Source: Aurantibacillus circumpalustris
Lineage (GTDB): Bacteria; Bacteroidota; Bacteroidia; B-17B0; Aurantibacillaceae
Assembly: GCF_029625215.1 (NCBI RefSeq)
Contig: NZ_CP121197.1
Location: 3,100,001 to 3,164,000, forward strand
DNA: 64,000 nt
Direction: 5' to 3'
A program made the translations under genes and the position numbers. Each line of letters starts with the position of its first letter. Within the stretch, counting starts at the first letter, position 1. The notes under the pieces were generated by a model. The model ran no database searches, was not told where the DNA came from, and was given only the letters and a program-made list of their open reading frames with translations. Positions 1 to 64,000 of the stretch are shown piece by piece.

Positions 1-195
1 ATGAATCAGCACACCCGAATGTTTTAGATCAAATCAAAGCTAATAATTGTAAATCATTAGTTAAAGACAATTTGAACACTTTACTCATATTTAAGTTGAG
101 TAATTGAAATGTTTGCTTTTTTAAATCATAACTAGTAATTCACTGTTATTTCCCATAGTTGATTTGTTGTTTTATGACTCTAAATCATTTCTCCT

Positions 196-387
196 CTAAC
201 TCGACATTTTATTCTTTTCCTGATCAATGATATAGAAAATATTTTCAAAACACTTTCGGAGATTAGTCTTTTCTTCGCCCTCATAACCATAAAGGTTCTC
301 TTCAATTATATCTTGTCTTTGATCGACAGGAATGGACGCTAATTTCAATAATAAATTTCTTTCTTCTTCTATGCTGGGTTCTTTCAT
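196..387 (-). CDS. Hypothetical protein, 63 aa
   Basis: Short ORF with an ATG start and a charged composition rich in Glu, Lys and Asn. It has no signal peptide, membrane segment or family motif that I recognise. It lies downstream of the XRE-type regulator on the same strand, but a terminator hairpin at 440-466 separates them, so it is probably a separate transcript. Bases 1-195 hold no feature I can support. The call as a real gene rests only on the clean start and composition. Confidence 0.5.
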   Translation of the reverse strand: MKEPSIEEERNLLLKLASIPVDQRQDIIEENLYGYEGEEKTNLRKCFENIFYIIDQEKNKMSS

Positions 388-439
388 GGGATTTTAATTG
401 AGTATTAAAAGTAATTATATTCTTGGTAAAGGGCAATTA

Positions 440-466
440 AAAAGCCAGGTGGTTAGCCTGGCTTTT
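440..466 (-). terminator. Rho-independent terminator
   Basis: A perfect 10-bp stem (AAAAGCCAGG / CCTGGCTTTT) closes a 7-nt loop. The A-run on the left reads as a U-run on the minus strand, so it most likely ends the transcript of the regulator gene at 559-1296. Confidence 0.7.
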
Positions 467-558
467 GGATTTGTGGTGACAAATAGAAAAGGGTTAAACA
501 ATTTTGTCGCTGATCAAAAATAGGAGAATTAACTTGCAAATACAATTACTTACAGAGA

Positions 559-1296
559 CTATTTTTTTTTCTTGTCACTTTTCCATAATGACTTTGGAAT
601 ACTGTCTATTGTTTTCATGAATAACCTTTGCTGCTTTTTTACGCCTGAGTACTTTTCAACAGAATACTTATCTAGGTCTTCTGTTTTTATTTGTTCTCGT
701 ATATTTTCATTAGTAATGTAATAACTCATTTTTTGCTTTTCTGGAAGGTCATCTATCAAATCTAATACCTTCTCTTTAATTAATTGTAAAGGTGTCTTTT
801 CATCTGGCACAAAATAATAAATCAATTTCAACCCCATCAATTTAGCAAACCTATCCAGGATTTCCATACTTAGAATTCGCTTTTTCTCGTTAGTTTCATA
901 ATTTAATACAGCTTGTTTGGTAACACCCATTTCATTAGCTATATATTCCAGCGGTATATTCAATGCCACTCTAAATTCATTTATTAAACCATTCGCTGGA
1001 GATTCTACTTGATAAGCCTTTAATTGTCTTAACTTTTCATTATATATCCTAACAGGATTTGATTTTCTATTTTCAGCATCCCTTTTTTCCTTGTCGATCT
1101 CATTCAAGTATAGATCTATTTCATGCGTGCTTCTTTTGAAGACTTGATGCTTTTTGTATCTTTTTTTGTTATTCTTTTTTTCATTCTCTCGTTCATGCGC
1201 TTCAAATTCTAAATATCTTTCCATAGCAGCCTGTTCCATCGCATTCGTTGTAAAGTCCGAAAGAGTTTTCTCCCTTTTGATAATCTTCTTTTTCAT
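559..1296 (-). CDS. XRE-family HTH regulator, mobile mystery protein A-like, 245 aa
   Basis: Residues about 105-165 form a Cro/C1-type helix-turn-helix: an ALNIPLEYIANEMGVTKQAV core, then ILSMEILDRFAKLMGLKLIYYFVPDE. The arrangement in which the HTH is followed by a 'LxxxAxxMGxKLxYxxVP' strand is typical of mobile mystery protein A, which is usually encoded beside a Fic-domain partner. That partner is not adjacent here. The N-terminal 100 residues are a lysine-rich, probably coiled extension that I do not recognise. A palindrome between promoter elements just upstream suggests autorepression. Family assignment is from memory of the motif; the DNA-binding role is much safer than the subfamily. 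Confidence 0.7.
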   Translation of the reverse strand: MKKKIIKREKTLSDFTTNAMEQAAMERYLEFEAHERENEKKNNKKRYKKHQVFKRSTHEIDLYLNEIDKEKRDAENRKSNPVRIYNEKLRQLKAYQVESPANGLINEFRVALNIPLEYIANEMGVTKQAVLNYETNEKKRILSMEILDRFAKLMGLKLIYYFVPDEKTPLQLIKEKVLDLIDDLPEKQKMSYYITNENIREQIKTEDLDKYSVEKYSGVKKQQRLFMKTIDSIPKSLWKSDKKKK

Positions 1297-1314
1297 GGTA
1301 TGATTTAGGTTGGT

Positions 1315-1345
1315 TAAATATAGCAGTCAATTTTAAAATTGACAA
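1315..1345 (-). promoter_or_regulatory. Promoter with embedded 18-bp palindromic operator
   Basis: Reading the minus strand, TTG (complement of 1343-1345) and TATATTTA (complement of 1315-1322) are spaced by 20 nt, close to the Bacteroidota consensus TTG / TAnnTTTG. Between them lies a perfect palindrome, GTCAATTTTAAAATTGAC (1326-1343). It is placed to control the HTH gene starting at 1296, so autorepression is the natural inference. Confidence 0.55.
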
Positions 1346-1501
1346 TAATGTGTTAAAAGAATCTAGGTGAAATTTTGAACAACGCATCCGATTGTATTTC
1401 AATAAGTTAAGATTAGGCCACTTATAAATATTCTTTTTTTTAGAAATGTACTCCTGATATAGAAGTCGCAACGAAGTGATTTTATAAAAACAAAAATTAT
1501 C

Positions 1502-2602
1502 ATGAGTAAATCTAACATTGAATGGACAGAAGTAACATGGAATCCAACAACAGGTTGCGATAAAATTACAGCAGGTTGCAAATTCTGCTATGCAGAAGTC
1601 TTAACTAAAAGATTGAAAGCAATGGGGCAACCCAAGTATCAAAATGGATTTAATATAACCCTTCATGAAGCAGAGCTAAAAAGACCTTATGGGTGGAGGA
1701 AACCTTGTATGGTATTCGTGAATAGTATGAGTGACCTATTCCACAAAGAGGTGCCTTTGGAGTTTATTCAACGAGTTTTCGAAACGATGAATGAAACCCC
1801 ACTTATTACTTACCAAGTCTTAACAAAGCGTGCTGAGCGACTTGCAGAGTTGAGTCAGTTTCTCAATTGGACTGATAATATTTGGATGGGTGTTTCTGTG
1901 GAAGATGAAAAAGTGATGGATCGTATTGGTTATTTAAAATTGACACAGGCAAAAATAAAATTTCTTTCCCTTGAACCACTAATAGGGCCTCTACCAAACT
2001 TGAATCTCGATGGTATTGAATGGGTCATTTGCGGTGGTGAGTCAGGACCAGGAAGAAGACCTATTGATCCACAATGGGCAAGAGAGATCAGGGATAGTTG
2101 TTTTACTTCTAATGTTCCATTTTTTATGAAACAAATGGACAAAAAAATTCCAATTCCTGATGATCTCATGATTCGTGAATTTCCACAAACAAATAATAGT
2201 AATAATCAATTAAACAATCAAAAAATAACAACCATGAAAACAACAACAGAAATCCAAACAAAACAAGCAATCTTAGCAAAGCTTAGTCCATTTAAGAAAG
2301 AAATTGGACAAGCATTAATAAATGGTGAAAATCCAGAATCCTTAGCTATTAGACTTGCTGAAAAAAGAGTAATGCCTGTTCCAACAGCGCAAGCTTATAT
2401 TACAATGGTTCGAAAACTGTTTGATAAAGTAGAAACATTGCCAGCTAAAATGGAAACGATTGTTACACAAAAAAATAATGTTGTTGCTAAAAATGTGCGC
2501 ACAAAAATTAGTGACGTGAAGGATGTCGCTGTTGATGTTGAGGAAGGTGAAATAACAACCATCAAATTCGAAATTACAATTAACCTTAAAAAAAGCAAGT
2601 AA
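1502..2602 (+). CDS. DUF5131 (phage Gp37/Gp68) family protein fused to a second small ORF, 366 aa
   Basis: Residues 1-230 match the DUF5131/Gp37-Gp68 family: SNIEWTEVTWNPTTGC start, a three-cysteine motif C-x6-C-x2-C (GCDKITAGCKFCY), then VNSMSDLFH, VLTKRAERL, GVSVE and the ICGGESGPGRRP block. Members are often found in phages and mobile elements; the cysteine motif resembles a radical-SAM cluster site, but the reaction is unknown. A typical member ends near IREFP, residue 229. Here the frame continues through an Asn/Gln/Thr stretch that looks like untranslated leader and enters a second ORF-like segment with its own Met at 2234 (MKTTTEIQTKQ...). This suggests two genes joined by loss of a stop codon. 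The next gene begins 2 nt later. Confidence 0.8.
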   Translation: MSKSNIEWTEVTWNPTTGCDKITAGCKFCYAEVLTKRLKAMGQPKYQNGFNITLHEAELKRPYGWRKPCMVFVNSMSDLFHKEVPLEFIQRVFETMNETPLITYQVLTKRAERLAELSQFLNWTDNIWMGVSVEDEKVMDRIGYLKLTQAKIKFLSLEPLIGPLPNLNLDGIEWVICGGESGPGRRPIDPQWAREIRDSCFTSNVPFFMKQMDKKIPIPDDLMIREFPQTNNSNNQLNNQKITTMKTTTEIQTKQAILAKLSPFKKEIGQALINGENPESLAIRLAEKRVMPVPTAQAYITMVRKLFDKVETLPAKMETIVTQKNNVVAKNVRTKISDVKDVAVDVEEGEITTIKFEITINLKKSK

Positions 2603-2604
2603 GC

Positions 2605-3588
2605 ATGGAAAATAGAGCTATTAAATCAAATACAAATGATAAAGTCTTCGACAAACTCTGGGCAAACATAAAGCTTAACGAAAAAAAAGAAAAAACAGAG
2701 CATAAGAATCATATCACAGACATCTCATTTTCAGATTTTAGAGAATTTGGAGTAAAGGTGGAATACAAGTCAGAAGCAATTGAGAAATACTTCTTGTTCG
2801 AATTCGAACTAGGAACTAGTTTTCCTAGAACAATATCAGACGAAGAAATTCTAATAGAATTTCTTGAATGGTCTTACTTTAATGAAGATCGCTCTTATGG
2901 TGAATATCTTGAATATCGCAAATCTCCATACATCAGCAAAAAATTATATGATGAAGTATCTGTTTTGTTGGATGTTAAGAATATCGCATTGAACAAATTA
3001 ACTATTGGCACAATTGCCATTTCATTTCTAAAATTTAAATATGAAATGAAACGTTATGAATTCAATAAGAAACTCTTCACTTCAAAGAAAGAAAGCCTCG
3101 AAAAGATAAAGTACTTGGAATTTCTTACACAATTTCAGCAGACAAATTGCAGAATAGACAAAATAAAAATTCAGGCGACAAGTAGTGAAGGTTCATTAGA
3201 TTGTTTATTGCCTCTAGAGATGTTTGAAGCCTATTTAAATAAATTTGAAATAGAGTGTAACGACTCTATAGATATCTATCGACAATGTATAGAATATGAA
3301 TACGTTAATGTACAGCAAAACAAGACAGAAAACTCTTACAAAAACAGACTCATTGGGAATTTTGTTGGGGGCCTTGACTCGATGCTTTTATCAGAATTTA
3401 AAATCACGACTCCAAATCATCGTCACTTCATAATAGGATATCTATTAAGCTATTCAGGTGTAATTTATTCAGAATTGAAAGTGAAGAAAATGATAGATAA
3501 CGAAGAGATTAATTACTCGAATGTAGGGGAATATTTATCAGATAGAGCCAGACAGTATATTCCTAAGATAAAAGATAGTCCACATTAG
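2605..3588 (+). CDS. Hypothetical protein, 327 aa
   Basis: I do not recognise this protein. It is soluble, rich in Glu, Lys, Phe and Tyr, with predicted mixed helix and no signal peptide or membrane segment. It begins 2 nt after the DUF5131 reading frame, so the two are almost certainly co-transcribed and translationally linked. DUF5131 genes often have a three-Cys-motif partner (TcmP) beside them, but I do not see the DGFAGPG-type motif expected of that family, so this is a different partner. Confidence 0.75.
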   Translation: MENRAIKSNTNDKVFDKLWANIKLNEKKEKTEHKNHITDISFSDFREFGVKVEYKSEAIEKYFLFEFELGTSFPRTISDEEILIEFLEWSYFNEDRSYGEYLEYRKSPYISKKLYDEVSVLLDVKNIALNKLTIGTIAISFLKFKYEMKRYEFNKKLFTSKKESLEKIKYLEFLTQFQQTNCRIDKIKIQATSSEGSLDCLLPLEMFEAYLNKFEIECNDSIDIYRQCIEYEYVNVQQNKTENSYKNRLIGNFVGGLDSMLLSEFKITTPNHRHFIIGYLLSYSGVIYSELKVKKMIDNEEINYSNVGEYLSDRARQYIPKIKDSPH

Positions 3589-3615
3589 GCTTTTTAAAAA
3601 GTGCTTCAGAAAAGG

Positions 3616-3718
3616 TTGCAATTATTTTCAGACCGTGGATCATTTGAAACCATTGCAAAATAAGGTTGGAGAATATGTTAAACTTTTTTTTACGCATTAT
3701 CCAACTTTCATATGCGTA
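3616..3718 (+). other. Structured leader: hairpin plus H-type pseudoknot
   Basis: A 7-bp stem TTGCAAT/ATTGCAA (3616-3622 with 3652-3658) is followed by two interleaved stems. GTTGGA (3665-3670) pairs with TCCAAC (3700-3705), and TACGCAT (3691-3697) pairs with ATGCGTA (3712-3718). The order a-b-a'-b' is that of an H-type pseudoknot with loops of 20, 2 and 6 nt. It lies 59 nt upstream of the gene at 3778. It could be a cis-regulatory RNA or a small RNA; no known riboswitch class was recognised. Confidence 0.4.
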
Positions 3719-3777
3719 TAAGAGTATAGAAAGTCGAATAAAAAAATATTAATCAAAAAAACGAAATAAACAAAACT

Positions 3778-4026
3778 ATGGCAAAAAACGAAACAACGAG
3801 AGAAATCTTCAGTCGCTTAATGATAGATTCCTTATCAAATTGTATAACACAAATGAAAAAGGAAGGAAGGAATAATTTTGAAATTCTAGGGACTGTGATA
3901 CTACTAATATCAAGTGCTAACACAGATGAGGATGAGAACATGACAGAAGAAATATATAATTCTATTAACGAACGCTTAAGCTACGAAATTGAAAAAGGTG
4001 AAGCAAGCCGATCAGAATTAAACTAA
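3778..4026 (+). CDS. Hypothetical protein, 82 aa
   Basis: Small acidic, helical protein with no recognised family. The start is preceded by an A-rich stretch like the other genes here. It is the first of a run of small orphan genes (3.8-7.1 kb) on the same strand inside the accessory region next to tRNA-Leu. No membrane segment or signal peptide is seen. Confidence 0.6.
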   Translation: MAKNETTREIFSRLMIDSLSNCITQMKKEGRNNFEILGTVILLISSANTDEDENMTEEIYNSINERLSYEIEKGEASRSELN

Positions 4027-4052
4027 AAAATAAAACGAAACAATAAGAACGC

Positions 4053-4538
4053 ATGGAAAGTATAACTATACAAAAATCCCTAACTCCAATAAATTGGTGG
4101 CTATATAATAACGAAAAAAGCAAGGTATTGCAACTGTTTCAATGGATTTTCAGAAACCATTACGTAACTAAAATATTTATATTATCTCAGTTAAATATTT
4201 ATCTGAGCTTAAACAAAATATTTTTCATTCAGTCGAAAAAATTAACATTTGAATACGAAAATAAATTAGTTAAAACCATTGCGCATGTCAAAAAAATTTA
4301 TAATTTCGTATACAAGAATATAAAACACGCATTGTTGCAACCTTTTTCTAAAAGATGCGTGTCTTATAAAAAAACAGTGTTACACTTTCCGCCACTTAAA
4401 ATTGGCGGCCACGTATCACTTCACAAATGGGTTAGGCTGCCGCAGTTAAAATTGTGGAGCAAAAATTTCGAACCTGATGGACTAGCATCAGGATACAATA
4501 ACCTAAATCATAAAAAAACAAATGTCAGGAAAACCTGA
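4053..4538 (+). CDS. Doubtful ORF, very basic, 161 aa
   Basis: An open frame with ATG start 27 nt after the previous gene. The composition is unusual: many Lys, Trp, Tyr, Phe and His, almost no Asp/Glu in the second half, and no recognisable domain. From about 4389 onward the DNA contains perfect hairpins that run through the ORF and over its stop codon, which suggests the 3' half is structured non-coding sequence. It may be an accidental frame or a short gene with a spurious C-terminal extension. Confidence 0.25.
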   Translation: MESITIQKSLTPINWWLYNNEKSKVLQLFQWIFRNHYVTKIFILSQLNIYLSLNKIFFIQSKKLTFEYENKLVKTIAHVKKIYNFVYKNIKHALLQPFSKRCVSYKKTVLHFPPLKIGGHVSLHKWVRLPQLKLWSKNFEPDGLASGYNNLNHKKTNVRKT

Positions 4539-4702
4539 CCAGGGGTTGGTATGCTTTAAATCATACCAGGGCGATTCCGAAAAGCCTAAAAAAAGAGTAG
4601 GAGAATTTCGTAAAGTCTAAAGCTTCTTTTTCAAGGCAACTTGAGACTGAATCTAAGAATTAAAAAAAGTGAGAAAAGACTCACGTGGGATATTATTGCC
4701 TT
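4389..4702 (+). other. Hairpin-rich intergenic region
   Basis: Successive perfect stems are visible: CCGCCA/TGGCGG (4389-4408), CCTGATG/CATCAGG (4473-4492), GTCAGG/CCTGAC (4524-4539), TGGTATG/CATACCA (4547-4568). A long-range stem AAGGCAA/TTGCCTT (4633-4639 with 4696-4702) encloses GTGAG/CTCAC (4669-4684). A 9-nt direct repeat TTAAAATTG occurs at 4396 and 4446. The region precedes the two-gene operon at 4742 and ends 40 nt before its start. A structured leader or small RNA is likely; no known class was recognised. Confidence 0.4.
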
Positions 4703-4741
4703 AAAACTAAATAAAATGTATAAACAAATAAACAAAATAAA

Positions 4742-5092
4742 ATGACAACTGAAGAAAGAATACAAGCAATGAACAAGGTAGTTAGGCTGATTGACACACT
4801 AAGTATGCGTACTCTAAGGTTCAACGCTAGAAAAATAATTGAGCCATTCACTCCTGTGCTAATAATAGACCTAGTAAGAATGAATGCAACTCAAAATTTT
4901 CTTAAACCAGGTAGAAAAATTTTAAGTGATGGTAATACCATTGTGACTCTCGAAATATCGAGAAGTGGAGGGAGCCTAAAAAGATACTTAACGGAAGGGT
5001 TGGTTTACAAAATACTGGAGCTAGAAGAAATGGAAGCTGAGAAAAAACCAACAATAAATCAGGAAAATGAATATAGAAACATAAAACCATAA
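4742..5092 (+). CDS. Hypothetical protein, 116 aa
   Basis: Small soluble protein with no family I recognise. Its stop is 2 nt before the next start, so it forms a two-gene operon with the 110-aa gene at 5095. Its C-terminus is Glu-rich. It follows a 200-nt hairpin-rich leader. Confidence 0.65.
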   Translation: MTTEERIQAMNKVVRLIDTLSMRTLRFNARKIIEPFTPVLIIDLVRMNATQNFLKPGRKILSDGNTIVTLEISRSGGSLKRYLTEGLVYKILELEEMEAEKKPTINQENEYRNIKP

Positions 5093-5094
5093 AC

Positions 5095-5427
5095 ATGAAA
5101 AACGATAAAAGCAACAACTTCGAAGAACACTTAATAAACGGAAAATCTTTTCATTGGATTGAGGACAGCGGTGAATCAATAGATTCCTTTATGGAAAAAG
5201 CAACTAAAAGTATTACACCAATTTACAATTACAAATACTTGATAATAGCTGTCATCCATAATAACGATGTAACACATTACGACAAGGCTGATCTTTATGT
5301 GGCTTGCAAAGGGAAATTGGAACTAGCTAATGAATTCATAAGGCTCAGCGAACAAGAGTATTTGTGTAAAGTAGATAAACTTGATATCGCATTGATTCAA
5401 CGCCTAAGAAATACTGAGGACGAATAA
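5095..5427 (+). CDS. Hypothetical protein, 110 aa
   Basis: Unrecognised acidic small protein, second gene of the pair starting at 4742. There is no transmembrane segment. The 173-nt gap that follows contains a perfect hairpin and a tRNA-sized folded element before the next operon. Confidence 0.6.
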   Translation: MKNDKSNNFEEHLINGKSFHWIEDSGESIDSFMEKATKSITPIYNYKYLIIAVIHNNDVTHYDKADLYVACKGKLELANEFIRLSEQEYLCKVDKLDIALIQRLRNTEDE

Positions 5428-5485
5428 AATAAAAAAGTGGCCAATGTAGTACTTCTTTGCTAGTTACAAAGAAGACTCTACTGGA

Positions 5486-5559
5486 TTTAAGTAAGGGTAT
5501 TTCACTAGCACCAACACCCCTTGCGTGCAAAGTGCTGGGTTCAATTCCCAGGCTTAAAC
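5486..5559 (+). ncRNA. tRNA-like element 1 (74 nt)
   Basis: TTTAAGT (5486-5492) pairs with GCTTAAA (5552-5558) as a 7-bp acceptor-like stem with one G-U pair. CTGGG/CCCAG (5535-5539 with 5547-5551) closes a 7-nt TTCAATT loop, which is a canonical T-arm. The total length is that of a tRNA. The middle lacks a normal D-arm and anticodon arm; instead CACT/AGTG and GCAC/GTGC can form a long arm whose loop has CCCC, and the GGG at 5495-5497 could pair with it. A perfect 8-bp hairpin (5452-5474) lies just upstream. It is probably not an aminoacylated tRNA. It closely resembles element 2, including the flank CAAAATAAATAG. Confidence 0.4.
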
Positions 5560-5600
5560 AAAATAAATAGTAAAAAGTGTAATCAAAAAATAAAACAAAA

Positions 5601-6224
5601 ATGAAAAAAGTAAATTTTATAAAGAGTAAAAAAGAGTACCAGGATGCTAGAATAAAAGCTATTAATATGGGACGGAATGACATTATTAAAGAGCAGAACG
5701 CCCTGAGAAATACGTTGCCTGCAATTTTAAAAAATGCAATTTCATTCTCACCACCCACCTTCATAGACCATCAAACCAGTTTCGAAGTCGACATAGAAGT
5801 TGTCAAGTTGATGTTACAAACACTCTGTGAAGAACACGATCTATCTGATTCGCAGTATTTGCAAGATTTTGCGGATAGTAAGCGTGATGTTCCTTTTTTT
5901 GACTTAGTTCAAACAGATGAACTAAGCTATAATCAGATAGCCACTTACCTTGTTTATCATTTCCACAACGCAATGACCTTCCAATTTGAGAAGGTGCAAG
6001 GATACATACCGTTGAGGCAAGGATTAATATGCAATAGCAAATCTGGGGAAGAAATACGTTTAGCTTTATTCTTTTGCTTCATCGCAAATGATGATGATAC
6101 AATCAATTGCCATATTTCTGATCTAAGAAATTTCAATCTTGTTTTCAAAATGGACTTATACTTTTATTCGGTATTTGGAAATATGTGTGAGGAATGGAAC
6201 AGGGACAATGGTTTTATCGCTTAA
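5601..6224 (+). CDS. Hypothetical protein, 207 aa
   Basis: Unrecognised soluble protein with scattered aromatic residues and no signal peptide. It is the first gene of a pair with 6237 (12-nt gap) and starts 41 nt after tRNA-like element 1, so that element would lie in its 5' leader or at an intercistronic processing site. Confidence 0.65.
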   Translation: MKKVNFIKSKKEYQDARIKAINMGRNDIIKEQNALRNTLPAILKNAISFSPPTFIDHQTSFEVDIEVVKLMLQTLCEEHDLSDSQYLQDFADSKRDVPFFDLVQTDELSYNQIATYLVYHFHNAMTFQFEKVQGYIPLRQGLICNSKSGEEIRLALFFCFIANDDDTINCHISDLRNFNLVFKMDLYFYSVFGNMCEEWNRDNGFIA

Positions 6225-6236
6225 AAAATTAAAATT

Positions 6237-6614
6237 ATGAAAAAGGAAAATACGAGAACATATACCCACTGGTCAATGGCAAAAATATTTGCCTCTGCAA
6301 TGGGACTAAAACCAGAAACAAAAGAGTATTGCCAGTATATAAAGGATTATAATTTCAGAAGTGCTAAAAAACTGATAAATGAGTTAAGCATTGTTGACCT
6401 AAAAAATTATGGCAAAAAGTATTTTGACGATAGTCCTGTATTAATAATTGATCTAAGAAAAAATGAATGTAGGATGCAGGTTATGGGGAACAGCCATTTA
6501 ATTAATAATGAATGTTTGATAAGTATAAGTTTAGTATCATACGCAAAAGGCAGCTACAAAGTAGGACTAATTAAATTATTGGAATACCGAATATTTGGAT
6601 TGAAACAGAAATAA
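6237..6614 (+). CDS. Hypothetical protein, 125 aa
   Basis: Unrecognised small basic protein, co-transcribed with the gene ending at 6224. Its segment SPVLIIDLRKNECRM resembles TPVLIIDLVRMNAT in the protein at 4742-5092, hinting that the two may be distant paralogues. The gap after it carries two simple hairpins and tRNA-like element 2. Confidence 0.6.
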   Translation: MKKENTRTYTHWSMAKIFASAMGLKPETKEYCQYIKDYNFRSAKKLINELSIVDLKNYGKKYFDDSPVLIIDLRKNECRMQVMGNSHLINNECLISISLVSYAKGSYKVGLIKLLEYRIFGLKQK

Positions 6615-6697
6615 AGCCTTTAATGAGGTGTCACATGAGATATGTGAACAAGTATTAAAATTAGTGATACTTACTGAATCAGAAACAGCAAATGGGT

Positions 6698-6772
6698 TTT
6701 AGTTAAAGGTTTTTCATTCCACAGAACGCCCCACGTTATAAGGAATGCAGGGTTCGAATCCCTGAACTAAAC
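6698..6772 (+). ncRNA. tRNA-like element 2 (75 nt)
   Basis: TTTAGTT (6698-6704) pairs perfectly with AACTAAA (6765-6771). CAGGG/CCCTG (6748-6752 with 6760-6764) closes the loop TTCGAAT, a canonical T-arm. GTTT/GAAC could form a D-stem, but no proper anticodon arm results. CATTCC/GGAATG (6715-6720 with 6742-6747) is an alternative long arm enclosing AACG/CGTT with a CCCCA loop. The length, the order of parts and the 3' flank CAAATTAAATAG match element 1. Upstream lie TCACAT/ATGTGA and AAGTAT/ATACTT hairpins. The next gene starts 52 nt downstream. Confidence 0.4.
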
Positions 6773-6824
6773 AAATTAAATAGCAGATAATCTGTTAAAT
6801 ACTTAAAAGATTTCAAATTAGATA

Positions 6825-7130
6825 ATGCAGAAATTGGTATTAATAGATCAGGAAGAACTTAACAAACTTATTCAATCTGTAGAAGAATTGAAAAAGCTTG
6901 TTATTGCCAAACCTGTTCCGCCACTTAAGCAAACCAAACTAGACTCCACTATGGAAGAAATAGAAAATTACATTCCTTTGCATTTAGCATGGAAAAAACT
7001 AGGCTGCAAGAAAAGTAAATGGTACGAAAAATATGTCCACTTAATACAGTACAAAGTTTATGACAGAACTGTGTGGGTTTACGCACCATCAATTCTAAAG
7101 TTTTTAAAGGAAGATAACATCAATTCTTAA
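6825..7130 (+). CDS. Helix-turn-helix excisionase-type protein, 101 aa
   Basis: An N-terminal short coiled segment (residues 5-30) is followed by IPLHLAWKKLGCKKSKWYEKY, a winged-HTH of the MerR/excisionase type common in Bacteroidota mobile elements, and a basic wing ending near residue 95. These small proteins usually lie beside integrase genes and control recombination directionality. Here it is the last gene before tRNA-Leu and the repeats at 7265-7289, which fits a role at an attachment site. No integrase is in the window. Confidence 0.65.
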   Translation: MQKLVLIDQEELNKLIQSVEELKKLVIAKPVPPLKQTKLDSTMEEIENYIPLHLAWKKLGCKKSKWYEKYVHLIQYKVYDRTVWVYAPSILKFLKEDNINS

Positions 7131-7155
7131 CCTCAATAAATTTAATAACGATTCT

Positions 7156-7192
7156 GGGCAAAATGTTAAAATGGGTATTTTGCCCTTTTTTT
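7156..7192 (+). terminator. Rho-independent terminator
   Basis: The 9-bp stem GGGCAAAAT/ATTTTGCCC is followed by a T-run. It ends the transcript of the excisionase-type gene at 6825-7130. Confidence 0.8.
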
Positions 7193-7264
7193 CTGCTTTC
7201 CTGTCTGAAAAAATAAAGATTTTATCAACCCCTAAAGCCCCTGATAGTAAGGGTTTGTTGATAA

Positions 7265-7289
7265 GTTACACAAGTGTTACACAACTTGT
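7265..7289. repeat. Direct and inverted repeats near tRNA-Leu, possible recombinase or Xis sites
   Basis: GTTACACAA occurs twice, at 7265-7273 and 7276-7284, an 11-bp period that places both on one helical face. ACAAGT/ACTTGT forms an overlapping inverted repeat (7270-7289). The location between an excisionase-type gene and the 3' end of a tRNA gene suggests arm-type or excisionase binding sites of an integrated element. This is inference from position and spacing only. Confidence 0.35.
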
Positions 7290-7294
7290 ATTAA

Positions 7295-7327
7295 AAAACC
7301 CCTGAAAGCCAAGCTAACAGGGGTTTT
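7295..7327. terminator. Strong hairpin, probable bidirectional terminator
   Basis: A perfect 10-bp stem AAAACCCCTG/CAGGGGTTTT with A- and T-rich flanks. It could terminate tRNA-Leu transcription on the minus strand and read-through from the left on the plus strand. Confidence 0.65.
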
Positions 7328-7342
7328 AAGTGGCACCAAAAG

Positions 7343-7423
7343 TACCCAGGAGGAGACTCGAACTCCCACACCTTGCGGCATACGCACCTCAAGCGTACTT
7401 GTATACCATTCCAACACCTGGGC
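7343..7423 (-). tRNA. tRNA-Leu (GAG)
   Basis: The acceptor stem is GCCCAGG/CCTGGGT. The anticodon stem TACGC/GCGTA encloses TTGAGGT, giving anticodon GAG. There is a short type-II variable arm, and the T-arm loop is TTCGAGT. CCA is not encoded. Its 3' end faces the accessory region at 1-7340, the usual arrangement for an element integrated at a tRNA 3' end. An ORF that overlaps it on the other strand is spurious. Confidence 0.92.
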
Positions 7424-7638
7424 ATGCTATACTTTCCGAAAAAAATCGGAACAAACACTTAAGCTGCTGCAAAGATGCAATTTTTTCGATAAAAACTAAC
7501 CTTGAAATTTCTGATTTTGGGTAATTAATTTTTTCGGAAGTTACATTAAGAGGTCTTAGAAAATTGTGTGAGTACGAAAAACCACCAATGATGAGATTGT
7601 TGTACTTGCTCGTCAGATGTTAGCGCGGGCTTTGATTT

Positions 7639-7876
7639 GGCCTCATAAAATTTTGCTATAGAAATTCTTATGGTTTTAAAAGGAGTTCCAAAAAAGTTTG
7701 CAATACCTTAGGCATAAAAAAGGACATCACCACTTTTTTGGAAAGGCTGTGCGCAGGCGCTACGCTTTTCCGACCCTTCGTCGGACGGCAAAAGTACTTT
7801 GTACTTTTGAGCGAGCTGGTGTGCTGCGTAGCGTCAGCTTAAAACCATAAGAATTTCAGCAAAATATTATGAAGCC
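7639..7876. repeat. 238-bp nested inverted-repeat element
   Basis: Outer arms 7639-7679 and 7839-7876 are near-perfect inverted repeats of about 40 bp (GGCCTCATAAAATTTTGC... against ...GCAAAATATTATGAAGCC). Inside is CCAAAAAAGT/ACTTTTTTGG, then a second branch GCGCTACGC/GCGTAGCG containing TCCGAC/GTCGGA and AAAAGTAC/GTACTTTT. All stems nest without crossing, so the whole segment could fold as one branched structure. No ORF or target-site duplication is visible. It could be a MITE-like repeat or a structured RNA. It occupies most of the 7.4-8.1 kb gene-free stretch. Confidence 0.6.
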
Positions 7877-7915
7877 TTGACTTTTTGTTTCTTTTGCGTC
7901 AAGGCAAAAGAAAAA
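7874..7915. repeat. Hairpin repeat adjoining the nested element
   Basis: GCCTTGAC/GTCAAGGC (7874-7881 with 7898-7905) forms a perfect 8-bp stem, and the pyrimidine-rich loop is partly complementary to the purine-rich stretch that follows. It shares its first three bases with the end of the 238-bp element. Similar CTTTTGCGTCAAGGCAAAAG-type sequences are common between genes in Bacteroidota, to my recollection. Confidence 0.45.
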
Positions 7916-8014
7916 GACTTTGTTCTCGATCGATGTTTAGAATAGGAACAAACTCGTGTGCTTCTGGCTAAAAAAGCCATAACTTGCTTAAAACTAAAAA
8001 AATACCAGCAAAAT

Positions 8015-8046
8015 TTGCTGTTTTCATAAAATTAATTGTATATTTG
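8015..8046 (+). promoter_or_regulatory. Bacteroidota-type promoter of rplS
   Basis: TTG (8015-8017), 21 nt, then TATATTTG (8039-8046) matches the TTG / TAnnTTTG housekeeping promoter. The start of rplS is 72 nt downstream, leaving a leader of about 65 nt. Confidence 0.65.
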
Positions 8047-8118
8047 CCTCCCTGTTTCAAGCCGCTGTTTACACAAGGTAAGGTATGCTGGAACAATTAA
8101 TAATAAACAAACAAAAAA

Positions 8119-8490
8119 ATGGGCCTTTTATTAGACTACGTAAAAACTCAGCTTACTGCTGATCACAAACATCCTTCTTTCAAAGCAGGAGACACAATTA
8201 CAGTTTCATACAAAATTAAAGAGGGAGACAAAGAACGTATCCAGCAATTTAATGGTGTTGTTATTCAACGTAAAAACGAAAGAGCTACTGCTTCTTTTAC
8301 TGTACGTAAAATGAGTAATGGTATCGGTGTTGAGCGTATTTTCCCAATCGCTTCTCCATTTATTGATAAAATCGTTGTTAATAAAGTTGGTATCGTTCGT
8401 CGTGCCAAATTATTTTATTTACGCGATCGTACTGGTAAAGCGGCTCGTATCCGTGAGAAAATCCAGAATAACAACGATAAAAAGGCATAA
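8119..8490 (+). CDS. rplS: 50S ribosomal protein L19
   Basis: The 123-aa protein carries the L19 core: [50 protein letters not shown] and a C-terminal [19 protein letters not shown]19 sits at the interface of the 30S and 50S subunits. Length is normal, with a short polar tail. It is monocistronic here, between its own promoter and a strong terminator, rather than in the rpsP-rimM-trmD-rplS order of many bacteria. Confidence 0.97.
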
Positions 8491-8510
8491 TTTTAATTCA
8501 TATACTTTGA

Positions 8511-8540
8511 AAAGCCGGTTAATAAAACCGGCTTTTTTTA
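8511..8540 (+). terminator. Rho-independent terminator of rplS
   Basis: A perfect 10-bp stem AAAGCCGGTT/AACCGGCTTT with a 5-nt loop is followed by a run of T. Confidence 0.9.
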
Positions 8541-8576
8541 TTAGTAAAATTCAAGGATTGTCATAATTTTGTATGT

Positions 8577-8927
8577 ATGGACTTAAAATCTAAAGTAATT
8601 GAAATCCTTGGAAAGGAAAATTACACATTTACCCAATTAGCTGAGTACCTTCATATGACAGAAGATGGACTCACATTAGAACTTACTAATAAAACCCTTG
8701 AACTTCGCAACCTCGAGGCAATATCAAAAGCACTGAGAGTGCCTTTGTATAGTTTCTTTAGAGCCGAAGGAATGAAGTTTAATTTTAACGAAAAACCTTA
8801 TTACATCAATAAATTGTGGACTGGGGAAGATGACACCAAGTCTATAAAGGAGCTTAATTTTGAAATAAAACTCCTAAAACAGATCATCACATTAAAAGAA
8901 GAGCAGTTAAGGAAACTAGAATCTTAA
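8577..8927 (+). CDS. Small HTH (XRE-like) protein with C-terminal coiled coil, 116 aa
   Basis: Residues 8-60 (ILGKENYTFTQLAEYLHMTEDGL...LEAISKALRVPLYSFF) have the spacing of a Cro/C1 helix-turn-helix. Residues 88-115 form a Leu/Glu/Lys-rich coiled coil probably used for dimerisation. It lies between rplS and the CNNM-type membrane gene with a 40-nt gap to the latter. The target is unknown. Confidence 0.65.
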   Translation: MDLKSKVIEILGKENYTFTQLAEYLHMTEDGLTLELTNKTLELRNLEAISKALRVPLYSFFRAEGMKFNFNEKPYYINKLWTGEDDTKSIKELNFEIKLLKQIITLKEEQLRKLES

Positions 8928-8967
8928 ATTTTGTGTTTCCGCAATTTCTTATCTTTAACCAATATAT

Positions 8968-10263
8968 ATGAGCGGCGATCTTTTTATTACTTTTTTACTT
9001 ATTCTTATTAATGGTTTTTTTGTGGCCGCAGAGTTTGCTTTAGTGAAAGTACGCGCCTCCCAATTAGACGTAAAAGCACAAGCTGGAAGCAGCAGAGCTA
9101 AACTTGCTAAAACACTCCTTGAAAAACTCGATGCATACTTGTCGGCAACACAATTGGGAATTACGTTGGCCTCTTTAGCACTTGGTGCTGTGGGAGAACA
9201 AACAATTTCAGCAATTGTACAAAATACTTTTGCTAATTTCGGGTATGAATTAAGTGAAGCTGCAAAACACAGTGTTTCACTACCTATAGCGCTAACACTA
9301 TTAACTTTCTTTCATGTGACTATTGGAGAACAAATTCCTAAAATGATAGGTATCAAATACTGCCTGGAAGCCGCATTGTTTATTGCTTGGCCTTTAAGAA
9401 TATTTTATTTTATCTGTTCACCTTTTATCTGGTTCTTAAATCAAACCTCAAACATTGTTCTAAGAGTAATTGGTGTAAAAAAAGTAGGTGAAGAAGATTT
9501 TCACTCGGAAGAAGAGTTACGATTAATACTGACCGAAAGTGAAGAAGGTGGTGCCATTAAGCCAAGCGAAAATGAATTAATTCAAAATGTTTTTGACTTT
9601 GATGATCGTATTGTAAAACAGGTAATGGTTCCTGAAAATAGAGTAGTGGCCATTGATGTAGAGCTTGGTAGAAATGAAGTTACTAAACGTGTTATTGAAG
9701 AGGGCTTTTCGAGGTTGCCAATTTATTTAGGAGACATCGACAACATTGTAGGAATCGTACATAGTAAAGATTTATTAAAAGCCCTTATTGATAATAAATT
9801 CAAAAACTTAAAAGAAATCATGCGTCCTGTGCACTTCATTCCGGAGAGCATGAAAATTAATGAGCTGTTAAGAGATTTTCAAAAACACCATTACCAAATG
9901 GCCATCGTTACCAATGAGTTTGGATCTACAGCAGGTCTTGTTACCATGGAAGATATTATTGAAGAATTGGTTGGTGAAATTCAAGATGAGCACGATGATG
10001 AAATGCCAACTGTTGAGAAAAAAAGTGAGAATGAATACATCGTTAATGCACAAGCTGCTATACAAGATGTGAATCAAGCTTTACCAATTGCTCTTCCTGT
10101 AAATCCTCAATACGAGACAGTTTCGGGCTATGTCAATTTTATTTTTGGAAGAATTCCCGCAATTAACGACAAACGAATTAAAGACGGGTATGAAATAACA
10201 GTCTTGAAACGTAGTCGCCAAACTGTAGAATCTATTCGTTTAAAAGTTTCTACCGGTGATTAG
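8968..10263 (+). CDS. CNNM/CorC-type hemolysin family membrane protein (DUF21-CBS-CorC_HlyC), 431 aa
   Basis: An N-terminal DUF21 region (about residues 1-180) starts with FITFLLILINGFFVAAEFALVKVR and has several hydrophobic segments. It is followed by a tandem CBS pair (about 205-330: VMVPENRVVAIDV, GFSRLPIYLGD, NIVGIVHSKDLL, EFGSTAGLVTMEDIIEELVGEI) and a C-terminal CorC/HlyC domain ending near residue 425. Family members act in magnesium/cobalt homeostasis at the inner membrane. The gene overlaps the following methyltransferase by 8 nt, so the two are translationally coupled. Confidence 0.93.
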   Translation: MSGDLFITFLLILINGFFVAAEFALVKVRASQLDVKAQAGSSRAKLAKTLLEKLDAYLSATQLGITLASLALGAVGEQTISAIVQNTFANFGYELSEAAKHSVSLPIALTLLTFFHVTIGEQIPKMIGIKYCLEAALFIAWPLRIFYFICSPFIWFLNQTSNIVLRVIGVKKVGEEDFHSEEELRLILTESEEGGAIKPSENELIQNVFDFDDRIVKQVMVPENRVVAIDVELGRNEVTKRVIEEGFSRLPIYLGDIDNIVGIVHSKDLLKALIDNKFKNLKEIMRPVHFIPESMKINELLRDFQKHHYQMAIVTNEFGSTAGLVTMEDIIEELVGEIQDEHDDEMPTVEKKSENEYIVNAQAAIQDVNQALPIALPVNPQYETVSGYVNFIFGRIPAINDKRIKDGYEITVLKRSRQTVESIRLKVSTGD

Positions 10264-10870
10264 CAAATTAGACGAAAAATATTGGAGTGATAGGTACCGA
10301 AACAATGATTTTGGCTGGGATACAGGAGCCATCACAAATCCCTTAAAAAAATACTTCGATCAACTTTCAAACAAAGAAATTTCAATATTGATTCCAGGTG
10401 CTGGAAATGCTTATGAAGCAGAATACCTAGTAAATAATGGTTTTACCAACGTGTATGTCTGCGATTTATCTGAAGAACCTTTGAAAAATTTAAAGAAAAG
10501 ATGTCCCGCTTTTAAAAACGAGAATTTATTATTACTCGATTTTTTTAAACTGAGACAAAGTCCGTTTGAGCAATCAGCCCTGACTTTCGACCTCATTGTA
10601 GAACAAACCTTTTTTTGCGCATTAAACCCTTCTCTTCGTAAAAAATATTTTGAAAAGATGTCCACTTTATTAAACCCTGGTGGAAGACTTGTCGGTGTTT
10701 TATTTGATGACGTTTTAAATAAAGACCATCCACCTTTTGGTGGAAATAAAGAAGAGTATCTTGCTTACATTGATTCTTCATTTAAAATAAAAACCTTTGA
10801 GAAGTGCTATAATTCCATTAAGCCAAGGGAAAACAGGGAGTTATTTATTAATTTAGTTAGAACAGTGTAA
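10256..10870 (+). CDS. SAM-dependent methyltransferase, thiopurine methyltransferase (TPMT) family, 204 aa
   Basis: The family pattern is clear: YWSDRYRNNDFGWDTG at the start, ISILIPGAGNAYEAEYL as the SAM-binding loop, VCDLSEEPL, and LIVEQTFFCALNPSLRKKY, then HPPFGG. TPMT-like bacterial enzymes methylate thiol, selenium or tellurium compounds; the true substrate is unknown. It starts with GTG inside the preceding gene (overlap GTGATTAG, 8 nt). Confidence 0.88.
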   Translation: MISKLDEKYWSDRYRNNDFGWDTGAITNPLKKYFDQLSNKEISILIPGAGNAYEAEYLVNNGFTNVYVCDLSEEPLKNLKKRCPAFKNENLLLLDFFKLRQSPFEQSALTFDLIVEQTFFCALNPSLRKKYFEKMSTLLNPGGRLVGVLFDDVLNKDHPPFGGNKEEYLAYIDSSFKIKTFEKCYNSIKPRENRELFINLVRTV

Positions 10871-10879
10871 CTTGTATAT

Positions 10880-10929
10880 TGTACCTTGTACTACGTATAG
10901 ACAGCTAAAGTAACCACAGGCAAGGTACA
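10880..10929. repeat. Inverted repeat between genes
   Basis: TGTACCTTG (10880-10888) and CAAGGTACA (10921-10929) form a 9-bp stem with a 32-nt loop in the 95-nt gap between the methyltransferase and aminotransferase genes. It has no T-run and may be a REP-like repeat rather than a terminator. Confidence 0.35.
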
Positions 10930-10965
10930 TGGTACAATTTACAAAGTACAATTTTAAAACACAGT

Positions 10966-12159
10966 ATGAACCAACGCGAATTATTTTTAAGACATGTTGC
11001 GCAGACCTCAGATCTGCCTCTTCTTGGCGTTGATGTGAATATTCAAAGTGCAAATGGTTCTATTTTAAAGGATGTAAATGGAAAAGAATATATTGATCTT
11101 ATAAGTGGTATTTCTGTCAGTAATATAGGACACTGTCACCCAAAAGTTATTTCTGCAATTAACGAGCAATCACAAAAATACATGCATCTTATGGTGTATG
11201 GAGAGTTTAATCAAAGTCCACAAGTTAAATATGCCACGGCGCTAAGTAAATTATTACCAGAACAATTAAGTACCGTTTATTTCACTACGAGTGGAAGTGA
11301 AGCAGTGGAAGGAGCTTTAAAGCTTGCTAAACGTGTTACAGGAAGAACAGAATTGATTTCTTTTAGAAATGCTTATCACGGAAGTTCGCATGGTGCTCTG
11401 AGTGTAATGGGCGACGAATATTTTAAATCCAGTTTTCGTCCTTTATTACCTGATGTTAAAGTATTAGAGTTTAATAATATAAAAGCATTAGAAAGTATTA
11501 CTTCAAGAACTGCGGCAGTTATTGTAGAGCCAATTCAAGGTGAAGCCGGAATTAGAAAAGCTAATCATGAATTTTTAAAAACGCTTAGGGAAAAGTGTAC
11601 AGAATTATGTGTGATTTTAATTTTTGATGAAATTCAGTGTGGTTTCGGTAGAACCGGGACTTTATTTGCTTTTGAACAATTCGACGTTGTGCCTGATGTG
11701 TTGCTTATTGCAAAAGGTATGGGCGGCGGTTTACCCATTGGTGCTTTTATTTCCTCACCTTCATTAATGTCCACTCTCACCAATAATCCGGTTCTTGGGC
11801 ATATTAATACTTTTGGTGGAAACGCTGTTTGTGTTGCTGCTGCTCAAGCTACCATTGAAGTAATTGTGGAAGAAAAACTATTTTTACGCGCAAAAGAAAT
11901 TGAAGACCTTGTACTTAAAAACCTTCAACATCCTCTTATAAAGGAAATCCGAATGCATGGAGCCCTTGGAGCAATCGATTTTGGCAACGAAACCGTTAAT
12001 TTTAAAGTGATTAAAGGCTGTATAGAAAATGGTGTAATTTCAGACTGGTTTTTGTTTTGTTCCACAGCAATGAGAATAGCACCACCTCTTACAATTACTG
12101 ATAAAGAGTTATTGACAGCCCTTGAAACCTTAAAAAAGGTTTTAGATGCAGTTAGTTAA
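10966..12159 (+). CDS. Class III PLP-dependent aminotransferase (acetylornithine/ornithine aminotransferase family), 397 aa
   Basis: Features of the family are present: GKEYIDLISGISVSNIGHCHP near residue 35, TTSGSEAVEGALKLAKR (cofactor phosphate loop), AYHGSSHGALS, VIVEPIQGEAG, FDEIQCGFGRTG, and the Schiff-base lysine in LLIAKGMGGGLPIGAF. Length is typical. The enzyme transfers an omega-amino group to 2-oxoglutarate. No arginine genes adjoin it, so ornithine, acetylornithine or another diamine are all possible. Confidence 0.85.
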   Translation: MNQRELFLRHVAQTSDLPLLGVDVNIQSANGSILKDVNGKEYIDLISGISVSNIGHCHPKVISAINEQSQKYMHLMVYGEFNQSPQVKYATALSKLLPEQLSTVYFTTSGSEAVEGALKLAKRVTGRTELISFRNAYHGSSHGALSVMGDEYFKSSFRPLLPDVKVLEFNNIKALESITSRTAAVIVEPIQGEAGIRKANHEFLKTLREKCTELCVILIFDEIQCGFGRTGTLFAFEQFDVVPDVLLIAKGMGGGLPIGAFISSPSLMSTLTNNPVLGHINTFGGNAVCVAAAQATIEVIVEEKLFLRAKEIEDLVLKNLQHPLIKEIRMHGALGAIDFGNETVNFKVIKGCIENGVISDWFLFCSTAMRIAPPLTITDKELLTALETLKKVLDAVS

Positions 12160-12228
12160 AAATTAAACAATCTTAGTATCGCTTCTTGTGGGTTTGATCC
12201 ATTTATCTACATTAGTAAAAAAAATCCC

Positions 12229-13374
12229 ATGAAAAAATCTATCGCATATTTCGTTTTTACTGTTGCTGTTTTTCTTACTTCCTGCAAAAAGAAGGAGGAA
12301 CCTGTAGTAATTGATCCGCCGGTAACACCATGTCAGAAGACTATTGTTAATGTTACTTCAGATATAACGAGTCCTGCTACCTGGGACGAATGTCACATCT
12401 ACGTTATCGCTTCAAATCAAATAAGCATAAGTAGCGAGTTAACAATCAACCCAGGAGTTATTGTAAAATTTATTGATGCATGTAGCGATAATGCTATTTT
12501 GATATCTTCTTCAGGAAACATAAAAGCATTAGGTACGGTTGAAAAGCCAATTGTATTTACATCGCATAAAGATGACGCAAATGGAGGCGATTCTAATGGT
12601 GATGGATCAACAACTTTTCCGGCGCGTAAGGATTGGGGCGGTATTGTCATTAATTCAAATTCTTGTGAGTTTAAGCACTGTGTTTTTAAATATGGAGGTG
12701 AAGGACCGGGAGGTAATGTTGGACAACCTACTTTAGAGTTTTCTTCTTACTATGGTATTATTGATGCCTGTGAGTTTGCATATTGCGGTGGCGAGTCTAC
12801 CTATAATGGTTACGGTGTTGTAGATGCCCGTGCCTGTCATAATACGAGCTTTAGTATTACAAATTGTATTTTCTACGGATGTATTAAGCCTTTGTTTATT
12901 AATCCATTTTTAAGTGTCGATAATTCTAACACCTTTCATAATCCTGAAAATTTGACTGAAAAAAATAACCTGAACGGAATTTTTATAACGAGTGAATCGA
13001 ATGAAGCAACAACCGATGTCAGTTGGTTAGAAACCGAAGTGCCTTTTGTACTGAGTGGTTCATTGTATATTGGAAATGGCTTAAAACTAAAATTAGCAGA
13101 AAATGTTATTATAAAAATGGCGGATTTGCCTGCACCTGGTTTTAATAAAATTTCAATTCGCGAAGGAAGTTCTTCTATTGAAGGATATAGTTTACCAGGA
13201 GTTTATTTTACAAGCTATTACGATGATTCACTAGGTGGAGATACTAATGGAGATGGAGGTCTAACCAATGCGAGTTCAGGTGATTGGTATGGAATTCAGG
13301 ATATTTCTGCCAGCATTGGCACCAACAATTTCTGTTATAGTTGGAGCAATATTTTATTTAGAAAATATCCATAA
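12229..13374 (+). CDS. Secreted lipoprotein with beta-helix-like repeats, 381 aa
   Basis: A lipoprotein signal (MKKSIAYFVFTVAVFLTSC) gives Cys19 as the lipidated residue. The rest is rich in Gly, Asn and Ser with short repeated strands. The pattern FTSHKDDANGGDSNGDG recurs as FTSYYDDSLGGDTNGDG near the C-terminus, each followed by DWxGI, as in right-handed parallel beta-helix proteins of Bacteroidota. Function is unknown; an outer-membrane or surface location is expected. Confidence 0.75.
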   Translation: MKKSIAYFVFTVAVFLTSCKKKEEPVVIDPPVTPCQKTIVNVTSDITSPATWDECHIYVIASNQISISSELTINPGVIVKFIDACSDNAILISSSGNIKALGTVEKPIVFTSHKDDANGGDSNGDGSTTFPARKDWGGIVINSNSCEFKHCVFKYGGEGPGGNVGQPTLEFSSYYGIIDACEFAYCGGESTYNGYGVVDARACHNTSFSITNCIFYGCIKPLFINPFLSVDNSNTFHNPENLTEKNNLNGIFITSESNEATTDVSWLETEVPFVLSGSLYIGNGLKLKLAENVIIKMADLPAPGFNKISIREGSSSIEGYSLPGVYFTSYYDDSLGGDTNGDGGLTNASSGDWYGIQDISASIGTNNFCYSWSNILFRKYP

Positions 13375-13451
13375 GGAAAAAGTGAATGTAAAATGGAATA
13401 TTGAAAATGGTAATAATCTGCTTATTTAAAATCAGATGAACTACTTCTCAT

Positions 13452-13949
13452 TTATCGCGTCATCTCCTCAATCAATTTTTTATGTTGAGGAAACTCCTTC
13501 ACCAATTCATTTCTGTTTGCCATCTCAAAATCTTCAAAATCGAAGCCTGGGGCAACTGTACAGCCAACTAAAGAAAAACTTCCTCCTTCTTTAACGCGCG
13601 ATCCAAACCAAGTATTAGCTTTCACGGTGTATTGAAAAACTTCTCCTTCCTTTAAATTTTGTCCAACATGCGTCGTAGTTATATTTCCCTGATCGTCTAT
13701 TTCGATAACTTCAAGCGCATCTCCATAATAAAAATGCCAGGTTTCATCACTTTTAATTTTATGTAATGCCGAAAAATTATCTTTTTCAATCAAAAAATAA
13801 ATCGCGGTTGCAAAAGTCCGTTCTCCAGTGAATCTGTCGGGTAAACCTATTTGCGCGACTTTTTCATCAGACCGATAAGTTTCCTTGTAATAGCCGCCCT
13901 CAGGGTGGGGGAGTAGTTCCAGTTTTTTTATGAGATAGTTAACCGTCAT
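13452..13949 (-). CDS. Cupin domain protein (DUF985/cupin_5 family), 165 aa
   Basis: The DUF985 signature is present: LELLPHPEGGYYKETYRS, RTFATAIYFLIEKDNFSALHKIKSDETWHFYYGD, and GSFSLVGCTVAPGFDFEDFEM. These form a cupin barrel with His residues at the expected metal site; some relatives isomerise sugars but the substrate is not known. It overlaps the upstream serine-hydrolase homologue by 4 nt (ATGA), so the two are co-translated. Confidence 0.9.
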   Translation of the reverse strand: MTVNYLIKKLELLPHPEGGYYKETYRSDEKVAQIGLPDRFTGERTFATAIYFLIEKDNFSALHKIKSDETWHFYYGDALEVIEIDDQGNITTTHVGQNLKEGEVFQYTVKANTWFGSRVKEGGSFSLVGCTVAPGFDFEDFEMANRNELVKEFPQHKKLIEEMTR

Positions 13950-15085
13950 TGTTGCAAATAATTTAAGATGGCTATTCCTAGAAACTCAAGGTTAATGCCA
14001 TTGTTAGAAAGTAAGATCACTGCGCAATCTTCTTTAGCAATGAAACCGCTAAATGCGCCATAACCAAAGGTTCCACCACTTTGGGAATAAAGTATAGTTC
14101 CATTTTTTGTTTTGCTAACATACCAAGCCATGCCTAAATTTTCTTTTCCTACTTTTGTTTTTGCTCCTGAATTTTTTACCGAATTTTTAATTTCTTCTAA
14201 ATTGAATTTTAAATAATTCAGCACGTCTTCCGTACACGATTTTAATCCACCTGCAGCCGCAAATACGTCGAAAGTCCATGCTGGAGTGGCTTCGCCGTCT
14301 ATATTATAACCACTCGAAAGATTTTGTGTTTGTTCAGTATTCAAATCAATCCATGTATTCTTTAATCCTAACGGAATGCAGATGTTTTCGTTTACTAATT
14401 CACTAAACGTTTTGTCATAAACACCTTCAAGAACAATCCCTAACAGCGCAATACCCGTGTTAGAATAATCATTCATACTGCCAGATGATCTCGTCAGTTC
14501 AAAAGTCTTTAAATAGTTTAGAAGCATCTTCTTAGTATAATGAGCATAAGGATTTAATGCATCAAAGTCAGTCTCTTCTTTAAGATCGGCAGGAACAAGC
14601 GGTAGACCGGAGGTGTGCTGAACTAAATGTTTAACGAGAATTGGTTTTTTGTTAAACTCTAAGTTTAAAAATTTCCCCGGTAAATAGTTGCGAATATCAT
14701 CTTCAGCTTTAATTTTATTGTCACGAATGGCTTGTTCTAGCAGCTGTCCACAAAAGATTGTAGTTAAAGCGCCAATTTCGTAAATACTTGTTTGTTTTGG
14801 TATATTTTCAGAGCCTCTTTTTGTTTCTCCGTAATTATAAAAATAGTCTTTTCCGTTTTTTGAAATACCTATGCTAATTCCGCAGCGTTCTGAATTTTGC
14901 ATATACTTTTTAAGTATAGAATCTACAAACAAGTCCATACCATCTGTCTTCTGATTATCACTTAAAAAAGTAGACCGTTTAATAAAAGTGGGAGTATTTG
15001 CGTCTGGATTTTGTGCTGAACAAAATGTAAAACACACTAAAAGACTGTAGAGTAGGGGTTTAAATATTTTCACTTGTACTTTCAC
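13946..15085 (-). CDS. Beta-lactamase/serine hydrolase family protein with degenerate catalytic motif, 379 aa
   Basis: A signal peptide (KIFKPLLYSLLVCFTFCSAQ) is followed by the fold of class C beta-lactamase/esterase-like proteins: LVQHTSGLP, MNDYSNTG (the Tyr-x-Asn motif) and QSGGTFGYG. At the place where the catalytic Ser-x-x-Lys should be (usually GSxTK), the sequence reads YEIGALTTIF, so both Ser and Lys are missing. It may be a non-catalytic homologue. The start codon is GTG at 15085 or, four codons in, GTG at 15073. It is coupled to the cupin gene downstream. Confidence 0.85.
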   Translation of the reverse strand: MKVQVKIFKPLLYSLLVCFTFCSAQNPDANTPTFIKRSTFLSDNQKTDGMDLFVDSILKKYMQNSERCGISIGISKNGKDYFYNYGETKRGSENIPKQTSIYEIGALTTIFCGQLLEQAIRDNKIKAEDDIRNYLPGKFLNLEFNKKPILVKHLVQHTSGLPLVPADLKEETDFDALNPYAHYTKKMLLNYLKTFELTRSSGSMNDYSNTGIALLGIVLEGVYDKTFSELVNENICIPLGLKNTWIDLNTEQTQNLSSGYNIDGEATPAWTFDVFAAAGGLKSCTEDVLNYLKFNLEEIKNSVKNSGAKTKVGKENLGMAWYVSKTKNGTILYSQSGGTFGYGAFSGFIAKEDCAVILLSNNGINLEFLGIAILNYLQQ

Positions 15086-15168
15086 GACAAATTAAAAATA
15101 GCTATATTTCTACTCATAAACGCTTGCGTTTTTTTCTTTTTATTAATTAATAATTAAAAACTACGAGT

Positions 15169-15513
15169 ATGGAGAACGACACAAAAAATGTATTAATGCA
15201 ATATCTGTTCAGGTTTGCTGAACACTATGAAATTCCGAACACAGGACTAATAAGTTTTAAAAAGCGGTCAGAACTCTTAGACAAATTAAAAGAGAAAGAC
15301 AATGACGCCGCAACAGTAATAACGGCTCTTTTCGATGCTTTTATTAAAGCCGACAGAATTGCAAATGACAAAGAAAAGTACGACAAGGCTCGTGTTCTTT
15401 GGGATGCCGAGCATGCAGCAGCTGATAAAGAAAAAGTAGATGCTGAAATGCTTCTAATTAAATTTTGTAAGGCAAACTCCATCGCTGTTGGAGGCTTAGC
15501 ATTAAAGGAATAA
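15169..15513 (+). CDS. Hypothetical protein, 114 aa
   Basis: Alanine-, lysine- and aspartate-rich helical protein without a signal peptide. I recognise no family. It stands alone, divergent from the serine-hydrolase homologue and followed by its own strong terminator, so it is a single-gene transcript. Confidence 0.75.
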   Translation: MENDTKNVLMQYLFRFAEHYEIPNTGLISFKKRSELLDKLKEKDNDAATVITALFDAFIKADRIANDKEKYDKARVLWDAEHAAADKEKVDAEMLLIKFCKANSIAVGGLALKE

Positions 15514-15533
15514 GTTTTAAATGGTTTAATAAA

Positions 15534-15565
15534 AAAGTCTGTAAGAATCTTACAGACTTTTTTTA
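15534..15565 (+). terminator. Rho-independent terminator
   Basis: A perfect 12-bp stem AAAGTCTGTAAG/CTTACAGACTTT with a 3-nt loop and a T-run on either strand. It lies between convergent genes and can serve both. Confidence 0.9.
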
Positions 15566-15589
15566 TTATACTCAATGTGGCTTATTAAC

Positions 15590-17131
15590 TTACAAAGGTA
15601 TATTCCCATGCTTCTTTTTTGGAAGTACATCCACTTTATTCTCCAACATCTTAAATGCTTTGATGAGTTTGATTCGTGTATCTTCTGGTTTAATGACTTC
15701 ATCGATAAATCCGCGTTCAGCCGCTCTGTAAGGATTGGCAAACATTGTTTGATATTCCGTTTCTTTTTCTTTCCACTTTGCATCTTTATCTTTTGCAGTT
15801 GAAATTTCACCTTTAAAAATAATTTCAGCGGCTCCTTTGGCACCCATTACCGCAATTTCAGCACTTGGCCAAGCATAATTCATATCTGCACCAATGTGTT
15901 TACTATTCATTACATCATAAGCTCCACCATAAGCTTTACGAGTAATTACTGTGATGCGAGGAACTGTAGCTTCGCTGAAGGCATACAATAGCTTCGCGCC
16001 GTTGGTAATAATAGCGTTCCATTCTTGATCTGTTCCCGGTAAAAATCCTGGTACGTCTTCAAACACTAAAAGTGGAATATTAAAGCTGTCACAGAATCTT
16101 ACAAAACGCGCGGCTTTTGTTGAAGAATGAATGTCTAAAACACCTGCCAATACTGCCGGTTGGTTAGCAACAATACCAATGCTTCTTCCTGCTAAGCGAG
16201 CAAATCCTACAACAATATTTTCGGCAAATAATTTATGTACTTCAAAAAAACTATCGGTATCAATAACATTTTCAATTACTTCACGAATGTCATAAGGTTG
16301 GTTAGCATTATCTGGAATAATGGCGTTTAACTCTGGACGCTGTTCATTTCCGGCAGTATATGATACGCTTGGCGCATCCTCCTCACAGTTTTGTGGTACA
16401 TAACTTAATAAGGTCTTCAAATAGTTAATGGCTTCCACTTCATTCGCGCACGCGAAATGCGTTACACCACTTTTTGTAGCATGAGTCATTGCGCCACCTA
16501 ATTCTTCACTGGTTACTTCTTCATGCGTAACCGTTTTTACAACATTAGGTCCAGTAACAAACATATAACTGGTGTTCTCTACCATCAAAATAAAGTCCGT
16601 CATGGCCGGACTGTAAACAGCTCCACCAGCGCAGGGACCCATTATAGCGGACAATTGTGGGATAACACCACTGCTTCTTACATTGCGGTAAAAAATATCT
16701 GCATAACCTCCTAGTGAAACCACACCTTCCTGAATACGGGCGCCACCACTGTCGTTCAGACCAAGTAAAGGTGCTCCGTTTTGCATGGCCAAATCCATGA
16801 TCTTGCAAATTTTTTCTGCATGCGTCTCACTTAAGCTTCCACCAAACACAGTAAAGTCTTGTGAGAAAACATAAGTCAAACGTCCGTTTACATTACCGTA
16901 CCCTGTCACTACACCGTCACCCAAATATTTTTCTTTATCTAATCCAAAGTCGTTGCTACGGTGTTGCACCAACATACCAATTTCTTCAAAAGTACCTTCA
17001 TCCATTAAAAAATGAATACGCTCTCTTGCCGTTAGTTTTCCTTTTTTATGTTGCGCGTCAATACGTTTTTGACCACCTCCTAATAGCGCTTCAGCTTGTT
17101 TCTTCTCTAATAGCTTAATTTTATCGTCCAT
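15590..17131 (-). CDS. Acyl-CoA carboxylase carboxyltransferase (beta) subunit, 513 aa
   Basis: Typical crotonase-fold carboxyltransferase: [95 protein letters not shown], and a C-terminal KKHGNIPL. This matches propionyl-CoA carboxylase beta or methylmalonyl-CoA decarboxylase alpha. No biotin carboxylase or sodium-pump subunit lies nearby, so which of the two cannot be decided. It is 17 nt downstream of the terC-like gene and may be co-transcribed with it. Confidence 0.92.
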
Positions 17132-17148
17132 CTAATTCTTTTTAATTA

Positions 17149-17916
17149 TCAATCCTTTTTGTTAATAGTATTCTTTCTTAATTCAACAGGCTCTGACTTT
17201 TTTCTAAGCCTTAAATTTAACAATTCCACACCAAAACTAAAGGCCATAGCGAAATAAATATATCCCTTTGGAATTTGAATTTTATCAACATGCACGCCTT
17301 CCACAATCAATAATACGGCAATAAGTACTAAAAAGGAAAGAGCTAATATTTTAAAAGTTGGATGTTTATCAATAATCATGGCAATTTTAGGGGCATAAAC
17401 AAACATGACAGACATACTAATAACAATTGCAATCGACATTATCAACATATCATTTGCCATTCCTATTGCGGTAATGATACCATCCATACTAAACACAACG
17501 TCAATTAATAAAATTTGAATCATAACAGAACGAAAACCTTTCTTTAAATTTTTCTGAGCATTCTCACCTTCTTCATTTGCGCCCTCCAACTTGTTGTGAA
17601 TTTCAAGTGTGCTGTTTACGAGTAAAAATAAACCTCCAGCCAACATAATAATATCTTTTAAAGCTACAGAATGATTAAATAGATGGAATAATTCTTGCTC
17701 TCCTTTAATTAAATAGAACAAAATTAATAGAAGGGAAATCCGCATCACGATTCCAACCACCATCCAGATTAAACTTGCTTTTTTTGTTTGCTCTTTTGGC
17801 AAACGACTCATTACTATTGAAACGAATATAACGTTATCAATACCTAACAGAATTTCCATAATGGTTAGACTCAATAGACTGAGCAAACCTTCCATACTTA
17901 ACAAGTGATTTAACAT
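17149..17916 (-). CDS. TerC family integral membrane protein, 255 aa
   Basis: Seven or so hydrophobic segments and the two TerC acidic signatures: MEILLGIDNVIFVSIVM near the N-terminus and LLIDVVFSMDGIITAIGMAND in the middle. TerC proteins act in metal (manganese) homeostasis or membrane protein complexes. The ATG at 17916 is preferred over a TTG two codons upstream. Confidence 0.9.
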   Translation of the reverse strand: MLNHLLSMEGLLSLLSLTIMEILLGIDNVIFVSIVMSRLPKEQTKKASLIWMVVGIVMRISLLLILFYLIKGEQELFHLFNHSVALKDIIMLAGGLFLLVNSTLEIHNKLEGANEEGENAQKNLKKGFRSVMIQILLIDVVFSMDGIITAIGMANDMLIMSIAIVISMSVMFVYAPKIAMIIDKHPTFKILALSFLVLIAVLLIVEGVHVDKIQIPKGYIYFAMAFSFGVELLNLRLRKKSEPVELRKNTINKKD

Positions 17917-18097
17917 AGCCAATAAAGATATTATTTAATTTAATTGACTCTTAAATTTGATTAAATGGAATAACCTCCTTTTTTCAACAACGAGTTCTAC
18001 TGTTGAAAAGAGTCAAATTGAGATTTTTTCGTGCGATATCTGCGAACGAGTCATATCCTGCAAACTAACTGTAAAATGAACCAAATTTTGACTTATA

Positions 18098-18233
18098 CCT
18101 TATCCTCAGTGTCTCAGCGCCTCTGTAACTCCGTGTTGCAGAGTTAGGGTGTTAGCGAGTTTTCATATCTAGACCGTATCCTCTGTGCCTCAATGCCTCT
18201 GTTACTCTCTGTGTTGAATAAGCAGAGTGTTAG
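18098..18233. repeat. Imperfect tandem repeat, two units of about 58 bp
   Basis: Segments 18098-18155 and 18174-18233 share the order TATCCTC-GTG-CTC-GCCTCTGT-ACTC-GTGTTG-GTGTTAG. They lie in the 370-bp gap between divergent genes. There is no ORF. The repeats may be a duplicated regulatory or simple intergenic sequence. Confidence 0.5.
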
Positions 18234-18262
18234 TCAAATCAGAGACTTTTCCAATAAATTCG

Positions 18263-18270
18263 TATCTTTG
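18263..18270 (+). promoter_or_regulatory. TAnnTTTG promoter element
   Basis: TATCTTTG, 19 nt before the start of the ABC-F gene, fits the -7 element of Bacteroidota promoters. No clear -33 TTG is seen at the expected distance. Confidence 0.4.
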
Positions 18271-18286
18271 CCACTTATTTTTTTAG

Positions 18287-19906
<1,620 letters not shown>

Positions 19907-19969
19907 ATAATAAACTTATAGCTGCATCAAAACTCAAATTAAAGCATGTTGTTGACTGTTAGTGAAGAA

Positions 19970-20206
19970 TTAACTCAATGAATCTATTGCTCCAATAATC
20001 AAAAACGTTAAAGCGAGAAATCCTGCTAAGAGAAAAATTGATTTTGAATTTGCAAAATTAATGGTCCATCCAAAAGCCGCAATACGCTTTGGCGGCAGTA
20101 CACGAGGGTCTAATTTATTGTAATAAAACACACCCAAAACCCAGTTGTTTGGATCTTTGCGCCAGTGATCACTCGTCTCCTTATCAGGAAATTGATTGCC
20201 TTTCAT
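19970..20206 (-). CDS. DUF5808 family small membrane protein, 78 aa
   Basis: The motif DPNNWVLGVFYYNKLDPRVLPPKR followed by FGWTINFANSKS is characteristic of DUF5808. One transmembrane helix (about residues 55-74) closes the protein. Function unknown. Confidence 0.85.
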   Translation of the reverse strand: MKGNQFPDKETSDHWRKDPNNWVLGVFYYNKLDPRVLPPKRIAAFGWTINFANSKSIFLLAGFLALTFLIIGAIDSLS

Positions 20207-20290
20207 ACTATAATTCTAATATATAAAAAACTAATACCAAAATTTCAAAACCAACCGTAAAGAAACTTGAAACCAGAAACTTGAAATGTT

Positions 20291-23200
20291 CTATTCAATT
20301 CCTTTTTTAATTTTTATTTCCGGGTTCTTTGGCATATGTGTAGCCAATGTTTTTTTCAAAGCTTCGTACTGAACCTCATATTCCTTTTTTAAATCAACAA
20401 TTGCATCTAATTGAGTTTGATTAAGCGCAGCTTCCATCCAGCAAAAATTCCCGTATAATTCAGATACTTTTTCTCTTACGCGTTTTTCATCCGCAAAAAT
20501 AGAAGTTTTAGTAACGCCCATTAATTCAGCTTTCACTTTTTGTAAATCGTCGTTAAAAGCAATGGCATGCTTGCGTTTCGAATAGGCTACTGAATCTGAT
20601 TTTAATAGCTCTTGGTAATAATTAATTGTATCAATACTATTATTTACTTGGTTATACAAGCTCTGTAGCTCCATAGCTTTAGCATAAACGAGTTTTCTGT
20701 CTTCAAAACTTAAATTTTTATTTTCCGCATCATGTACACATTTTACAGTACTCGTGTAAACTTTATCTTTTACTTTTAATTTAAGCGTATATACTCCCGG
20801 TAATACCATTGGAGCAGTGAAACCAGCACCATCCAATTTAGTACTGCCAGTTGCAACTTGCGGTGGTGTGCTTCTTAAATTCCAATTAATTTTATTAATT
20901 CCTCTGCGAATGGTTCCTGGCATAGATTGTATCAAGGCTCCTTTATCATCATAAATTTCTAAAGTTACTTTACCCGAATTTAAACGTTGCTTAAAATAAT
21001 AGTCAAAGGTTGGATGCGAAGCAGGATTGCCAGCGCCCCAACCACCAGATGTTTGAGGTCCACCCCAACCATATTTACCGTTATTCAAAGTAATATCCGG
21101 AGTAGGGAAGATATATACATCTTGATCCCAGATCTCTTTATTTAACTCTCTAATTGGACGTATATCGTCTAAAATAAATAAACCTCTGCCATGTGAAGCT
21201 ATTATTAAATCGTGTGTTTTAGGATGTATCTGAATATCATGTGTCATCAGGTATTCAGGAATGTTGTTCTTCATTTTAAACCACTCTTTGCCACCATCCA
21301 ATGTAGCGAAGAGTCCCATCTCAGTGCCTAGGAATAAGAGGTTTTTATTTACAAGATCTTCTTTGATTTTACGTGCGAAAGAGGAAAAAGATTTATGCTG
21401 AATGCGTGTCCAGGTTTTACCCATGTCTGTACTTTTTCCTAAATAGGTTTTATGATCCCCATACATATGATTCTCAAATGTTGCGTAAACGGTATTCTTA
21501 TCGAATCGTGATGGTTCAATGCTACTTACCCAGGCTTGTTTAGCAATACCACATTTAGCAACATTCTGAGAGACGTTAGTCCAAGTTTCGCCACCGTTGG
21601 TAGAATATTGCAAATTACCATCATCCGTTCCAACCCAAATAACATTTTCATCCAAAGGTGATTCGGCAAGCGTAAAAATAGTGCAATGATTTTCAGCGGA
21701 AGTGTTGTCTTCACTTAATCCACCGCTTTCTTCTTGCTTTTGTTTAGCTTTATCATTGGTCGTAAGATCAGGTGAAATGCGTTTCCAATTTCTTCCTTGA
21801 TCTGTTGATTTGTATAAATATTGCGCGCCAACATATAAGTTTTTTGGATTTTTTGCTCCTATTACAATGGGCGTGTTCCAATTCCAGCGTAGCTTCTCTT
21901 CATTTACTGTTTTTTGCGGTTGAATATTCTCCGATTTAAGCGAAGATAATTCTGTTCGAACCATGTTTCCTCCTTGATATTCTGAGTAAACTACTTTTCC
22001 ATCAACATCCGGAACGGCCCAAAATCCATCACCGCCATTGATGCGGTCCCAATTACCATTTTCAATTCCTCCTGGTGAAGCACTTGGCACCATCCAACTG
22101 CCGTTGTCTTGTAAACCTCCATAAACATTATAAGGTTCTTTTAAATCAAAGGCTGCATGGTAAAACTGACCAACCGGTAAACCATGATTAAATTGCCAAG
22201 TCACACCTTTATCCACACTTGAATACATGCCACCATCAGTTCCTAAATAAATAATATTGGTATGAAATGGATTGATCCAAATCGCATGCATGTCTGAATG
22301 CACCCAGCCGCCATCGCTACTAGCCTCAGTGAATGAATAACCTCCATCACTACTGTAAGCGAATTGAAAAGCAGGACGGTATACACGCTTAGGATCTTTT
22401 GGATCAATGGCGATTGTGCTAAAATAAAATGGACGTGCACAGGTATTCATCGTAGCACTTTGATTTTTCCAAGATTCACCACCGTCGGAGGAAATGTACA
22501 GACCTGTTTTTTTACTTTCCACAATCGCTACCATTTGTTTTGGATCACTTGGAGCAAGGTTCATGGCAATTCTTCCAAAGGGTTTTTCAGGTAAACCATT
22601 TGTTATTTCTTTCCAAGTTTTACCGCCATCAACTGTTTTATACAAGCCGCTCGTTGTACCGCCAGAATTGAAGCTGAATGGCTGACGACGAAATTGCCAC
22701 ATGGAAGCAAACATTATTTTTGGATTTGTTGGATCCATTATTAACTCTGCACATCCGGTTTTTTTATCGATGTAAAATATTTTTTCCCAAGTCTCCCCGC
22801 CATCACTAGATTTATAAATTCCTCTGTGTGGACTGTCACTCCATAGCGCACCGGGAACGGCAACAAAAATCACTTTATTGTTTTCTGGATGAATAATGAT
22901 ACGCGCAATATGTTCAGTACTATCCAATCCAATGCGTTTCCAATTGTCACCACCGTCTGTTGTTTTATACATGCCGATACCAATCGAAACAGTATTACGC
23001 ATATTACTTTCTCCTGTCCCAACGTAAACGGTGCTTGGTTTTTTCTGATCGATTGCTAGTGCTCCTATCGATTGACAATGCTTATCAAATACTGATTTGT
23101 AAGAAGCTCCGGCGTTTGTTGATTTCCAAACACCACCTCCTGCAGTTCCGATATACAAAGTTTTTCCTTCGTCTTTTAAACTACCATCTATTGACGTAAT

Positions 23201-23329
23201 TCTTCCACTAGTGGTGCCAGGTCCCAATTGACGGGTTTCCATGGTGCCAAACATAGCTGAATTTACTACAGATTGCGCATTAAGAAGCGCAACGCTTATT
23301 ATAAGAAAAAAGCTAATATTATTTTTCAT
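20291..23329 (-). CDS. Secreted BNR/sortilin-type beta-propeller protein, 1012 aa
   Basis: After a signal peptide (MKNNISFFLIISVALLNAQS) the protein has repeated Asp-box motifs of the form S-x-D-x-G-x-T-W (TTDGGDNWKRI, SSDGGETWEKI, TVDGGKTWKEI, SSDGGESWKNQ, STNGGETWTNV, STDMGKTWTRI, TLDGGKEWFKM). This is typical of the VPS10/sortilin-like propellers often annotated as glycosyl hydrolase-like. Residues from about 760 form a separate module including a carbohydrate-binding-like segment and a helical tail. No T9SS sorting domain is seen. Catalytic activity cannot be inferred. Confidence 0.88.
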   Translation of the reverse strand: MKNNISFFLIISVALLNAQSVVNSAMFGTMETRQLGPGTTSGRITSIDGSLKDEGKTLYIGTAGGGVWKSTNAGASYKSVFDKHCQSIGALAIDQKKPSTVYVGTGESNMRNTVSIGIGMYKTTDGGDNWKRIGLDSTEHIARIIIHPENNKVIFVAVPGALWSDSPHRGIYKSSDGGETWEKIFYIDKKTGCAELIMDPTNPKIMFASMWQFRRQPFSFNSGGTTSGLYKTVDGGKTWKEITNGLPEKPFGRIAMNLAPSDPKQMVAIVESKKTGLYISSDGGESWKNQSATMNTCARPFYFSTIAIDPKDPKRVYRPAFQFAYSSDGGYSFTEASSDGGWVHSDMHAIWINPFHTNIIYLGTDGGMYSSVDKGVTWQFNHGLPVGQFYHAAFDLKEPYNVYGGLQDNGSWMVPSASPGGIENGNWDRINGGDGFWAVPDVDGKVVYSEYQGGNMVRTELSSLKSENIQPQKTVNEEKLRWNWNTPIVIGAKNPKNLYVGAQYLYKSTDQGRNWKRISPDLTTNDKAKQKQEESGGLSEDNTSAENHCTIFTLAESPLDENVIWVGTDDGNLQYSTNGGETWTNVSQNVAKCGIAKQAWVSSIEPSRFDKNTVYATFENHMYGDHKTYLGKSTDMGKTWTRIQHKSFSSFARKIKEDLVNKNLLFLGTEMGLFATLDGGKEWFKMKNNIPEYLMTHDIQIHPKTHDLIIASHGRGLFILDDIRPIRELNKEIWDQDVYIFPTPDITLNNGKYGWGGPQTSGGWGAGNPASHPTFDYYFKQRLNSGKVTLEIYDDKGALIQSMPGTIRRGINKINWNLRSTPPQVATGSTKLDGAGFTAPMVLPGVYTLKLKVKDKVYTSTVKCVHDAENKNLSFEDRKLVYAKAMELQSLYNQVNNSIDTINYYQELLKSDSVAYSKRKHAIAFNDDLQKVKAELMGVTKTSIFADEKRVREKVSELYGNFCWMEAALNQTQLDAIVDLKKEYEVQYEALKKTLATHMPKNPEIKIKKGIE

Positions 23330-23374
23330 GCTCTAAATTTTTTGTGGATTAGTAATCGACTACTTTGACATTAT

Positions 23375-24085
23375 TTATTTAGTCGGTTTGAAAAGAGATT
23401 CATCAATTTTTGGGTTGACCTCTAATTTTACGATTTCTGATTCGCCCCAACCACTGCTGACACTCATTGGGAACATAACACCTTCATCGGTTTTTTTATG
23501 ATCTGAATAGTAAGATGACATTTCATTCTCCTGTCCGTTTGCTTGTACTTTTTCTGTTTTTTTAAGAATGAGATAGGAAGCAGGATCAATATAAAAAGTA
23601 GTTTCTTTTTCATCCTTGTCTATCATTTTTAATTTATGACATTCAGTCCCGTCTATATCGTCCATACCGTAATAATCAAGACTTTTTCCAAGTTCTTTGT
23701 AATTCATAAATTCGTCTTGTATTGAAAGTTCATCTTGCGAATTTTTGACATCGTCTGCGGTCATAGCTTCTGATTTGCTTTGTCCTCGCCACGGCATATA
23801 CGACCACCCTTCAGAGTTTTTTATGATACTAAAGCCAGTCATCCCCATTACAGAAATATCTTGGCGCAGCGCTTTTTTATCAATCTGATAAATCGTAAAC
23901 TTAATTTCAGCGCCCTGTGCTTTCATTACTCGCTCAATTTTTAAAGTTTTTATTTTCGCCCAGTTATCTTTACCTCCAATGGCTTCAATGTGTTTATTCA
24001 CTATTTCATCAACCGATTGTGAAAAGCCTACTTTACTCAGTAAGCTAAAAATGAAAAGAAAAGCAATGTTTAAACTCGTTTTCAT
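23375..24085 (-). CDS. LolA-like outer-membrane lipoprotein-sorting family protein, 236 aa
   Basis: A signal peptide (MKTSLNIAFLFIFSLLSKVGFSQS) is followed by SVDEIVNKHIEAIGGKDNWAKIKTLKIE, the usual opening of periplasmic LolA/LppX-fold proteins in Bacteroidota, and TFYIDPASYLILKKTEK. It probably binds a hydrophobic ligand in the periplasm. It lies 45 nt upstream of the BNR protein on the same strand and may be co-transcribed. Confidence 0.75.
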   Translation of the reverse strand: MKTSLNIAFLFIFSLLSKVGFSQSVDEIVNKHIEAIGGKDNWAKIKTLKIERVMKAQGAEIKFTIYQIDKKALRQDISVMGMTGFSIIKNSEGWSYMPWRGQSKSEAMTADDVKNSQDELSIQDEFMNYKELGKSLDYYGMDDIDGTECHKLKMIDKDEKETTFYIDPASYLILKKTEKVQANGQENEMSSYYSDHKKTDEGVMFPMSVSSGWGESEIVKLEVNPKIDESLFKPTK

Positions 24086-24346
24086 AGTGTATAGATTTAA
24101 TTTGGATTTGTAATTCGTAAGTTAAATATAACTATTAATAAGACTTTATTCAAAGAAGGTGTTTATTGGTGAAAGAAAAGGATAATCGGTTTTTAAGAGC
24201 GATTAAAAAGTAGAATTGGAAGTTTTAAGAGAAGAGTTTTGTTATCATTTAATTTCTTTGTGTTTGTGGTTAAATACACTAAGGGGTTGCCTATTATTAA
24301 TTAGTTTGTACTCTCATGTAAATTCAAGTAATTTGTATTTATAAAC

Positions 24347-24958
24347 ATGACGAAACATCACGAACTACTGACACATCTGAAAAAGGACAAGATCCTTAAG
24401 AAAGTCATTCAAACAGTTGGAGAAATAAAAACAGAAAAAAATCTCGATTTATATTTTTCTTTGATGCGTTCGATAGTGAGCCAGCAATTATCCGTAAAAG
24501 CTGCAGCAACAATATGGGGAAGGTTCTTAGATTTATTTAAAGACAGATATCCCGATGCTAAAATTCTTCTGAAAATAAATGACGATAAATTGCGTGCTGT
24601 AGGTTTATCTTATCAGAAAGCGGGGTATCTGAAAAATATCGCTCGATTTTCTTTGGATAAAACTTTAGAATATAAACTTTTAAAATCTAAAACAGATGAT
24701 GAGCTAATTGATTATCTTATTGAAATAAAAGGAGTAGGGCGATGGACGGTTGAAATGTTGCTTATGTTTAGTTTAAAACGTGATGATGTATTCCCTGTAG
24801 ATGATTTAGGAATACAAAACGGAATAAAAATTTTATACAATCTTAATTCTGAAAATAAAAAACAATTGTATAGTCAGATGCTTGAAATTGCTGAAAATTG
24901 GAGACCGTACCGAAGCATAGCTTGCATGTACATTTGGCGACATAAAGATTCTAAATAA
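24347..24958 (+). CDS. DNA-3-methyladenine glycosylase, AlkA/HhH-GPD family, 203 aa
   Basis: An all-helical HhH-GPD protein with RSIVSQQLSVKAAATIWGRF, the helix-hairpin-helix IEIKGVGRWTVEMLLMF and the catalytic aspartate in DVFPVDDLGIQNGI. It lacks the N-terminal beta domain of E. coli AlkA, as is usual for short members (about 200 aa). It removes alkylated bases in base-excision repair. Confidence 0.9.
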   Translation: MTKHHELLTHLKKDKILKKVIQTVGEIKTEKNLDLYFSLMRSIVSQQLSVKAAATIWGRFLDLFKDRYPDAKILLKINDDKLRAVGLSYQKAGYLKNIARFSLDKTLEYKLLKSKTDDELIDYLIEIKGVGRWTVEMLLMFSLKRDDVFPVDDLGIQNGIKILYNLNSENKKQLYSQMLEIAENWRPYRSIACMYIWRHKDSK

Positions 24959-25011
24959 GCAGCACTCCTATCAACAGACCAACTAATAACTATCGACTAT
25001 TAACTAAAAAA

Positions 25012-26646
25012 CTAAGTCTTTGTTTTAGTAAATTTCTCAGCCATTTTTACTGCCTCGTATAAATTGATTATTCCGCCATTTTTTCCAAGCTTTTCAAACT
25101 TAACCAACTCTCCGCTCGGATTTTCATTAGCTACTGAACCTGGCTTAATTACTTTTTTTCCTTTGTATGATTTTACGCTACTTTTAATTAAAATCTTTTT
25201 AATCTGCTCAGGAGTCAGAGTAGGGTAGTACGATTTTAAAACTGCCGCAACTCCACAGGCAACAGGAGAAGCCATGCTTGTTCCGCTAGCGTCCTTATAA
25301 CCATTTTTTGGAGTGGTTGAATAAATATCTACACCCGGCGAAAAAAGATCAACGGTTTTCTTTCCATAATTAGAAAACGGCGCAACAACCTTCTCATCAA
25401 CTTTCCAGCTTAAAGCTCCAATATCCATAAAATTTGTTGCCTCACCTTTATCTTCAAATTTTTTACAAGGGAAATGATTCACTACATCAATATCAACGTT
25501 GTCATTTCCAGCGGCATGAATAATCAAAACTCCTTTACTTTGCGCGTATTTTACCGCATCATCAACTACTTTTTTATCCCAACTAAAGCGTTTACCAAAA
25601 CTCATGTTAATTAACTTTGCTCCATTATCAACAGCATATCTAATTGAATTCGCTACATCCTTATCTCTTTCATCTCCATCTGGTACACAGCGTATCGCCA
25701 TAATTTTAACATCCGCTGCAACGCCGTCCATCCCAACACCATTATTGCGAGCTGCTGCTATTATACCAGCAACGTGTGTGCCATGAAAACTATCGGGGCC
25801 ATTGCAATCATTGTTTCCGTAGTACCTTTCACTTGAATTGGCATAATCATCCCCAACAATATTTCTTGGATCAAAATCTTGATTCAAGGTGTAATCCAAA
25901 CTGTTTTTAAAATACTTTACACCTTCATTTATTGCAGAACAACCATCGTCGAGATTATTGAAACGACCCGACTTTAAAAGATTATTTAAAGCAAAGCCTT
26001 TTATTTGATTCGACATTTTATCTTTTGGCTCAAATTTTTCAAGTTCTGTTAAAGTAACAGTATCTACTTTTTGTAATTCCTTAACGGCAGTATTTAAACT
26101 CATTAGTCCATTATAAAGCGAAAAATAGTTGTTATAACCACCCTCGACTTCTTCCTTTTTTGTTTGGTATTCTTTATTTACTTCTTGGTATAAAGCCAAT
26201 TCATTCTTTTCTTCTTTCGTGCTAAAGTCTGCTTCACTTTTCCCTTCATATTTCCCTTTTAATTTTCTAACCAAACGTGTCATTTCGAGATTATCTTTAT
26301 CCACATTCTTTCCATCTTTTCCGCCAATGAAATTCCAACCGTGTATATCATCAATGTATCCGTTTTTATCATCATCAATTCCATTACCTGCAATTTCACC
26401 TGGATTTGTCCACATAACAGTCTTAAGGTCTTCGTGGTCGTAATCTACACCACTGTCAATAACACCTACAATAATGGTTGTTGATTTTTTATCCTTTAGC
26501 AATTCCTTGTATGCTTTCTCTGTGCTTACTCCGTTGACTTTATCACTTATAGCATCAAGATTAAACCAATTGTCAGGACGTTTTATTTCCTGTGAACTTA
26601 GTACAAGCGTTGTGAATAATAGAAAATTAATAAATAGATGCTTCAT
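25012..26646 (-). CDS. Subtilisin-like S8 serine peptidase with a large insert, 544 aa
   Basis: Signal peptide, then the catalytic triad Asp64 (GVIDSGVDYDHEDL), His288 (FHGTHVAGI) and Ser457 (SGTSMASPVACG), with Asn382 at the oxyanion site (HAAGND). About 220 residues separate Asp and His, far more than in classical subtilisins; this charged insert (residues 100-275) is a feature of a Bacteroidota subtilase group. No T9SS sorting domain follows, so it is probably periplasmic or outer-membrane associated. Confidence 0.9.
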   Translation of the reverse strand: MKHLFINFLLFTTLVLSSQEIKRPDNWFNLDAISDKVNGVSTEKAYKELLKDKKSTTIIVGVIDSGVDYDHEDLKTVMWTNPGEIAGNGIDDDKNGYIDDIHGWNFIGGKDGKNVDKDNLEMTRLVRKLKGKYEGKSEADFSTKEEKNELALYQEVNKEYQTKKEEVEGGYNNYFSLYNGLMSLNTAVKELQKVDTVTLTELEKFEPKDKMSNQIKGFALNNLLKSGRFNNLDDGCSAINEGVKYFKNSLDYTLNQDFDPRNIVGDDYANSSERYYGNNDCNGPDSFHGTHVAGIIAAARNNGVGMDGVAADVKIMAIRCVPDGDERDKDVANSIRYAVDNGAKLINMSFGKRFSWDKKVVDDAVKYAQSKGVLIIHAAGNDNVDIDVVNHFPCKKFEDKGEATNFMDIGALSWKVDEKVVAPFSNYGKKTVDLFSPGVDIYSTTPKNGYKDASGTSMASPVACGVAAVLKSYYPTLTPEQIKKILIKSSVKSYKGKKVIKPGSVANENPSGELVKFEKLGKNGGIINLYEAVKMAEKFTKTKT

Positions 26647-26871
26647 AATTTAGTTTTGTTTATTAAAAGTATACTTTAATCAAAATGACCATTAAATAAT
26701 TGCTTAATGTAAGACTTAACAAGTAATTTAATGGTTATGATCAACCAGTTTAAGACAAATATAAGCTAAGTTAAGTTTCTGTTTTTGTTATTTACAATAA
26801 TTAAGAAATAATTAGACAAGAATGCCCCTAAATGGGTGAGGAAAGTATGCTGAAGAAAAAAAATACAAATA

Positions 26872-26903
26872 TTGTTTGGTAAGCAATTTTTTTTATACAT
26901 TTG
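26872..26903 (+). promoter_or_regulatory. Bacteroidota-type promoter
   Basis: TTG (26872-26874), 21 nt, then TACATTTG (26896-26903); a second TTG (26876-26878) gives a 17-nt spacer. It lies 27 nt before the ATG of the first T9SS cargo gene. Confidence 0.65.
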
Positions 26904-26930
26904 ACTATATCTAATCTTAAAAAAAAAAAT

Positions 26931-28856
26931 ATGAAAAAAATTACTTTAGCTCTTTTTGCTGTTGTATGTTGTGTAGGTTCGGTTTTAAGCCAGGCAAACT
27001 ATAATTTAGTTGCCCCCCCTAATCAAAATGCAACTTCTTCCCTTCGTGCACCGAATGGAACCTCTGTACATGCTTTCCAGCGTGCGGTAATGTATATTCA
27101 TCCTTACGAATTGTTGCCAATGAACCAATCTTCAATTACATCAGTAAGCTTCCAATATACAACAGGTACTGGTTCAATACCAGTTGTAGGTAATTTTACC
27201 TTATATCTTCAAAACACAACTAATTTTGCTTACGCAAAAGGTTCAACTTATTCTGGTGCTTTAACTGGAATGCAAAATGTGTATTCAGGAACTTATACTG
27301 TTCCTTCTACTCCTGGTCCAGCTACAGTTACTATTCCATTAGGGACAGCTTTTCAGTTTACTGGTGATGGCTTGTACGTTGGTTGGGATTTTGCGTCTAC
27401 CGGTCCATTTGCGACTAATGCGGCAACTTACGTTTGTTCAAACGTATTTAATGGGGTCGCGGAAGCTTGGTTAGGTTCAATTGATGCGCCAACAGGTGGT
27501 ACTATTGGAAATACTTTTGCTGGTTCTAATTTTAGACCGTCTTTAATATTTAATGCGGTGAACACTGCTACAAATGAAATTGAAGTACTTGATATCATTG
27601 CTCCAGGAAGAGTTTCAAAATTATTTAATTCTCCACAAACTGTCCTTACCAAAATTGTTAATTCAAGTATTGCAGCTCAAAACAACGTAACAGTTGCTTT
27701 AAATGCAGTGGGTGCAAACCCTTATACAGCGACTCAAACATTAAATATGGCGCCTGGATCTATCACTACATTAACTTGGAGTGCTTACAATCCAGTTACA
27801 GATGGTCAAAGCACAATTACTGCTGCCGCTTTAATCGCCGATCAAAATACTGCAAACAATTCTAAATCATGGGTTCAAGTAGTTTCTTGCGGTGATATCG
27901 CGCAACATTCTCCAAGCACAACTTTCAACAGTTCTTACGGATATGGTGGAAGTTCTGGTTCAGGATGTTTTGTGTCAAAACATGTTATACCAAGCTCTGC
28001 TTCCTTAACAGCTGTTAGAGTAGCTATTGGTGCTGCTACTTCGAATACTCAATCGTGTTATGGTGTATTGGTAAATTCTGCTGGAGCCATTCTTGCTACT
28101 TCAAACAATACAACTACAATTGCTCCTTCAACAACTGTAACTTTTAATTTTGCAGATGTAGCCGTAACTACTGGTACCTATTATGTAGGTCTTGCACAAC
28201 CATCTAGTGGTTACTATCCAATGGCATATGTAACAAACACTGTATTTATTCCTGGTAATTATTATGTTGTTCCCCTTACTGGTGGTACAATTAGTCAATC
28301 GGCTAACGACGGTTATTTTGGAATTGAAGCGTTATTTACGTTTTCTAATACAGCAGTTTCTGCTACAGCGAGTAAAACGCTTGTTTGTAAAACTAATTCA
28401 ATTACTTTAACAGCAAATGGATTAACTACTTACACATGGACAGGCGGACTAACTGGATCGGTAGTTGTTGTTACTCCAACTGTATCTGGTACAGGTGGTG
28501 GAGTTGCAGTGTTTACTGTGACAGGAACTGATGCTGTTACTGGCTGTAAAGGTAATGTTGCGGCTTTAACTGTTAGCGTAAGCGCTTGTACAGGTATTGC
28601 TTCAAACAACTCAAATGGTTTTGATGTAAAGTTATTCCCAAATCCTGCTGCAAATGGTAAATCTACAATATCTGGTCTTTCTGGAACTAACAGAATAACC
28701 GTATACAACAGCATTGGGCAAGTTATTTTAACTCAAAATGTTTCGGAAGATACTATGAGTTTAGATCTTTCTAACCAACCTTCTGGTAATTACCTTGTTA
28801 AAATTACTGACTCAAACAGTGAGTCAAGAACAATAAAGGTGGTTAACCAAAACTAA
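26931..28856 (+). CDS. T9SS type A sorting domain-containing secreted protein, 641 aa
   Basis: The signal peptide MKKITLALFAVVCCVGSVLSQ fixes the ATG at 26931; a TTG ten codons upstream lies in the promoter and is rejected. The body is Ser/Thr/Asn/Gly-rich beta structure. The last 75 residues form a T9SS type A sorting domain (KLFPNPA...GKSTISGL, VYNSIGQVI, LDLSNQPSGNYLVKI, KVVNQN). It is exported by the PorD-dependent type IX system and anchored or released at the surface. It is a tandem paralogue of the next gene, with closely similar layout and sorting domain. Function of the body is unknown. Confidence 0.88.
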   Translation: MKKITLALFAVVCCVGSVLSQANYNLVAPPNQNATSSLRAPNGTSVHAFQRAVMYIHPYELLPMNQSSITSVSFQYTTGTGSIPVVGNFTLYLQNTTNFAYAKGSTYSGALTGMQNVYSGTYTVPSTPGPATVTIPLGTAFQFTGDGLYVGWDFASTGPFATNAATYVCSNVFNGVAEAWLGSIDAPTGGTIGNTFAGSNFRPSLIFNAVNTATNEIEVLDIIAPGRVSKLFNSPQTVLTKIVNSSIAAQNNVTVALNAVGANPYTATQTLNMAPGSITTLTWSAYNPVTDGQSTITAAALIADQNTANNSKSWVQVVSCGDIAQHSPSTTFNSSYGYGGSSGSGCFVSKHVIPSSASLTAVRVAIGAATSNTQSCYGVLVNSAGAILATSNNTTTIAPSTTVTFNFADVAVTTGTYYVGLAQPSSGYYPMAYVTNTVFIPGNYYVVPLTGGTISQSANDGYFGIEALFTFSNTAVSATASKTLVCKTNSITLTANGLTTYTWTGGLTGSVVVVTPTVSGTGGGVAVFTVTGTDAVTGCKGNVAALTVSVSACTGIASNNSNGFDVKLFPNPAANGKSTISGLSGTNRITVYNSIGQVILTQNVSEDTMSLDLSNQPSGNYLVKITDSNSESRTIKVVNQN

Positions 28857-28872
28857 AAAAATCTTTTTTCTT

Positions 28873-28908
28873 AAAAGCCCCACTGTGTTTTCAGTGGGGC
28901 TTTTTTTA
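28873..28908 (+). terminator. Rho-independent terminator
   Basis: A perfect 13-bp stem AAAAGCCCCACTG/CAGTGGGGCTTTT with a T-run. Confidence 0.92.
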
Positions 28909-28990
28909 TTATAAGTGGTGGAATTTAATAGACAGTTGTTGTTAGACACTTAGTTTTTTTTACTAATTTTAGAAAATATATAAATTACAC

Positions 28991-30967
28991 ATGATGAAAA
29001 AAATTACATTAATCTTATTTGCTCTTGCAGCTTTTTCTAGACCTTCATTTGGTCAAGCCGTAATATCGGTCGATGCTCCACAATATAATGGCGATTTTTC
29101 TGCCTTTGTAGGTCCTAATGGATTCACATCGTCTACTCTAACAATTGCTTACCACAGGGCTTGCTATTTAATTTCTCAAGCTGAGCTGTCGCGTATGGTT
29201 TTAACAAATAGTATAGTTACTGATTTTGGTTTTGATATATTCAGACCTGCAAACGTTGCTTGTACAGGTCAATTTACCCTTTATCTTCAGAATACCACGG
29301 ACGTTACGTACAATAAGGGTACAAGTTTCCCAGCCTTGTTAACTGGTATGTCTACCAACTTTAATGGAAATTTGGTGTTACCAACAGGTTCGCAAAATGC
29401 AACCACATCGGTAAGTGTGCCGTTGTCGAACACATTCACGTATACTGGAGGTAGCATGTATGTTGCATTTGATTGGCACACCACGACGCCTACGTCAACA
29501 ATAACAACACGTTACTTAACACATGCAGACGGGCCTACCACGAATTTAGGATGCAATTCTTCTGCGCCTTCTGCGGGACCTGCACCAACCACTTTAACAC
29601 TCGATGTTAGAAGGCCAGCGATGCGTTTTAAAGCTACCAACACAGCTACAAATGAAGTAGGTGTAGTTTCAATTCAAGCTCCAGGCTTGGTTTCAAAATT
29701 AGTTAATCCAGGCCATACTATTAGTGCTACTCTTCGGAATAATGGGGTGAATCCTTTAAGCAATGTTCAGGTGTCACTAAATGTTTCGGGCGCTAACACT
29801 TTTAATAACGTGCAAGCTGTTAATATTCCAGCTGGTGGAACTGTAAACGTAAATTTCACTGGTTTTACACCTTCTACTAACGGATTAAATACAATGTCGG
29901 TTTTAACTTCATCAGATCAGTATAATGATAATAATGGAGTGGCGTGGACTCAAACGGTGAATTGTTCAGATTACGGTAACAACCCTCCTTACGCAGCAGC
30001 AACTTTTAGCAGCGGTTCTTACGGTTATGGTGGTCAAGCAATAATTGCAACTCCACTTAAAGCGTCTAGTACTTGTAGTATGACTGGTATTAAATTTGCG
30101 CCAGGGCAATTACAATCTGGGACAAGTTCGATTACAGGCGTTCTATTGGATGCTGGTGGATTTATTTTAGCAACTACCAATACTGTTAATGTGACTACTG
30201 GAAGTTTTGGTACTTATTTAAATCTTACATTTACTAACTCTCCTGCTATTGAGTTAACGGGTGGTTCTAATTATTACTATGGTATTGCTCAATTAAGTTC
30301 CAGCACTTTTCCTTTCGGTACAAGAGCGGTACTTGCCACTACTAACCTAAATCTTTATTATACCGTTCCAATCGCTGGTGGATCAATAGGTTCTCCTCAA
30401 AATCACATGGGTTATCTTGGATTACAGGCGGTACTTGGTTTTAGTAATACAACGATTGAAGCAACAGCTTCAGAAACAGTTGTTTGTAAAGGAAGTACAA
30501 GTACAGTAACTTTAACCGCAATTGGTGGGTCAAGTACTTTTACTTGGACTCCAGGCAACCTTCAGGGAAGTAGTGTAGTTGTAACACCAACAATAGCGAA
30601 TGTTAATGGTGGAATCGTGAATTATCAAGTTACAGGTACAGACGCTGCTACTGGTTGTAAGAGTAATACGTATCTTTTACAAGTAAAAGTAGATTTGTGC
30701 ACAGCTTTATCATCAAATACTTCTAATGGATATGATTTAAAATTATTCCCTAATCCTGCGACAAATGGTAAATCTACAATTTCTGGTTTTACTGGAACAA
30801 ACATTGTAACGGTTTATAACAGTATTGGTCAGGTTGTGTTAACTCAAAGCGTGTCTGAAGATACTATGAGTTTAGATCTTTCCAATCAACCAGCTGGTAA
30901 TTACCTTGTTAAAATAACTGGTTCTGATAGTGAATCAAGAATAGTTAAAGTTGTAAATCAACGCTAG
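28991..30967 (+). CDS. T9SS type A sorting domain-containing secreted protein, 658 aa
   Basis: Signal peptide MMKKITLILFALAAFSRPSFGQ, a long Ser/Thr-rich beta-strand body with repeats shared with its upstream paralogue (TATNEVGVVSIQAPGLVSKL against TATNEIEVLDIIAPGRVSKL), and a C-terminal T9SS domain (KLFPNPATNGKSTISGF, VYNSIGQVV, LDLSNQPAGNYLVKI). The two genes clearly arose by tandem duplication; the sorting domains are far more alike than the bodies. Expected to be a surface or secreted protein of unknown function. Confidence 0.88.
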   Translation: MMKKITLILFALAAFSRPSFGQAVISVDAPQYNGDFSAFVGPNGFTSSTLTIAYHRACYLISQAELSRMVLTNSIVTDFGFDIFRPANVACTGQFTLYLQNTTDVTYNKGTSFPALLTGMSTNFNGNLVLPTGSQNATTSVSVPLSNTFTYTGGSMYVAFDWHTTTPTSTITTRYLTHADGPTTNLGCNSSAPSAGPAPTTLTLDVRRPAMRFKATNTATNEVGVVSIQAPGLVSKLVNPGHTISATLRNNGVNPLSNVQVSLNVSGANTFNNVQAVNIPAGGTVNVNFTGFTPSTNGLNTMSVLTSSDQYNDNNGVAWTQTVNCSDYGNNPPYAAATFSSGSYGYGGQAIIATPLKASSTCSMTGIKFAPGQLQSGTSSITGVLLDAGGFILATTNTVNVTTGSFGTYLNLTFTNSPAIELTGGSNYYYGIAQLSSSTFPFGTRAVLATTNLNLYYTVPIAGGSIGSPQNHMGYLGLQAVLGFSNTTIEATASETVVCKGSTSTVTLTAIGGSSTFTWTPGNLQGSSVVVTPTIANVNGGIVNYQVTGTDAATGCKSNTYLLQVKVDLCTALSSNTSNGYDLKLFPNPATNGKSTISGFTGTNIVTVYNSIGQVVLTQSVSEDTMSLDLSNQPAGNYLVKITGSDSESRIVKVVNQR

Positions 30968-30986
30968 TAAATTATTTTATTTTACT

Positions 30987-31017
30987 AAGCCCCTCCAGAA
31001 ATGGTGGGGCTTTTTTA
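30987..31017 (+). terminator. Rho-independent terminator
   Basis: The stem AAGCCCCTCC/GGTGGGGCTT has one mismatch and a 6-nt loop and is followed by T6. Confidence 0.85.
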
Positions 31018-31109
31018 TTTAAGTTGCTCGGTTGAAATGTTAAATTATTAAGCATTTAGTAATTGGCTTTTATTTTGTTTAACTTTAATAAACACTAAAA
31101 CCCTGCACA

Positions 31110-32948
31110 ATGAAAAAAGAAATTCTTTCAGCAACAATAACTTTTGTTTTTTGTTATTGTGGTTTAGCTCAACAATCCAGTATTATGACACAAACTGCTT
31201 TAATTGAGTCTTCTTTAATGAGTCTTGAAACGACTAACCCAATTTACGCGAAATCTGCTTCAACCACTATTTATGATACTTTGGATTACTTTTTCCTCAA
31301 ACACTATTATCGTAATCCTAACACTCCTCCTACAGCCCCTGCTAATTTGCAATTCACCACGTTAAAGTCACCTTACACGAACACATTAATAAATATTGGG
31401 GCATGTGGAGCTTCTTTTTATAATACGGCGAGTATACAAGTGCACGGCTTGAAAGGTTTGGTAATTAAGCAGACCCCATCTACTAGTCAAAGTGTGCCAG
31501 TAAAGCTTTATTTGTGTAATGCTGGTTTAACAGGCATTCCCATTATGCCACCGCTTGACTCAGTATTAACCAGTGTTTCCTCATCCACATCTGGTGTTTG
31601 GGTAGGGGGTAGCTTTACTTCGCCGGTAAATGTAACGGGCAACTTTACTGTACTCTTTAAAAACGGATCAACATTTTCCGGTGATACTGTAAGGTTATTT
31701 CTTAATAATGCGTTTACATCTACCGCTACTACCGTTCCATTAAGTCAAAGGTATGGCGAGGGTTTGGGCATTATGCGATTTAATGGTATTTTTCAAAAAA
31801 CCACTGGGGCTTTTGGTGGTTCTGTTGGTAATGACTATGAATTTGTTGTATCCGCTTATGTGTCTTTTAATATGAACGCAGTTGCAGCTGCAGTGACACC
31901 AAGTATTTGTAACTATAACAGTGCCAGTTTTGTAAATAATTCGGATCCAATTGGTATTATTGAAAACCGTCAGTTTAATTTTAATAAATTTAAACCCTAT
32001 TGGGCACCAACCAATGCGTTAATGCCATTAACTGATTCTATCTATAACTGGACTTTTACAGGTTCAACTACCGGGCCATCAACGTTGAAAAACCCAACAG
32101 CATTTTTTAATGTTTTAGGAACGCAATCTGCTAATTTAATAGTGAAGTATAAACGTTCCAGACCTGTAGGTCAATCACAAATAGACGTAAACTCCGCACA
32201 AATAGATGTAAATAATGGCTCTGCGCCGATAATTAGCGTTTCCGGACAAACTAAGTTTTGTGGTACTTCGTCTGTAACTACCACACTTTTTTGTAGTGGC
32301 AGCACCAGTTATACTTGGGCAGCACCACTTAATAGTGTTTCTCCTTTTGTTACGATTACACAAACAGCTAGTAGCGCTGTTTATAGTGTAAGTGCACTAT
32401 CCTCAGGATGCACGGCGGTTAAAGTAGTCACTATTACTATTGATCCAGTGCCAAGTGTAAGTTTAACAATCAATACACCAGTTGTTTGTACAAAATCAAC
32501 AGGCGGCAGCACGCTTGCACTTACGGGTGTTCCTTCTGGTGGCGTATATTCTGGAGCTAATGTTAGTGGTAGTAATTTTAACCCTCCAAGCATAGCTGGA
32601 ACTTTCTCAGTCATCTATTCCTATACTAACAGCACTACCGAATGTTCAAACACAGCCACTAAAGAAATTAGCGTTGTAAACTGTAGTGGTTTGGTTCAAA
32701 ATAATTCGAATCCAAATCTGGTCTATTATCCAAACCCTGTTACAAATGGATTAATTCTGCTTAAAAATCTAGAAGGGTCTAATAAAATTCAAGTATTTGA
32801 CGTACTTGGCCGTTCAATTCTGACAGTACAAAGTGATAAAATTGAAGTAGAAATAGATCTTTCTGATCAGGCAAGAGGTAATTATTTTTTAAAAGTAACG
32901 CATTCGAATGGATCAGCTAAAATTCTAAAAATTGTTAATCAAAACTAA
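31110..32948 (+). CDS. T9SS type A sorting domain-containing secreted protein, 612 aa
   Basis: A signal peptide (MKKEILSATITFVFCYCGLAQ) leads into beta-rich sequence. PKD/Ig-like segments include NWTFTGSTTGPSTLKNPTAFFNVLGTQ and SGSTSYTWAAP, and the C-terminus is a T9SS domain (VYYPNPVTNGLILLKNL, IQVFDVLGRSI, IDLSDQARGNYFLKV, KIVNQN). The body differs from the two preceding cargo genes, but the sorting domain is of the same type. Surface or secreted; role unknown. Confidence 0.87.
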   Translation: MKKEILSATITFVFCYCGLAQQSSIMTQTALIESSLMSLETTNPIYAKSASTTIYDTLDYFFLKHYYRNPNTPPTAPANLQFTTLKSPYTNTLINIGACGASFYNTASIQVHGLKGLVIKQTPSTSQSVPVKLYLCNAGLTGIPIMPPLDSVLTSVSSSTSGVWVGGSFTSPVNVTGNFTVLFKNGSTFSGDTVRLFLNNAFTSTATTVPLSQRYGEGLGIMRFNGIFQKTTGAFGGSVGNDYEFVVSAYVSFNMNAVAAAVTPSICNYNSASFVNNSDPIGIIENRQFNFNKFKPYWAPTNALMPLTDSIYNWTFTGSTTGPSTLKNPTAFFNVLGTQSANLIVKYKRSRPVGQSQIDVNSAQIDVNNGSAPIISVSGQTKFCGTSSVTTTLFCSGSTSYTWAAPLNSVSPFVTITQTASSAVYSVSALSSGCTAVKVVTITIDPVPSVSLTINTPVVCTKSTGGSTLALTGVPSGGVYSGANVSGSNFNPPSIAGTFSVIYSYTNSTTECSNTATKEISVVNCSGLVQNNSNPNLVYYPNPVTNGLILLKNLEGSNKIQVFDVLGRSILTVQSDKIEVEIDLSDQARGNYFLKVTHSNGSAKILKIVNQN

Positions 32949-32966
32949 AACTCTGTCAAATTATTT

Positions 32967-32993
32967 AAAAAGCCCTTATCGTGGGCTTTTTTT
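32967..32993 (+). terminator. Rho-independent terminator
   Basis: The 9-bp stem AAAAAGCCC/GGGCTTTTT with a 7-nt loop and T-run. It ends the third T9SS cargo gene just before bamD. Confidence 0.85.
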
Positions 32994-33020
32994 ATTTTTA
33001 AAAAGAGTATTTTTACGCTT

Positions 33021-33818
33021 CTGAAAACTAAGTTTATATTTTTCATTTTTCTTGCAACAGTTGTTCTAACTTCTTGCAATGGATATAATAAACTTTTAAA
33101 AAGTTCCGATTATGAACTTAAATTAAAAAAAGCAAAAGAGTATTACGATAAAGCTTATTACACAAGATCTTCGCAGTTATACGAAGAGTTAATTCCCGTT
33201 GTAAAGGGCACCGATAGGGCTGAAGAAGTTTACTATTATTATACTTGGAGTGAATACTACTTAGGCGATTATATTTTAAGTCAGTACCATTTTAAAAATT
33301 ACACACGCCAATTTCCCAATGGTAAACGTGTTGAGGAGTGCTATTATATGAATGCTTATTGTTATTTCATGAATTCTCCAAACTACAAATTAGATCAGAC
33401 TTACACTAAAAATGCAATCAAGGAATTTCAATCATTTATTGATATATATCCTGAAAGCCCAAAGTTAGACACTTGTAATATTCTAATTGATAAGTTAAGA
33501 GAGAAATTGGAGCTTAAGGACTATGAAATCACTAAACAATACTACAAATTGAGTGATTGGAAAGCTACAGTTGTTGCTGCTAAAAATTTCATTAAGGAAT
33601 ACCCTTCCAGCAACCATAATGATGAGATGTATTATATTATAATTGATTCATACTATACATTAGCACTTAATAGCATACACTCAAAGAAGGAAGAGAGACT
33701 TAACTTTGCTATTGAAAATTATGTCAAATTCTTAGATTTATACCCTAAAAGTTCGTATATTAGCCGCGCAGAAAGTATATATAACAGCAGTAAACGATTA
33801 AAAGATAATTTAAATTAA
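33021..33818 (+). CDS. bamD: Outer-membrane assembly lipoprotein BamD, non-ATG start, 265 aa
   Basis: Only residues from 33348 are preceded by an ATG, but the frame stays open upstream and encodes a lipoprotein signal (KTKFIFFIFLATVVLTSC) and the first TPR-like repeats (KAKEYYDKAYYTRSSQLYEELI, YHFKNYTRQFPNGKRVEECYY). The most likely start is CTG at 33021; ATT at 33009 is an alternative. BamD is the lipoprotein of the BAM complex that inserts outer-membrane beta-barrels; the length of 265 aa is normal. The order bamD-rpoZ-coaBC-porD is conserved in Bacteroidota. An automatic start at 33348 would remove the signal peptide and about 110 residues. Confidence 0.85.
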   Translation: MKTKFIFFIFLATVVLTSCNGYNKLLKSSDYELKLKKAKEYYDKAYYTRSSQLYEELIPVVKGTDRAEEVYYYYTWSEYYLGDYILSQYHFKNYTRQFPNGKRVEECYYMNAYCYFMNSPNYKLDQTYTKNAIKEFQSFIDIYPESPKLDTCNILIDKLREKLELKDYEITKQYYKLSDWKATVVAAKNFIKEYPSSNHNDEMYYIIIDSYYTLALNSIHSKKEERLNFAIENYVKFLDLYPKSSYISRAESIYNSSKRLKDNLN

Positions 33819-33819
33819 C

Positions 33820-34146
33820 ATGGATTTTAAGAAAACAAACGCCGAACAAAGTATTGTAACACGTGATATTCGTAGATTTGATGGGTCAACCGGTAATATT
33901 TACGAGGCGGTTTCCATTATGAGTAAACGTGCAAACCAGATTAGTTCTGAAATTAAAGAAGAATTATCAGGCAAATTACAAGAATTTAGTAGCCATACCG
34001 ATAATCTTGAAGAGGTTTTTGAAAACAGAGAGCAAATCGAGATATCTAAACACTACGAAAAATTACCAAAACCAACTTTAATTTCTATCCAGGAGTTTTT
34101 GGAAGAAAAAGTTTATTACCGCAATCCTTCTAAAGAAGTTAAATAA
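33820..34146 (+). CDS. rpoZ: RNA polymerase omega/Rpb6-like subunit, 108 aa
   Basis: The omega signature GNIYEAVSIMSKRANQI is followed by a divergent C-terminal half (LEEVFENREQIEISKHYEKLPKPT) typical of the Bacteroidota form. Omega helps RNA polymerase assembly. It starts 1 nt after the bamD stop codon and lies upstream of coaBC, as in related genomes. Confidence 0.85.
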   Translation: MDFKKTNAEQSIVTRDIRRFDGSTGNIYEAVSIMSKRANQISSEIKEELSGKLQEFSSHTDNLEEVFENREQIEISKHYEKLPKPTLISIQEFLEEKVYYRNPSKEVK

Positions 34147-34198
34147 AACATAACACCCAAAAGTTTTGGGAGGCTTTATCATTAATTAGAAAAAATCT

Positions 34199-34236
34199 AA
34201 AAGGCAGTAAGCTAAGGCTTTACTGCCTTTTGTTTT
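34199..34236 (+). terminator. Rho-independent terminator
   Basis: A perfect 12-bp stem AAAAGGCAGTAA/TTACTGCCTTTT. A second perfect palindrome (CCCAAAAGTTTTGGG, 34156-34170) lies between the rpoZ stop codon and this hairpin. It separates bamD-rpoZ from coaBC, so coaBC probably has its own promoter. Confidence 0.85.
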
Positions 34237-34299
34237 TAATTCGTTTTACTTAACTTCATACTCATTCAAAACAGATTCAATTCGACGTCGACACGCAGA

Positions 34300-35493
34300 A
34301 TGCTAAATGGTAAAAAAATAATTTTAGGAATAACAGGGGGCATTGCCGCGTATAAGTGTGGGCACTTAGTTAGACTAATGGTTAAACAGGGCGCTGAAGT
34401 AAAAGTTATATTAAGTCATTCCGCATTACAATTCATTACTCCCCAAACACTTTCCGTTTTAAGTAAAAACGAAGTATTAACTGATTTTTTCGATAAAAAT
34501 TTTAATTGGAACAATCATGTTCATCTAGCCGAGTGGGCGGATGTTGTGCTCATAGCTCCTTTAACTGCAAACAGTCTCGCTAAAATGGCAAGCGGAGCAT
34601 GTGATTCTATATTATTGGCAACCTACCTTTCAGCCAGGACAAAAACTATTGTAGCACCAGCAATGGATTTAGATATGTTTCAGCACCCTTCTGTAAAAAA
34701 GAACTTAGAAACACTCAAGTCTTACAAGAATGAAATCATACCTGTAGAGACTGGTGAACTGGCAAGTGGTTTAGTAGGGGAGGGGAGAATGGCTGAACCA
34801 GAAAACATTGTGAGTTACCTTAACGACTTTTTTACAAAAAACCTCCCATTAAAAGGTAAATCAGCTCTTGTTAATGCCGGACCTACTTACGAGTCTATTG
34901 ACCCAGTTCGTTTTATAGGCAACAGAAGTAGCGGAAAAATGGGCATTGCAATAGCTGAATCGCTTGTATTCATGGGGGCGCAAGTAACGCTGGTTTTAGG
35001 CCCCTCACAGGTAGAAATAAAAAACAAAACAATAAAAGTTTTAAGGGTTGAAAGTAGCGAAGAAATGTATGACGCAATGTTAGCGAACTATAGTGAGAAG
35101 GATATTGTTATTTGCAGCGCTGCGGTTGCAGATTATAAAGCGGCTAACGTTAGCGAACTTAAAATTAAAAAAAAGGAAGACAATTTTAAGCTTGATCTGA
35201 TTAAAACAAAGGACATTTTATTAGAATTGGGTAAACAAAAAAAGAACCAATGTCTCGTAGGCTTTGCCTTAGAAACAAATAACTTAGAAGAATACGCGAA
35301 ACAAAAATTGAAAAACAAAAACCTTGATTTAGTTGTTGCTAATTCGGCAAGTGATGTCGGTAGTGGTTTTAGTGGTGATACAAACAAAATAACAATTATT
35401 GACAAACACAATAAAATCACTAATTTTGAGTTGAAAAGTAAGCAGAAAGCTGCATCTGATATTGTTAATTATATTATTGATTTTGTAAAATAA
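34300..35493 (+). CDS. coaBC: Bifunctional phosphopantothenoylcysteine decarboxylase/phosphopantothenate-cysteine ligase
   Basis: The N-terminal CoaC half has the FMN-binding GITGGIAAYK, the active-site His region NNHVHLAEWAD, PLTANSLAKMASGACDSIL and the APAMDLDMF block. The C-terminal CoaB half has LVNAGPTYESIDPVRFIGNRSSGKMG, SAAVADYKA and the LVGFALETN motif. The 397-aa length is normal. It converts 4'-phosphopantothenate to 4'-phosphopantetheine in coenzyme A synthesis. PorD follows 8 nt later. Confidence 0.96.
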   Translation: MLNGKKIILGITGGIAAYKCGHLVRLMVKQGAEVKVILSHSALQFITPQTLSVLSKNEVLTDFFDKNFNWNNHVHLAEWADVVLIAPLTANSLAKMASGACDSILLATYLSARTKTIVAPAMDLDMFQHPSVKKNLETLKSYKNEIIPVETGELASGLVGEGRMAEPENIVSYLNDFFTKNLPLKGKSALVNAGPTYESIDPVRFIGNRSSGKMGIAIAESLVFMGAQVTLVLGPSQVEIKNKTIKVLRVESSEEMYDAMLANYSEKDIVICSAAVADYKAANVSELKIKKKEDNFKLDLIKTKDILLELGKQKKNQCLVGFALETNNLEEYAKQKLKNKNLDLVVANSASDVGSGFSGDTNKITIIDKHNKITNFELKSKQKAASDIVNYIIDFVK

Positions 35494-35501
35494 AATTCTG
35501 T

Positions 35502-36404
35502 ATGAAAACTAAGGTCCTATTTCTAACGGTGTTTTTGCTAAGTGCCAAATTAGTTTTTACCCAAGAGTTAAATTGTCAGGTAACAATCAATTATGATCAA
35601 ATACAAGGATCAACCAATAAGCAAATATTCGATCAACTAAAAAGATCCGTTCTGGAATTCATGAATAATACAAAATGGACTACTGAAATTTTTTCGCAAC
35701 AGGAAAAAATAGATTGTTCATTTCTAATCATCATTAAGCAATCCTTAGGAGGAGATATTTATTCAGGCTCTATTCAGGTAACAAGCAATCGGCCTGTATT
35801 TAAGAGTTCTTACGCGACACCAGTTCTCAATATTGAAGATGAATTTTTTCAATTTAAGTTTCAACAATTCTCGCAGTTAGAATTTAATATAAATAGTTTT
35901 CAAAATAACCTTACATCTGTACTGGCATACTATGCTTATGTGGTTCTTGCAACAGATTATGACACCTTTGCTCCGTTGGGAGGAACTAACTATTGGCAAA
36001 AAGCTCAACTCATCGTTCAAAATGCACAAGGTGCTGACGAGGCTGGTTGGAAACAGAGTCAATCTGGCCAAAAAAACCGATATTGGTTAACAGAAAACAC
36101 ATTACAGCCTTTATTTAAAGGAATAAGGGACTGTATGTATTCCTATAACCTGAGCGGATTAGATCACATGAGCGAGGGACCAGAGGCGGCCAGAACCACT
36201 ATTTTAACTTCTCTTGAATTATTAATTCCCGTAGCAAAATCACGACCAGCATCATTCAACATGCAAGTTTTTTTTAACGCGAAAAGAGATGAGATCATTA
36301 ATATTTTTAAGGGCGGAACACCAGAAGAGAAAACCAAAGTGCTGGAAATTCTTTCGACCATAGATCCAGCTGGTACCACCAAGTATCAAAAAATTTCAGG
36401 TTAA
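35502..36404 (+). CDS. porD: T9SS-associated protein PorD (DUF4835 family), 300 aa
   Basis: A signal peptide (MKTKVLFLTVFLLSAKLVFTQ) precedes ELNCQVTINYDQIQGSTNKQIFDQL, the characteristic DUF4835 opening, and later YYAYVVLATDYDTFAPLGG and WKQSQSGQKNRYWLTEN. PorD is a periplasmic protein needed for type IX secretion, consistent with the three T9SS cargo genes upstream. Its position just after coaBC is the conserved one. Confidence 0.92.
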   Translation: MKTKVLFLTVFLLSAKLVFTQELNCQVTINYDQIQGSTNKQIFDQLKRSVLEFMNNTKWTTEIFSQQEKIDCSFLIIIKQSLGGDIYSGSIQVTSNRPVFKSSYATPVLNIEDEFFQFKFQQFSQLEFNINSFQNNLTSVLAYYAYVVLATDYDTFAPLGGTNYWQKAQLIVQNAQGADEAGWKQSQSGQKNRYWLTENTLQPLFKGIRDCMYSYNLSGLDHMSEGPEAARTTILTSLELLIPVAKSRPASFNMQVFFNAKRDEIINIFKGGTPEEKTKVLEILSTIDPAGTTKYQKISG

Positions 36405-36571
36405 TTTTTTAAAATTTTCAATAATTTTTGCTGTTTGTACCTTACTGTTTTTGTAGCTGAAGGTTAATTTGAAACAGAATGTTAAATCTTTTGGGGGTAG
36501 GCTTCACTTTCTTAGTCATATGGTAAATACTATTTCTCTAGCGAGTTAATATTAACCTTAAAAGAAGCTTT

Positions 36572-37225
36572 ATGAAAGAAGAATTACTGAGACTTTACCA
36601 AGATAGGCAAATCAATTTCAAAAACGTAGTGAGTACATTTCCGGGCGATGATTTAGCTGGCCCTTTTTTAATGTCTCCTGCGCAGCTTTACAGCAAACAA
36701 AAAAGTCCACTATTAATTGTTGGACAAGAAACGAATGGATGGACTTATCATATCGATGAGATTCAAAAGCAAATGGATACTTATGAAGAGTTTGAAGTAG
36801 GAAAGGGATTTGATTCGACTACTTTTTGGAACGTAACACGTAAAGTTGAAAACGCGTTAGGTAATGATCCGCACTCTTGTGCTTGGACCAATCTTAGTAA
36901 ATTTGACTTACATGGAGGAAAGTCTTACGGCAAGTACGAAAAGGTTATATCATCGCTGGATAAAATTATTGTTGATGAAATTAAAATTATTGATCCTAAG
37001 ATATGCTTGTTTTTTACAGGACCCGATTTTGATATGCGATTGAAAAGAATTTTTGAAGGTGTGAAATTTGAGCCAATTGGAGACTGGAATATCAAGCAGT
37101 TCTGCAGACTAATACATCCAGAATTGCCTCAGTATAGCTTCCGGTCTTATCATCCTAAATCTCTGCGTTTAAGGCGACTTGAAAATGATCTTTTAGATTA
37201 TTTGCGAAAAATAGATGTTAATTAA
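36572..37225 (+). CDS. Hypothetical protein, uracil-DNA-glycosylase-fold-like, 217 aa
   Basis: I recognise no named family with certainty. LLIVGQETNGWTY, CAWTNLSKFD, ICLFFTGPDFD and FRSYHPKSLRLRR occur in the order expected of the UDG superfamily (motif 1 GQxP-like, then a central strand, then a HPS-like motif 2). The catalytic residues do not match classical UDG. It could be a DNA-repair or nucleotide-related enzyme. It stands before the two receiver-like genes. Confidence 0.6.
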   Translation: MKEELLRLYQDRQINFKNVVSTFPGDDLAGPFLMSPAQLYSKQKSPLLIVGQETNGWTYHIDEIQKQMDTYEEFEVGKGFDSTTFWNVTRKVENALGNDPHSCAWTNLSKFDLHGGKSYGKYEKVISSLDKIIVDEIKIIDPKICLFFTGPDFDMRLKRIFEGVKFEPIGDWNIKQFCRLIHPELPQYSFRSYHPKSLRLRRLENDLLDYLRKIDVN

Positions 37226-37257
37226 TTTCAGTATTAGTATAAAAACTCAAACCACAA

Positions 37258-37668
37258 ATGAATAGCATTCCTAAAAATATAATTTTTTGCATTACAATTT
37301 TGGAATGTAATGAAGAGGAACAATCTTTTTTGAGAAAAATGATTCATTCCGTTTTGCCGCAAGCAATTGTTGAATCTATTTATAACAACCAGGAAGCTAA
37401 CCGCTATTTTAATAATTGCTCAACAATGCCGCAGTTGTTTTTTGTTGCTCAGGATATGCTTAATGTTTCTGGAGAAGACACTATTAAAAATATTAAACGC
37501 TTAGATCAGTCAAGTGAAACTCAAATTATTTGTCTAAAAAATTCCACTAGTAAATCCCAACGAACTGATATTATTAAATTAAGTGAAACCGTTTTTTATG
37601 TTAAACCATTCACAACTCAGGATCTTTTAGATATTGTAAGTTCTCTGAACATGAAACGGGTAGCATAA
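37258..37668 (+). CDS. Degenerate response-regulator receiver protein, 136 aa
   Basis: The length and strand pattern fit a stand-alone REC domain: an N-terminal hydrophobic strand, LFFVAQDML at the position of the phospho-acceptor strand, IICLKNST and the conserved Lys in VFYVKPF. The phospho-acceptor Asp seems replaced by Ala (VAQ where LLD is usual), and the N-terminal acidic pair is weak. It is probably not phosphorylated. It is 19 nt upstream of a second degenerate REC gene. Confidence 0.65.
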   Translation: MNSIPKNIIFCITILECNEEEQSFLRKMIHSVLPQAIVESIYNNQEANRYFNNCSTMPQLFFVAQDMLNVSGEDTIKNIKRLDQSSETQIICLKNSTSKSQRTDIIKLSETVFYVKPFTTQDLLDIVSSLNMKRVA

Positions 37669-37687
37669 TAGAAAAATTGATAAGGAA

Positions 37688-38110
37688 ATGAACGTTGGAA
37701 AAAAGTATTCAGTACTGATTGTTGAGGACGATCCGAGCGATCAGTTTTTATTGCAGAATGCAATTGCGGAAATTAATGTTGCAATTAACATTGATATAGT
37801 GCACACGGGTTCGCAAGTGATCGAATTTCTTTTAAAAGATAAAGTTTATTTGGATTTAAACCGACAAGAGAAACCAGATTTAATCATTGCAAATGTAAAA
37901 GCCGATTTTTTCTGGCTAAACGACATTAAAAAAATCAGAGAATACAAAGAGTTTGACGGAATTCCAGTTTATCTTTTTTCTTCTTACGAATCTGAATTGT
38001 TTAAAATGAAGGCTCTTGAATTAGGCGCTAATGGTTTTTTTAAAAAACCCTATACTTTTTTCGATTTAAAATACATTCTCAATTCTATTCTTAATAAAGT
38101 TGCCGCATAA
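37688..38110 (+). CDS. Response-regulator receiver protein with Asn at the phospho site, 140 aa
   Basis: A single REC domain with the acidic triad region VLIVEDDPSD (residues 9-18), a Ser at VYLFSSYE and the conserved Lys in GFFKKPYTF. The expected phospho-acceptor in KPDLIIxD is Asn69 (PDLIIANVKAD). Such D-to-N receivers are usually locked or act without phosphorylation. It forms an operon with the preceding degenerate REC gene; no histidine kinase is near. Confidence 0.8.
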   Translation: MNVGKKYSVLIVEDDPSDQFLLQNAIAEINVAINIDIVHTGSQVIEFLLKDKVYLDLNRQEKPDLIIANVKADFFWLNDIKKIREYKEFDGIPVYLFSSYESELFKMKALELGANGFFKKPYTFFDLKYILNSILNKVAA

Positions 38111-38244
38111 AGAGAATCCAGTTAGTATGCGTGATTTAGCGTTTATTCCGTTCGTCGTATTTTTTAGTGTCGAACTTTTATTTCCATATTTTTCTTGATC
38201 ACGTCATTCAGTTTTAGGTAGTTAAATTTATTTTCACGTATTTT

Positions 38245-38341
38245 TGCGGAGATTAAATGTGTTATTCTACGCATAATTGCGGAGAATAATTTGTAAATGC
38301 GGAGAATAAAACGTATTTTTACCGCATAAATGCGGAGAATA
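38245..38341 (+). promoter_or_regulatory. Operator-like TGCGGAGAATA repeats in front of fic
   Basis: Four direct copies of TGCGGAGA(A/T)TA start at 38245, 38278, 38298 and 38331. An inverted relative, TTATTCTACGCA, lies at 38262-38273. The last copy overlaps the start codon of fic. TTG at 38291-38293, 20 nt, then TATTTTTA (38314-38321) could be the promoter, placing copies 2-4 around it. A DNA-binding regulator, perhaps the Fic protein's own winged-helix domain, is the likely ligand. Confidence 0.6.
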
Positions 38342-39436
38342 TATATATATCAGCAACTTTCTTGGCCCCAGTTTAATTGGGATTACGAAGCTATTTTGCC
38401 TGTTTTAGCTGCTGTACGGCATAAACAAGGCAAGTTAAAAGGGTATATGGAAGCTCTCGGCTTTACTTTAAGGAACGAAACATCCTTAAAAAACTTAACG
38501 CAAGATGTTTTAAAATCTACTGAAATAGAGGGGGAAGCTCTGAACCAGCAGCAAGTGCGTTCTTCAATTGCCCGAAAGTTAGGAATGGATATTGCGGGTT
38601 TAGTTGCCTCTGACAGACAAGTGGATGGCGTTGTTGAAATGATGCTGGACGCAACTCGAAATTACAAAGCGCTTTTAGATTCGGAACGTTTGTTTGGATG
38701 GCATTCAGAATTGTTTCCTTTGGGAAAAAGTGGCATGCATAACTTAACAGTTGGTCGGTGGAGAAATAATGAAAACGGACCGATGCAAGTTGTTTCTGGC
38801 GCACTAGGGAAAGAAAAAATTCATTTTGAAGCGCCTGAAGCAAGTTGTTTAAATAAAGAAATGAAAAGCTTTATAAAATGGTTTAATACTGAAAATGTTT
38901 TAGATCCAGTTATAAAATCAGCAATCGCACATTTGTGGTTTGTTACAATACATCCATTTGATGATGGCAATGGTCGTATCGCAAGAGCTATTGCAGATAT
39001 GCAGTTAGCTAGGGCAGATGAAGACGATCAAAGGTTTTATAGCATGTCGGCACAAATTCGAATCGAACGAACAGCTTATTATAACGTACTTGAAAAAACA
39101 CAAAAGGGAAACCTAGATATAACTGAGTGGTTACTTTGGTACTTAAATTGTTTTAGTAAAGCGCTAAATACAACAGATACGAACTTAAAAACTGTTCTTA
39201 ACAAAACTAAATTTTGGGATAAGCATCTGCAAACAACAATTAACGAGCGTCAACGTATTCTGATCAATAAATTATTTGAGGGCTTTACCGGAAAATTAAA
39301 CTCTTCTAAGTGGGCTAAAATAACAAAATGTTCTGCTGATACTGCACTCCGAGATATAACAGATTTAATAGCGAAAGGCATTCTGGAAAAAGAAGCAGCT
39401 GGTGGACGAAGTACCGGTTACCGATTAATAGAATAG
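38330..39436 (+). CDS. Fic family protein with N-terminal DUF4172 and C-terminal winged helix, 368 aa
   Basis: The N-terminal 90 residues resemble DUF4172. The inhibitory motif (S/T)xxxE(G/N) is present as STEIEG near residue 65, making this a class II Fic protein with an intramolecular lock. The Fic core has the complete catalytic motif HPFDDGNGR near residue 205. The C-terminal 70 residues form a winged helix (WAKITKCSADTALRDITDLIAKGIL). Fic proteins transfer AMP or other nucleotides to target hydroxyls; the target is unknown. The start codon lies within a repeated operator-like sequence, suggesting autoregulation. Confidence 0.92.
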   Translation: MRRIYIYQQLSWPQFNWDYEAILPVLAAVRHKQGKLKGYMEALGFTLRNETSLKNLTQDVLKSTEIEGEALNQQQVRSSIARKLGMDIAGLVASDRQVDGVVEMMLDATRNYKALLDSERLFGWHSELFPLGKSGMHNLTVGRWRNNENGPMQVVSGALGKEKIHFEAPEASCLNKEMKSFIKWFNTENVLDPVIKSAIAHLWFVTIHPFDDGNGRIARAIADMQLARADEDDQRFYSMSAQIRIERTAYYNVLEKTQKGNLDITEWLLWYLNCFSKALNTTDTNLKTVLNKTKFWDKHLQTTINERQRILINKLFEGFTGKLNSSKWAKITKCSADTALRDITDLIAKGILEKEAAGGRSTGYRLIE

Positions 39437-39495
39437 GGGAGAATTTATGTTGCATTATTGTAAAACAAAACATAAATTTGCACTCCAATTTAAAT

Positions 39496-39579
39496 GCCCG
39501 GATGGCGGAATTGGTAGACGCGCTGGTCTCAAACACCAGTAACTTCACGGTTGTATCGGTTCGACCCCGATTTCGGGTA
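39496..39579 (+). tRNA. tRNA-Leu (CAA)
   Basis: The acceptor stem is GCCCGGA/TTCGGGT. The anticodon stem CTGGT/ACCAG encloses CTCAAAC, anticodon CAA. It has a long variable arm and the T-arm ATCGG/CCGAT with TTCGACC. CCA is not encoded. The accessory island at 39.6-44.6 kb begins immediately after it. Confidence 0.95.
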
Positions 39580-39580
39580 C

Positions 39581-39607
39581 AAAGCAGAGAATTTTCTCTG
39601 CTTTTTT
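39581..39607 (+). terminator. Rho-independent terminator of tRNA-Leu
   Basis: A perfect 10-bp stem AAAGCAGAGA/TCTCTGCTTT with a 4-nt loop followed by T-rich sequence, 1 nt after the tRNA. Confidence 0.9.
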
Positions 39608-39806
39608 TATTTTCATAAACTTTCAAATGAACATAAACTTCCAAAAAAAGAAAAACCGCATCCTTTGCAGCAGAACGCGGTTTAACTAATCTATATCTGA
39701 AAAATGAACTACCAAAACATTTTTCATGCAACAAAGTTAACGAGTTGAGAAACTCAAGGCATTACCTCAATGTTATTAAACTAAGAAGTTAAATGAAAGA
39801 AAAAAA

Positions 39807-40055
39807 TTATCTGATTAATTTCACGAAAGCAGGGCAGCAATAACTTACCAATTCAGCTTTTGGATCACCACCCAAAATAGCAAACATTCTTATTTTATTT
39901 GGACTACTTGGATGCTTTCTGCATTTTTTCTTTCCAATAAGTTTTTTTAAATGATTGCAAGCGTGTTGGGCAACAGCATTTGACTTGGATATTGCTTCGG
40001 AATCCGCAGGATTGTTACCTTCATCTTCGAGTAACTTTAAGTCGAATCTTATCAT
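39807..40055 (-). CDS. Hypothetical protein, 82 aa
   Basis: A basic small protein with a KKKCRKHPSSPNK segment and two more Cys near the C-terminus (SYCCPAF). No family recognised. ATG at 40055 is preferred to an upstream TTG at 40064. It is the last of three small genes on the minus strand in the island after tRNA-Leu(CAA). Confidence 0.55.
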   Translation of the reverse strand: MIRFDLKLLEDEGNNPADSEAISKSNAVAQHACNHLKKLIGKKKCRKHPSSPNKIRMFAILGGDPKAELVSYCCPAFVKLIR

Positions 40056-40127
40056 ATTTTCCAATTTTTATAAAAGTAAATATATATTATTTTTTTAACC
40101 AAACCAATTTATTGTCTAGCCCAAGTG

Positions 40128-40394
40128 TCATGAATTCATTAAATCACTTATAATTTTGAGGACTTTGCTTTTTATTTTATTGAATCCCTTTATTCTTTCA
40201 AGATTCCCATAAGGTAAATTTTCGAATTCATCCAATGAAGCAATTGCTGTATTTAGCTTTGCTAATTCGTCTTTATAAATATCAGAGTCGGCAATTATTT
40301 TTTTTATTTCTTTAACTCTGTCTTTAAGGTTAATGAAAGGGTTATAGATGACTTCATTAACTTTGTTTTTCAGTACTAAAAGATCGTTATTCAT
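40128..40394 (-). CDS. Hypothetical helical protein, 88 aa
   Basis: A Lys/Leu/Ile-rich helical protein starting MNNDLLVLKNKVNE. The frame extends to an ATG at 40442, but that start would overlap the 58-aa gene upstream and encode an atypical leader, so 40394 is preferred. No known domain. Confidence 0.55.
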   Translation of the reverse strand: MNNDLLVLKNKVNEVIYNPFINLKDRVKEIKKIIADSDIYKDELAKLNTAIASLDEFENLPYGNLERIKGFNKIKSKVLKIISDLMNS

Positions 40395-40429
40395 AAAACG
40401 GATATAAGTAAATGTGCACAGATATTGAT

Positions 40430-40606
40430 TTAATAATCCCAAGACTCATTCTCGCGTTTAAGCCAAACACTTGTTTTATCAAGGGTTCCTTCAAAAATTT
40501 TAGTTTTTTTTGAGGTATCTAATTTAGCAGCTTTTCGACCAAAATTAGAGATAGATTTTTTTGGCGAATTGCTTTCAGCTTTTGGAGTATTTCTGAGTTT
40601 ATTCAT
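40430..40606 (-). CDS. Small basic protein, 58 aa
   Basis: An ATG-started frame on the minus strand encoding a Lys/Ser/Asn-rich N-terminal half and a C-terminal FEGTLDKTSVWLKRENESWDY. The composition is protein-like and the gene lies 35 nt upstream of the 88-aa gene, so the three small minus-strand genes probably form one transcript. No family recognised. Confidence 0.5.
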   Translation of the reverse strand: MNKLRNTPKAESNSPKKSISNFGRKAAKLDTSKKTKIFEGTLDKTSVWLKRENESWDY

Positions 40607-40682
40607 AAGTCTAATTTACGAAAATAAAATTAGATCGAAAAATTTAGAAAATTCAGTTTTATTGGTGGCCTAAAAAAAGAAA

Positions 40683-40706
40683 CCCTGGTGAGATGAATCA
40701 CCAGGG
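40683..40706 (-). terminator. Hairpin, terminator-like
   Basis: A perfect 8-bp stem CCCTGGTG/CACCAGGG. On the minus strand it is followed by a T-rich tract, so it may end leftward transcripts from the repeat region to its right. Confidence 0.5.
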
Positions 40707-40826
40707 ATATAAACTTACATTTCACCCAAAAAAAAGTAAATTAACTACACAAATGTAATTCTTAATTTGTTGCTGAATGTTAGATTATACTTAGAAATAC
40801 AGCTACAACAAATAGCGTTTATGTAA

Positions 40827-40934
40827 CTTTCCGAAGGAAAGGATTGCAAGTACGATAAGATTAGTGTTGTGGTGTGAGGCAGGAATCATAGGGCGAACTT
40901 TTTTGTTCGACCATGATTGGCGGCTATTTACCCG
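40827..40934. repeat. 108-bp dispersed repeat, copy A
   Basis: It matches 43499-43606 with the same length and only 5 differences that I count. It contains CTTTCC/GGAAAG at its left end and a long hairpin: AATCAT-GG-CGAAC pairs with GTTCG-CC-ATGATT around a T-rich loop, which could act as a terminator. It lies 8 bp before attC-like palindrome A. An ORF on the opposite strand across it is not credible. Confidence 0.75.
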
Positions 40935-40942
40935 AAGGGCTC

Positions 40943-41046
40943 CGACATAACGTTTATTATATACTTTTTGAAACTGAGCTGTAAAAAAGGCTGCAAGCCT
41001 TTTTATCGAGGTTTTAAAAAGTATATAATCCCGTGTTATGTTCAAT
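40943..41046. repeat. attC-like imperfect palindrome A
   Basis: Outer arms ACATAAC...ATTATATACTTTTT (40945 on) and AAAAAGTATATAAT...GTTATGT (to 41041) pair over 7 plus 14 bp with a short internal loop. A central AAAAAGG/CCTTTTT hairpin closes the fold. The shape (two imperfect stems with an internal loop, terminal GTTATGT core-like sequence) resembles integron attC sites, although the GTTRRRY consensus is not exact. It is followed by CAATAGCTTCGGTAGTG, shared in inverted orientation with site C. Confidence 0.5.
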
Positions 41047-41348
41047 AGCTTCGGTAGTGTGTAGGGGTAAGGTTAGCCTTGAAGGTGGGTGACACTAAAA
41101 AAAGGTTCTTAATTCCGATATATATGCGAAGCTAAACAGGCTAAACTATTAACATAGCCGTTTTTTTTGCTTAAGTTTTAAACTTTAAAGTGTTAAGAAC
41201 TAGAAAATAAAATCCCACTAACCCTTGATTTTAAAGGAAAAAATCAATTTCCATTTACGAAAAATAATCTAAATTTCAAAGCTACCTTGATAACTTTGAC
41301 TAATTTTAATTAGTCCACTAATCATCGTAAATGATTAAATTTGTTGTT

Positions 41349-41870
41349 ATGGAAGATAGCAATAAAAAATATCAAGCTGCATATGAAGAATTCATTAAAG
41401 ACCTTAAGCAGCAAGCTAGTATTAAAGAAGAAGCTTTGAATGTTGCTGCTCAAGCTTCAGCGGAAGAGTTGAAAATTAAAAGGGCAATGGAAGCTATTAA
41501 GCCATTCATAACTAACTTCAAGGAAATACCAAATATAGTTACCGTACAAAGTAACGGAACACCTTTTAAATGGAAGTCAACAATACTAGAATTGTTTAAA
41601 AATAACCCTAGCAAAAAATTTACAAGTCCTGAAATATTAGATTTAATATATCCAGGGGCGGCAGAGCTTAGTCAAGAGGATAGAAGAGGAAGAATGATAA
41701 ATTTATCAGTTGCTCTATCTGATATTGCTAAAGATTCTAAGATTATTATTCAAAAGAATGAAGGTGGTAGAGGATATATTTACTCATTAAATGAAATTAA
41801 AGAAGATGATGTTATATCTCGTTTAATATCTGAAAATAACGCTATAAATGAAAGAGAACTTAAATTTTAA
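41349..41870 (+). CDS. Hypothetical protein with probable winged-helix domain, 173 aa
   Basis: The N-terminal 50 residues are a charged helix. Residues 60-150 (WKSTILELFKNNPSKKFTSPEILDLIYPG...LSVALSDIAKDSKIIIQKNEGGRGYIYSL) have the layout of a winged helix-turn-helix. A TAAATTTG motif (41336-41343) just before the ATG at 41349 fits a -7 element and a leaderless transcript; an upstream in-frame ATG at 41331 is less likely. The gene sits in the cassette-like island. Its target is unknown. Confidence 0.65.
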   Translation: MEDSNKKYQAAYEEFIKDLKQQASIKEEALNVAAQASAEELKIKRAMEAIKPFITNFKEIPNIVTVQSNGTPFKWKSTILELFKNNPSKKFTSPEILDLIYPGAAELSQEDRRGRMINLSVALSDIAKDSKIIIQKNEGGRGYIYSLNEIKEDDVISRLISENNAINERELKF

Positions 41871-41884
41871 ATAAGTATGTAAAG

Positions 41885-41929
41885 CAAAAATCCGCTTTTG
41901 AAAATTACTAAGCTCTCAAAGCGGATTTT
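41885..41929 (+). terminator. Rho-independent terminator
   Basis: The stem AAAAATCCGCTTT/AAAGCGGATTTTT (41885-41897 with 41917-41929) has T-runs on both strands. It ends the winged-helix gene. Confidence 0.88.
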
Positions 41930-41941
41930 TGATACTGTTAA

Positions 41942-42015
41942 GTCAACGTTAGTTTACTAGTCTAGAACGCCATTCTGATATAATGGAGAATTAGGTGCAA
42001 TTCCTAAACGTGGCT
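41942..42015 (+). ncRNA. tRNA-like cloverleaf (Ile-GAT-like), element 3
   Basis: A full cloverleaf can be drawn. Acceptor GTCA(a)CGT/ACGTGGC is 7 bp with one bulged A and one G-U pair. T8 and A9 are followed by D-stem GTTT/GAAC. Anticodon stem CCATT/AATGG encloses CTGATAT (T33 present, anticodon GAT). The variable loop has 4 nt, and T-stem TTAGG/CCTAA encloses TGCAATT. Departures from a working tRNA are the bulge, no GG in the D-loop and TGC in place of TTC in the T-loop. It is either a decayed tRNA or a tRNA mimic. It ends 52 nt before the KilA-N gene. Confidence 0.45.
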
Positions 42016-42067
42016 TAATTCCTTTACAAAGGTACAAAAAAAATGTAACAATGTAAAAACAAAATAA

Positions 42068-42922
42068 ATGGCAACAATCAATGTAAAGGGATCGGTAATT
42101 AATGTTATACTGGAAAACGACACAGATTATATCAGCTTAACAGATATGATTAAGTCAAAAGATGGCGACTTTTTTATAACCGATTGGTTAAGAAATAGAA
42201 ACACTTTAGAGTTTTTAAGCGTATGGGAAAGTATAAATAATCCAAGTTTTAATTATGGCGAATTCGCCACAATTAAAAATCAGTCAGGGCTCAACTCATT
42301 CAAAATCAGCGTTAAAGAGTGGTCTGAAAGAACTAACTCAATTGGAGTAATAGCTAAGGCAGGAAGATACGGAGGCACGTATGCCCATAAAGATATAGCG
42401 TTTGAATTCGGCACTTGGATTAGTCCAGAGTTTAAATTATATCTAATTAGAGAGTTTCAACGCCTCAAGGACGAAGAAGGTAAATCAAAAAATTTAGAAT
42501 GGGATTATAGAAGATTTCTTACAAAAGTTAATTATAGAATACATACCGACTCTGTAAAAAATAATTTAATAGTCCCAAAGTATTCTAAATTAACGAAAGA
42601 GCAAGAAAGTTATATTTATGCTGATGAGGCAGAAATGCTGAACGTGGCATTATTCGGTATTACATCAAGAAAGTGGAGAAAAGACAATCCTGAATTCACA
42701 AAGCAGGGTTTGAATATTAGAGACACGGCTAACGTTTTACAGCTTACCGTATTATCTAATTTAGAAACTCTAAACTCTCATTTTTTAGCCGAAAAAATTT
42801 CCGCTCCTGATCGTTTATCTAAATTAAAAGAGGCTTCCTTAAGCCAATTAAGCTCTCTTTCAAAAATAAATTTCAATTATTCTCTAGAAAGTCCACACCT
42901 TTTGAATAAATCTGAAAACTGA
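42068..42922 (+). CDS. KilA-N domain protein, 284 aa
   Basis: The KilA-N DNA-binding domain spans about residues 1-140: DYISLTDMIKSKDGDFFITDWLRNRNTLEFL, then AGRYGGTYAHKDIAFEFGTWISPEFKLYLIREFQRLK. The C-terminal part is helical and unrecognised. KilA-N proteins come from phages and other mobile elements and probably bind DNA. The tRNA-like cloverleaf lies in front of it. The gene occupies the centre of the island. Confidence 0.9.
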   Translation: MATINVKGSVINVILENDTDYISLTDMIKSKDGDFFITDWLRNRNTLEFLSVWESINNPSFNYGEFATIKNQSGLNSFKISVKEWSERTNSIGVIAKAGRYGGTYAHKDIAFEFGTWISPEFKLYLIREFQRLKDEEGKSKNLEWDYRRFLTKVNYRIHTDSVKNNLIVPKYSKLTKEQESYIYADEAEMLNVALFGITSRKWRKDNPEFTKQGLNIRDTANVLQLTVLSNLETLNSHFLAEKISAPDRLSKLKEASLSQLSSLSKINFNYSLESPHLLNKSEN

Positions 42923-43063
42923 TTTATTCAAAACCCAAGCGCAAGGGATAGAACGTAAATCCTTTTCAGCTAAGAAAGTGCGAGGAGAAAAGATTGAAGT
43001 GATAGCCCGACCCGAAGGGATGCGCCCAAATCTTAGTTTTCACTCTTTGGGGTGGTGGGTGGG

Positions 43064-43101
43064 TGTCGGTAAACCGACATTTTATGTCGAATTACGACAT
43101 A
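43064..43101. repeat. Two adjacent perfect hairpins with shared TGTCG/CGACA half-sites
   Basis: TGTCGGT/ACCGACA (43064-43079, 2-nt loop) is followed 3 nt later by TATGTCG/CGACATA (43083-43101). Four copies of the TGTCG or CGACA half-site result. They could be an operator or a terminator pair in the 240-bp gap after the KilA-N gene. The rest of that gap has a REP-like segment around 42995-43040 (GATAGCCCGACCCGAAGGG...). Confidence 0.45.
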
Positions 43102-43160
43102 GGGAACTTGGATTAATAATATTAAGTTTAAAATATATTAACCAATTAAAAAAATAAGAG

Positions 43161-43316
43161 ATGCCGTCAACAGGAGAAATCTGCCAACAATCTGGAGTGT
43201 ACAAATGTACAACTCATCCAACTCAAGAAATTCCTTTATCTAAAGGAGAAAGATTTCCGCCATGTGCAAATGGTGGTGGTCATGGTGCAACTTGGATTCT
43301 AATTTATTCCACTTAA
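43161..43316 (+). CDS. Small Cys/His-containing protein, YjzC-like, 51 aa
   Basis: The protein reads MPSTGEICQQSGVYKC...EIPLSKGERFPPC...GGHGATW. The pattern GExC-x-x-SGxY, then a second Cys, then LSKGExFPPC and an ending with His and Trp is that of small YjzC-type proteins with a zinc-ribbon-like layout. Such genes are common as single-gene cassettes. It overlaps the convergent gene at 43313-43459 by 4 bp (shared TTAA). Confidence 0.75.
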   Translation: MPSTGEICQQSGVYKCTTHPTQEIPLSKGERFPPCANGGGHGATWILIYST

Positions 43317-43459
43317 AGTCCAAGCGAAGCGAAAATATCGCTAGTTTCTTTTTGCCATTTAGCAGATGCTTTTGTTTTTTCTGATAAATGCTTACTTGAA
43401 CCCACAATGTATTTAATTATTTTGTGGGTTTCTTTTTTGTTCAAGTTTTTGTTTTCCAT
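43313..43459 (-). CDS. Hypothetical protein, 48 aa
   Basis: An ATG-started frame encoding a Lys/Ser-rich protein, MENKNLNKKETHKIIKYIVG...AKWQKETSDIFASLGL. It has no known domain, but the composition and strong start are protein-like. It converges on the 51-aa gene, the two stop codons sharing TTAA. Confidence 0.45.
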   Translation of the reverse strand: MENKNLNKKETHKIIKYIVGSSKHLSEKTKASAKWQKETSDIFASLGL

Positions 43460-43498
43460 TTGTTTTTTGTTTTTAAAAATTATTTAATATAAAAACCT

Positions 43499-43606
43499 CT
43501 TTCCGAAGGAAAGGATTGCAAGTACGATACGTTTAGTGTAGTGGTGTGCGGCTGGAATCATAGGGCGAACTTTTTTGTTCGACCATGATTGGCGGCTATT
43601 TACCCG
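43499..43606. repeat. 108-bp dispersed repeat, copy B
   Basis: Nearly identical to 40827-40934 in the same orientation, with the internal long hairpin fully conserved. It is followed after 6 bp by attC-like palindrome B. The repeat-plus-palindrome unit therefore occurs twice, bracketing 2.5 kb of small genes. Confidence 0.75.
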
Positions 43607-43612
43607 TAAGGG

Positions 43613-43722
43613 CTTGACATAACCGTTATTATGTGACGGTTTACAAAGCTTGTTAATAAAGACTTTTAAGGCTTTATGCGAGATTTGTAGAACGGCATAT
43701 AATAAACATTATGTTAAATAGC
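43613..43722. repeat. attC-like imperfect palindrome B
   Basis: ACATAA-CCG-TTATTAT (43617 on) pairs with ATAATAA-ACA-TTATGT near 43698-43714. The right arm continues as GTTAAAT, an exact fit to the GTTRRRY integron core. Internal stems CGGTTTACAAA/TTTGTAGAACG (imperfect) and ATAAAG/CTTTAT close the fold. It is related in sequence and shape to sites A and C. Confidence 0.5.
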
Positions 43723-43838
43723 CTCACGCTGCCCATAGAGACGTATCGGACTGGAGTATTTGCTTCGCTTCGCTCGCTAGGTTTGCGGTGGACATTAATG
43801 AAAAAAGAAAAAAAAGAATTTGTGATAGACTTTTATTT

Positions 43839-44090
43839 CTACCTATCAGTTTTTAATCTATTAGTGCAATAATTATGGTTATTACAATTCCTATAAGCCA
43901 TATTTTCTTTATCCGTAAAGAACCAATATAAATTAAATGCCCAGTATGGCCTATACGGAAACTCTGTAATATCGGATAATCCAAGTATTGCAGAAGCGCT
44001 CCACTCTCCATCTACAAAATATTTTTTACCATTCTTTTTTATACGGAATTTTTTAAGCTGCTTATTAAAGCATCGGTAGCCTAACTTCAT
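43839..44090 (-). CDS. Hypothetical protein, 83 aa
   Basis: A basic, aromatic-rich small protein (MKLGYRCFNKQLKKFRIKK...YRPYWAFNLYWFF). No family recognised, no signal peptide. It has a clean ATG and lies between cassette-like palindromes, so a cassette gene is plausible. Confidence 0.5.
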   Translation of the reverse strand: MKLGYRCFNKQLKKFRIKKNGKKYFVDGEWSASAILGLSDITEFPYRPYWAFNLYWFFTDKENMAYRNCNNHNYCTNRLKTDR

Positions 44091-44120
44091 AATTTAAGTC
44101 CTTTTTAAATTGTGATTTAA

Positions 44121-44152
44121 TAAAGCCTCAGGGGTTCGAACCTGGGGCTTTA
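44121..44152. other. Acceptor/T-arm-like minihelix
   Basis: TAAAGCC (44121-44127) and GGCTTTA (44146-44152) form a 7-bp stem stacked through a T-G pair on CAGG/CCTG, with an 8-nt loop GGTTCGAA. The result is a 12-bp helix like the acceptor/T-arm half of a tRNA with nothing between. The 3' flank CAAATTTAATTA resembles that of tRNA-like elements 1 and 2. It lies upstream of the minus-strand gene starting at 44090. Confidence 0.35.
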
Positions 44153-44206
44153 CAAATTTAATTACAGTTATATGTTATTTAAATATAAGTGTACTTAAAC
44201 CACAAT

Positions 44207-44350
44207 TTACCTCCCTAAAATCCTACTTTGTTTTTTGAGATACTCCAATCTTTCTAACTCACATTTAATAGCAAATTCAGCGCAGCAATACACTGTCCGT
44301 TTCCTTGTACGTATTATAGGGGATTTGTTATGAACCTTACACTTTGCCAC
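44207..44350 (-). CDS. Small Cys-containing basic protein, GTG start, 47 aa
   Basis: From a GTG at 44350 the frame reads MAKCKVHNKSPIIRTRKRT, then VYCCAEFAIKCELERLEYLK. Four Cys and one His are suggestive of metal binding. There is no in-frame ATG. The start lies just outside attC-like palindrome C, the position expected for an integron cassette gene. No family recognised. Confidence 0.45.
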   Translation of the reverse strand: MAKCKVHNKSPIIRTRKRTVYCCAEFAIKCELERLEYLKKQSRILGR

Positions 44351-44365
44351 CGCACTACCAAAGCT

Positions 44366-44455
44366 ATTTAGACATAATAACAGTTATAATCCTACAACGG
44401 CCTTACGGCTGCGTTTCCGACTCATAACTGCGCATTATGTTAAATATAATTAATA
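44366..44455. repeat. attC-like imperfect palindrome C (inverted orientation)
   Basis: ATTTA-g-ACATAAT-AAC-AGTTAT (44366 on) pairs with ATAACT-GCG-CATTATGTTAAAT (to 44455), leaving a single unpaired G and a small internal loop, features typical of attC. The centre holds a GGCC/GGCT hairpin. The sequence to its left, CACTACCAAAGCTATT, is the reverse complement of that to the right of palindrome A, so site C is inverted relative to A. Confidence 0.5.
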
Positions 44456-44491
44456 AAAGTAAAAGTATCCATACAAGATACTTTATTGAAT

Positions 44492-44617
44492 TTAAAGTGA
44501 TTTTTTAGCGTTCTGCTCCACTTTACCGTAAGCAGGACATCTTTCATGACTCTTACAAGAAGAAACTGAAACTGATATTACGAAAGCTACAAGGACAAAG
44601 GATATAATTTTTTTCAT
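44492..44617 (-). CDS. Very small lipoprotein, 41 aa
   Basis: A lipoprotein signal (MKKIISFVLVAFVISVSVSSC) leaves a 21-residue mature part beginning at Cys21, with ERCPAYGK. Tiny lipoproteins with a CPAYG motif recur in Bacteroidota, to my recollection. Function unknown. It lies between the last cassette-like palindrome and ung, divergent from ung. Confidence 0.7.
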   Translation of the reverse strand: MKKIISFVLVAFVISVSVSSCKSHERCPAYGKVEQNAKKSL

Positions 44618-44711
44618 GCCAAATAATGTATTTTGTAAAGATAACTAATTACTTTCGTTTCGGAATGTTAAAAATAAAAATTAACCCTAGGTTATTAACA
44701 AGTGGTTTTTA

Positions 44712-45386
44712 ATGGTAAACAAGTCAATAAATGCGTCATGGAATAAACTACTCTCGGATGAATTTGAGAAACCGTATTATTATAAATTAAGTGAGTTAGT
44801 AAACAATGCATATGAAAAATCCGTTGTTTATCCTCCTTCAGAACTCGTATTTAATGCTCTTATAAAGTGTCCCCTCGATAAAATTAAGGTTGTTCTTATC
44901 GGACAAGATCCTTATCATCGCATTGGCCAAGCTCATGGTTTGAGTTTTTCGGTAAGTGATGGTATTAAAAAGCCTCAAAGTTTACAAAATATATTCAAAG
45001 AACTACTTAATGACGTGCCTGAATTTAAAATACCCAAATCTGGTAATCTTGAAAAATGGGCGAACCAGGGTGTACTCTTGTTAAATACTATTCTTACGGT
45101 TCAAGAGGGATTGCCGGGAAGTCATAAGTCTTTTGGCTGGGAAGTATTTACTGACGCTGTGATTAAATTAATCAGTGAGAATAAGACTAACATCGTATTT
45201 ATGCTCTGGGGTAATTATGCCAGATCAAAAGCGGATTTAATTGATGAGAATAAACACCTTATACTAAAAGCTGCACACCCATCGCCCTTGGCACGTGGTG
45301 CATTTTTTGGAAGTAGACACTTTAGTAAAACGAATGCTTTTTTAACCGAAAAGGGTATTAATGCAATTAATTGGAACTTAGAGTAA
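44712..45386 (+). CDS. ung: Uracil-DNA glycosylase, family 1
   Basis: Motif A VVLIGQDPYHRIGQAHGLSFSV carries the catalytic Asp in GQDPYH. The middle motif VLLLNTILTVQEGLPGSHKSFGWEVFTD and the C-terminal HPSPLARGAFFGSRHFSKTN complete the family-1 set. It excises uracil from DNA in base-excision repair. Length 224 aa is normal. Its last 20 nt overlap the convergent gene on the minus strand. Confidence 0.97.
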   Translation: MVNKSINASWNKLLSDEFEKPYYYKLSELVNNAYEKSVVYPPSELVFNALIKCPLDKIKVVLIGQDPYHRIGQAHGLSFSVSDGIKKPQSLQNIFKELLNDVPEFKIPKSGNLEKWANQGVLLLNTILTVQEGLPGSHKSFGWEVFTDAVIKLISENKTNIVFMLWGNYARSKADLIDENKHLILKAAHPSPLARGAFFGSRHFSKTNAFLTEKGINAINWNLE

Positions 45387-46098
45387 ATTTAAATTTCTCG
45401 GTACTCTTTTTTTTACCATTACTTTCAAAAATTTGCCAAACCCCTGTTTTTATATATTCTTTATTTTCAATAGAATAAATTAATTCGCCTTCTTCTTTAA
45501 TTAAACCGTTTGGATAAAATGACTTGTCAGAATATTTTTTATTTGCTATATCAATTATTAAAAGTTCTGACTGTAATTCTGCATTTAAAAACCAAACTCT
45601 TTTTGAGCTGACACAATTCGCTTTTTGATCAAATTCTATCTGACTCTTTGGTAAACCGTTAGAAAAAAACTCAGTCATTCTCTCAGGTAGATTATTATTA
45701 AAATGGATCTGATTTTTTAAACCACCGCTCTCAAAGTAAACATCAATGTTACAATTTTGGGGGTCTGTGTAAGTAATATAGTGTTCACATTGACCATTTT
45801 CGAAGAAATTTTTAAATAAAACAAGCTTTCCCTCCTTGTAATAACTTATATGCATTAGTTGCCCATTATCAAAATACTCTTCGTTCCAGCCTTGCACAAC
45901 AGAACCTTGCTCACTGAGTAATTCATAATCTAATTTCAAAACCCACATCATTTTGTAGTAAATAAGTACGCCTTCGCAACTGTCGAGCATTTGCTTTTGT
46001 GTGTATCGCGTCGAATACTCATGCTTATGTTGGGTTTGAGCTGATACGCTGATAGCAACAAAATCAAGTAATATTAGTATAAATAGAATGTTTTTCAA
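45367..46098 (-). CDS. Secreted MORN-like (YwqK-type) repeat protein, 243 aa
   Basis: A signal peptide (KNILFILILLDFVAISVSAQ) and repeated short strands of the form E-x-Y-F-D-N-G-Q-L (EEYFDNGQLMHISYY, KNFFENGQCEHYI, DVYFESGGLKNQI, TEFFSNGLPKSQI, KSFYPNGLIKEEG) characterise the YwqK/MORN-like family. Function is unknown. The start codon is TTG. The 3' end overlaps ung by 20 nt. Confidence 0.8.
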   Translation of the reverse strand: MKNILFILILLDFVAISVSAQTQHKHEYSTRYTQKQMLDSCEGVLIYYKMMWVLKLDYELLSEQGSVVQGWNEEYFDNGQLMHISYYKEGKLVLFKNFFENGQCEHYITYTDPQNCNIDVYFESGGLKNQIHFNNNLPERMTEFFSNGLPKSQIEFDQKANCVSSKRVWFLNAELQSELLIIDIANKKYSDKSFYPNGLIKEEGELIYSIENKEYIKTGVWQIFESNGKKKSTEKFKFTLSSN

Positions 46099-46153
46099 CT
46101 AATTATGTGCAATTGAATGTATTAATACTGCAAGATAAAAAATTAAAATCAAA

Positions 46154-46594
46154 TTATAATAAGCGCATTTTTATATGTGGAATATCATCTTCCAAATATT
46201 GAGAACCTTCTACTTTAAAGCCAAGGTCAGTATAAAATTTTAATAGATAGAATTGTGCAGATATTACTATGGCGTGTTCTTCGAATAAATTTTTGGTTTT
46301 ATTGATTGCTTCCTGCATTAAAAACTTCCCTAAACCATTGTGCCTAAAATCTTTGTTTATAGCGACTCTTCCTATCGAAGGTTCCATGTATGAAGAATTC
46401 GGAGGAAGAATGCGGCAATACCCTATCAGCTTTTTATTTTCAAAAATCATTAAGTGATTTGAGACTGTATCTTTATCATCAACATCTTGATAAGCGCAAT
46501 TTTGTTCTACAATAAAAATTTGGCTGCGTAAGTGATAGATTTCAAACAGTTCTTTTACTGATAAGGAGTTAAATTCTTTTACAATTAATTCCAT
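46154..46594 (-). CDS. elaA: GNAT-family N-acetyltransferase, ElaA type, 146 aa
   Basis: FEIYHLRSQIFIVEQNCAYQDVDDKD is the ElaA opening, and PSIGRVAINKDFRHNGLGKFLMQEAI is the acetyl-CoA-binding loop. The ATG at 46594 overlaps the stop codon of the upstream gene by 1 nt (TAATG) and gives the normal length; a longer frame from 46630 is rejected. Substrate unknown. Confidence 0.88.
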   Translation of the reverse strand: MELIVKEFNSLSVKELFEIYHLRSQIFIVEQNCAYQDVDDKDTVSNHLMIFENKKLIGYCRILPPNSSYMEPSIGRVAINKDFRHNGLGKFLMQEAINKTKNLFEEHAIVISAQFYLLKFYTDLGFKVEGSQYLEDDIPHIKMRLL

Positions 46595-46956
46595 TAGTAT
46601 TGATCTATACTTAACAAAACTAAAGTGCATGCTTCAATAGATTCGATGCCTTTTTCCTTTGCTCTTTTTTCAAAGTCTGGATTCTCTGTACCTGGATTAA
46701 AAATAATTCGTTTTGGATTTAAACTGAAGATATAATCCTCCCAAGCAGCTTGATTTTGAGATCCGACATAAAGTGTAACTGTATGAATATCTTTTAGTTG
46801 AGGTTTATTAATTAAAATTGGTTCATCTTCAATTTTACCTTCGTGAATACCTATAGGATAAACGGTATGCCCATGGCTTTTCAATCGCTGAGTTGCTATG
46901 TAGGCATAACGTTCCTGCTTTGAAGACGCGCCTATTATTGCTGTTGGTTTGTTCAT
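46594..46956 (-). CDS. CoA-binding domain protein (YccU-like), 120 aa
   Basis: A Rossmann-like CoA-binding fold: PTAIIGASSKQERYAYIATQRLKSHGHTVYPIG, then TVTLYVGSQNQAAW and IFNPGTENPDFEKRAKEKGIESIEACTLVLL. It overlaps the transporter gene upstream and elaA downstream by 1 nt each, so the three are translated together. Metabolic role unknown. Confidence 0.85.
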   Translation of the reverse strand: MNKPTAIIGASSKQERYAYIATQRLKSHGHTVYPIGIHEGKIEDEPILINKPQLKDIHTVTLYVGSQNQAAWEDYIFSLNPKRIIFNPGTENPDFEKRAKEKGIESIEACTLVLLSIDQY

Positions 46957-48212
46957 TATTCAGTATAGTTAAGATCTTTATGGAACGTTTCTTTTAAGTT
47001 AAGCCAAGCTAATGTAGCTAATATTGTAACTATTATACCAACTATAATTGCAGCCATTTGCGAATTTGGTTTACCATCTTGCTTATCGAGTATGTTTTCG
47101 AAATAACGAAATAAAAAGCTCAAAAATATAACGGAGCCTCTAACGAAATTAGGAGCGGTTGTGGTGGCGGTTGCTCTGATGTTAGTACCAAATAATTCAG
47201 CTGCTGTACTCATAAATACTGCCCAATACCCTGTAGCAAAACCAATAAGAGAAACGATGACATAGTAATATACTTCTGAAATAATGGCATATTTAAAATA
47301 GCTAAACACGGATATTGCTGTTAGGATCATGAAAATAGCCAATGCCTTTTTCCGACTTTTTAAGAGTTGACTGATAACGCCACTCGCTACATCGCCGAGT
47401 GTAATTCCTAAATAAGCATACATGATAGATTTACCTGCATCAGGTTTAAAATGCGTAATTCCCATGGATACAAATATTTCAGGAGCAAAGGTGATAAGAA
47501 TACCCATCACGTACCAAACGGGCACTGCTATCATAATTATACTGAGGTACTGCCCTGCCCTATTTCTATTACTAAAAAGGTTCAAAAAATTGCCTCTACT
47601 AATTTCACTTTTACGAAGAGATTCAAACATCCCAGACTCAAAAATGCCAACTCTTAATACTAATAAAATAAGACCCATGCCACCACCAATAAAAAAACTC
47701 CAACGCCAATCGGTAATAACGTCTCCCATAAAACCTGCAACAACTGCACCAAATACACCAACGGTTGCTACTATCATTGTTCCAATTCCGCGTTTTTCCT
47801 TACTCATTGTTTCACTTACAAGTGTGATTCCTGCACCTAATTCACCAGCTAATCCAAAACCTGAAATAAATCTTAATGCAGCATACCAACCAATAGTCGT
47901 TACAAATCCGTTTGCGATGTTGGCTAATGAATACATTAAAATTGACCCAAACAACACTGAAAGTCGCCCTTTTTTATCCCCTAGTATTCCCCAAAATAAA
48001 CCACCAAGCAACATCCCCCCCATTTGCCAATTGAGAAGATTCATGCCAATATTTTTGAGATTTTCGTTGGTTGCAGCTGAGCCTAAAATTTCCGTTAGAC
48101 TATCTTTTCGCTCAACGCTAAAAAGTACAAGATCATAGATATCGACAAAGTAACCTAGTGCAGCTACAATAATAATTTTATTCAGAGGAGCCCCTGAAAG
48201 AGTTTTATTCAT
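46956..48212 (-). CDS. Major facilitator superfamily transporter, 418 aa
   Basis: Twelve probable membrane segments. The loop between helices 2 and 3 carries WGILGDKKGRLSVLFGS, and between helices 4 and 5 is FGLAGELGAGITLVSETMSKEKRG. The pattern fits the metabolite:H+ symporter branch of the MFS. Substrate unknown. First gene of the operon with the CoA-binding and acetyltransferase genes. Confidence 0.88.
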   Translation of the reverse strand: MNKTLSGAPLNKIIIVAALGYFVDIYDLVLFSVERKDSLTEILGSAATNENLKNIGMNLLNWQMGGMLLGGLFWGILGDKKGRLSVLFGSILMYSLANIANGFVTTIGWYAALRFISGFGLAGELGAGITLVSETMSKEKRGIGTMIVATVGVFGAVVAGFMGDVITDWRWSFFIGGGMGLILLVLRVGIFESGMFESLRKSEISRGNFLNLFSNRNRAGQYLSIIMIAVPVWYVMGILITFAPEIFVSMGITHFKPDAGKSIMYAYLGITLGDVASGVISQLLKSRKKALAIFMILTAISVFSYFKYAIISEVYYYVIVSLIGFATGYWAVFMSTAAELFGTNIRATATTTAPNFVRGSVIFLSFLFRYFENILDKQDGKPNSQMAAIIVGIIVTILATLAWLNLKETFHKDLNYTE

Positions 48213-48228
48213 ACTTAATTTCGACTCG

Positions 48229-50424
48229 CTATAATTTGAGAATCTTTTTTACTTTAGTTCCTTTATTCGTTTGCACTTTTATTATGTAGATGGCGTCGGC
48301 CAGACTGCTTATATCATAGGTCATCATGAGGTTATATGGGTTATAATCGAGCTTTGAAAGTGTGTGACCCATAAGGTCAGCGATTTCTATGGTTATGAAT
48401 TCGTAACCTGCATCTGTTAATCTTATGGTCATTTGCAAATCAGTTGGATCGGCAAATCCAGTAAAATCAAAATCCACTTTTGGTGCTGAGGGCAACGGAA
48501 CCAGAGTTACGGAGTTTATTGAAGTGGAAGAACAGTCTGTTAAGAGTGCAAGCGTGTCGTTATTATTTAAATCGTTATAGTACTTTTTTGAAAATGAAAT
48601 TTTATACAAACCTTTATTGAGTGTAATAGAATATGTTCCGTTAAAGTCGGTGTAGGTTGAATCGCTTTGCGCAAGACTTGATAGGCTTGTAAATTTTACA
48701 AGAATGCCAGAATGATCAATTTTGGCATTTAACAATGCGGAGGATTTTAGTTCAAATTTCAACGGTGCTGTGGGTAATGGCAATAATGATAAAGTACTCA
48801 CTGAATTTGGTGAACAATCGATAAGTATTGAAAGCGTATCACTTTTATCTACGTCGTAATAATTGTTTTTTGCGAAGGAAATTTTATACTTACCCTTGCT
48901 AAGTCCAACTGAATAGGTACCATCGGCCTTTGTATAAGCCGAATCGGACACAGCTATGGTTGACGCAGCTGTAAATTTTATGAGAATACCAGAATGATCA
49001 TGTTTACAATTGAGAAATGCTGAAGATTTTAATTCGAATTTATAAGGTGCCATTTTAGGCAAACCCCAACCGCGAGAGTTATTTGGCACGCAGTGATTAT
49101 TTGCTTCTTTTTTGAGTGTCTCTAAAACCTTGATGTTATTATAATCTTTATGAGCTTGCCAGAAACAAGCCACAGCGCCAGCTAAAATAGGCGTAGCAAA
49201 TGAGGTGCCGTTGCCGGGAAATCCGTCATAATTTCCATCGCTCACCCATGAGCCTACTCCCCTTGCCACTAAGTCTGGTTTAATGCGTCCGTCAAATGTA
49301 GGACCAACAGAGCTAAAAGCCGCCACACGATCTAAACTATCGACAGCTCCCACCGTACAGATGCTATCGGCGTCGCCTGGAATACTGATGTAATGAAATG
49401 CAGCTGCCCCTTCGTTGCCAGCAGCGTTTAAAACGAACAGCCCTTTACGAGCTGCCATATTTGCGGCGATGCTCATAGGCGCTTTTCTTCCTGTAAGTGT
49501 CGCATAGGTGTGATCCATGTTATGATCATCAAAATCTGTATATCCTAGAGAAGTGGTAAGAATATCTACCCCAACACTATCTGCAAATTCAGCTCCGCGT
49601 ATCCAATTGTATTCTTCACTGATGGTTTCTCCCGCTGCTTCTTCTGTTCGAAATAACCAAAAATTAGCAAGTGGCGCGGATCCTAGAATTCTGCCAGGTT
49701 TATTGCCGGCAATACAAGAGAGTACCATTGTTCCATGGTTACTACCCGAATAAACATTAGTTCCGCCATCAACAAAATTTCGGGTTCCAAGAATACCTCC
49801 TCTATTTCTTAAACTATCAAATACGTGATATGTATCAACAGTAGTAAATCCAGCATCAAGAACCGCAATCGTCATACCCTGCCCTCGATAACCACTTTCG
49901 TGAAGAGGTATTAGATTTAACTGTTCTGTTTGCCAATAAGAACCACCGTAACTATAAGCACTTGAAGTATTACTTGAAGAACGTGCAACTGGAAATTCTG
50001 ACTTTGGATTAATTTCTACAGGATCGTTATTATTTATATGATACCTTTTAACTTTATTGGTATCTAGCACAAAACTAAACGTTCTAATTGTGGTTAAAGC
50101 AGTAACCGCTTGCGATCTGCTTGGAACAGAAACAACAACACCGTTTAGCCATTTGGAAGCATACAAAACCGTTACATTGGGAACGCTTTCAATTTGACTG
50201 ATATATGTTGGGTTAACCGGTAAATCAGTTGCATCAAGAGGTATATTATAGGTCGTTCTTCGGTCGATAGATTTTTGAGTAAGAAAGGTAGACGGATTTG
50301 ATAATGTAAAAGGCGTACCAATTTTGTCGGTAAATGTCACCCAATACTTGAATTGACCAAAAAGGTTTAAACCCGAAAAAAGGAAAAGGAATGCAATTAA
50401 AAATGAAGTGTTTTTTTTATTCAT
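48229..50424 (-). CDS. S8 subtilase with tandem repeats and T9SS sorting domain, 731 aa
   Basis: The signal peptide MNKKNTSFLIAFLFLFSGLNLFGQ sets the start at 50424, not the longer frame. The triad is Asp in MTIAVLDAGF, His in SNHGTMVLSCIAG and Ser in GNGTSFATPILAG. After the protease come two tandem modules of about 85 residues (FELKSSAFLNCKHDHSG... and FELKSSALLNAKIDHSG..., each with ADGTYSVGLSKGKYKISF-like cores). These are followed by a T9SS-type C-terminal domain (ISSLADAIYIIKVQT...KKILKL). It is probably a surface protease. It overlaps the upstream lipoprotein gene by 8 nt. Confidence 0.9.
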   Translation of the reverse strand: MNKKNTSFLIAFLFLFSGLNLFGQFKYWVTFTDKIGTPFTLSNPSTFLTQKSIDRRTTYNIPLDATDLPVNPTYISQIESVPNVTVLYASKWLNGVVVSVPSRSQAVTALTTIRTFSFVLDTNKVKRYHINNNDPVEINPKSEFPVARSSSNTSSAYSYGGSYWQTEQLNLIPLHESGYRGQGMTIAVLDAGFTTVDTYHVFDSLRNRGGILGTRNFVDGGTNVYSGSNHGTMVLSCIAGNKPGRILGSAPLANFWLFRTEEAAGETISEEYNWIRGAEFADSVGVDILTTSLGYTDFDDHNMDHTYATLTGRKAPMSIAANMAARKGLFVLNAAGNEGAAAFHYISIPGDADSICTVGAVDSLDRVAAFSSVGPTFDGRIKPDLVARGVGSWVSDGNYDGFPGNGTSFATPILAGAVACFWQAHKDYNNIKVLETLKKEANNHCVPNNSRGWGLPKMAPYKFELKSSAFLNCKHDHSGILIKFTAASTIAVSDSAYTKADGTYSVGLSKGKYKISFAKNNYYDVDKSDTLSILIDCSPNSVSTLSLLPLPTAPLKFELKSSALLNAKIDHSGILVKFTSLSSLAQSDSTYTDFNGTYSITLNKGLYKISFSKKYYNDLNNNDTLALLTDCSSTSINSVTLVPLPSAPKVDFDFTGFADPTDLQMTIRLTDAGYEFITIEIADLMGHTLSKLDYNPYNLMMTYDISSLADAIYIIKVQTNKGTKVKKILKL

Positions 50425-51133
50425 GACCATAAGTAACCAAAGTTTGTTTGTAGATAATACCGCTTCCGATTCTGTCTTCAACGAGTATGTTTGCAATAAT
50501 TGTATTTGATAAAAGATCTTTAATTTCTCTTGAGACCAAACCAATTCCAGCAGCATATTTTTCAACATAATACTCGTAAGATATATGTGTTCTGTAATCT
50601 TTTTGTTTCACAAGAAGAACTTTTTCGAGCAAAATACCATTTATTACTTCGCGGCGATCGATATAGTCGTAGTAATAATCTAACTCTGGAAAAGTGTTAT
50701 TTGCGTTTCCATTCCAACTTGTTTTTTCTGAAACTGGAAAAATTAACTTGGTATATCTAACGTTGGATTCAACAACTTGTATATTAGTATTACTTGTGTT
50801 AACCATCCAGACTTCTTTAACTGTCCATGGAATGCTATCATAAGACATTAATGGGTTGTACCTTTTTATGTAGCGTTCAAGTCTTATTGCAGGTTGACCT
50901 AAATTGTCAGTGTAAGAATCTGCTATTTTTTCTTTAATGCGATATTTATAAACTAGTGTATCTTTTGGAAGTTGTGTATAAACAGTGCTGTCTATGTCAT
51001 AAACAACATAAGTTCCCGATGTAGTTGGGTAATATTCTAAACCTTGAATGGAAGGATCTGCTGGTACAATTTTTTTAGCGCATGAGAACATTGAAATTAC
51101 TATAAAACTTAATATGAATAGATTATTTTTCAA
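50417..51133 (-). CDS. Lipoprotein, 238 aa
   Basis: A lipoprotein signal (KNNLFILSFIVISMFSC) is followed by a beta-rich domain (GLEYYPTTSGTYVVYDIDSTVYTQ) with no family I can name. The start codon is TTG at 51133. It is co-translated with the T9SS subtilase downstream (overlap ATGAATAA), which suggests a shared function at the cell surface. Confidence 0.75.
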   Translation of the reverse strand: MKNNLFILSFIVISMFSCAKKIVPADPSIQGLEYYPTTSGTYVVYDIDSTVYTQLPKDTLVYKYRIKEKIADSYTDNLGQPAIRLERYIKRYNPLMSYDSIPWTVKEVWMVNTSNTNIQVVESNVRYTKLIFPVSEKTSWNGNANNTFPELDYYYDYIDRREVINGILLEKVLLVKQKDYRTHISYEYYVEKYAAGIGLVSREIKDLLSNTIIANILVEDRIGSGIIYKQTLVTYGHE

Positions 51134-51165
51134 TCATTTAAAGATAATAAAAAGAAACAGGATAT

Positions 51166-51582
51166 TTAAAAAATATAATTTTCGAGAAAAGCTCGACTTG
51201 TTAACACTTCTATTTCTGAAAAGTAGAAGTCAGATTGATCTTCTGTTACAATACAGACACAACCGCTATCAATAGCAGAATAATATTGTAAGCCGTCTTC
51301 AAGGTCATGTATTTTCTTATTCTTCACGACTGACTCAACAGATTTTGGACCTACCGCAGTAAAATTTAATTTTTGAGAAAGAATATTTAATTTTTGTCGG
51401 GCTACGAGAGTTCCTGATTTTTTCTCGGAAAAATAAAACGCTATCGCCAGGCAAATTGGCGAGGTATATAACTTAAAACGAGTGCTTTCGGTTAAACTGA
51501 GTACTCTTGAACTATAAGTAAAAACTGGATATTCTTTGTTTAAAACAGAAATTAAAACATTCGCGTCTAGAAATACTTTCAC
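51166..51582 (-). CDS. PIN-domain ribonuclease toxin, 138 aa
   Basis: The PIN fold opens with KVFLDANVLISVLNKEYPVF (acidic residue 1). Further acidic positions follow at HDLEDGLQYYSAIDSGC (PIN motif 3) and EDQSDF. Such proteins cleave RNA and are held inactive by a co-encoded antitoxin. The start is GTG. It follows the antitoxin gene by 11 nt. Confidence 0.85.
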   Translation of the reverse strand: MKVFLDANVLISVLNKEYPVFTYSSRVLSLTESTRFKLYTSPICLAIAFYFSEKKSGTLVARQKLNILSQKLNFTAVGPKSVESVVKNKKIHDLEDGLQYYSAIDSGCVCIVTEDQSDFYFSEIEVLTSRAFLENYIF

Positions 51583-51593
51583 GGAAAAGCTGT

Positions 51594-51851
51594 TTATTTT
51601 TTACGATTATGGTACTGCGCTTTAAGCTTTGACCGACTTTTAGATGGAGTTGTATACTCAGCTTTACCTTCGGCAATATTTGCTACCCAATCTGAAATTG
51701 GAAAATCTTCGATGGAAGCATACTGTTTAGAAGTGATTTTATCGAGAATTAGCTCTAACATGCGAGAAAGACTCATGTTTTGAGTTTCGGCATATAGCTT
51801 GGCTTTTTCAATAATGACCTTGTTAAACGATAAAGTAACTTTGGCATCCAT
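51594..51851 (-). CDS. Antitoxin of a PIN-type toxin-antitoxin pair (DUF6364-like), 85 aa
   Basis: MDAKVTLSFNKVIIEKAKLYAETQNMSLSRMLELILD has the ribbon-helix-helix-type beginning seen in DUF6364/VapB-like antitoxins. The C-terminus is basic and would bind the toxin. The antitoxin comes first, as in most type II systems, under a promoter with repeated operator-like sites. Confidence 0.82.
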   Translation of the reverse strand: MDAKVTLSFNKVIIEKAKLYAETQNMSLSRMLELILDKITSKQYASIEDFPISDWVANIAEGKAEYTTPSKSRSKLKAQYHNRKK

Positions 51852-51863
51852 GGTATAATTTTT

Positions 51864-51902
51864 TATACGACAAAGATAAAAATAAAATACGTATAAGACA
51901 AA
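51864..51902 (-). promoter_or_regulatory. Toxin-antitoxin promoter with direct repeats
   Basis: On the minus strand TTG (complement of 51899-51901), 20 nt, then TATCTTTG (complement of 51871-51878). On the plus strand two copies of TATA(C/A)GACAAA (51864-51874 and 51892-51902) are 28 bp apart; one overlaps the -7 element and the other the -33 element, ideal for repression by the antitoxin. Confidence 0.55.
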
Positions 51903-51910
51903 TTTTGAGA

Positions 51911-52768
51911 TTAGAATCCGTAATCTTTGTATGTTTTTGAAAACTCTTTATCGTCAAACTTTGGATTTACCTGCAGAAAATGATAGTTGTATTCTTCGAA
52001 CAAACCTTTATCATCAAAAACCTTAATACTGATGGGTAAAAAATAAAGTTGATCAACATACATTATTACTGTTTTGGCATACCAATTCGGAATTTTAATT
52101 TGTTGTCCAGTTTTAAGAATATCAAAATAGTCTCTGAATTTCGGATTTTTTTCAAGAATCATATACTCTGCAATATGAAATTTACGGGCAATGGAGGTTA
52201 TACTTTCACCTTCACCGATAGTATAATCTATATATTTAAAATCCTTATTATCAATTAAAATCTTATAACATGGTCTATTATTGACACGATCTTCACCATC
52301 AACGGAAAAAACGTGATCAAATTTATCTTCTAGTTTATCGATTGTATTTTGAATGATGTTGCCGAAATAATCATATCCCATTTCATTGAGCGTATGATGT
52401 TGATCTTGTCGCATTAAATTTCCCATTGGGTCCAAATTTAAATTGAAATAGGGAAATGAATTAGGTTTTACTAACGCTCTACCCTGATTTTGTCCTTGCA
52501 CCCAAAGCACCTCAATACCTTTGATATACAAATAAATGAGACGCGGGTTTCGGCTAAATTTAACCACGCTTTCATAAAAGTTATATCCTTTTTTACCCCG
52601 TTCTGTAATTTTAAGATGGTATTTTAACCCTTTAAGTTCTTTTATTGATTTAAGACTCTTTGTAATTATTTCTTCGCACGTTAACTCAGCTTTTTGAGAA
52701 TAACCAGTTCTTAAAAGTGTAAAAAAAACTAATAGAAAAAAGGAGAATTTGTTTATTTTAAAAATCAT
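51911..52768 (-). CDS. DUF1571-type secreted protein with an inserted LysM domain, 285 aa
   Basis: A signal peptide (about residues 1-24) precedes a LolA/DUF1571-like region (SLKSIKELKGLKYHLKITERGKKGYNFYES, PRLIYLYIKGIEVLWVQGQNQGRALV). At about residues 182-232 a LysM module is inserted (YTIGEGESITSIARKFHIAEYMILEKNP...LKTGQQIKIP). The first domain then resumes (VIMYVDQLYFLPISIKVFDDKGLFEEY). LysM binds peptidoglycan, so a periplasmic wall-associated lipid- or lipoprotein-binding role is inferred. Confidence 0.8.
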   Translation of the reverse strand: MIFKINKFSFFLLVFFTLLRTGYSQKAELTCEEIITKSLKSIKELKGLKYHLKITERGKKGYNFYESVVKFSRNPRLIYLYIKGIEVLWVQGQNQGRALVKPNSFPYFNLNLDPMGNLMRQDQHHTLNEMGYDYFGNIIQNTIDKLEDKFDHVFSVDGEDRVNNRPCYKILIDNKDFKYIDYTIGEGESITSIARKFHIAEYMILEKNPKFRDYFDILKTGQQIKIPNWYAKTVIMYVDQLYFLPISIKVFDDKGLFEEYNYHFLQVNPKFDDKEFSKTYKDYGF

Positions 52769-52877
52769 AAGCGGCGCAAAATTACTATAATCATTATAAT
52801 GGCTCGCTATATTTGAAAGTATTTAATAAAAAAATGATTCACAGTAAATTTCATTCTTTATATTTGAAATAGAAGTT

Positions 52878-52885
52878 TACATTTG
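52878..52885 (+). promoter_or_regulatory. TAnnTTTG promoter element
   Basis: TACATTTG lies 10 nt before the ATG of the HU/SPOR gene; transcription would begin very close to the start codon. A -33 TTG is not clear. Confidence 0.45.
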
Positions 52886-52895
52886 TGACCCTAAA

Positions 52896-53981
52896 ATGAG
52901 CGTTCAACAATCCATAATACGAGGTATTAAAGAGCAATTGTTCTTTAACGATTACCTTGTTTTGCCAAATTTTGGAGGGTTTGTACTTAAATCAAGGGCT
53001 GCTCACATTTCGGTTTCAGGTGGATTACTGCTCCCGCCATCAAAAACAGTAAGTTTTAATGCCCAGTTGAAGCAAAATGACGGTATTTTATCGAGCTGGT
53101 TGCAAAACGCACTAAAATGTACAGCAATTGAAGCTACAGCGCATTTAAATGATTTCTCAGAGTTTTGCTCAGGGATTTTGACTGCTAAAAGACGATTGTC
53201 TATTGAGGGAATTGGCTTTTTTTATCTCGATTTCGAAAATAATATTTGTTTTGAACCACAACAAGATTCAAATTTTCTTAGTTCAAGTTTTGGTTTAGGT
53301 GCAGTTTCAATTAAAGAACTTGAAAATAAGGTTGTTGAACCTAAAAAAGAAACTGTATTTGTAGACAGGGTAAAACATACCGAAGAACCCACTTCACCAC
53401 TGTTGCTGTTGCCAAAAACTAAAAGAAGCTATGGAAAAATGGTAACTCCACTTTTAATAGCAATTTTATTTGTGAGTGTGTTGGGTTTACTTGTAAATAA
53501 TTTTCCGGTTAACGGTGAACTGCGATCTTCTTTATTCGGTAGTGAATCAAAAAGAAGTTATGTTGCTCTTAGTTATCCTGAGCTTAAACTTCAAAACAAT
53601 ACAGTTAATGCATCGACTTATGTAGCTGATGCAAATGGTATTGCCAATATAGAGCTGGAAAACTCAAAGAAAATCGCTGTAAATGTGTTTAATAACAGTA
53701 ATAATTCAACTGACTTAAACCGCTTAAATTCAGTTAAATACACAAGTGTAAAGTCGGGAAAATATGAAATAGTATTGGGTTGTTTTACAGTTTTGCAAAA
53801 CGCAAAACGAATGATCAAAAAACTTTCAAAACAAAAAGTAAACGCAGAAGTAACTGGTCAAAATAATAAGGGAATGTACGTGGTGAGTAATGGCAGTTAT
53901 TCTACAAAAGACGAAGCGATTGAAAGACTTCAAGAACTAAAGGATCGGTTTCCACATGCTTGGATAAAAAGCGGCGAATAA
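52896..53981 (+). CDS. CCDC81-type HU domain and SPOR domain protein, 361 aa
   Basis: Residues 1-140 are the paired HU-like domains of the prokaryotic CCDC81 type (IIRGIKEQLFFNDYLVLPNFGGFVLK..., ILTAKRRLSIEGIGFFYLDFENNICFEP). A single transmembrane helix (about 188-205) follows. The C-terminus is a SPOR domain (KYEIVLGCFTVLQNAKRMIKKLSKQKV...YVVSNGSYSTKDEAIERL) that binds denuded septal peptidoglycan. The protein is probably an inner-membrane division or envelope protein with the HU part in the cytoplasm. Confidence 0.88.
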   Translation: MSVQQSIIRGIKEQLFFNDYLVLPNFGGFVLKSRAAHISVSGGLLLPPSKTVSFNAQLKQNDGILSSWLQNALKCTAIEATAHLNDFSEFCSGILTAKRRLSIEGIGFFYLDFENNICFEPQQDSNFLSSSFGLGAVSIKELENKVVEPKKETVFVDRVKHTEEPTSPLLLLPKTKRSYGKMVTPLLIAILFVSVLGLLVNNFPVNGELRSSLFGSESKRSYVALSYPELKLQNNTVNASTYVADANGIANIELENSKKIAVNVFNNSNNSTDLNRLNSVKYTSVKSGKYEIVLGCFTVLQNAKRMIKKLSKQKVNAEVTGQNNKGMYVVSNGSYSTKDEAIERLQELKDRFPHAWIKSGE

Positions 53982-53998
53982 ATAAAACAATAATTCAT

Positions 53999-54589
53999 TT
54001 ATTCTCTTTTCCCATTAGAAGTACTATCTATTTTCTTTGTTAACTCATCTATTTTATCTTGCTTACGACTTTTCTTGTAAATAAGAACTCCAATCATTAA
54101 TGTTGCAGCGAAACCTAAAAGGCCTAAGAGCCCTACAAAAAGGCCTGAGGTAGATTTAACAACCACTAAAAATACAATTGCTACGAGCAAAACAGTCGCT
54201 AATTCGTTTAATAATCTAAGTTTAAGAGATGAAAGTCTAAAGAGACCTTTCTTTTGTTGTGATAAAATTCGTTGACACCCAAAATGGTAAACAGTTAATA
54301 CTCCAACGGCAATTAGTTTTAACCACATCCATGAAAATTCGAGATACGAAGGGTTTTCCCAAAGCATCCAAAATCCAAATATATATGTTCCAAATAAAGA
54401 AGGCCAACCTATAATGTACCAAAGTTTGGTTTGCATTATGAGTAATTGCTCAGTTAAAATTGGTTTAGCGATATCGTCTTTTTTTTGAGCTTCGGCTGTG
54501 TAGATAAAAAGTCGAACAATGTAAAAAAGTGCAGCAAACCAACAAACTACAAAAATAATGTGAAGTGCTTTTATGTATGAAAAATCCAT
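53999..54589 (-). CDS. hemJ: Protoporphyrinogen IX oxidase HemJ, 196 aa
   Basis: MDFSYIKALHIIFVVCWFAALFYIVRLFIYTAEA is the HemJ/CopD-family start with the conserved His. Three to four further membrane helices follow, with WMWLKLIAV holding the conserved Lys. HemJ oxidises protoporphyrinogen in heme synthesis at the inner membrane. The C-terminal extra helix and charged tail are longer than in short HemJ proteins. ATG at 54589 is preferred to TTG at 54595. Confidence 0.82.
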   Translation of the reverse strand: MDFSYIKALHIIFVVCWFAALFYIVRLFIYTAEAQKKDDIAKPILTEQLLIMQTKLWYIIGWPSLFGTYIFGFWMLWENPSYLEFSWMWLKLIAVGVLTVYHFGCQRILSQQKKGLFRLSSLKLRLLNELATVLLVAIVFLVVVKSTSGLFVGLLGLLGFAATLMIGVLIYKKSRKQDKIDELTKKIDSTSNGKRE

Positions 54590-54637
54590 GGACAAAAGTA
54601 AGGTATAATAGTTAACTTTGCGCGAAGAATTACACTT

Positions 54638-55147
54638 ATGAAATCAAAAACACCCGCACAATCAGCAACCATTAATACAGAGGTTGTACTCCCAAACGAT
54701 ACGAACCATGTAGGAAATCTTTTTGGAGGAAAACTCATGCAATGGGTTGACATAACTGCTGCCATTGCTGCACAAAGGCATTGCGGTCGTGTTGTAGTGA
54801 CAGCAGCCATAAATCACGTTTCTTTCGATAATCCAATAAAACAAAATAGTATAGTAACCTTAGATGCTAAAGTAAGTAGAGCATTTACTAGTAGTATGGA
54901 AGTGTTTGTGGATGTATTTGTTGAAAATACAACAACTGGTGCTAAAACAAAATGTAACGAAGCTATTCTTACTTTCGTTGCCATTGATCAAAATGGTTCT
55001 CCCCTGCCCGTTCCGCCTATTGTTCCTGAAACTGAAAGTGATAAAAAACGTTTTGATGGCGCCTTGCGCAGAAGACAATTATCTTTGGTTATAGCTGGTA
55101 GAATGAAAGCAGACGACGCAACGGAATTAAAAGCCTTATTTTCTTAA
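54638..55147 (+). CDS. Acyl-CoA thioesterase, hotdog fold, 169 aa
   Basis: The family signature TEVVLPNDTNHVGNLFGGKLMQWVDITAAIAAQRHCG is followed by VVTAAINHVSFDNPIKQNSIVTLDAKV, as in YciA/Acot7-like thioesterases. It hydrolyses acyl-CoA to free acid and CoA. Start 25 nt upstream of the next gene's ATG at its 3' end, so it may be co-transcribed with the PhyH gene. Confidence 0.9.
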   Translation: MKSKTPAQSATINTEVVLPNDTNHVGNLFGGKLMQWVDITAAIAAQRHCGRVVVTAAINHVSFDNPIKQNSIVTLDAKVSRAFTSSMEVFVDVFVENTTTGAKTKCNEAILTFVAIDQNGSPLPVPPIVPETESDKKRFDGALRRRQLSLVIAGRMKADDATELKALFS

Positions 55148-55171
55148 ATTAAATTTCTTTTATTTAGAACG

Positions 55172-56116
55172 ATGATTGAGATAATAAGACGTTTAAAGTT
55201 AGCCTATTCGGTTTACAATTTTTTTCACAGAAAAGAACTGCATCATAACGAAGCACTCTATAAAAAACTGGGCATCCGTAAAAAATATTATTCACCTGTT
55301 TCAAGCAAAGATTTTGAGAATCTCTCGGCCGAAGTTAGTCACGTATCTGTTGATGAAACCAAATTAAAACAAACAAAACTCTTTAAATCAGTTGATAGTG
55401 AAAATCAAAAAAGTCTACTTGAATTTAATGATAAAGGATTTAGCATTTTAAAAAACTATTTATCTTCTGAAACAGTCTATAAAATAAATCTAAATATTGA
55501 AAATTTACTAAAAGATAAAAAGGTAAAGTTTGGTTATGGCGGCAAGATTATGTTTGCGATTCACGTGTCTGAACTTTTAAATTCTATCGGTAATAATGAA
55601 ACGTTACATGAGTTGTTGTCTGTTTTGCTCAATGGTAATTCTGTTCTGTTTCAGAGTATTAATTTTATTAAAGGAAGCGAACAGGATACACATTCTGATT
55701 CCATTCACATGACCACTTATCCTCTTGGGGGATTATTGGGCGTTTGGATAGCACTGGAAGATGTTGATGATGAAAATGGACCATTGCATTACTATCCAGG
55801 CAGCCACAAACTTCCGTATTATCTGAATAAAGATTACAAGAACGAAGGAAATTCTTTTTTGATTGGTAACAAATCGTATTCAGAGTACGAAAAAATGATA
55901 GGGAAGAAAATCGAAGAGCTCGGACTGAAGAAAGAAATTTTCAAAGCAAAAAAAGGTGATTTATTAATTTGGCATGCTAATCTTTTTCATGGTGGTGAAA
56001 AGCACAAAAATCCAGAAACGACTAGAAAAAGCATGGTGTTACATTACTTTAAAGAAAATTGTATTTGTTACCACGAAATAACACAGCGTCCAGCTCTCAT
56101 AAAAGATTTCGATTAA
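55172..56116 (+). CDS. Phytanoyl-CoA dioxygenase (PhyH) family protein, 314 aa
   Basis: A double-stranded beta-helix Fe(II)/2-oxoglutarate enzyme. The metal motif HxD is in QDTHSDSIHM, and the distal His and Arg lie in ANLFHGGEKHKNPETTRKSMVLHY. GPLHYYPGSHKLPYY is the typical family loop. The N-terminal 90 residues are an extra helical segment. Substrate unknown. It converges on the OstA-like gene with a 4-bp overlap. Confidence 0.85.
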   Translation: MIEIIRRLKLAYSVYNFFHRKELHHNEALYKKLGIRKKYYSPVSSKDFENLSAEVSHVSVDETKLKQTKLFKSVDSENQKSLLEFNDKGFSILKNYLSSETVYKINLNIENLLKDKKVKFGYGGKIMFAIHVSELLNSIGNNETLHELLSVLLNGNSVLFQSINFIKGSEQDTHSDSIHMTTYPLGGLLGVWIALEDVDDENGPLHYYPGSHKLPYYLNKDYKNEGNSFLIGNKSYSEYEKMIGKKIEELGLKKEIFKAKKGDLLIWHANLFHGGEKHKNPETTRKSMVLHYFKENCICYHEITQRPALIKDFD

Positions 56117-57642
56117 TTTTTCAGCCCTTCTTTTGGTTTTGAATGCAGTTCGAACCTTGAAAGCGGACGTTTTGAATACTGCCAATTGAATCCTTTAAGT
56201 TTTGCATTTTCAATATCTACATCCTTAACTGGATCAATGTTCCCTTCAGTTTTAGGTTTCATAGCTACACGGTCCATCTCACCTTTTTTTAACCACATGT
56301 AAATCTCTGTACAACCTGTTTTATTGAGTCCAATAAGTTTAGATTCGTTTTTTGGGTAATACATAATTTCGGCACTACCGCTAACTATTACCCTTCGAAT
56401 GGAGTCTTCAGTTATTATGCCATCAATGGTTTTACCCGCGAGTTGATTATACTTGTCTTTATTATGAAGGCTATCTACCTGTTGTATTAAAAATGCTTTT
56501 CCCTCCAGATGAAATCCTTTAATCTTGTTTTTACCAATATCCACTTTAATTATTTTAGAAGTGGCCTGAGCATTCGTGCTCCAAAGAACAGGTGTGTTAA
56601 ACAATTGCATTAGCGAATCCTGCGTATTCATTGTGGCTGAATCGCAAATAGCTTGAAGATTTTTTTTAAAAATCTTTACATGATGAAATGCATTTAAAAA
56701 ATTGTTTACTGAATCAATATCTCTGTGGTATAAAGTATCTGCGGCAATAAAAACTGTATCCTCTTCAAGTATTCTAGCATATATAGCCTTCTTAGTAACG
56801 AGTGCCTCCGATTTTAATTCTCTGTATTCAACGTAATCGCCGTAAATTATTGACTTTTGAGAGGTGTCAACCATTGTAACGTTTCTAAATGCTCTACCAT
56901 ACTTTAGAGTGCGATCATAAAACAAACTATCACCTCTAAGTTTTTGCTGGGAAGTAACCAAAACGGCATTTTTACTAAAGGCTGCATTTTCCTTATTAGT
57001 ATCGTACCAACCATTTTCACAATAGATGTAGTCTGATTTACTGAGAATAATACTTGGTCCAAGAAAGTAGGAAGTCCTAGTCGGTACTTTATATTTTAAA
57101 GTGTCGGAATTCATTTTATAATCAGGGTTTGTTAACACGACATCGTAATGAAACGTAGCTTCCTTTGTGGCTGAATAATAGTGTCCGTTTTTACTCACTA
57201 GAGTGTTTTCTTTGTTTACAATAGTGCCGCCATTATAATAATTGGCAACCGATGCACCTACATCAAAAGTCAAAAGATTGGTAGTAAGTGTCATGTCTTT
57301 TTCAACGCATTTTACATTTCTTTCGAGCGTCGCAATTCTGGTTTTACCATCATAAAGGAGTCGATCGCCTGTAACTGTTATGCTATCTCCTTTGGTAATT
57401 AAGATGTTTCCACGGGCTATCATTTGGTTTGTTTCCGAGTAAATGTATGCTGTATCACAGTATAATAAGGCTCCTTCGTGTTCACAAATAACATGACCAC
57501 TTAGAACCTTGGCGCTGTTTTTAGATTCGTCGTAAGTGAGATTATCTGCATTTCGAACTTGTATCTGTTTTTTACTGGTTTGACCGGAAGCCACCAAAAA
57601 CAAGACGAAAAATATTATGGTATGAATGACCCTTTTAAACAT
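56113..57642 (-). CDS. OstA-like LptA family protein, 509 aa
   Basis: A signal peptide (MFKRVIHTIIFFVLFLVASGQ) is followed by repeated OstA/LptA beta-strands (AKVLSGHVICEHEGALLYCDTAYIYSETNQMIARGNILITKGDSITVTGDRLLYDG and further repeats). LptA-type proteins carry lipopolysaccharide across the periplasm; the long Bacteroidota form (OstA_2) fits. The ATG at 57642 overlaps the glycosyltransferase stop by 8 nt and is preferred to the longer frame from 57666. Confidence 0.85.
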   Translation of the reverse strand: MFKRVIHTIIFFVLFLVASGQTSKKQIQVRNADNLTYDESKNSAKVLSGHVICEHEGALLYCDTAYIYSETNQMIARGNILITKGDSITVTGDRLLYDGKTRIATLERNVKCVEKDMTLTTNLLTFDVGASVANYYNGGTIVNKENTLVSKNGHYYSATKEATFHYDVVLTNPDYKMNSDTLKYKVPTRTSYFLGPSIILSKSDYIYCENGWYDTNKENAAFSKNAVLVTSQQKLRGDSLFYDRTLKYGRAFRNVTMVDTSQKSIIYGDYVEYRELKSEALVTKKAIYARILEEDTVFIAADTLYHRDIDSVNNFLNAFHHVKIFKKNLQAICDSATMNTQDSLMQLFNTPVLWSTNAQATSKIIKVDIGKNKIKGFHLEGKAFLIQQVDSLHNKDKYNQLAGKTIDGIITEDSIRRVIVSGSAEIMYYPKNESKLIGLNKTGCTEIYMWLKKGEMDRVAMKPKTEGNIDPVKDVDIENAKLKGFNWQYSKRPLSRFELHSKPKEGLKN

Positions 57643-58801
57643 TTCTCTTAATTGGTTGCCAAACACTTGTTTTTATACCCTTTGTAAATTTCACAAAACC
57701 CTCCAGGAGAGCAAGATTCATCATGTAAAAGTGACTAATAAATTTTAAACCTGAATTCTTAAATTTAAACAAATGATCTAAGACTGGAAATGAAAACCCG
57801 AACAGTTGAAGGAAAAACAAAGGAATAAAAATTGGATGCCAATAAATTAAAGCGGCAGAAACACTAAGACTCATAAACAGGAAAAAAGGTGTTAACCAGC
57901 GTAATACCTTGTGTGACCAAAAAGCGTAGCTAACAGGTTTTCCAATTGCGAAGAGTAGTTTTTTGAAGAAGAAAAGATTTTGAAAATTACCTGAAGAAAT
58001 TCGGACCTTGCGTTTATATTCACCTGCAGTATCGCTTGGTAAATCTTCTATACAGATTGCGTCTGGATTAAATAAAGTAAATTTACCCCTATTTAAAACT
58101 TGCATGGTTATATAAAAATCATCAACAATAAAACGAAGAGGCACTTGAGTAAACAAATTATCTCTAATGGCATAACAGCCACCTTCGGCCCCCATAATCA
58201 AATTAAAAGCATTGCTTTCACACGTTTTAATTTTATTCTCCATTGAAAGGTATTTTTTTTCTTGTATCGCAATTCCTTCGTCATTAATAGATTCCTTAAA
58301 AATATTTGCTGCTACAATACCAACTCTTTCATCTTTAAATTTTTTAACCAATTCAAAAATTGTTGTCGGTTTAAAAATAACATTAGCATCAGTCATAATT
58401 AATATTTCAGCATCTTCCAGCGACTGCAATTGGTTAATAATGCTAATTTTCCCAACACGACCACTAAATTTAACTAGTTCGAGATTTGGATAATTTTGTT
58501 TTAAATTTTCAACGATGTTATCTGTATTGTCTTGTGAAGCATCTGACCCAACATAAACTTTTATTTTTTTTAGCGGGTAAGTTGAGTTAAACACAGAATC
58601 AATTTTTTCTCCGATTACTTTCTCTTCGTTGTACGCTGCGATTAAAACCAGAACATTTGGCAATTCATCCTCGATTGAATACTCAACTATTTTTTTCTTT
58701 GTTTTAGAGAAAAACAAAATCATACTTAATGGATAAATTACATAAGTGTGTACAATCAAAATACCCGAAACAAAAAATATTATCAGTAAAGTACTATGCA
58801 T
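57635..58801 (-). CDS. Membrane-associated family 2 glycosyltransferase, 388 aa
   Basis: An N-terminal membrane helix, then a GT2 domain: NVLVLIAAYNEEKVIGEKIDSV, KVYVGSDASQDNT, ILIMTDANVIFKP (DxD-like), a central GGCYAIRDNLF and RKVRISSGNFQNLFF (acceptor region). At least two C-terminal membrane segments follow. It probably extends a polysaccharide or glycolipid at the inner membrane. It is embedded in the lipid-A/LPS transport cluster with 8-nt overlaps on both sides. Confidence 0.88.
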   Translation of the reverse strand: MHSTLLIIFFVSGILIVHTYVIYPLSMILFFSKTKKKIVEYSIEDELPNVLVLIAAYNEEKVIGEKIDSVFNSTYPLKKIKVYVGSDASQDNTDNIVENLKQNYPNLELVKFSGRVGKISIINQLQSLEDAEILIMTDANVIFKPTTIFELVKKFKDERVGIVAANIFKESINDEGIAIQEKKYLSMENKIKTCESNAFNLIMGAEGGCYAIRDNLFTQVPLRFIVDDFYITMQVLNRGKFTLFNPDAICIEDLPSDTAGEYKRKVRISSGNFQNLFFFKKLLFAIGKPVSYAFWSHKVLRWLTPFFLFMSLSVSAALIYWHPIFIPLFFLQLFGFSFPVLDHLFKFKNSGLKFISHFYMMNLALLEGFVKFTKGIKTSVWQPIKRNV

Positions 58802-60002
58802 TCAATAACTGATTATAGAATTCAACTAGTTTTGAGGTTACTTTAAAATTGTCGAATTCAGATTTGGCAAACTCTGTAGCATTTTTTTCTATTTCTTTTC
58901 GTACCATTTGATTTTCTAGAAGTTTAATAACTGCATTTGAAAAATCAGTTGCATTATCAGCAATTAAAATATTTTTCTTATTGGTATAATTAATACCTTC
59001 TGCGCCAATACTAGTACTAACAATCGCCTTTCCATAGGCCATACCTTCGATTATTTTAATTCTTAAGCCGCTGCCAGACCAAAGAGGCACAATCATAATT
59101 TGATGCTGTTGAAAAAAAGCTTTTCCATCTTCAACATTTTCAATGATTAACACATTTGGACGGGTGATATGAAAAAATTCAAGAGGCATCCCCCTACCCG
59201 CTATGATTAATTTAGCTTCTGGAACAGCTTTATGAACTTTATCCCAGCAATTATCAAGAAACCAGTTTGCAGCTTCTTGGTTTGGAAGCCAATCCATAGA
59301 TCCAAAATAAAAGATAGTTTTTGCCTTTTCTACTAAGTCTCCTTTGGTTAGATAACTTTGAACGTCCACCCCTGTAATGCATGTGTAAATAGGCTTTACA
59401 AATCCCATATTTTTAAATTCAGCTTCGTCAGTCCGCGTTATTGGCACAATGGCGTCTACTTTTGAAATAACCTTCATTTCAAACTTTTTAAGACGAGTAT
59501 TTTGAATACCAAGGTAGAGTTTCTTAACACTCATTTTTTCATGTGCAATGTGCCTCTTCCAGATATTATGCTCAATATTATGCGCTCTTAAAACGATTTT
59601 AGCAGTTGAATGTTTTTTTATAGTATCAATATAAACGCCCATAAATAATCCCTCAATTTGAATGATATCAAACGAGTTGCTCTTTAATAATTCGATTAGT
59701 TTCTTCTCAAAAGCATTAAAATAAAAGCGTGAAACAAAGTAGGAGTTACTTGTAAAAAGATTTAGAATAGCACCGAATGTTGAAGTGTTTGTGTTTCTAT
59801 AGACTGTTGTGTAATGAGATTCTTCGGCAAACTTTTTGGGAACATCGCCATCAGGCTTAAAATGTTTTTTAGTATTTATACTTATTAGATGGAGATCGAC
59901 TTTGTTTTCAATAAATCCTTTCGCCATATTGTAAATAGCAATACTACTTCCGTCGTTGGCGGGATAAGGTGCTTTGTTGGCTATTTGAAGGATTTTAAAC
60001 AC
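58794..60002 (-). CDS. Family 4 glycosyltransferase, GTG start, 402 aa
   Basis: The frame starts with GTG at 60002 (FKILQIANKAPYPANDGSSIAIYNM), overlapping the LptF/G gene by 8 nt. The frame upstream to 60071 is hydrophobic sequence that overlaps that gene and is rejected. GT-B landmarks are IFYFGSMDWLPNQEA, KLIIAGRGMP and the donor motif WSGSGLRIKIIEGMAYGKAIVST. It belongs to the GT4 family; the sugar is unknown. Confidence 0.88.
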   Translation of the reverse strand: MFKILQIANKAPYPANDGSSIAIYNMAKGFIENKVDLHLISINTKKHFKPDGDVPKKFAEESHYTTVYRNTNTSTFGAILNLFTSNSYFVSRFYFNAFEKKLIELLKSNSFDIIQIEGLFMGVYIDTIKKHSTAKIVLRAHNIEHNIWKRHIAHEKMSVKKLYLGIQNTRLKKFEMKVISKVDAIVPITRTDEAEFKNMGFVKPIYTCITGVDVQSYLTKGDLVEKAKTIFYFGSMDWLPNQEAANWFLDNCWDKVHKAVPEAKLIIAGRGMPLEFFHITRPNVLIIENVEDGKAFFQQHQIMIVPLWSGSGLRIKIIEGMAYGKAIVSTSIGAEGINYTNKKNILIADNATDFSNAVIKLLENQMVRKEIEKNATEFAKSEFDNFKVTSKLVEFYNQLLNA

Positions 60003-61428
60003 GCTCTTTTTTTCTAAATAATTTACCAGCCCAAGTGTAATAAATAGTGGCGTCAAAAATAACAGAATCATTTGCGGCCTTAATGGTTAAAAAAACACTT
60101 ATCGGTAAAAAAATCAAAAGTGGTGCCCATAAAGCCTGCCAGGGTGGTAAAATAGAATCAATTGCTAGAGAATTAAACATTTCGGTGAGAATGTAATAAG
60201 CTAGAAAGAAAATAACTGATACAATAACTGGAAGGCCCAGTCCACCTTTTTTTATGATAGCTCCTAAAGGCGCACCAATAAAAAACAAAATTATACAAGC
60301 AAAACAGACGACGATTTTTTTATGCCATTCCATAAGATATTGTTTTAATTGCCGGTCTTCGTTTTCTAAACCCAAACTATAATTATCAATATTTCCGGCA
60401 GCGGTACGACTAATATTTAAGGCATTTTGTATTGCCATATTAAATTGATCGTATTTAAGACTGTCATAAAAAGCCAAAACATTAACATTCGGGAAAGAGT
60501 CTTTTTTATTTTGTAAAGCCGACGTTCTACTATAAAATGAAATAAGCGATTGTGATTTAAGATTATCGAAGCGTCGATTCAGAATCCGTTTAGTTGAATC
60601 AATTACGGAATCAATCTGCCAAACATTCAGCATCTCTCCATGACCTTTAAATAACTCCTCACTTGTACGTTTCATCTTAAAATCTTCAAGCGGAATATTT
60701 ACCTGTAACTGCTTATAGTTTAGCTGAGAAAATGTGTGTTTGGATGAGCTGTTTATGCTCGTACCTTCTTCATAACGATTACCATCTCTTAAAATGAGCA
60801 CCAGTGCGGAAGTGTCGGCTGTAGTTGTAATTTTACCTGACTCAGAATACATTTGAACGGTATTACCAAGGTGCGAACTGTGATCATAGATGTATAAATC
60901 ATACAAAACATCCTTTTTTGGCGATTTTTTACCAACCCTGAGACTATAATTATCAATTGCGTTATAAAAGATGCCTTCTTTGATATTTACTGCCGGCTTT
61001 TTTTGACGGATATCATACAACAAGGTTGTTGATTTTAAATGAACGATGGGTAGAACAAAATTATTGAACAAGAATGTAAGTCCTGCGAGTATTAGCACTA
61101 AAACAAAAACTGCTTTAACAATTTTAAACAAAGATAAACCAGATGATTTCATGGCTGCTAATTCATAGTTTTCGGCCATATTTCCAAAACTCATGATAGA
61201 TGCTAATAAAACAGCCAATGGAATGCATTGCGGAATAATTGCAATCCACGCATAAGCAAAAAGTCTCATTAAATCAATGGTTTTTAGTCCCTTGCCAATA
61301 AAATCATCGAGGTAAGTTATTACAATTTGAGCTAGAAATAACAAGAAAACACTTATGAATAATGTTGCAAAAAATGGCGGTAAAAACGATCTCAGCGTGA
61401 GTGTATGTAGTTTTTTCAGAAACACCAT
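59995..61428 (-). CDS. LptF/LptG family LPS export permease, 477 aa
   Basis: YjgP/YjgQ-type permease with an N-terminal membrane block (LTLRSFLPPFFATLFISVFLLFLAQIVITYLDDFIGKGL), a large periplasmic beta domain (about residues 120-370) and three C-terminal helices (FIGAPLGAIIKKGGLGLPVIVSVIFFLAYYI). LptF/G with LptB extract LPS from the inner membrane. The gene heads an operon that runs to the OstA-like gene. Confidence 0.92.
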   Translation of the reverse strand: MVFLKKLHTLTLRSFLPPFFATLFISVFLLFLAQIVITYLDDFIGKGLKTIDLMRLFAYAWIAIIPQCIPLAVLLASIMSFGNMAENYELAAMKSSGLSLFKIVKAVFVLVLILAGLTFLFNNFVLPIVHLKSTTLLYDIRQKKPAVNIKEGIFYNAIDNYSLRVGKKSPKKDVLYDLYIYDHSSHLGNTVQMYSESGKITTTADTSALVLILRDGNRYEEGTSINSSSKHTFSQLNYKQLQVNIPLEDFKMKRTSEELFKGHGEMLNVWQIDSVIDSTKRILNRRFDNLKSQSLISFYSRTSALQNKKDSFPNVNVLAFYDSLKYDQFNMAIQNALNISRTAAGNIDNYSLGLENEDRQLKQYLMEWHKKIVVCFACIILFFIGAPLGAIIKKGGLGLPVIVSVIFFLAYYILTEMFNSLAIDSILPPWQALWAPLLIFLPISVFLTIKAANDSVIFDATIYYTWAGKLFRKKERV

Positions 61429-61504
61429 TTCGTGTATAAAAATACATTTATTTACTTACTTTTAATTTATATAATTAAACAAACTTTGTTATTTTTGTTG
61501 ACCT

Positions 61505-62254
61505 ATGATTAATGGAAAAAAGATAATTGCTGTACTTCCGGCATACAATGCTGCGTTGACTTTGAAGAAAACTTATGATGAGATTCCTTTTGATATTGTT
61601 GATGATGTAGTTTTGGTTGATGACCATAGTAAAGACAATACTTCAGAAGTAGCAAAAAGTATAGGGATTAAACATGTTATTCGCCACGAAAAGAATAAAG
61701 GTTATGGTGGAAATCAAAAAACCTGCTATGACACAGCTATGGAATTAGGTGCTGATATTGTTATCATGCTTCATCCAGATTATCAATATACTCCTAAACT
61801 CATTGCAAGTTTAAGTTATTTGATAGCGAATGATCTTTATCCTGTAGCCTTTGGCTCACGTATCCTTGGAAAAGGAGCCTTAAAAGGTGGAATGCCTTTG
61901 TATAAATATATTTTTAATCGCTTTCTTACTTTTACACAGAATGTTTTGGTAAACCAAAAGTTATCAGAATATCATACGGGGTATAGAGCATTTTCTAAAG
62001 AAGTCATTCAAAAAATAAATTACCATGCAAATTCTGACGATTTTGTTTTTGATAATCAAATGATTTCGCAAATTTTTTATGCAGGCTTTGATATTGCAGA
62101 GGTAACCTGTCCTACTAAGTATTTTCCTGAAGCTAGTTCAATTAATTTCAGGAGAAGTATGAAATATGGAATTGGAGTATTAGGAGTGTCTTTTAGACAT
62201 TTTTTTAACCGTATTGGTCTAATGAATTCTGAAATATACAAAACCAAAAACTAA
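61505..62254 (+). CDS. Family 2 glycosyltransferase, dolichol-phosphate-mannosyltransferase type, 249 aa
   Basis: GKKIIAVLPAYNAALTLKKTYDEI, VVLVDDHSKDNTSEVAKSIG and IVIMLHPDYQYTPKLI match GT2 enzymes of the DPM1 type. FGSRILGKGALKGGMPLYKYIFNRFLT and EYHTGYRAFSKEVI follow. It lacks C-terminal membrane helices. It probably transfers a sugar to an undecaprenyl-phosphate-type lipid. A TATTTTTG motif (61490-61497) just before the ATG could be a -7 element of a near-leaderless transcript. Confidence 0.88.
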   Translation: MINGKKIIAVLPAYNAALTLKKTYDEIPFDIVDDVVLVDDHSKDNTSEVAKSIGIKHVIRHEKNKGYGGNQKTCYDTAMELGADIVIMLHPDYQYTPKLIASLSYLIANDLYPVAFGSRILGKGALKGGMPLYKYIFNRFLTFTQNVLVNQKLSEYHTGYRAFSKEVIQKINYHANSDDFVFDNQMISQIFYAGFDIAEVTCPTKYFPEASSINFRRSMKYGIGVLGVSFRHFFNRIGLMNSEIYKTKN

Positions 62255-62259
62255 TTAAA

Positions 62260-62931
62260 ATGGCTATTTATCGTTTTAAAGTTTTTCTTGAAGATAATGA
62301 AGATGTTTTTAGGGACATTGATATTAAAGCGGCACAAAACTTCGAACAATTTCATACCATAATTCAAGAAGCTTTTAAATTTGATTCAAAACATGCTTCT
62401 GCATTCTTTGTAAGTGATGATTATTGGCGCAAAGGCCAGGAAATTACTTTGAGAAAAGAAGATTTACCGCTTGAAGAAGAAGAAATTCGAAAAAATGTAG
62501 ATCCTAAGAAGTTAATGTCTGAGACAAAAATTGCAAAATTTATTGAGCAACCGCATCAACGATTTGTTTACGTTTTTGATCCTATTGTTCAATGGACTTT
62601 TTTATTGGAAATGATTAAGATCGTCGAAGACAATCCAAAAATCACTTATCCAAGTATTGTAAAAAGTTATGGCACCGCTCCAAAACAATACAAACAAGTT
62701 AATGTGGCTAAGGAAGAGTTAAGTCCTGATATGGCAATGGCTGGTTTACTAGATGATTTGAATGTGGAAGATGAAGAAGTGTACAAAACTTTGGATACAG
62801 GTGAAGAGGCTGTTGAAGAAGATGATATAAACAGTCTTGAAGGTGAAGAAGGTGAAGAAGAATCTGAAGACGATTCGGAAGATGGAGAAGGAAGCAGTGA
62901 TTATGGTTTTGATGCAGAGACAGAGGATTAA
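62260..62931 (+). CDS. pRiA4b ORF-3-like domain protein with acidic tail, 223 aa
   Basis: MAIYRFKVFLEDNEDVFRDIDIKAAQNFEQFHTIIQEAFKFDSKHASAFFVSD is the start of the plasmid pRiA4b ORF-3-like fold. Residues 170-223 are almost entirely Glu/Asp/Gly/Ser, a disordered acidic tail. It begins 5 nt after the glycosyltransferase gene. Function unknown. Confidence 0.8.
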   Translation: MAIYRFKVFLEDNEDVFRDIDIKAAQNFEQFHTIIQEAFKFDSKHASAFFVSDDYWRKGQEITLRKEDLPLEEEEIRKNVDPKKLMSETKIAKFIEQPHQRFVYVFDPIVQWTFLLEMIKIVEDNPKITYPSIVKSYGTAPKQYKQVNVAKEELSPDMAMAGLLDDLNVEDEEVYKTLDTGEEAVEEDDINSLEGEEGEEESEDDSEDGEGSSDYGFDAETED

Positions 62932-62936
62932 TTAGA

Positions 62937-63464
62937 TTATTCTCCCGTGTCTTTCTTATTTAAATCCTGATAATTTATAGTTAAAACTTTTAGATAAGTA
63001 CTCTCTTTTATTCTCAGTTGTTTTTTTTCTAATTGCTTTATTAAATAGCCCGTAACAACTAGTGCCGCTGATATGTATGCAGCTTTTGCATCTAATGCAG
63101 GTTGATCGCCAATAATAATATTGTTTATGGTATTCAGCGAGAAAAAAACAACTCCACCTGCAATAAAAATAAAACTAACAGATGAGACTAGATGATTGTT
63201 TTTGTTTACCCTTAAAGCTTTCAACTGATTCCATTTAACTTCTATGTCGTTAGCAAATACAAGAGTGCTATCACTCATAGCAATAAGTTTTGCCTTATGA
63301 AAAATAAACTGGCCTTTTAATTTATATTCTAAAACTTCATTTATAAAAATGTCATAACTTTTTGGATTATTGAAAGAAGTATTGGTTACACGGAGAAATG
63401 TTTGCGAATGAAGTAAACACTGAGCGAAAAGTAGAAAAAAAGACAAGCGGCATTTAATTTTCAT
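62937..63464 (-). CDS. Hypothetical secreted or membrane-anchored protein, 175 aa
   Basis: An N-terminal signal peptide (MKIKCRLSFFLLFAQCLLHSQ) and one or two hydrophobic segments (SSVSFIFIAGGVVFFSLNTI, AKAAYISAALVVTGYLI). The middle is beta-rich (YDIFINEVLEYKLKGQFIFHKAKLIAMSDSTLVFANDIEVKW), a pattern seen in Bacteroidota proteins of unknown function. No closer family recognised. Confidence 0.7.
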   Translation of the reverse strand: MKIKCRLSFFLLFAQCLLHSQTFLRVTNTSFNNPKSYDIFINEVLEYKLKGQFIFHKAKLIAMSDSTLVFANDIEVKWNQLKALRVNKNNHLVSSVSFIFIAGGVVFFSLNTINNIIIGDQPALDAKAAYISAALVVTGYLIKQLEKKQLRIKESTYLKVLTINYQDLNKKDTGE

Positions 63465-63614
63465 ATAGACAAATTTACATAAATCTATACCAAGTTATCT
63501 ATTTAAACAAAGTTCCATGTATTTGGATTTTAGCCCCCTACTCCTCTATCTTTAAATAAAATCCTTTTAATAATTTGAAAACTTTTTTTGTTATCTTTAA
63601 TAAACCTTAACCCA

Positions 63615-64000
63615 ATGAGAAATTTTAAAATTATCGCACCCTGGACATTTAACTTCTTTCTGAAACAAAGAGAATTAACCATAAAAAAAACACAATTAAT
63701 TAAACCATTACTGCCATTCTCAGTTGTTTTTGTTATGGCATTTACCAGTACGACAGCTCAAATCACTTTGGTTCTGCAGCCTGGACCTGAAGATGGATTC
63801 GATACACCGATTGGTTTCTATACTCCACAGAATTATTCTATAATGAATTTTAGTTTTATGTCAGAGCTTCTTGCCAAGGCTCTAACAGTTGGCGGAGACT
63901 GTTCTGTTGCTCGTAGCTTACTGCGTTTTGATTTATCGGCTATACCCGTTAGTGCCGTCATTCTTTCAGCTAATCTTACTCTATATTCTGTTTCCAACGT
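63615..64000 (+). CDS. Secreted DNRLRE-type protein, 5' part only (runs off the window)
   Basis: The open frame from ATG 63615 runs to the window edge (128 codons seen). An unusual N-terminal stretch of about 30 residues precedes a hydrophobic segment (LPFSVVFVMAFTSTTAQ). After the signal, LQPGPEDGFDTPI and SLLRFDLSAIPVSAVILSANLTLYS match the DNRLRE domain typical of secreted, carbohydrate-associated proteins. The rest, perhaps a T9SS domain, lies outside. Confidence 0.75.
   Translation, partial: MRNFKIIAPWTFNFFLKQRELTIKKTQLIKPLLPFSVVFVMAFTSTTAQITLVLQPGPEDGFDTPIGFYTPQNYSIMNFSFMSELLAKALTVGGDCSVARSLLRFDLSAIPVSAVILSANLTLYSVSN

Follow-up and report, generated by a model that had tools for sequence, protein, structure and literature searches.

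Two elements, E1 (5486-5559) and E2 (6698-6772), lie within a run of orphan genes in the window, that is, the whole 64,000-nucleotide stretch of DNA that we analysed. Their sequences give good support to a tRNA-like fold made of an acceptor stem and a T-arm, with neither a D-arm nor an anticodon arm. This structure is better supported than what we infer about function. Our tentative reading, placed ahead of its rivals and held at somewhat less than an even chance, is that E1 and E2 are paralogous modules that mimic the top half of a tRNA within an mRNA and would be cut there by RNase P and RNase Z. The two elements and their parts are as follows.

5486 to 5559, plus strand: E1, tRNA-like element (sequence, alignment, constrained fold, descriptor scan with shuffles, pair table)
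E1 parts: acceptor 5486-5492/5552-5558; D-less linker 5493-5502 (AAGGGTATTT); middle arm 5503-5534; T-arm 5535-5551; C 5559
5560 to 5570, plus strand: conserved 3' flank of E1, AAAATAAATAG (alignment)
6698 to 6772, plus strand: E2, tRNA-like element (free-energy optimum, descriptor scan, pair table)
E2 parts: acceptor 6698-6704/6765-6771; linker 6705-6714 (AAAGGTTTTT); middle arm 6715-6747; T-arm 6748-6764; C 6772
6773 to 6783, plus strand: conserved 3' flank of E2, AAATTAAATAG (alignment)

E1 (74 nt) and E2 (75 nt) can be aligned along about 75 nt and into their common 3' flank. They share one plan: a 7-bp acceptor stem leads to a 10-nt GG-containing linker, a middle hairpin, the T-arm, the second acceptor strand and a final C. 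A preliminary description had already put forward these coordinates and lengths, together with the 7-bp acceptor-like stems, the T-arms, the alignable middles and the common 3' flank, and all are present in the sequence and the alignment. The acceptor stem forms seven of seven pairs in each element, one being a G-T pair in E1; its third pair is T-A in both, and there is no G3-U70. Both T-arms consist of a 5-bp stem with G53-C61 and a 7-nt loop fitting TTCRANY (TTCAATT in E1, TTCGAAT in E2). T-loop positions 54, 55, 56, 58 and 60 and the G53-C61 pair are identical in the alignment, and the four differences between the T-arms fall in one compensated stem pair, R57 and N59; numbered by the tRNA convention, these are presumably sites where tRNAs tolerate change. 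In the tRNA-like fold no nucleotide separates the T-arm from the 3' acceptor strand in either element, a geometry in which the two helices would be expected to stack coaxially. In the same fold the D-stem and D-loop are absent, the linker being 10 nt without a stem. The middle, for which the preliminary description had reported no normal anticodon arm, indeed holds no 5-bp stem with a 7-nt loop and U33. To that account we add that a differently shaped hairpin abutting the T-arm can form in both elements (CACT/AGTG in E1, CATTCC/GGAATG in E2), so that the middle is predicted not to be unstructured; the loop region AAC(A/G)CCCC is common to the two.

Three lines of evidence bear on this fold. 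Firstly, we examined the pairs shared by E1 and E2. All 16 form in both elements: four have changed on both sides, one on one side and 11 not at all. Two of the four lie in the acceptor (pairs 5 and 6), and the T-stem and the middle arm have one each; the compensatory change previously described for the acceptor strands is therefore correct and extends to the T-stem and the middle arm. When nine substitutions were distributed randomly over the 32 paired columns, every pair was preserved in 9 of 200,000 trials, a figure obtained for a structure that was itself partly picked from E1 and E2 and for a single comparison of two copies. Secondly, we scanned the window with a descriptor, composed with E1 and E2 already known, that combines an acceptor of 7/7 pairs, a T-stem of 5/5 (G-T allowed), G53-C61 and a TTCRANY loop. 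It matched E1, E2 and the two true tRNA-Leu genes and missed tRNA-Ile, and in 200 dinucleotide shuffles of the window it gave 0.01 matches on average and 1 at most. The descriptor's added requirement for a hairpin next to the T-arm is not stringent, as both tRNA-Leu genes satisfy it too. Thirdly, we computed folding energies. The free-energy optimum of E2 is the tRNA-like fold itself (-19.0 kcal/mol). For E1 the constrained tRNA-like fold reaches -19.3 kcal/mol against an optimum of -20.9 for a different, long imperfect hairpin (a gap of 1.6), and its T-arm pairs have an ensemble probability of about 0.04. This low value is weak evidence against the fold, because the same program gives the T-arms of the genuine tRNA-Leu genes at most 0.25 and 0.01. 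Folding z-scores for E1 and E2 are -2.1 and -2.6 on the plus strands and -2.5 and -1.9 on the minus strands; the opposite strands are about equally stable, and folding energy alone therefore cannot single out the strand.

As to the tRNA-Ile(GAT) call of the window (41942-42016), its T-loop, TGCAATT, looks odd by eye, and the Rfam tRNA scores reported in the window are 38.9 bits for this call against 50.4 for another; judged by its sequence, this gene may be degenerate or mobile.

Standard tRNA models do not recover the two elements. ARAGORN called neither in its default or mitochondrial mode, and Rfam RF00005 is silent on both, as it is at its gathering score on the genuine tRNA-Leu(GAG) of the window. 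Together with the missing anticodon arm, this bears out the earlier view that E1 and E2 are not ordinary tRNAs. CCA is encoded neither in E1 and E2 nor in either tRNA-Leu gene of the window, so its absence from the elements is no objection. We found no match to RF00023 or any other Rfam family at E1 or E2, and the tmRNA mode of ARAGORN is silent there; their length of about 75 nt leaves no room for a tag reading frame and pseudoknots, and the host carries a full-length tmRNA of its own. A tmRNA derivative was rejected on the missing tag, the missing G3-U70 and the presence of that host tmRNA. A role in translation appears unlikely from the sequences, since G3-U70, the alanine identity pair, and the decoding half are both absent.

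We then searched for relatives. In the organism's own genome, a pattern search and the covariance model R1 found E1 and E2 as the only copies. R1 returned nothing beyond them in the order (87 genomes) and no credible match beyond them in the class or the phylum (395 genomes each), overlapping samples run under stricter filters with which weak matches are lost. The preliminary description had staked its interpretation on further homologues, and across these three samples they are largely absent. What survives of that interpretation is a pair of homologous structures, tRNA-like in form, that compensatory change has maintained; the widespread family does not. Judged by these searches, E1 and E2 are a two-copy family in one genomic island, with no demonstrated widespread family. 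The sole extra R1 match in the class search, L145 (34.9 bits, E 0.006), lies antisense inside a 538-aa ORF and was put down to chance; a protein in this locus, from a same-class genome, seems by eye to carry a type IX sorting tail, which is compatible with a host belonging to Bacteroidota. In the family, the pattern search matched 4 of 87 genomes, including the organism's own, and the four matches in the other three did not look E-like by eye. A strict pattern run over a collection of species genomes gave one match (L144), rejected as an apparent tRNA fragment. Among the matches listed by literature searches on tRNA-like elements of bacterial operons and of mobile DNA from Bacteroidetes, none described such an element, which does not prove that no description exists.

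In viral contigs, the pattern scans picked up tRNAs, pieces of tRNAs and RNAs of unrelated kinds, with no convincing homologue among the matches listed. When R1 was run on pattern-selected phage loci, the best score was 33.5 bits, for an IMG/VR phage locus (L199, 9347-9404), and the rest reached 26.2 at most; L199 was the top of 199 such loci, with E 0.0037 over 99 phage loci, a score to be read knowing that its 3' half is the search pattern that retrieved it and that L145, judged a chance match, scored higher. L199 resembles E1 and E2 in its acceptor (TTAAGT/GCTTAA), GG linker, T-arm and 3' flank; it differs in having no middle arm and in a free-energy optimum of its own that is not the mimic fold. 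By eye, its 5' strand overlaps the end of a short ORF. We regard L199 as a weak, arm-less candidate relative of unproven kinship. A blastn search of phages and plasmids gave short matches only (E at least 0.3), mostly to the 3' parts of phage tRNAs, and a phage TLS match was rejected as a homologue, not being a T-arm. Over 207 loci the descriptor gave 670 matches, 623 in ARAGORN genes and 47 outside; 16 of the latter are E1 and E2 repeated in overlapping loci and 31 are others. Mini forms consisting of an acceptor and a T-arm (for example L287 and L237) gave 37 descriptor matches against a control mean of 26.1 and maximum of 36, none of 200 shuffles reaching 37; we make no claim for them, 25 of the 37 falling within ARAGORN-called genes.

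The phage contigs held two other tRNA-related arrangements. A circularly permuted tRNA gene layout appears in 13 of 23 pattern matches in IMG/VR phage contigs, the 23 being those with at least 90 nt downstream, counted without a shuffled control (loci L028, L031, L040 (two), L045, L052, L054, L061, L068, L079, L082 (two) and L101). The order is an outer 7-nt strand, a TTTCAGCAA-like motif, the T-arm, the 3' acceptor strand and a short loop, followed by the 5' acceptor strand, the D-arm and the complement of the outer strand. In these layouts 6-7 of 7 acceptor positions are paired, as are 7 of 7 in the outer helix, whose sequence varies by locus (AGGTTCT/AGAACCT, AAGATTA/TAATCTT and AGGAAAC/GTTTCCT are examples). 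Rfam, run on 9 of the 11 loci (all except L061 and L079), reported ordinary tRNAs in each and no intron family at the gathering score; literature searches on permuted tRNAs gave no phage report among the matches listed. This layout is possibly more novel than E1 and E2. Another phage contig carries an RNA of 80 nt, closely followed by tRNAs (L221, 3031-3110), that matches the tmRNA family at 74.5 bits over model positions 1-374; nearly the whole tmRNA middle is absent, making it a tag-less mini tmRNA.

We examined the genes around the two elements, which are arranged as follows.

4742 to 5092, plus strand: ORF of 116 aa with a PVLIIDL motif, probable paralogue of 6237-6614 (BLASTP); upstream of E1, with 5095-5427 intervening
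5095 to 5427, plus strand: orphan ORF of 110 aa, ending 58 nt 5' of E1 (no family match in Pfam, PHROGs, NCBIfam or PADLOC)
5601 to 6224, plus strand: orphan ORF of 207 aa, starting 41 nt 3' of E1 (no credible family match)
6237 to 6614, plus strand: ORF of 125 aa, probable PVLIIDL paralogue, ending 83 nt 5' of E2 (BLASTP)
6825 to 7130, plus strand: orphan ORF of 101 aa, starting 52 nt 3' of E2 (weak PADLOC match C3a64)
7342 to 7423, minus strand: ordinary tRNA-Leu(GAG), bordering the orphan-gene region (ARAGORN)

E1 and E2 both lie on the coding strand between flanking ORFs, and the spacing of 41 and 52 nt to the next ORF, as first described, is confirmed. Pfam, PHROGs, NCBIfam and PADLOC gave no credible family match for the ORFs around them; the weak PADLOC match of 6825-7130, C3a64, has E 0.00087 and is of unknown function. 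Searches for protein relatives of 5601-6224 and of 2605-3588 returned none, and one for 6825-7130 gave a single weak, broken match in 295 genomes. Profile A3 gave six weak matches among 395 genomes (E 0.002-0.008 per genome), judged to be chance, and none in viral contigs. A nucleotide search with 4700-7200 in 42 genomes recovered the region itself, and 10 other genomes gave short matches; the match examined further, to 6565-6601 (locus L323), lies in no ORF of 60 aa or longer there. The two PVLIIDL-type ORFs align over 83 residues at 29% identity (28.9 bits in BLASTP; E 4e-6 when only these two are compared) and are the sole pair below E 0.1 among 10 ORFs (E 6e-5). None of 2000 shuffles reached that score, the best giving 22.7 bits. 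Against paralogy, a whole-genome protein search with 4742-5092 returned itself alone at E 1 and did not recover 6237-6614. We take the two ORFs to be probable paralogues on their sequences. The genes downstream of E1 and E2 have no mutual similarity at E 1. With probably paralogous genes upstream of both elements, a unit of gene and RNA was therefore probably duplicated and its RNA retained, a history that the sequences support and do not prove.

Several other features of this region were recorded. The ORF run upstream of E1 contains an Rfam match to DUF805b RNA (4568-4603, plus strand; 37.5 bits, gathering score 35.6). A putatively coding ORF of 161 aa (4053-4538) contains an imperfect palindrome (4176-4217). 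A perfect 19-bp inverted repeat (7661-7679/7839-7857, 159 nt apart) lies just past the tRNA-Leu gene. Restriction-like and other island-type genes lie beyond the upstream edge of the window, their functions assigned mostly by eye. The far end of the island was not located: 7201-7430 has no 16-mer in common with the 50 kb that precede the window.

What RNase P, RNase Z and the CCA-adding enzyme read in a tRNA is its acceptor/T-arm stack, which can be sufficient for recognition by RNase P. We propose that E1 and E2 would be transcribed as parts of a polycistronic mRNA, in which RNase P would take the stack for a pre-tRNA and cut at 5486 and 6698, and RNase Z or exonucleases would cut near 5559 and 6772. 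Such cutting would part the upstream from the downstream cistrons and release a small RNA of about 75 nt. In this RNA a small hairpin would replace the anticodon half, and the G-G-containing linker could dock on the T-loop. Either punctuation or control from a leader fits the position of E1 and E2, since both sit between same-strand ORFs. A scan for sigma-70-type promoters, the type it covered, found 16 against 15.2 expected, which is chance level; co-transcription is therefore not established. If RNase P and RNase Z do excise E1 and E2, they would be a case of tRNA punctuation by a non-decoding mimic in bacterial mRNA, and a short, testable minimal substrate for the two enzymes. RNAs built as a tRNA top half can evade default ARAGORN and Rfam, and more may hide in mobile DNA. 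A broader idea, which we consider rather doubtful, is a new kind of mobile-element RNA, a tRNA top half alone (acceptor, GG linker and T-arm) whose exchangeable middle hairpin would be a tunable module, serving in bacteria as RNase P and RNase Z punctuation of polycistronic mRNA and with arm-less phage forms like L199. In our ranking, processing comes first, as a tentative choice; a protein-bound leader is less probable, a free small RNA improbable, a pair of decayed tRNAs slightly more so, and a DNA-level repeat comes last.

E1 and E2 could instead act in cis as leaders, perhaps with a chance of one in a few, if the uncut tRNA-like fold were bound by an element-encoded protein, for example a PVLIIDL one, or by a host tRNA-binding protein and so controlled the downstream gene. 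Their position 41-52 nt ahead of an ORF suits this, as do the probable PVLIIDL paralogues that accompany both, and an alternative fold in both elements, with linker bases paired to the 3' strand of the T-stem, makes a switch conceivable; however, this fold reaches -15.8 kcal/mol in E2, 3.2 weaker than the tRNA-like fold, and the genes to be controlled show no mutual similarity at E 1.

Free tRNA-like small RNAs acting in trans, which as decoys or pseudo-tRNAs would capture tRNA enzymes or toxins directed at tRNA, are in our view unlikely. Their acceptor and canonical T-arm would lend themselves to this, and in Bacillus cereus a tRNA-like RNA beside a genomic island is reported to have effects outside translation (PMC3399842). 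However, the sigma-70-type scan recognised no promoter of their own, the lack of an anticodon arm makes anticodon nucleases unlikely targets, and Pfam, PHROGs, NCBIfam and PADLOC identified no tRNA-targeting enzyme among the neighbours scanned.

Two ordinary tRNA genes decayed from a former phage-like tRNA set are disfavoured, with a slim chance. The 3' halves of E1 and E2 resemble those of phage tRNAs in weak BLAST matches (best E 5 and 0.3), and ARAGORN at a lowered threshold reports tRNA-Lys for E1 and, beside other calls on the opposite strand, tRNA-Gly for E2. An ordinary tRNA overlooked by ARAGORN was rejected, as these labels surface at lowered thresholds only. Decay would not be expected to keep 16 of 16 pairs with four two-sided compensations, and the two elements are homologous to each other, sharing a D-less linker and the AAC(A/G)CCCC loop with no normal anticodon stem. 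A DNA-level repeat, a mobile or recombination hairpin whose likeness to tRNA is coincidental, is very improbable: the long-hairpin optimum of E1 and the setting in an island amid orphan genes would agree with it, but the genome holds two copies only, both retain the T-loop invariants, and the consensus core sites of an integron attC (GTTRRRY and RYYYAAC) are absent by eye from the ends on both strands, for which an attC site was rejected.

We return to our preferred reading, of top-half mimics processed within an mRNA, to set it beside known systems. The tRNA-like domain of tmRNA (RF00023) has a 7-bp acceptor, a stemless GG-containing D-linker and a T-arm directly on the acceptor. E1 and E2 share the 7-bp acceptor, the GG linker without a D-stem and the T-arm set on the acceptor; in contrast to tmRNA, they measure about 75 nt and have no tag frame, pseudoknots, G3-U70 or Rfam match. 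Punctuation by tRNAs is known from mitochondria and from tRNA-mRNA co-transcripts, where the punctuators are mostly tRNAs competent for translation. E1 and E2 are likewise tRNA-shaped elements between same-strand ORFs, whereas they have no decoding half and their processing is predicted. The Bacillus cereus pseudo-tRNA tRNAOther adjoins a genomic island, has a Trp anticodon, can be poorly lysylated in vitro and is proposed to have a role outside translation (PMC3399842). E1 and E2 differ from tRNAOther in having no normal anticodon arm and in lying within a run of protein genes, and resemble it in being tRNA-like RNAs linked to an island.
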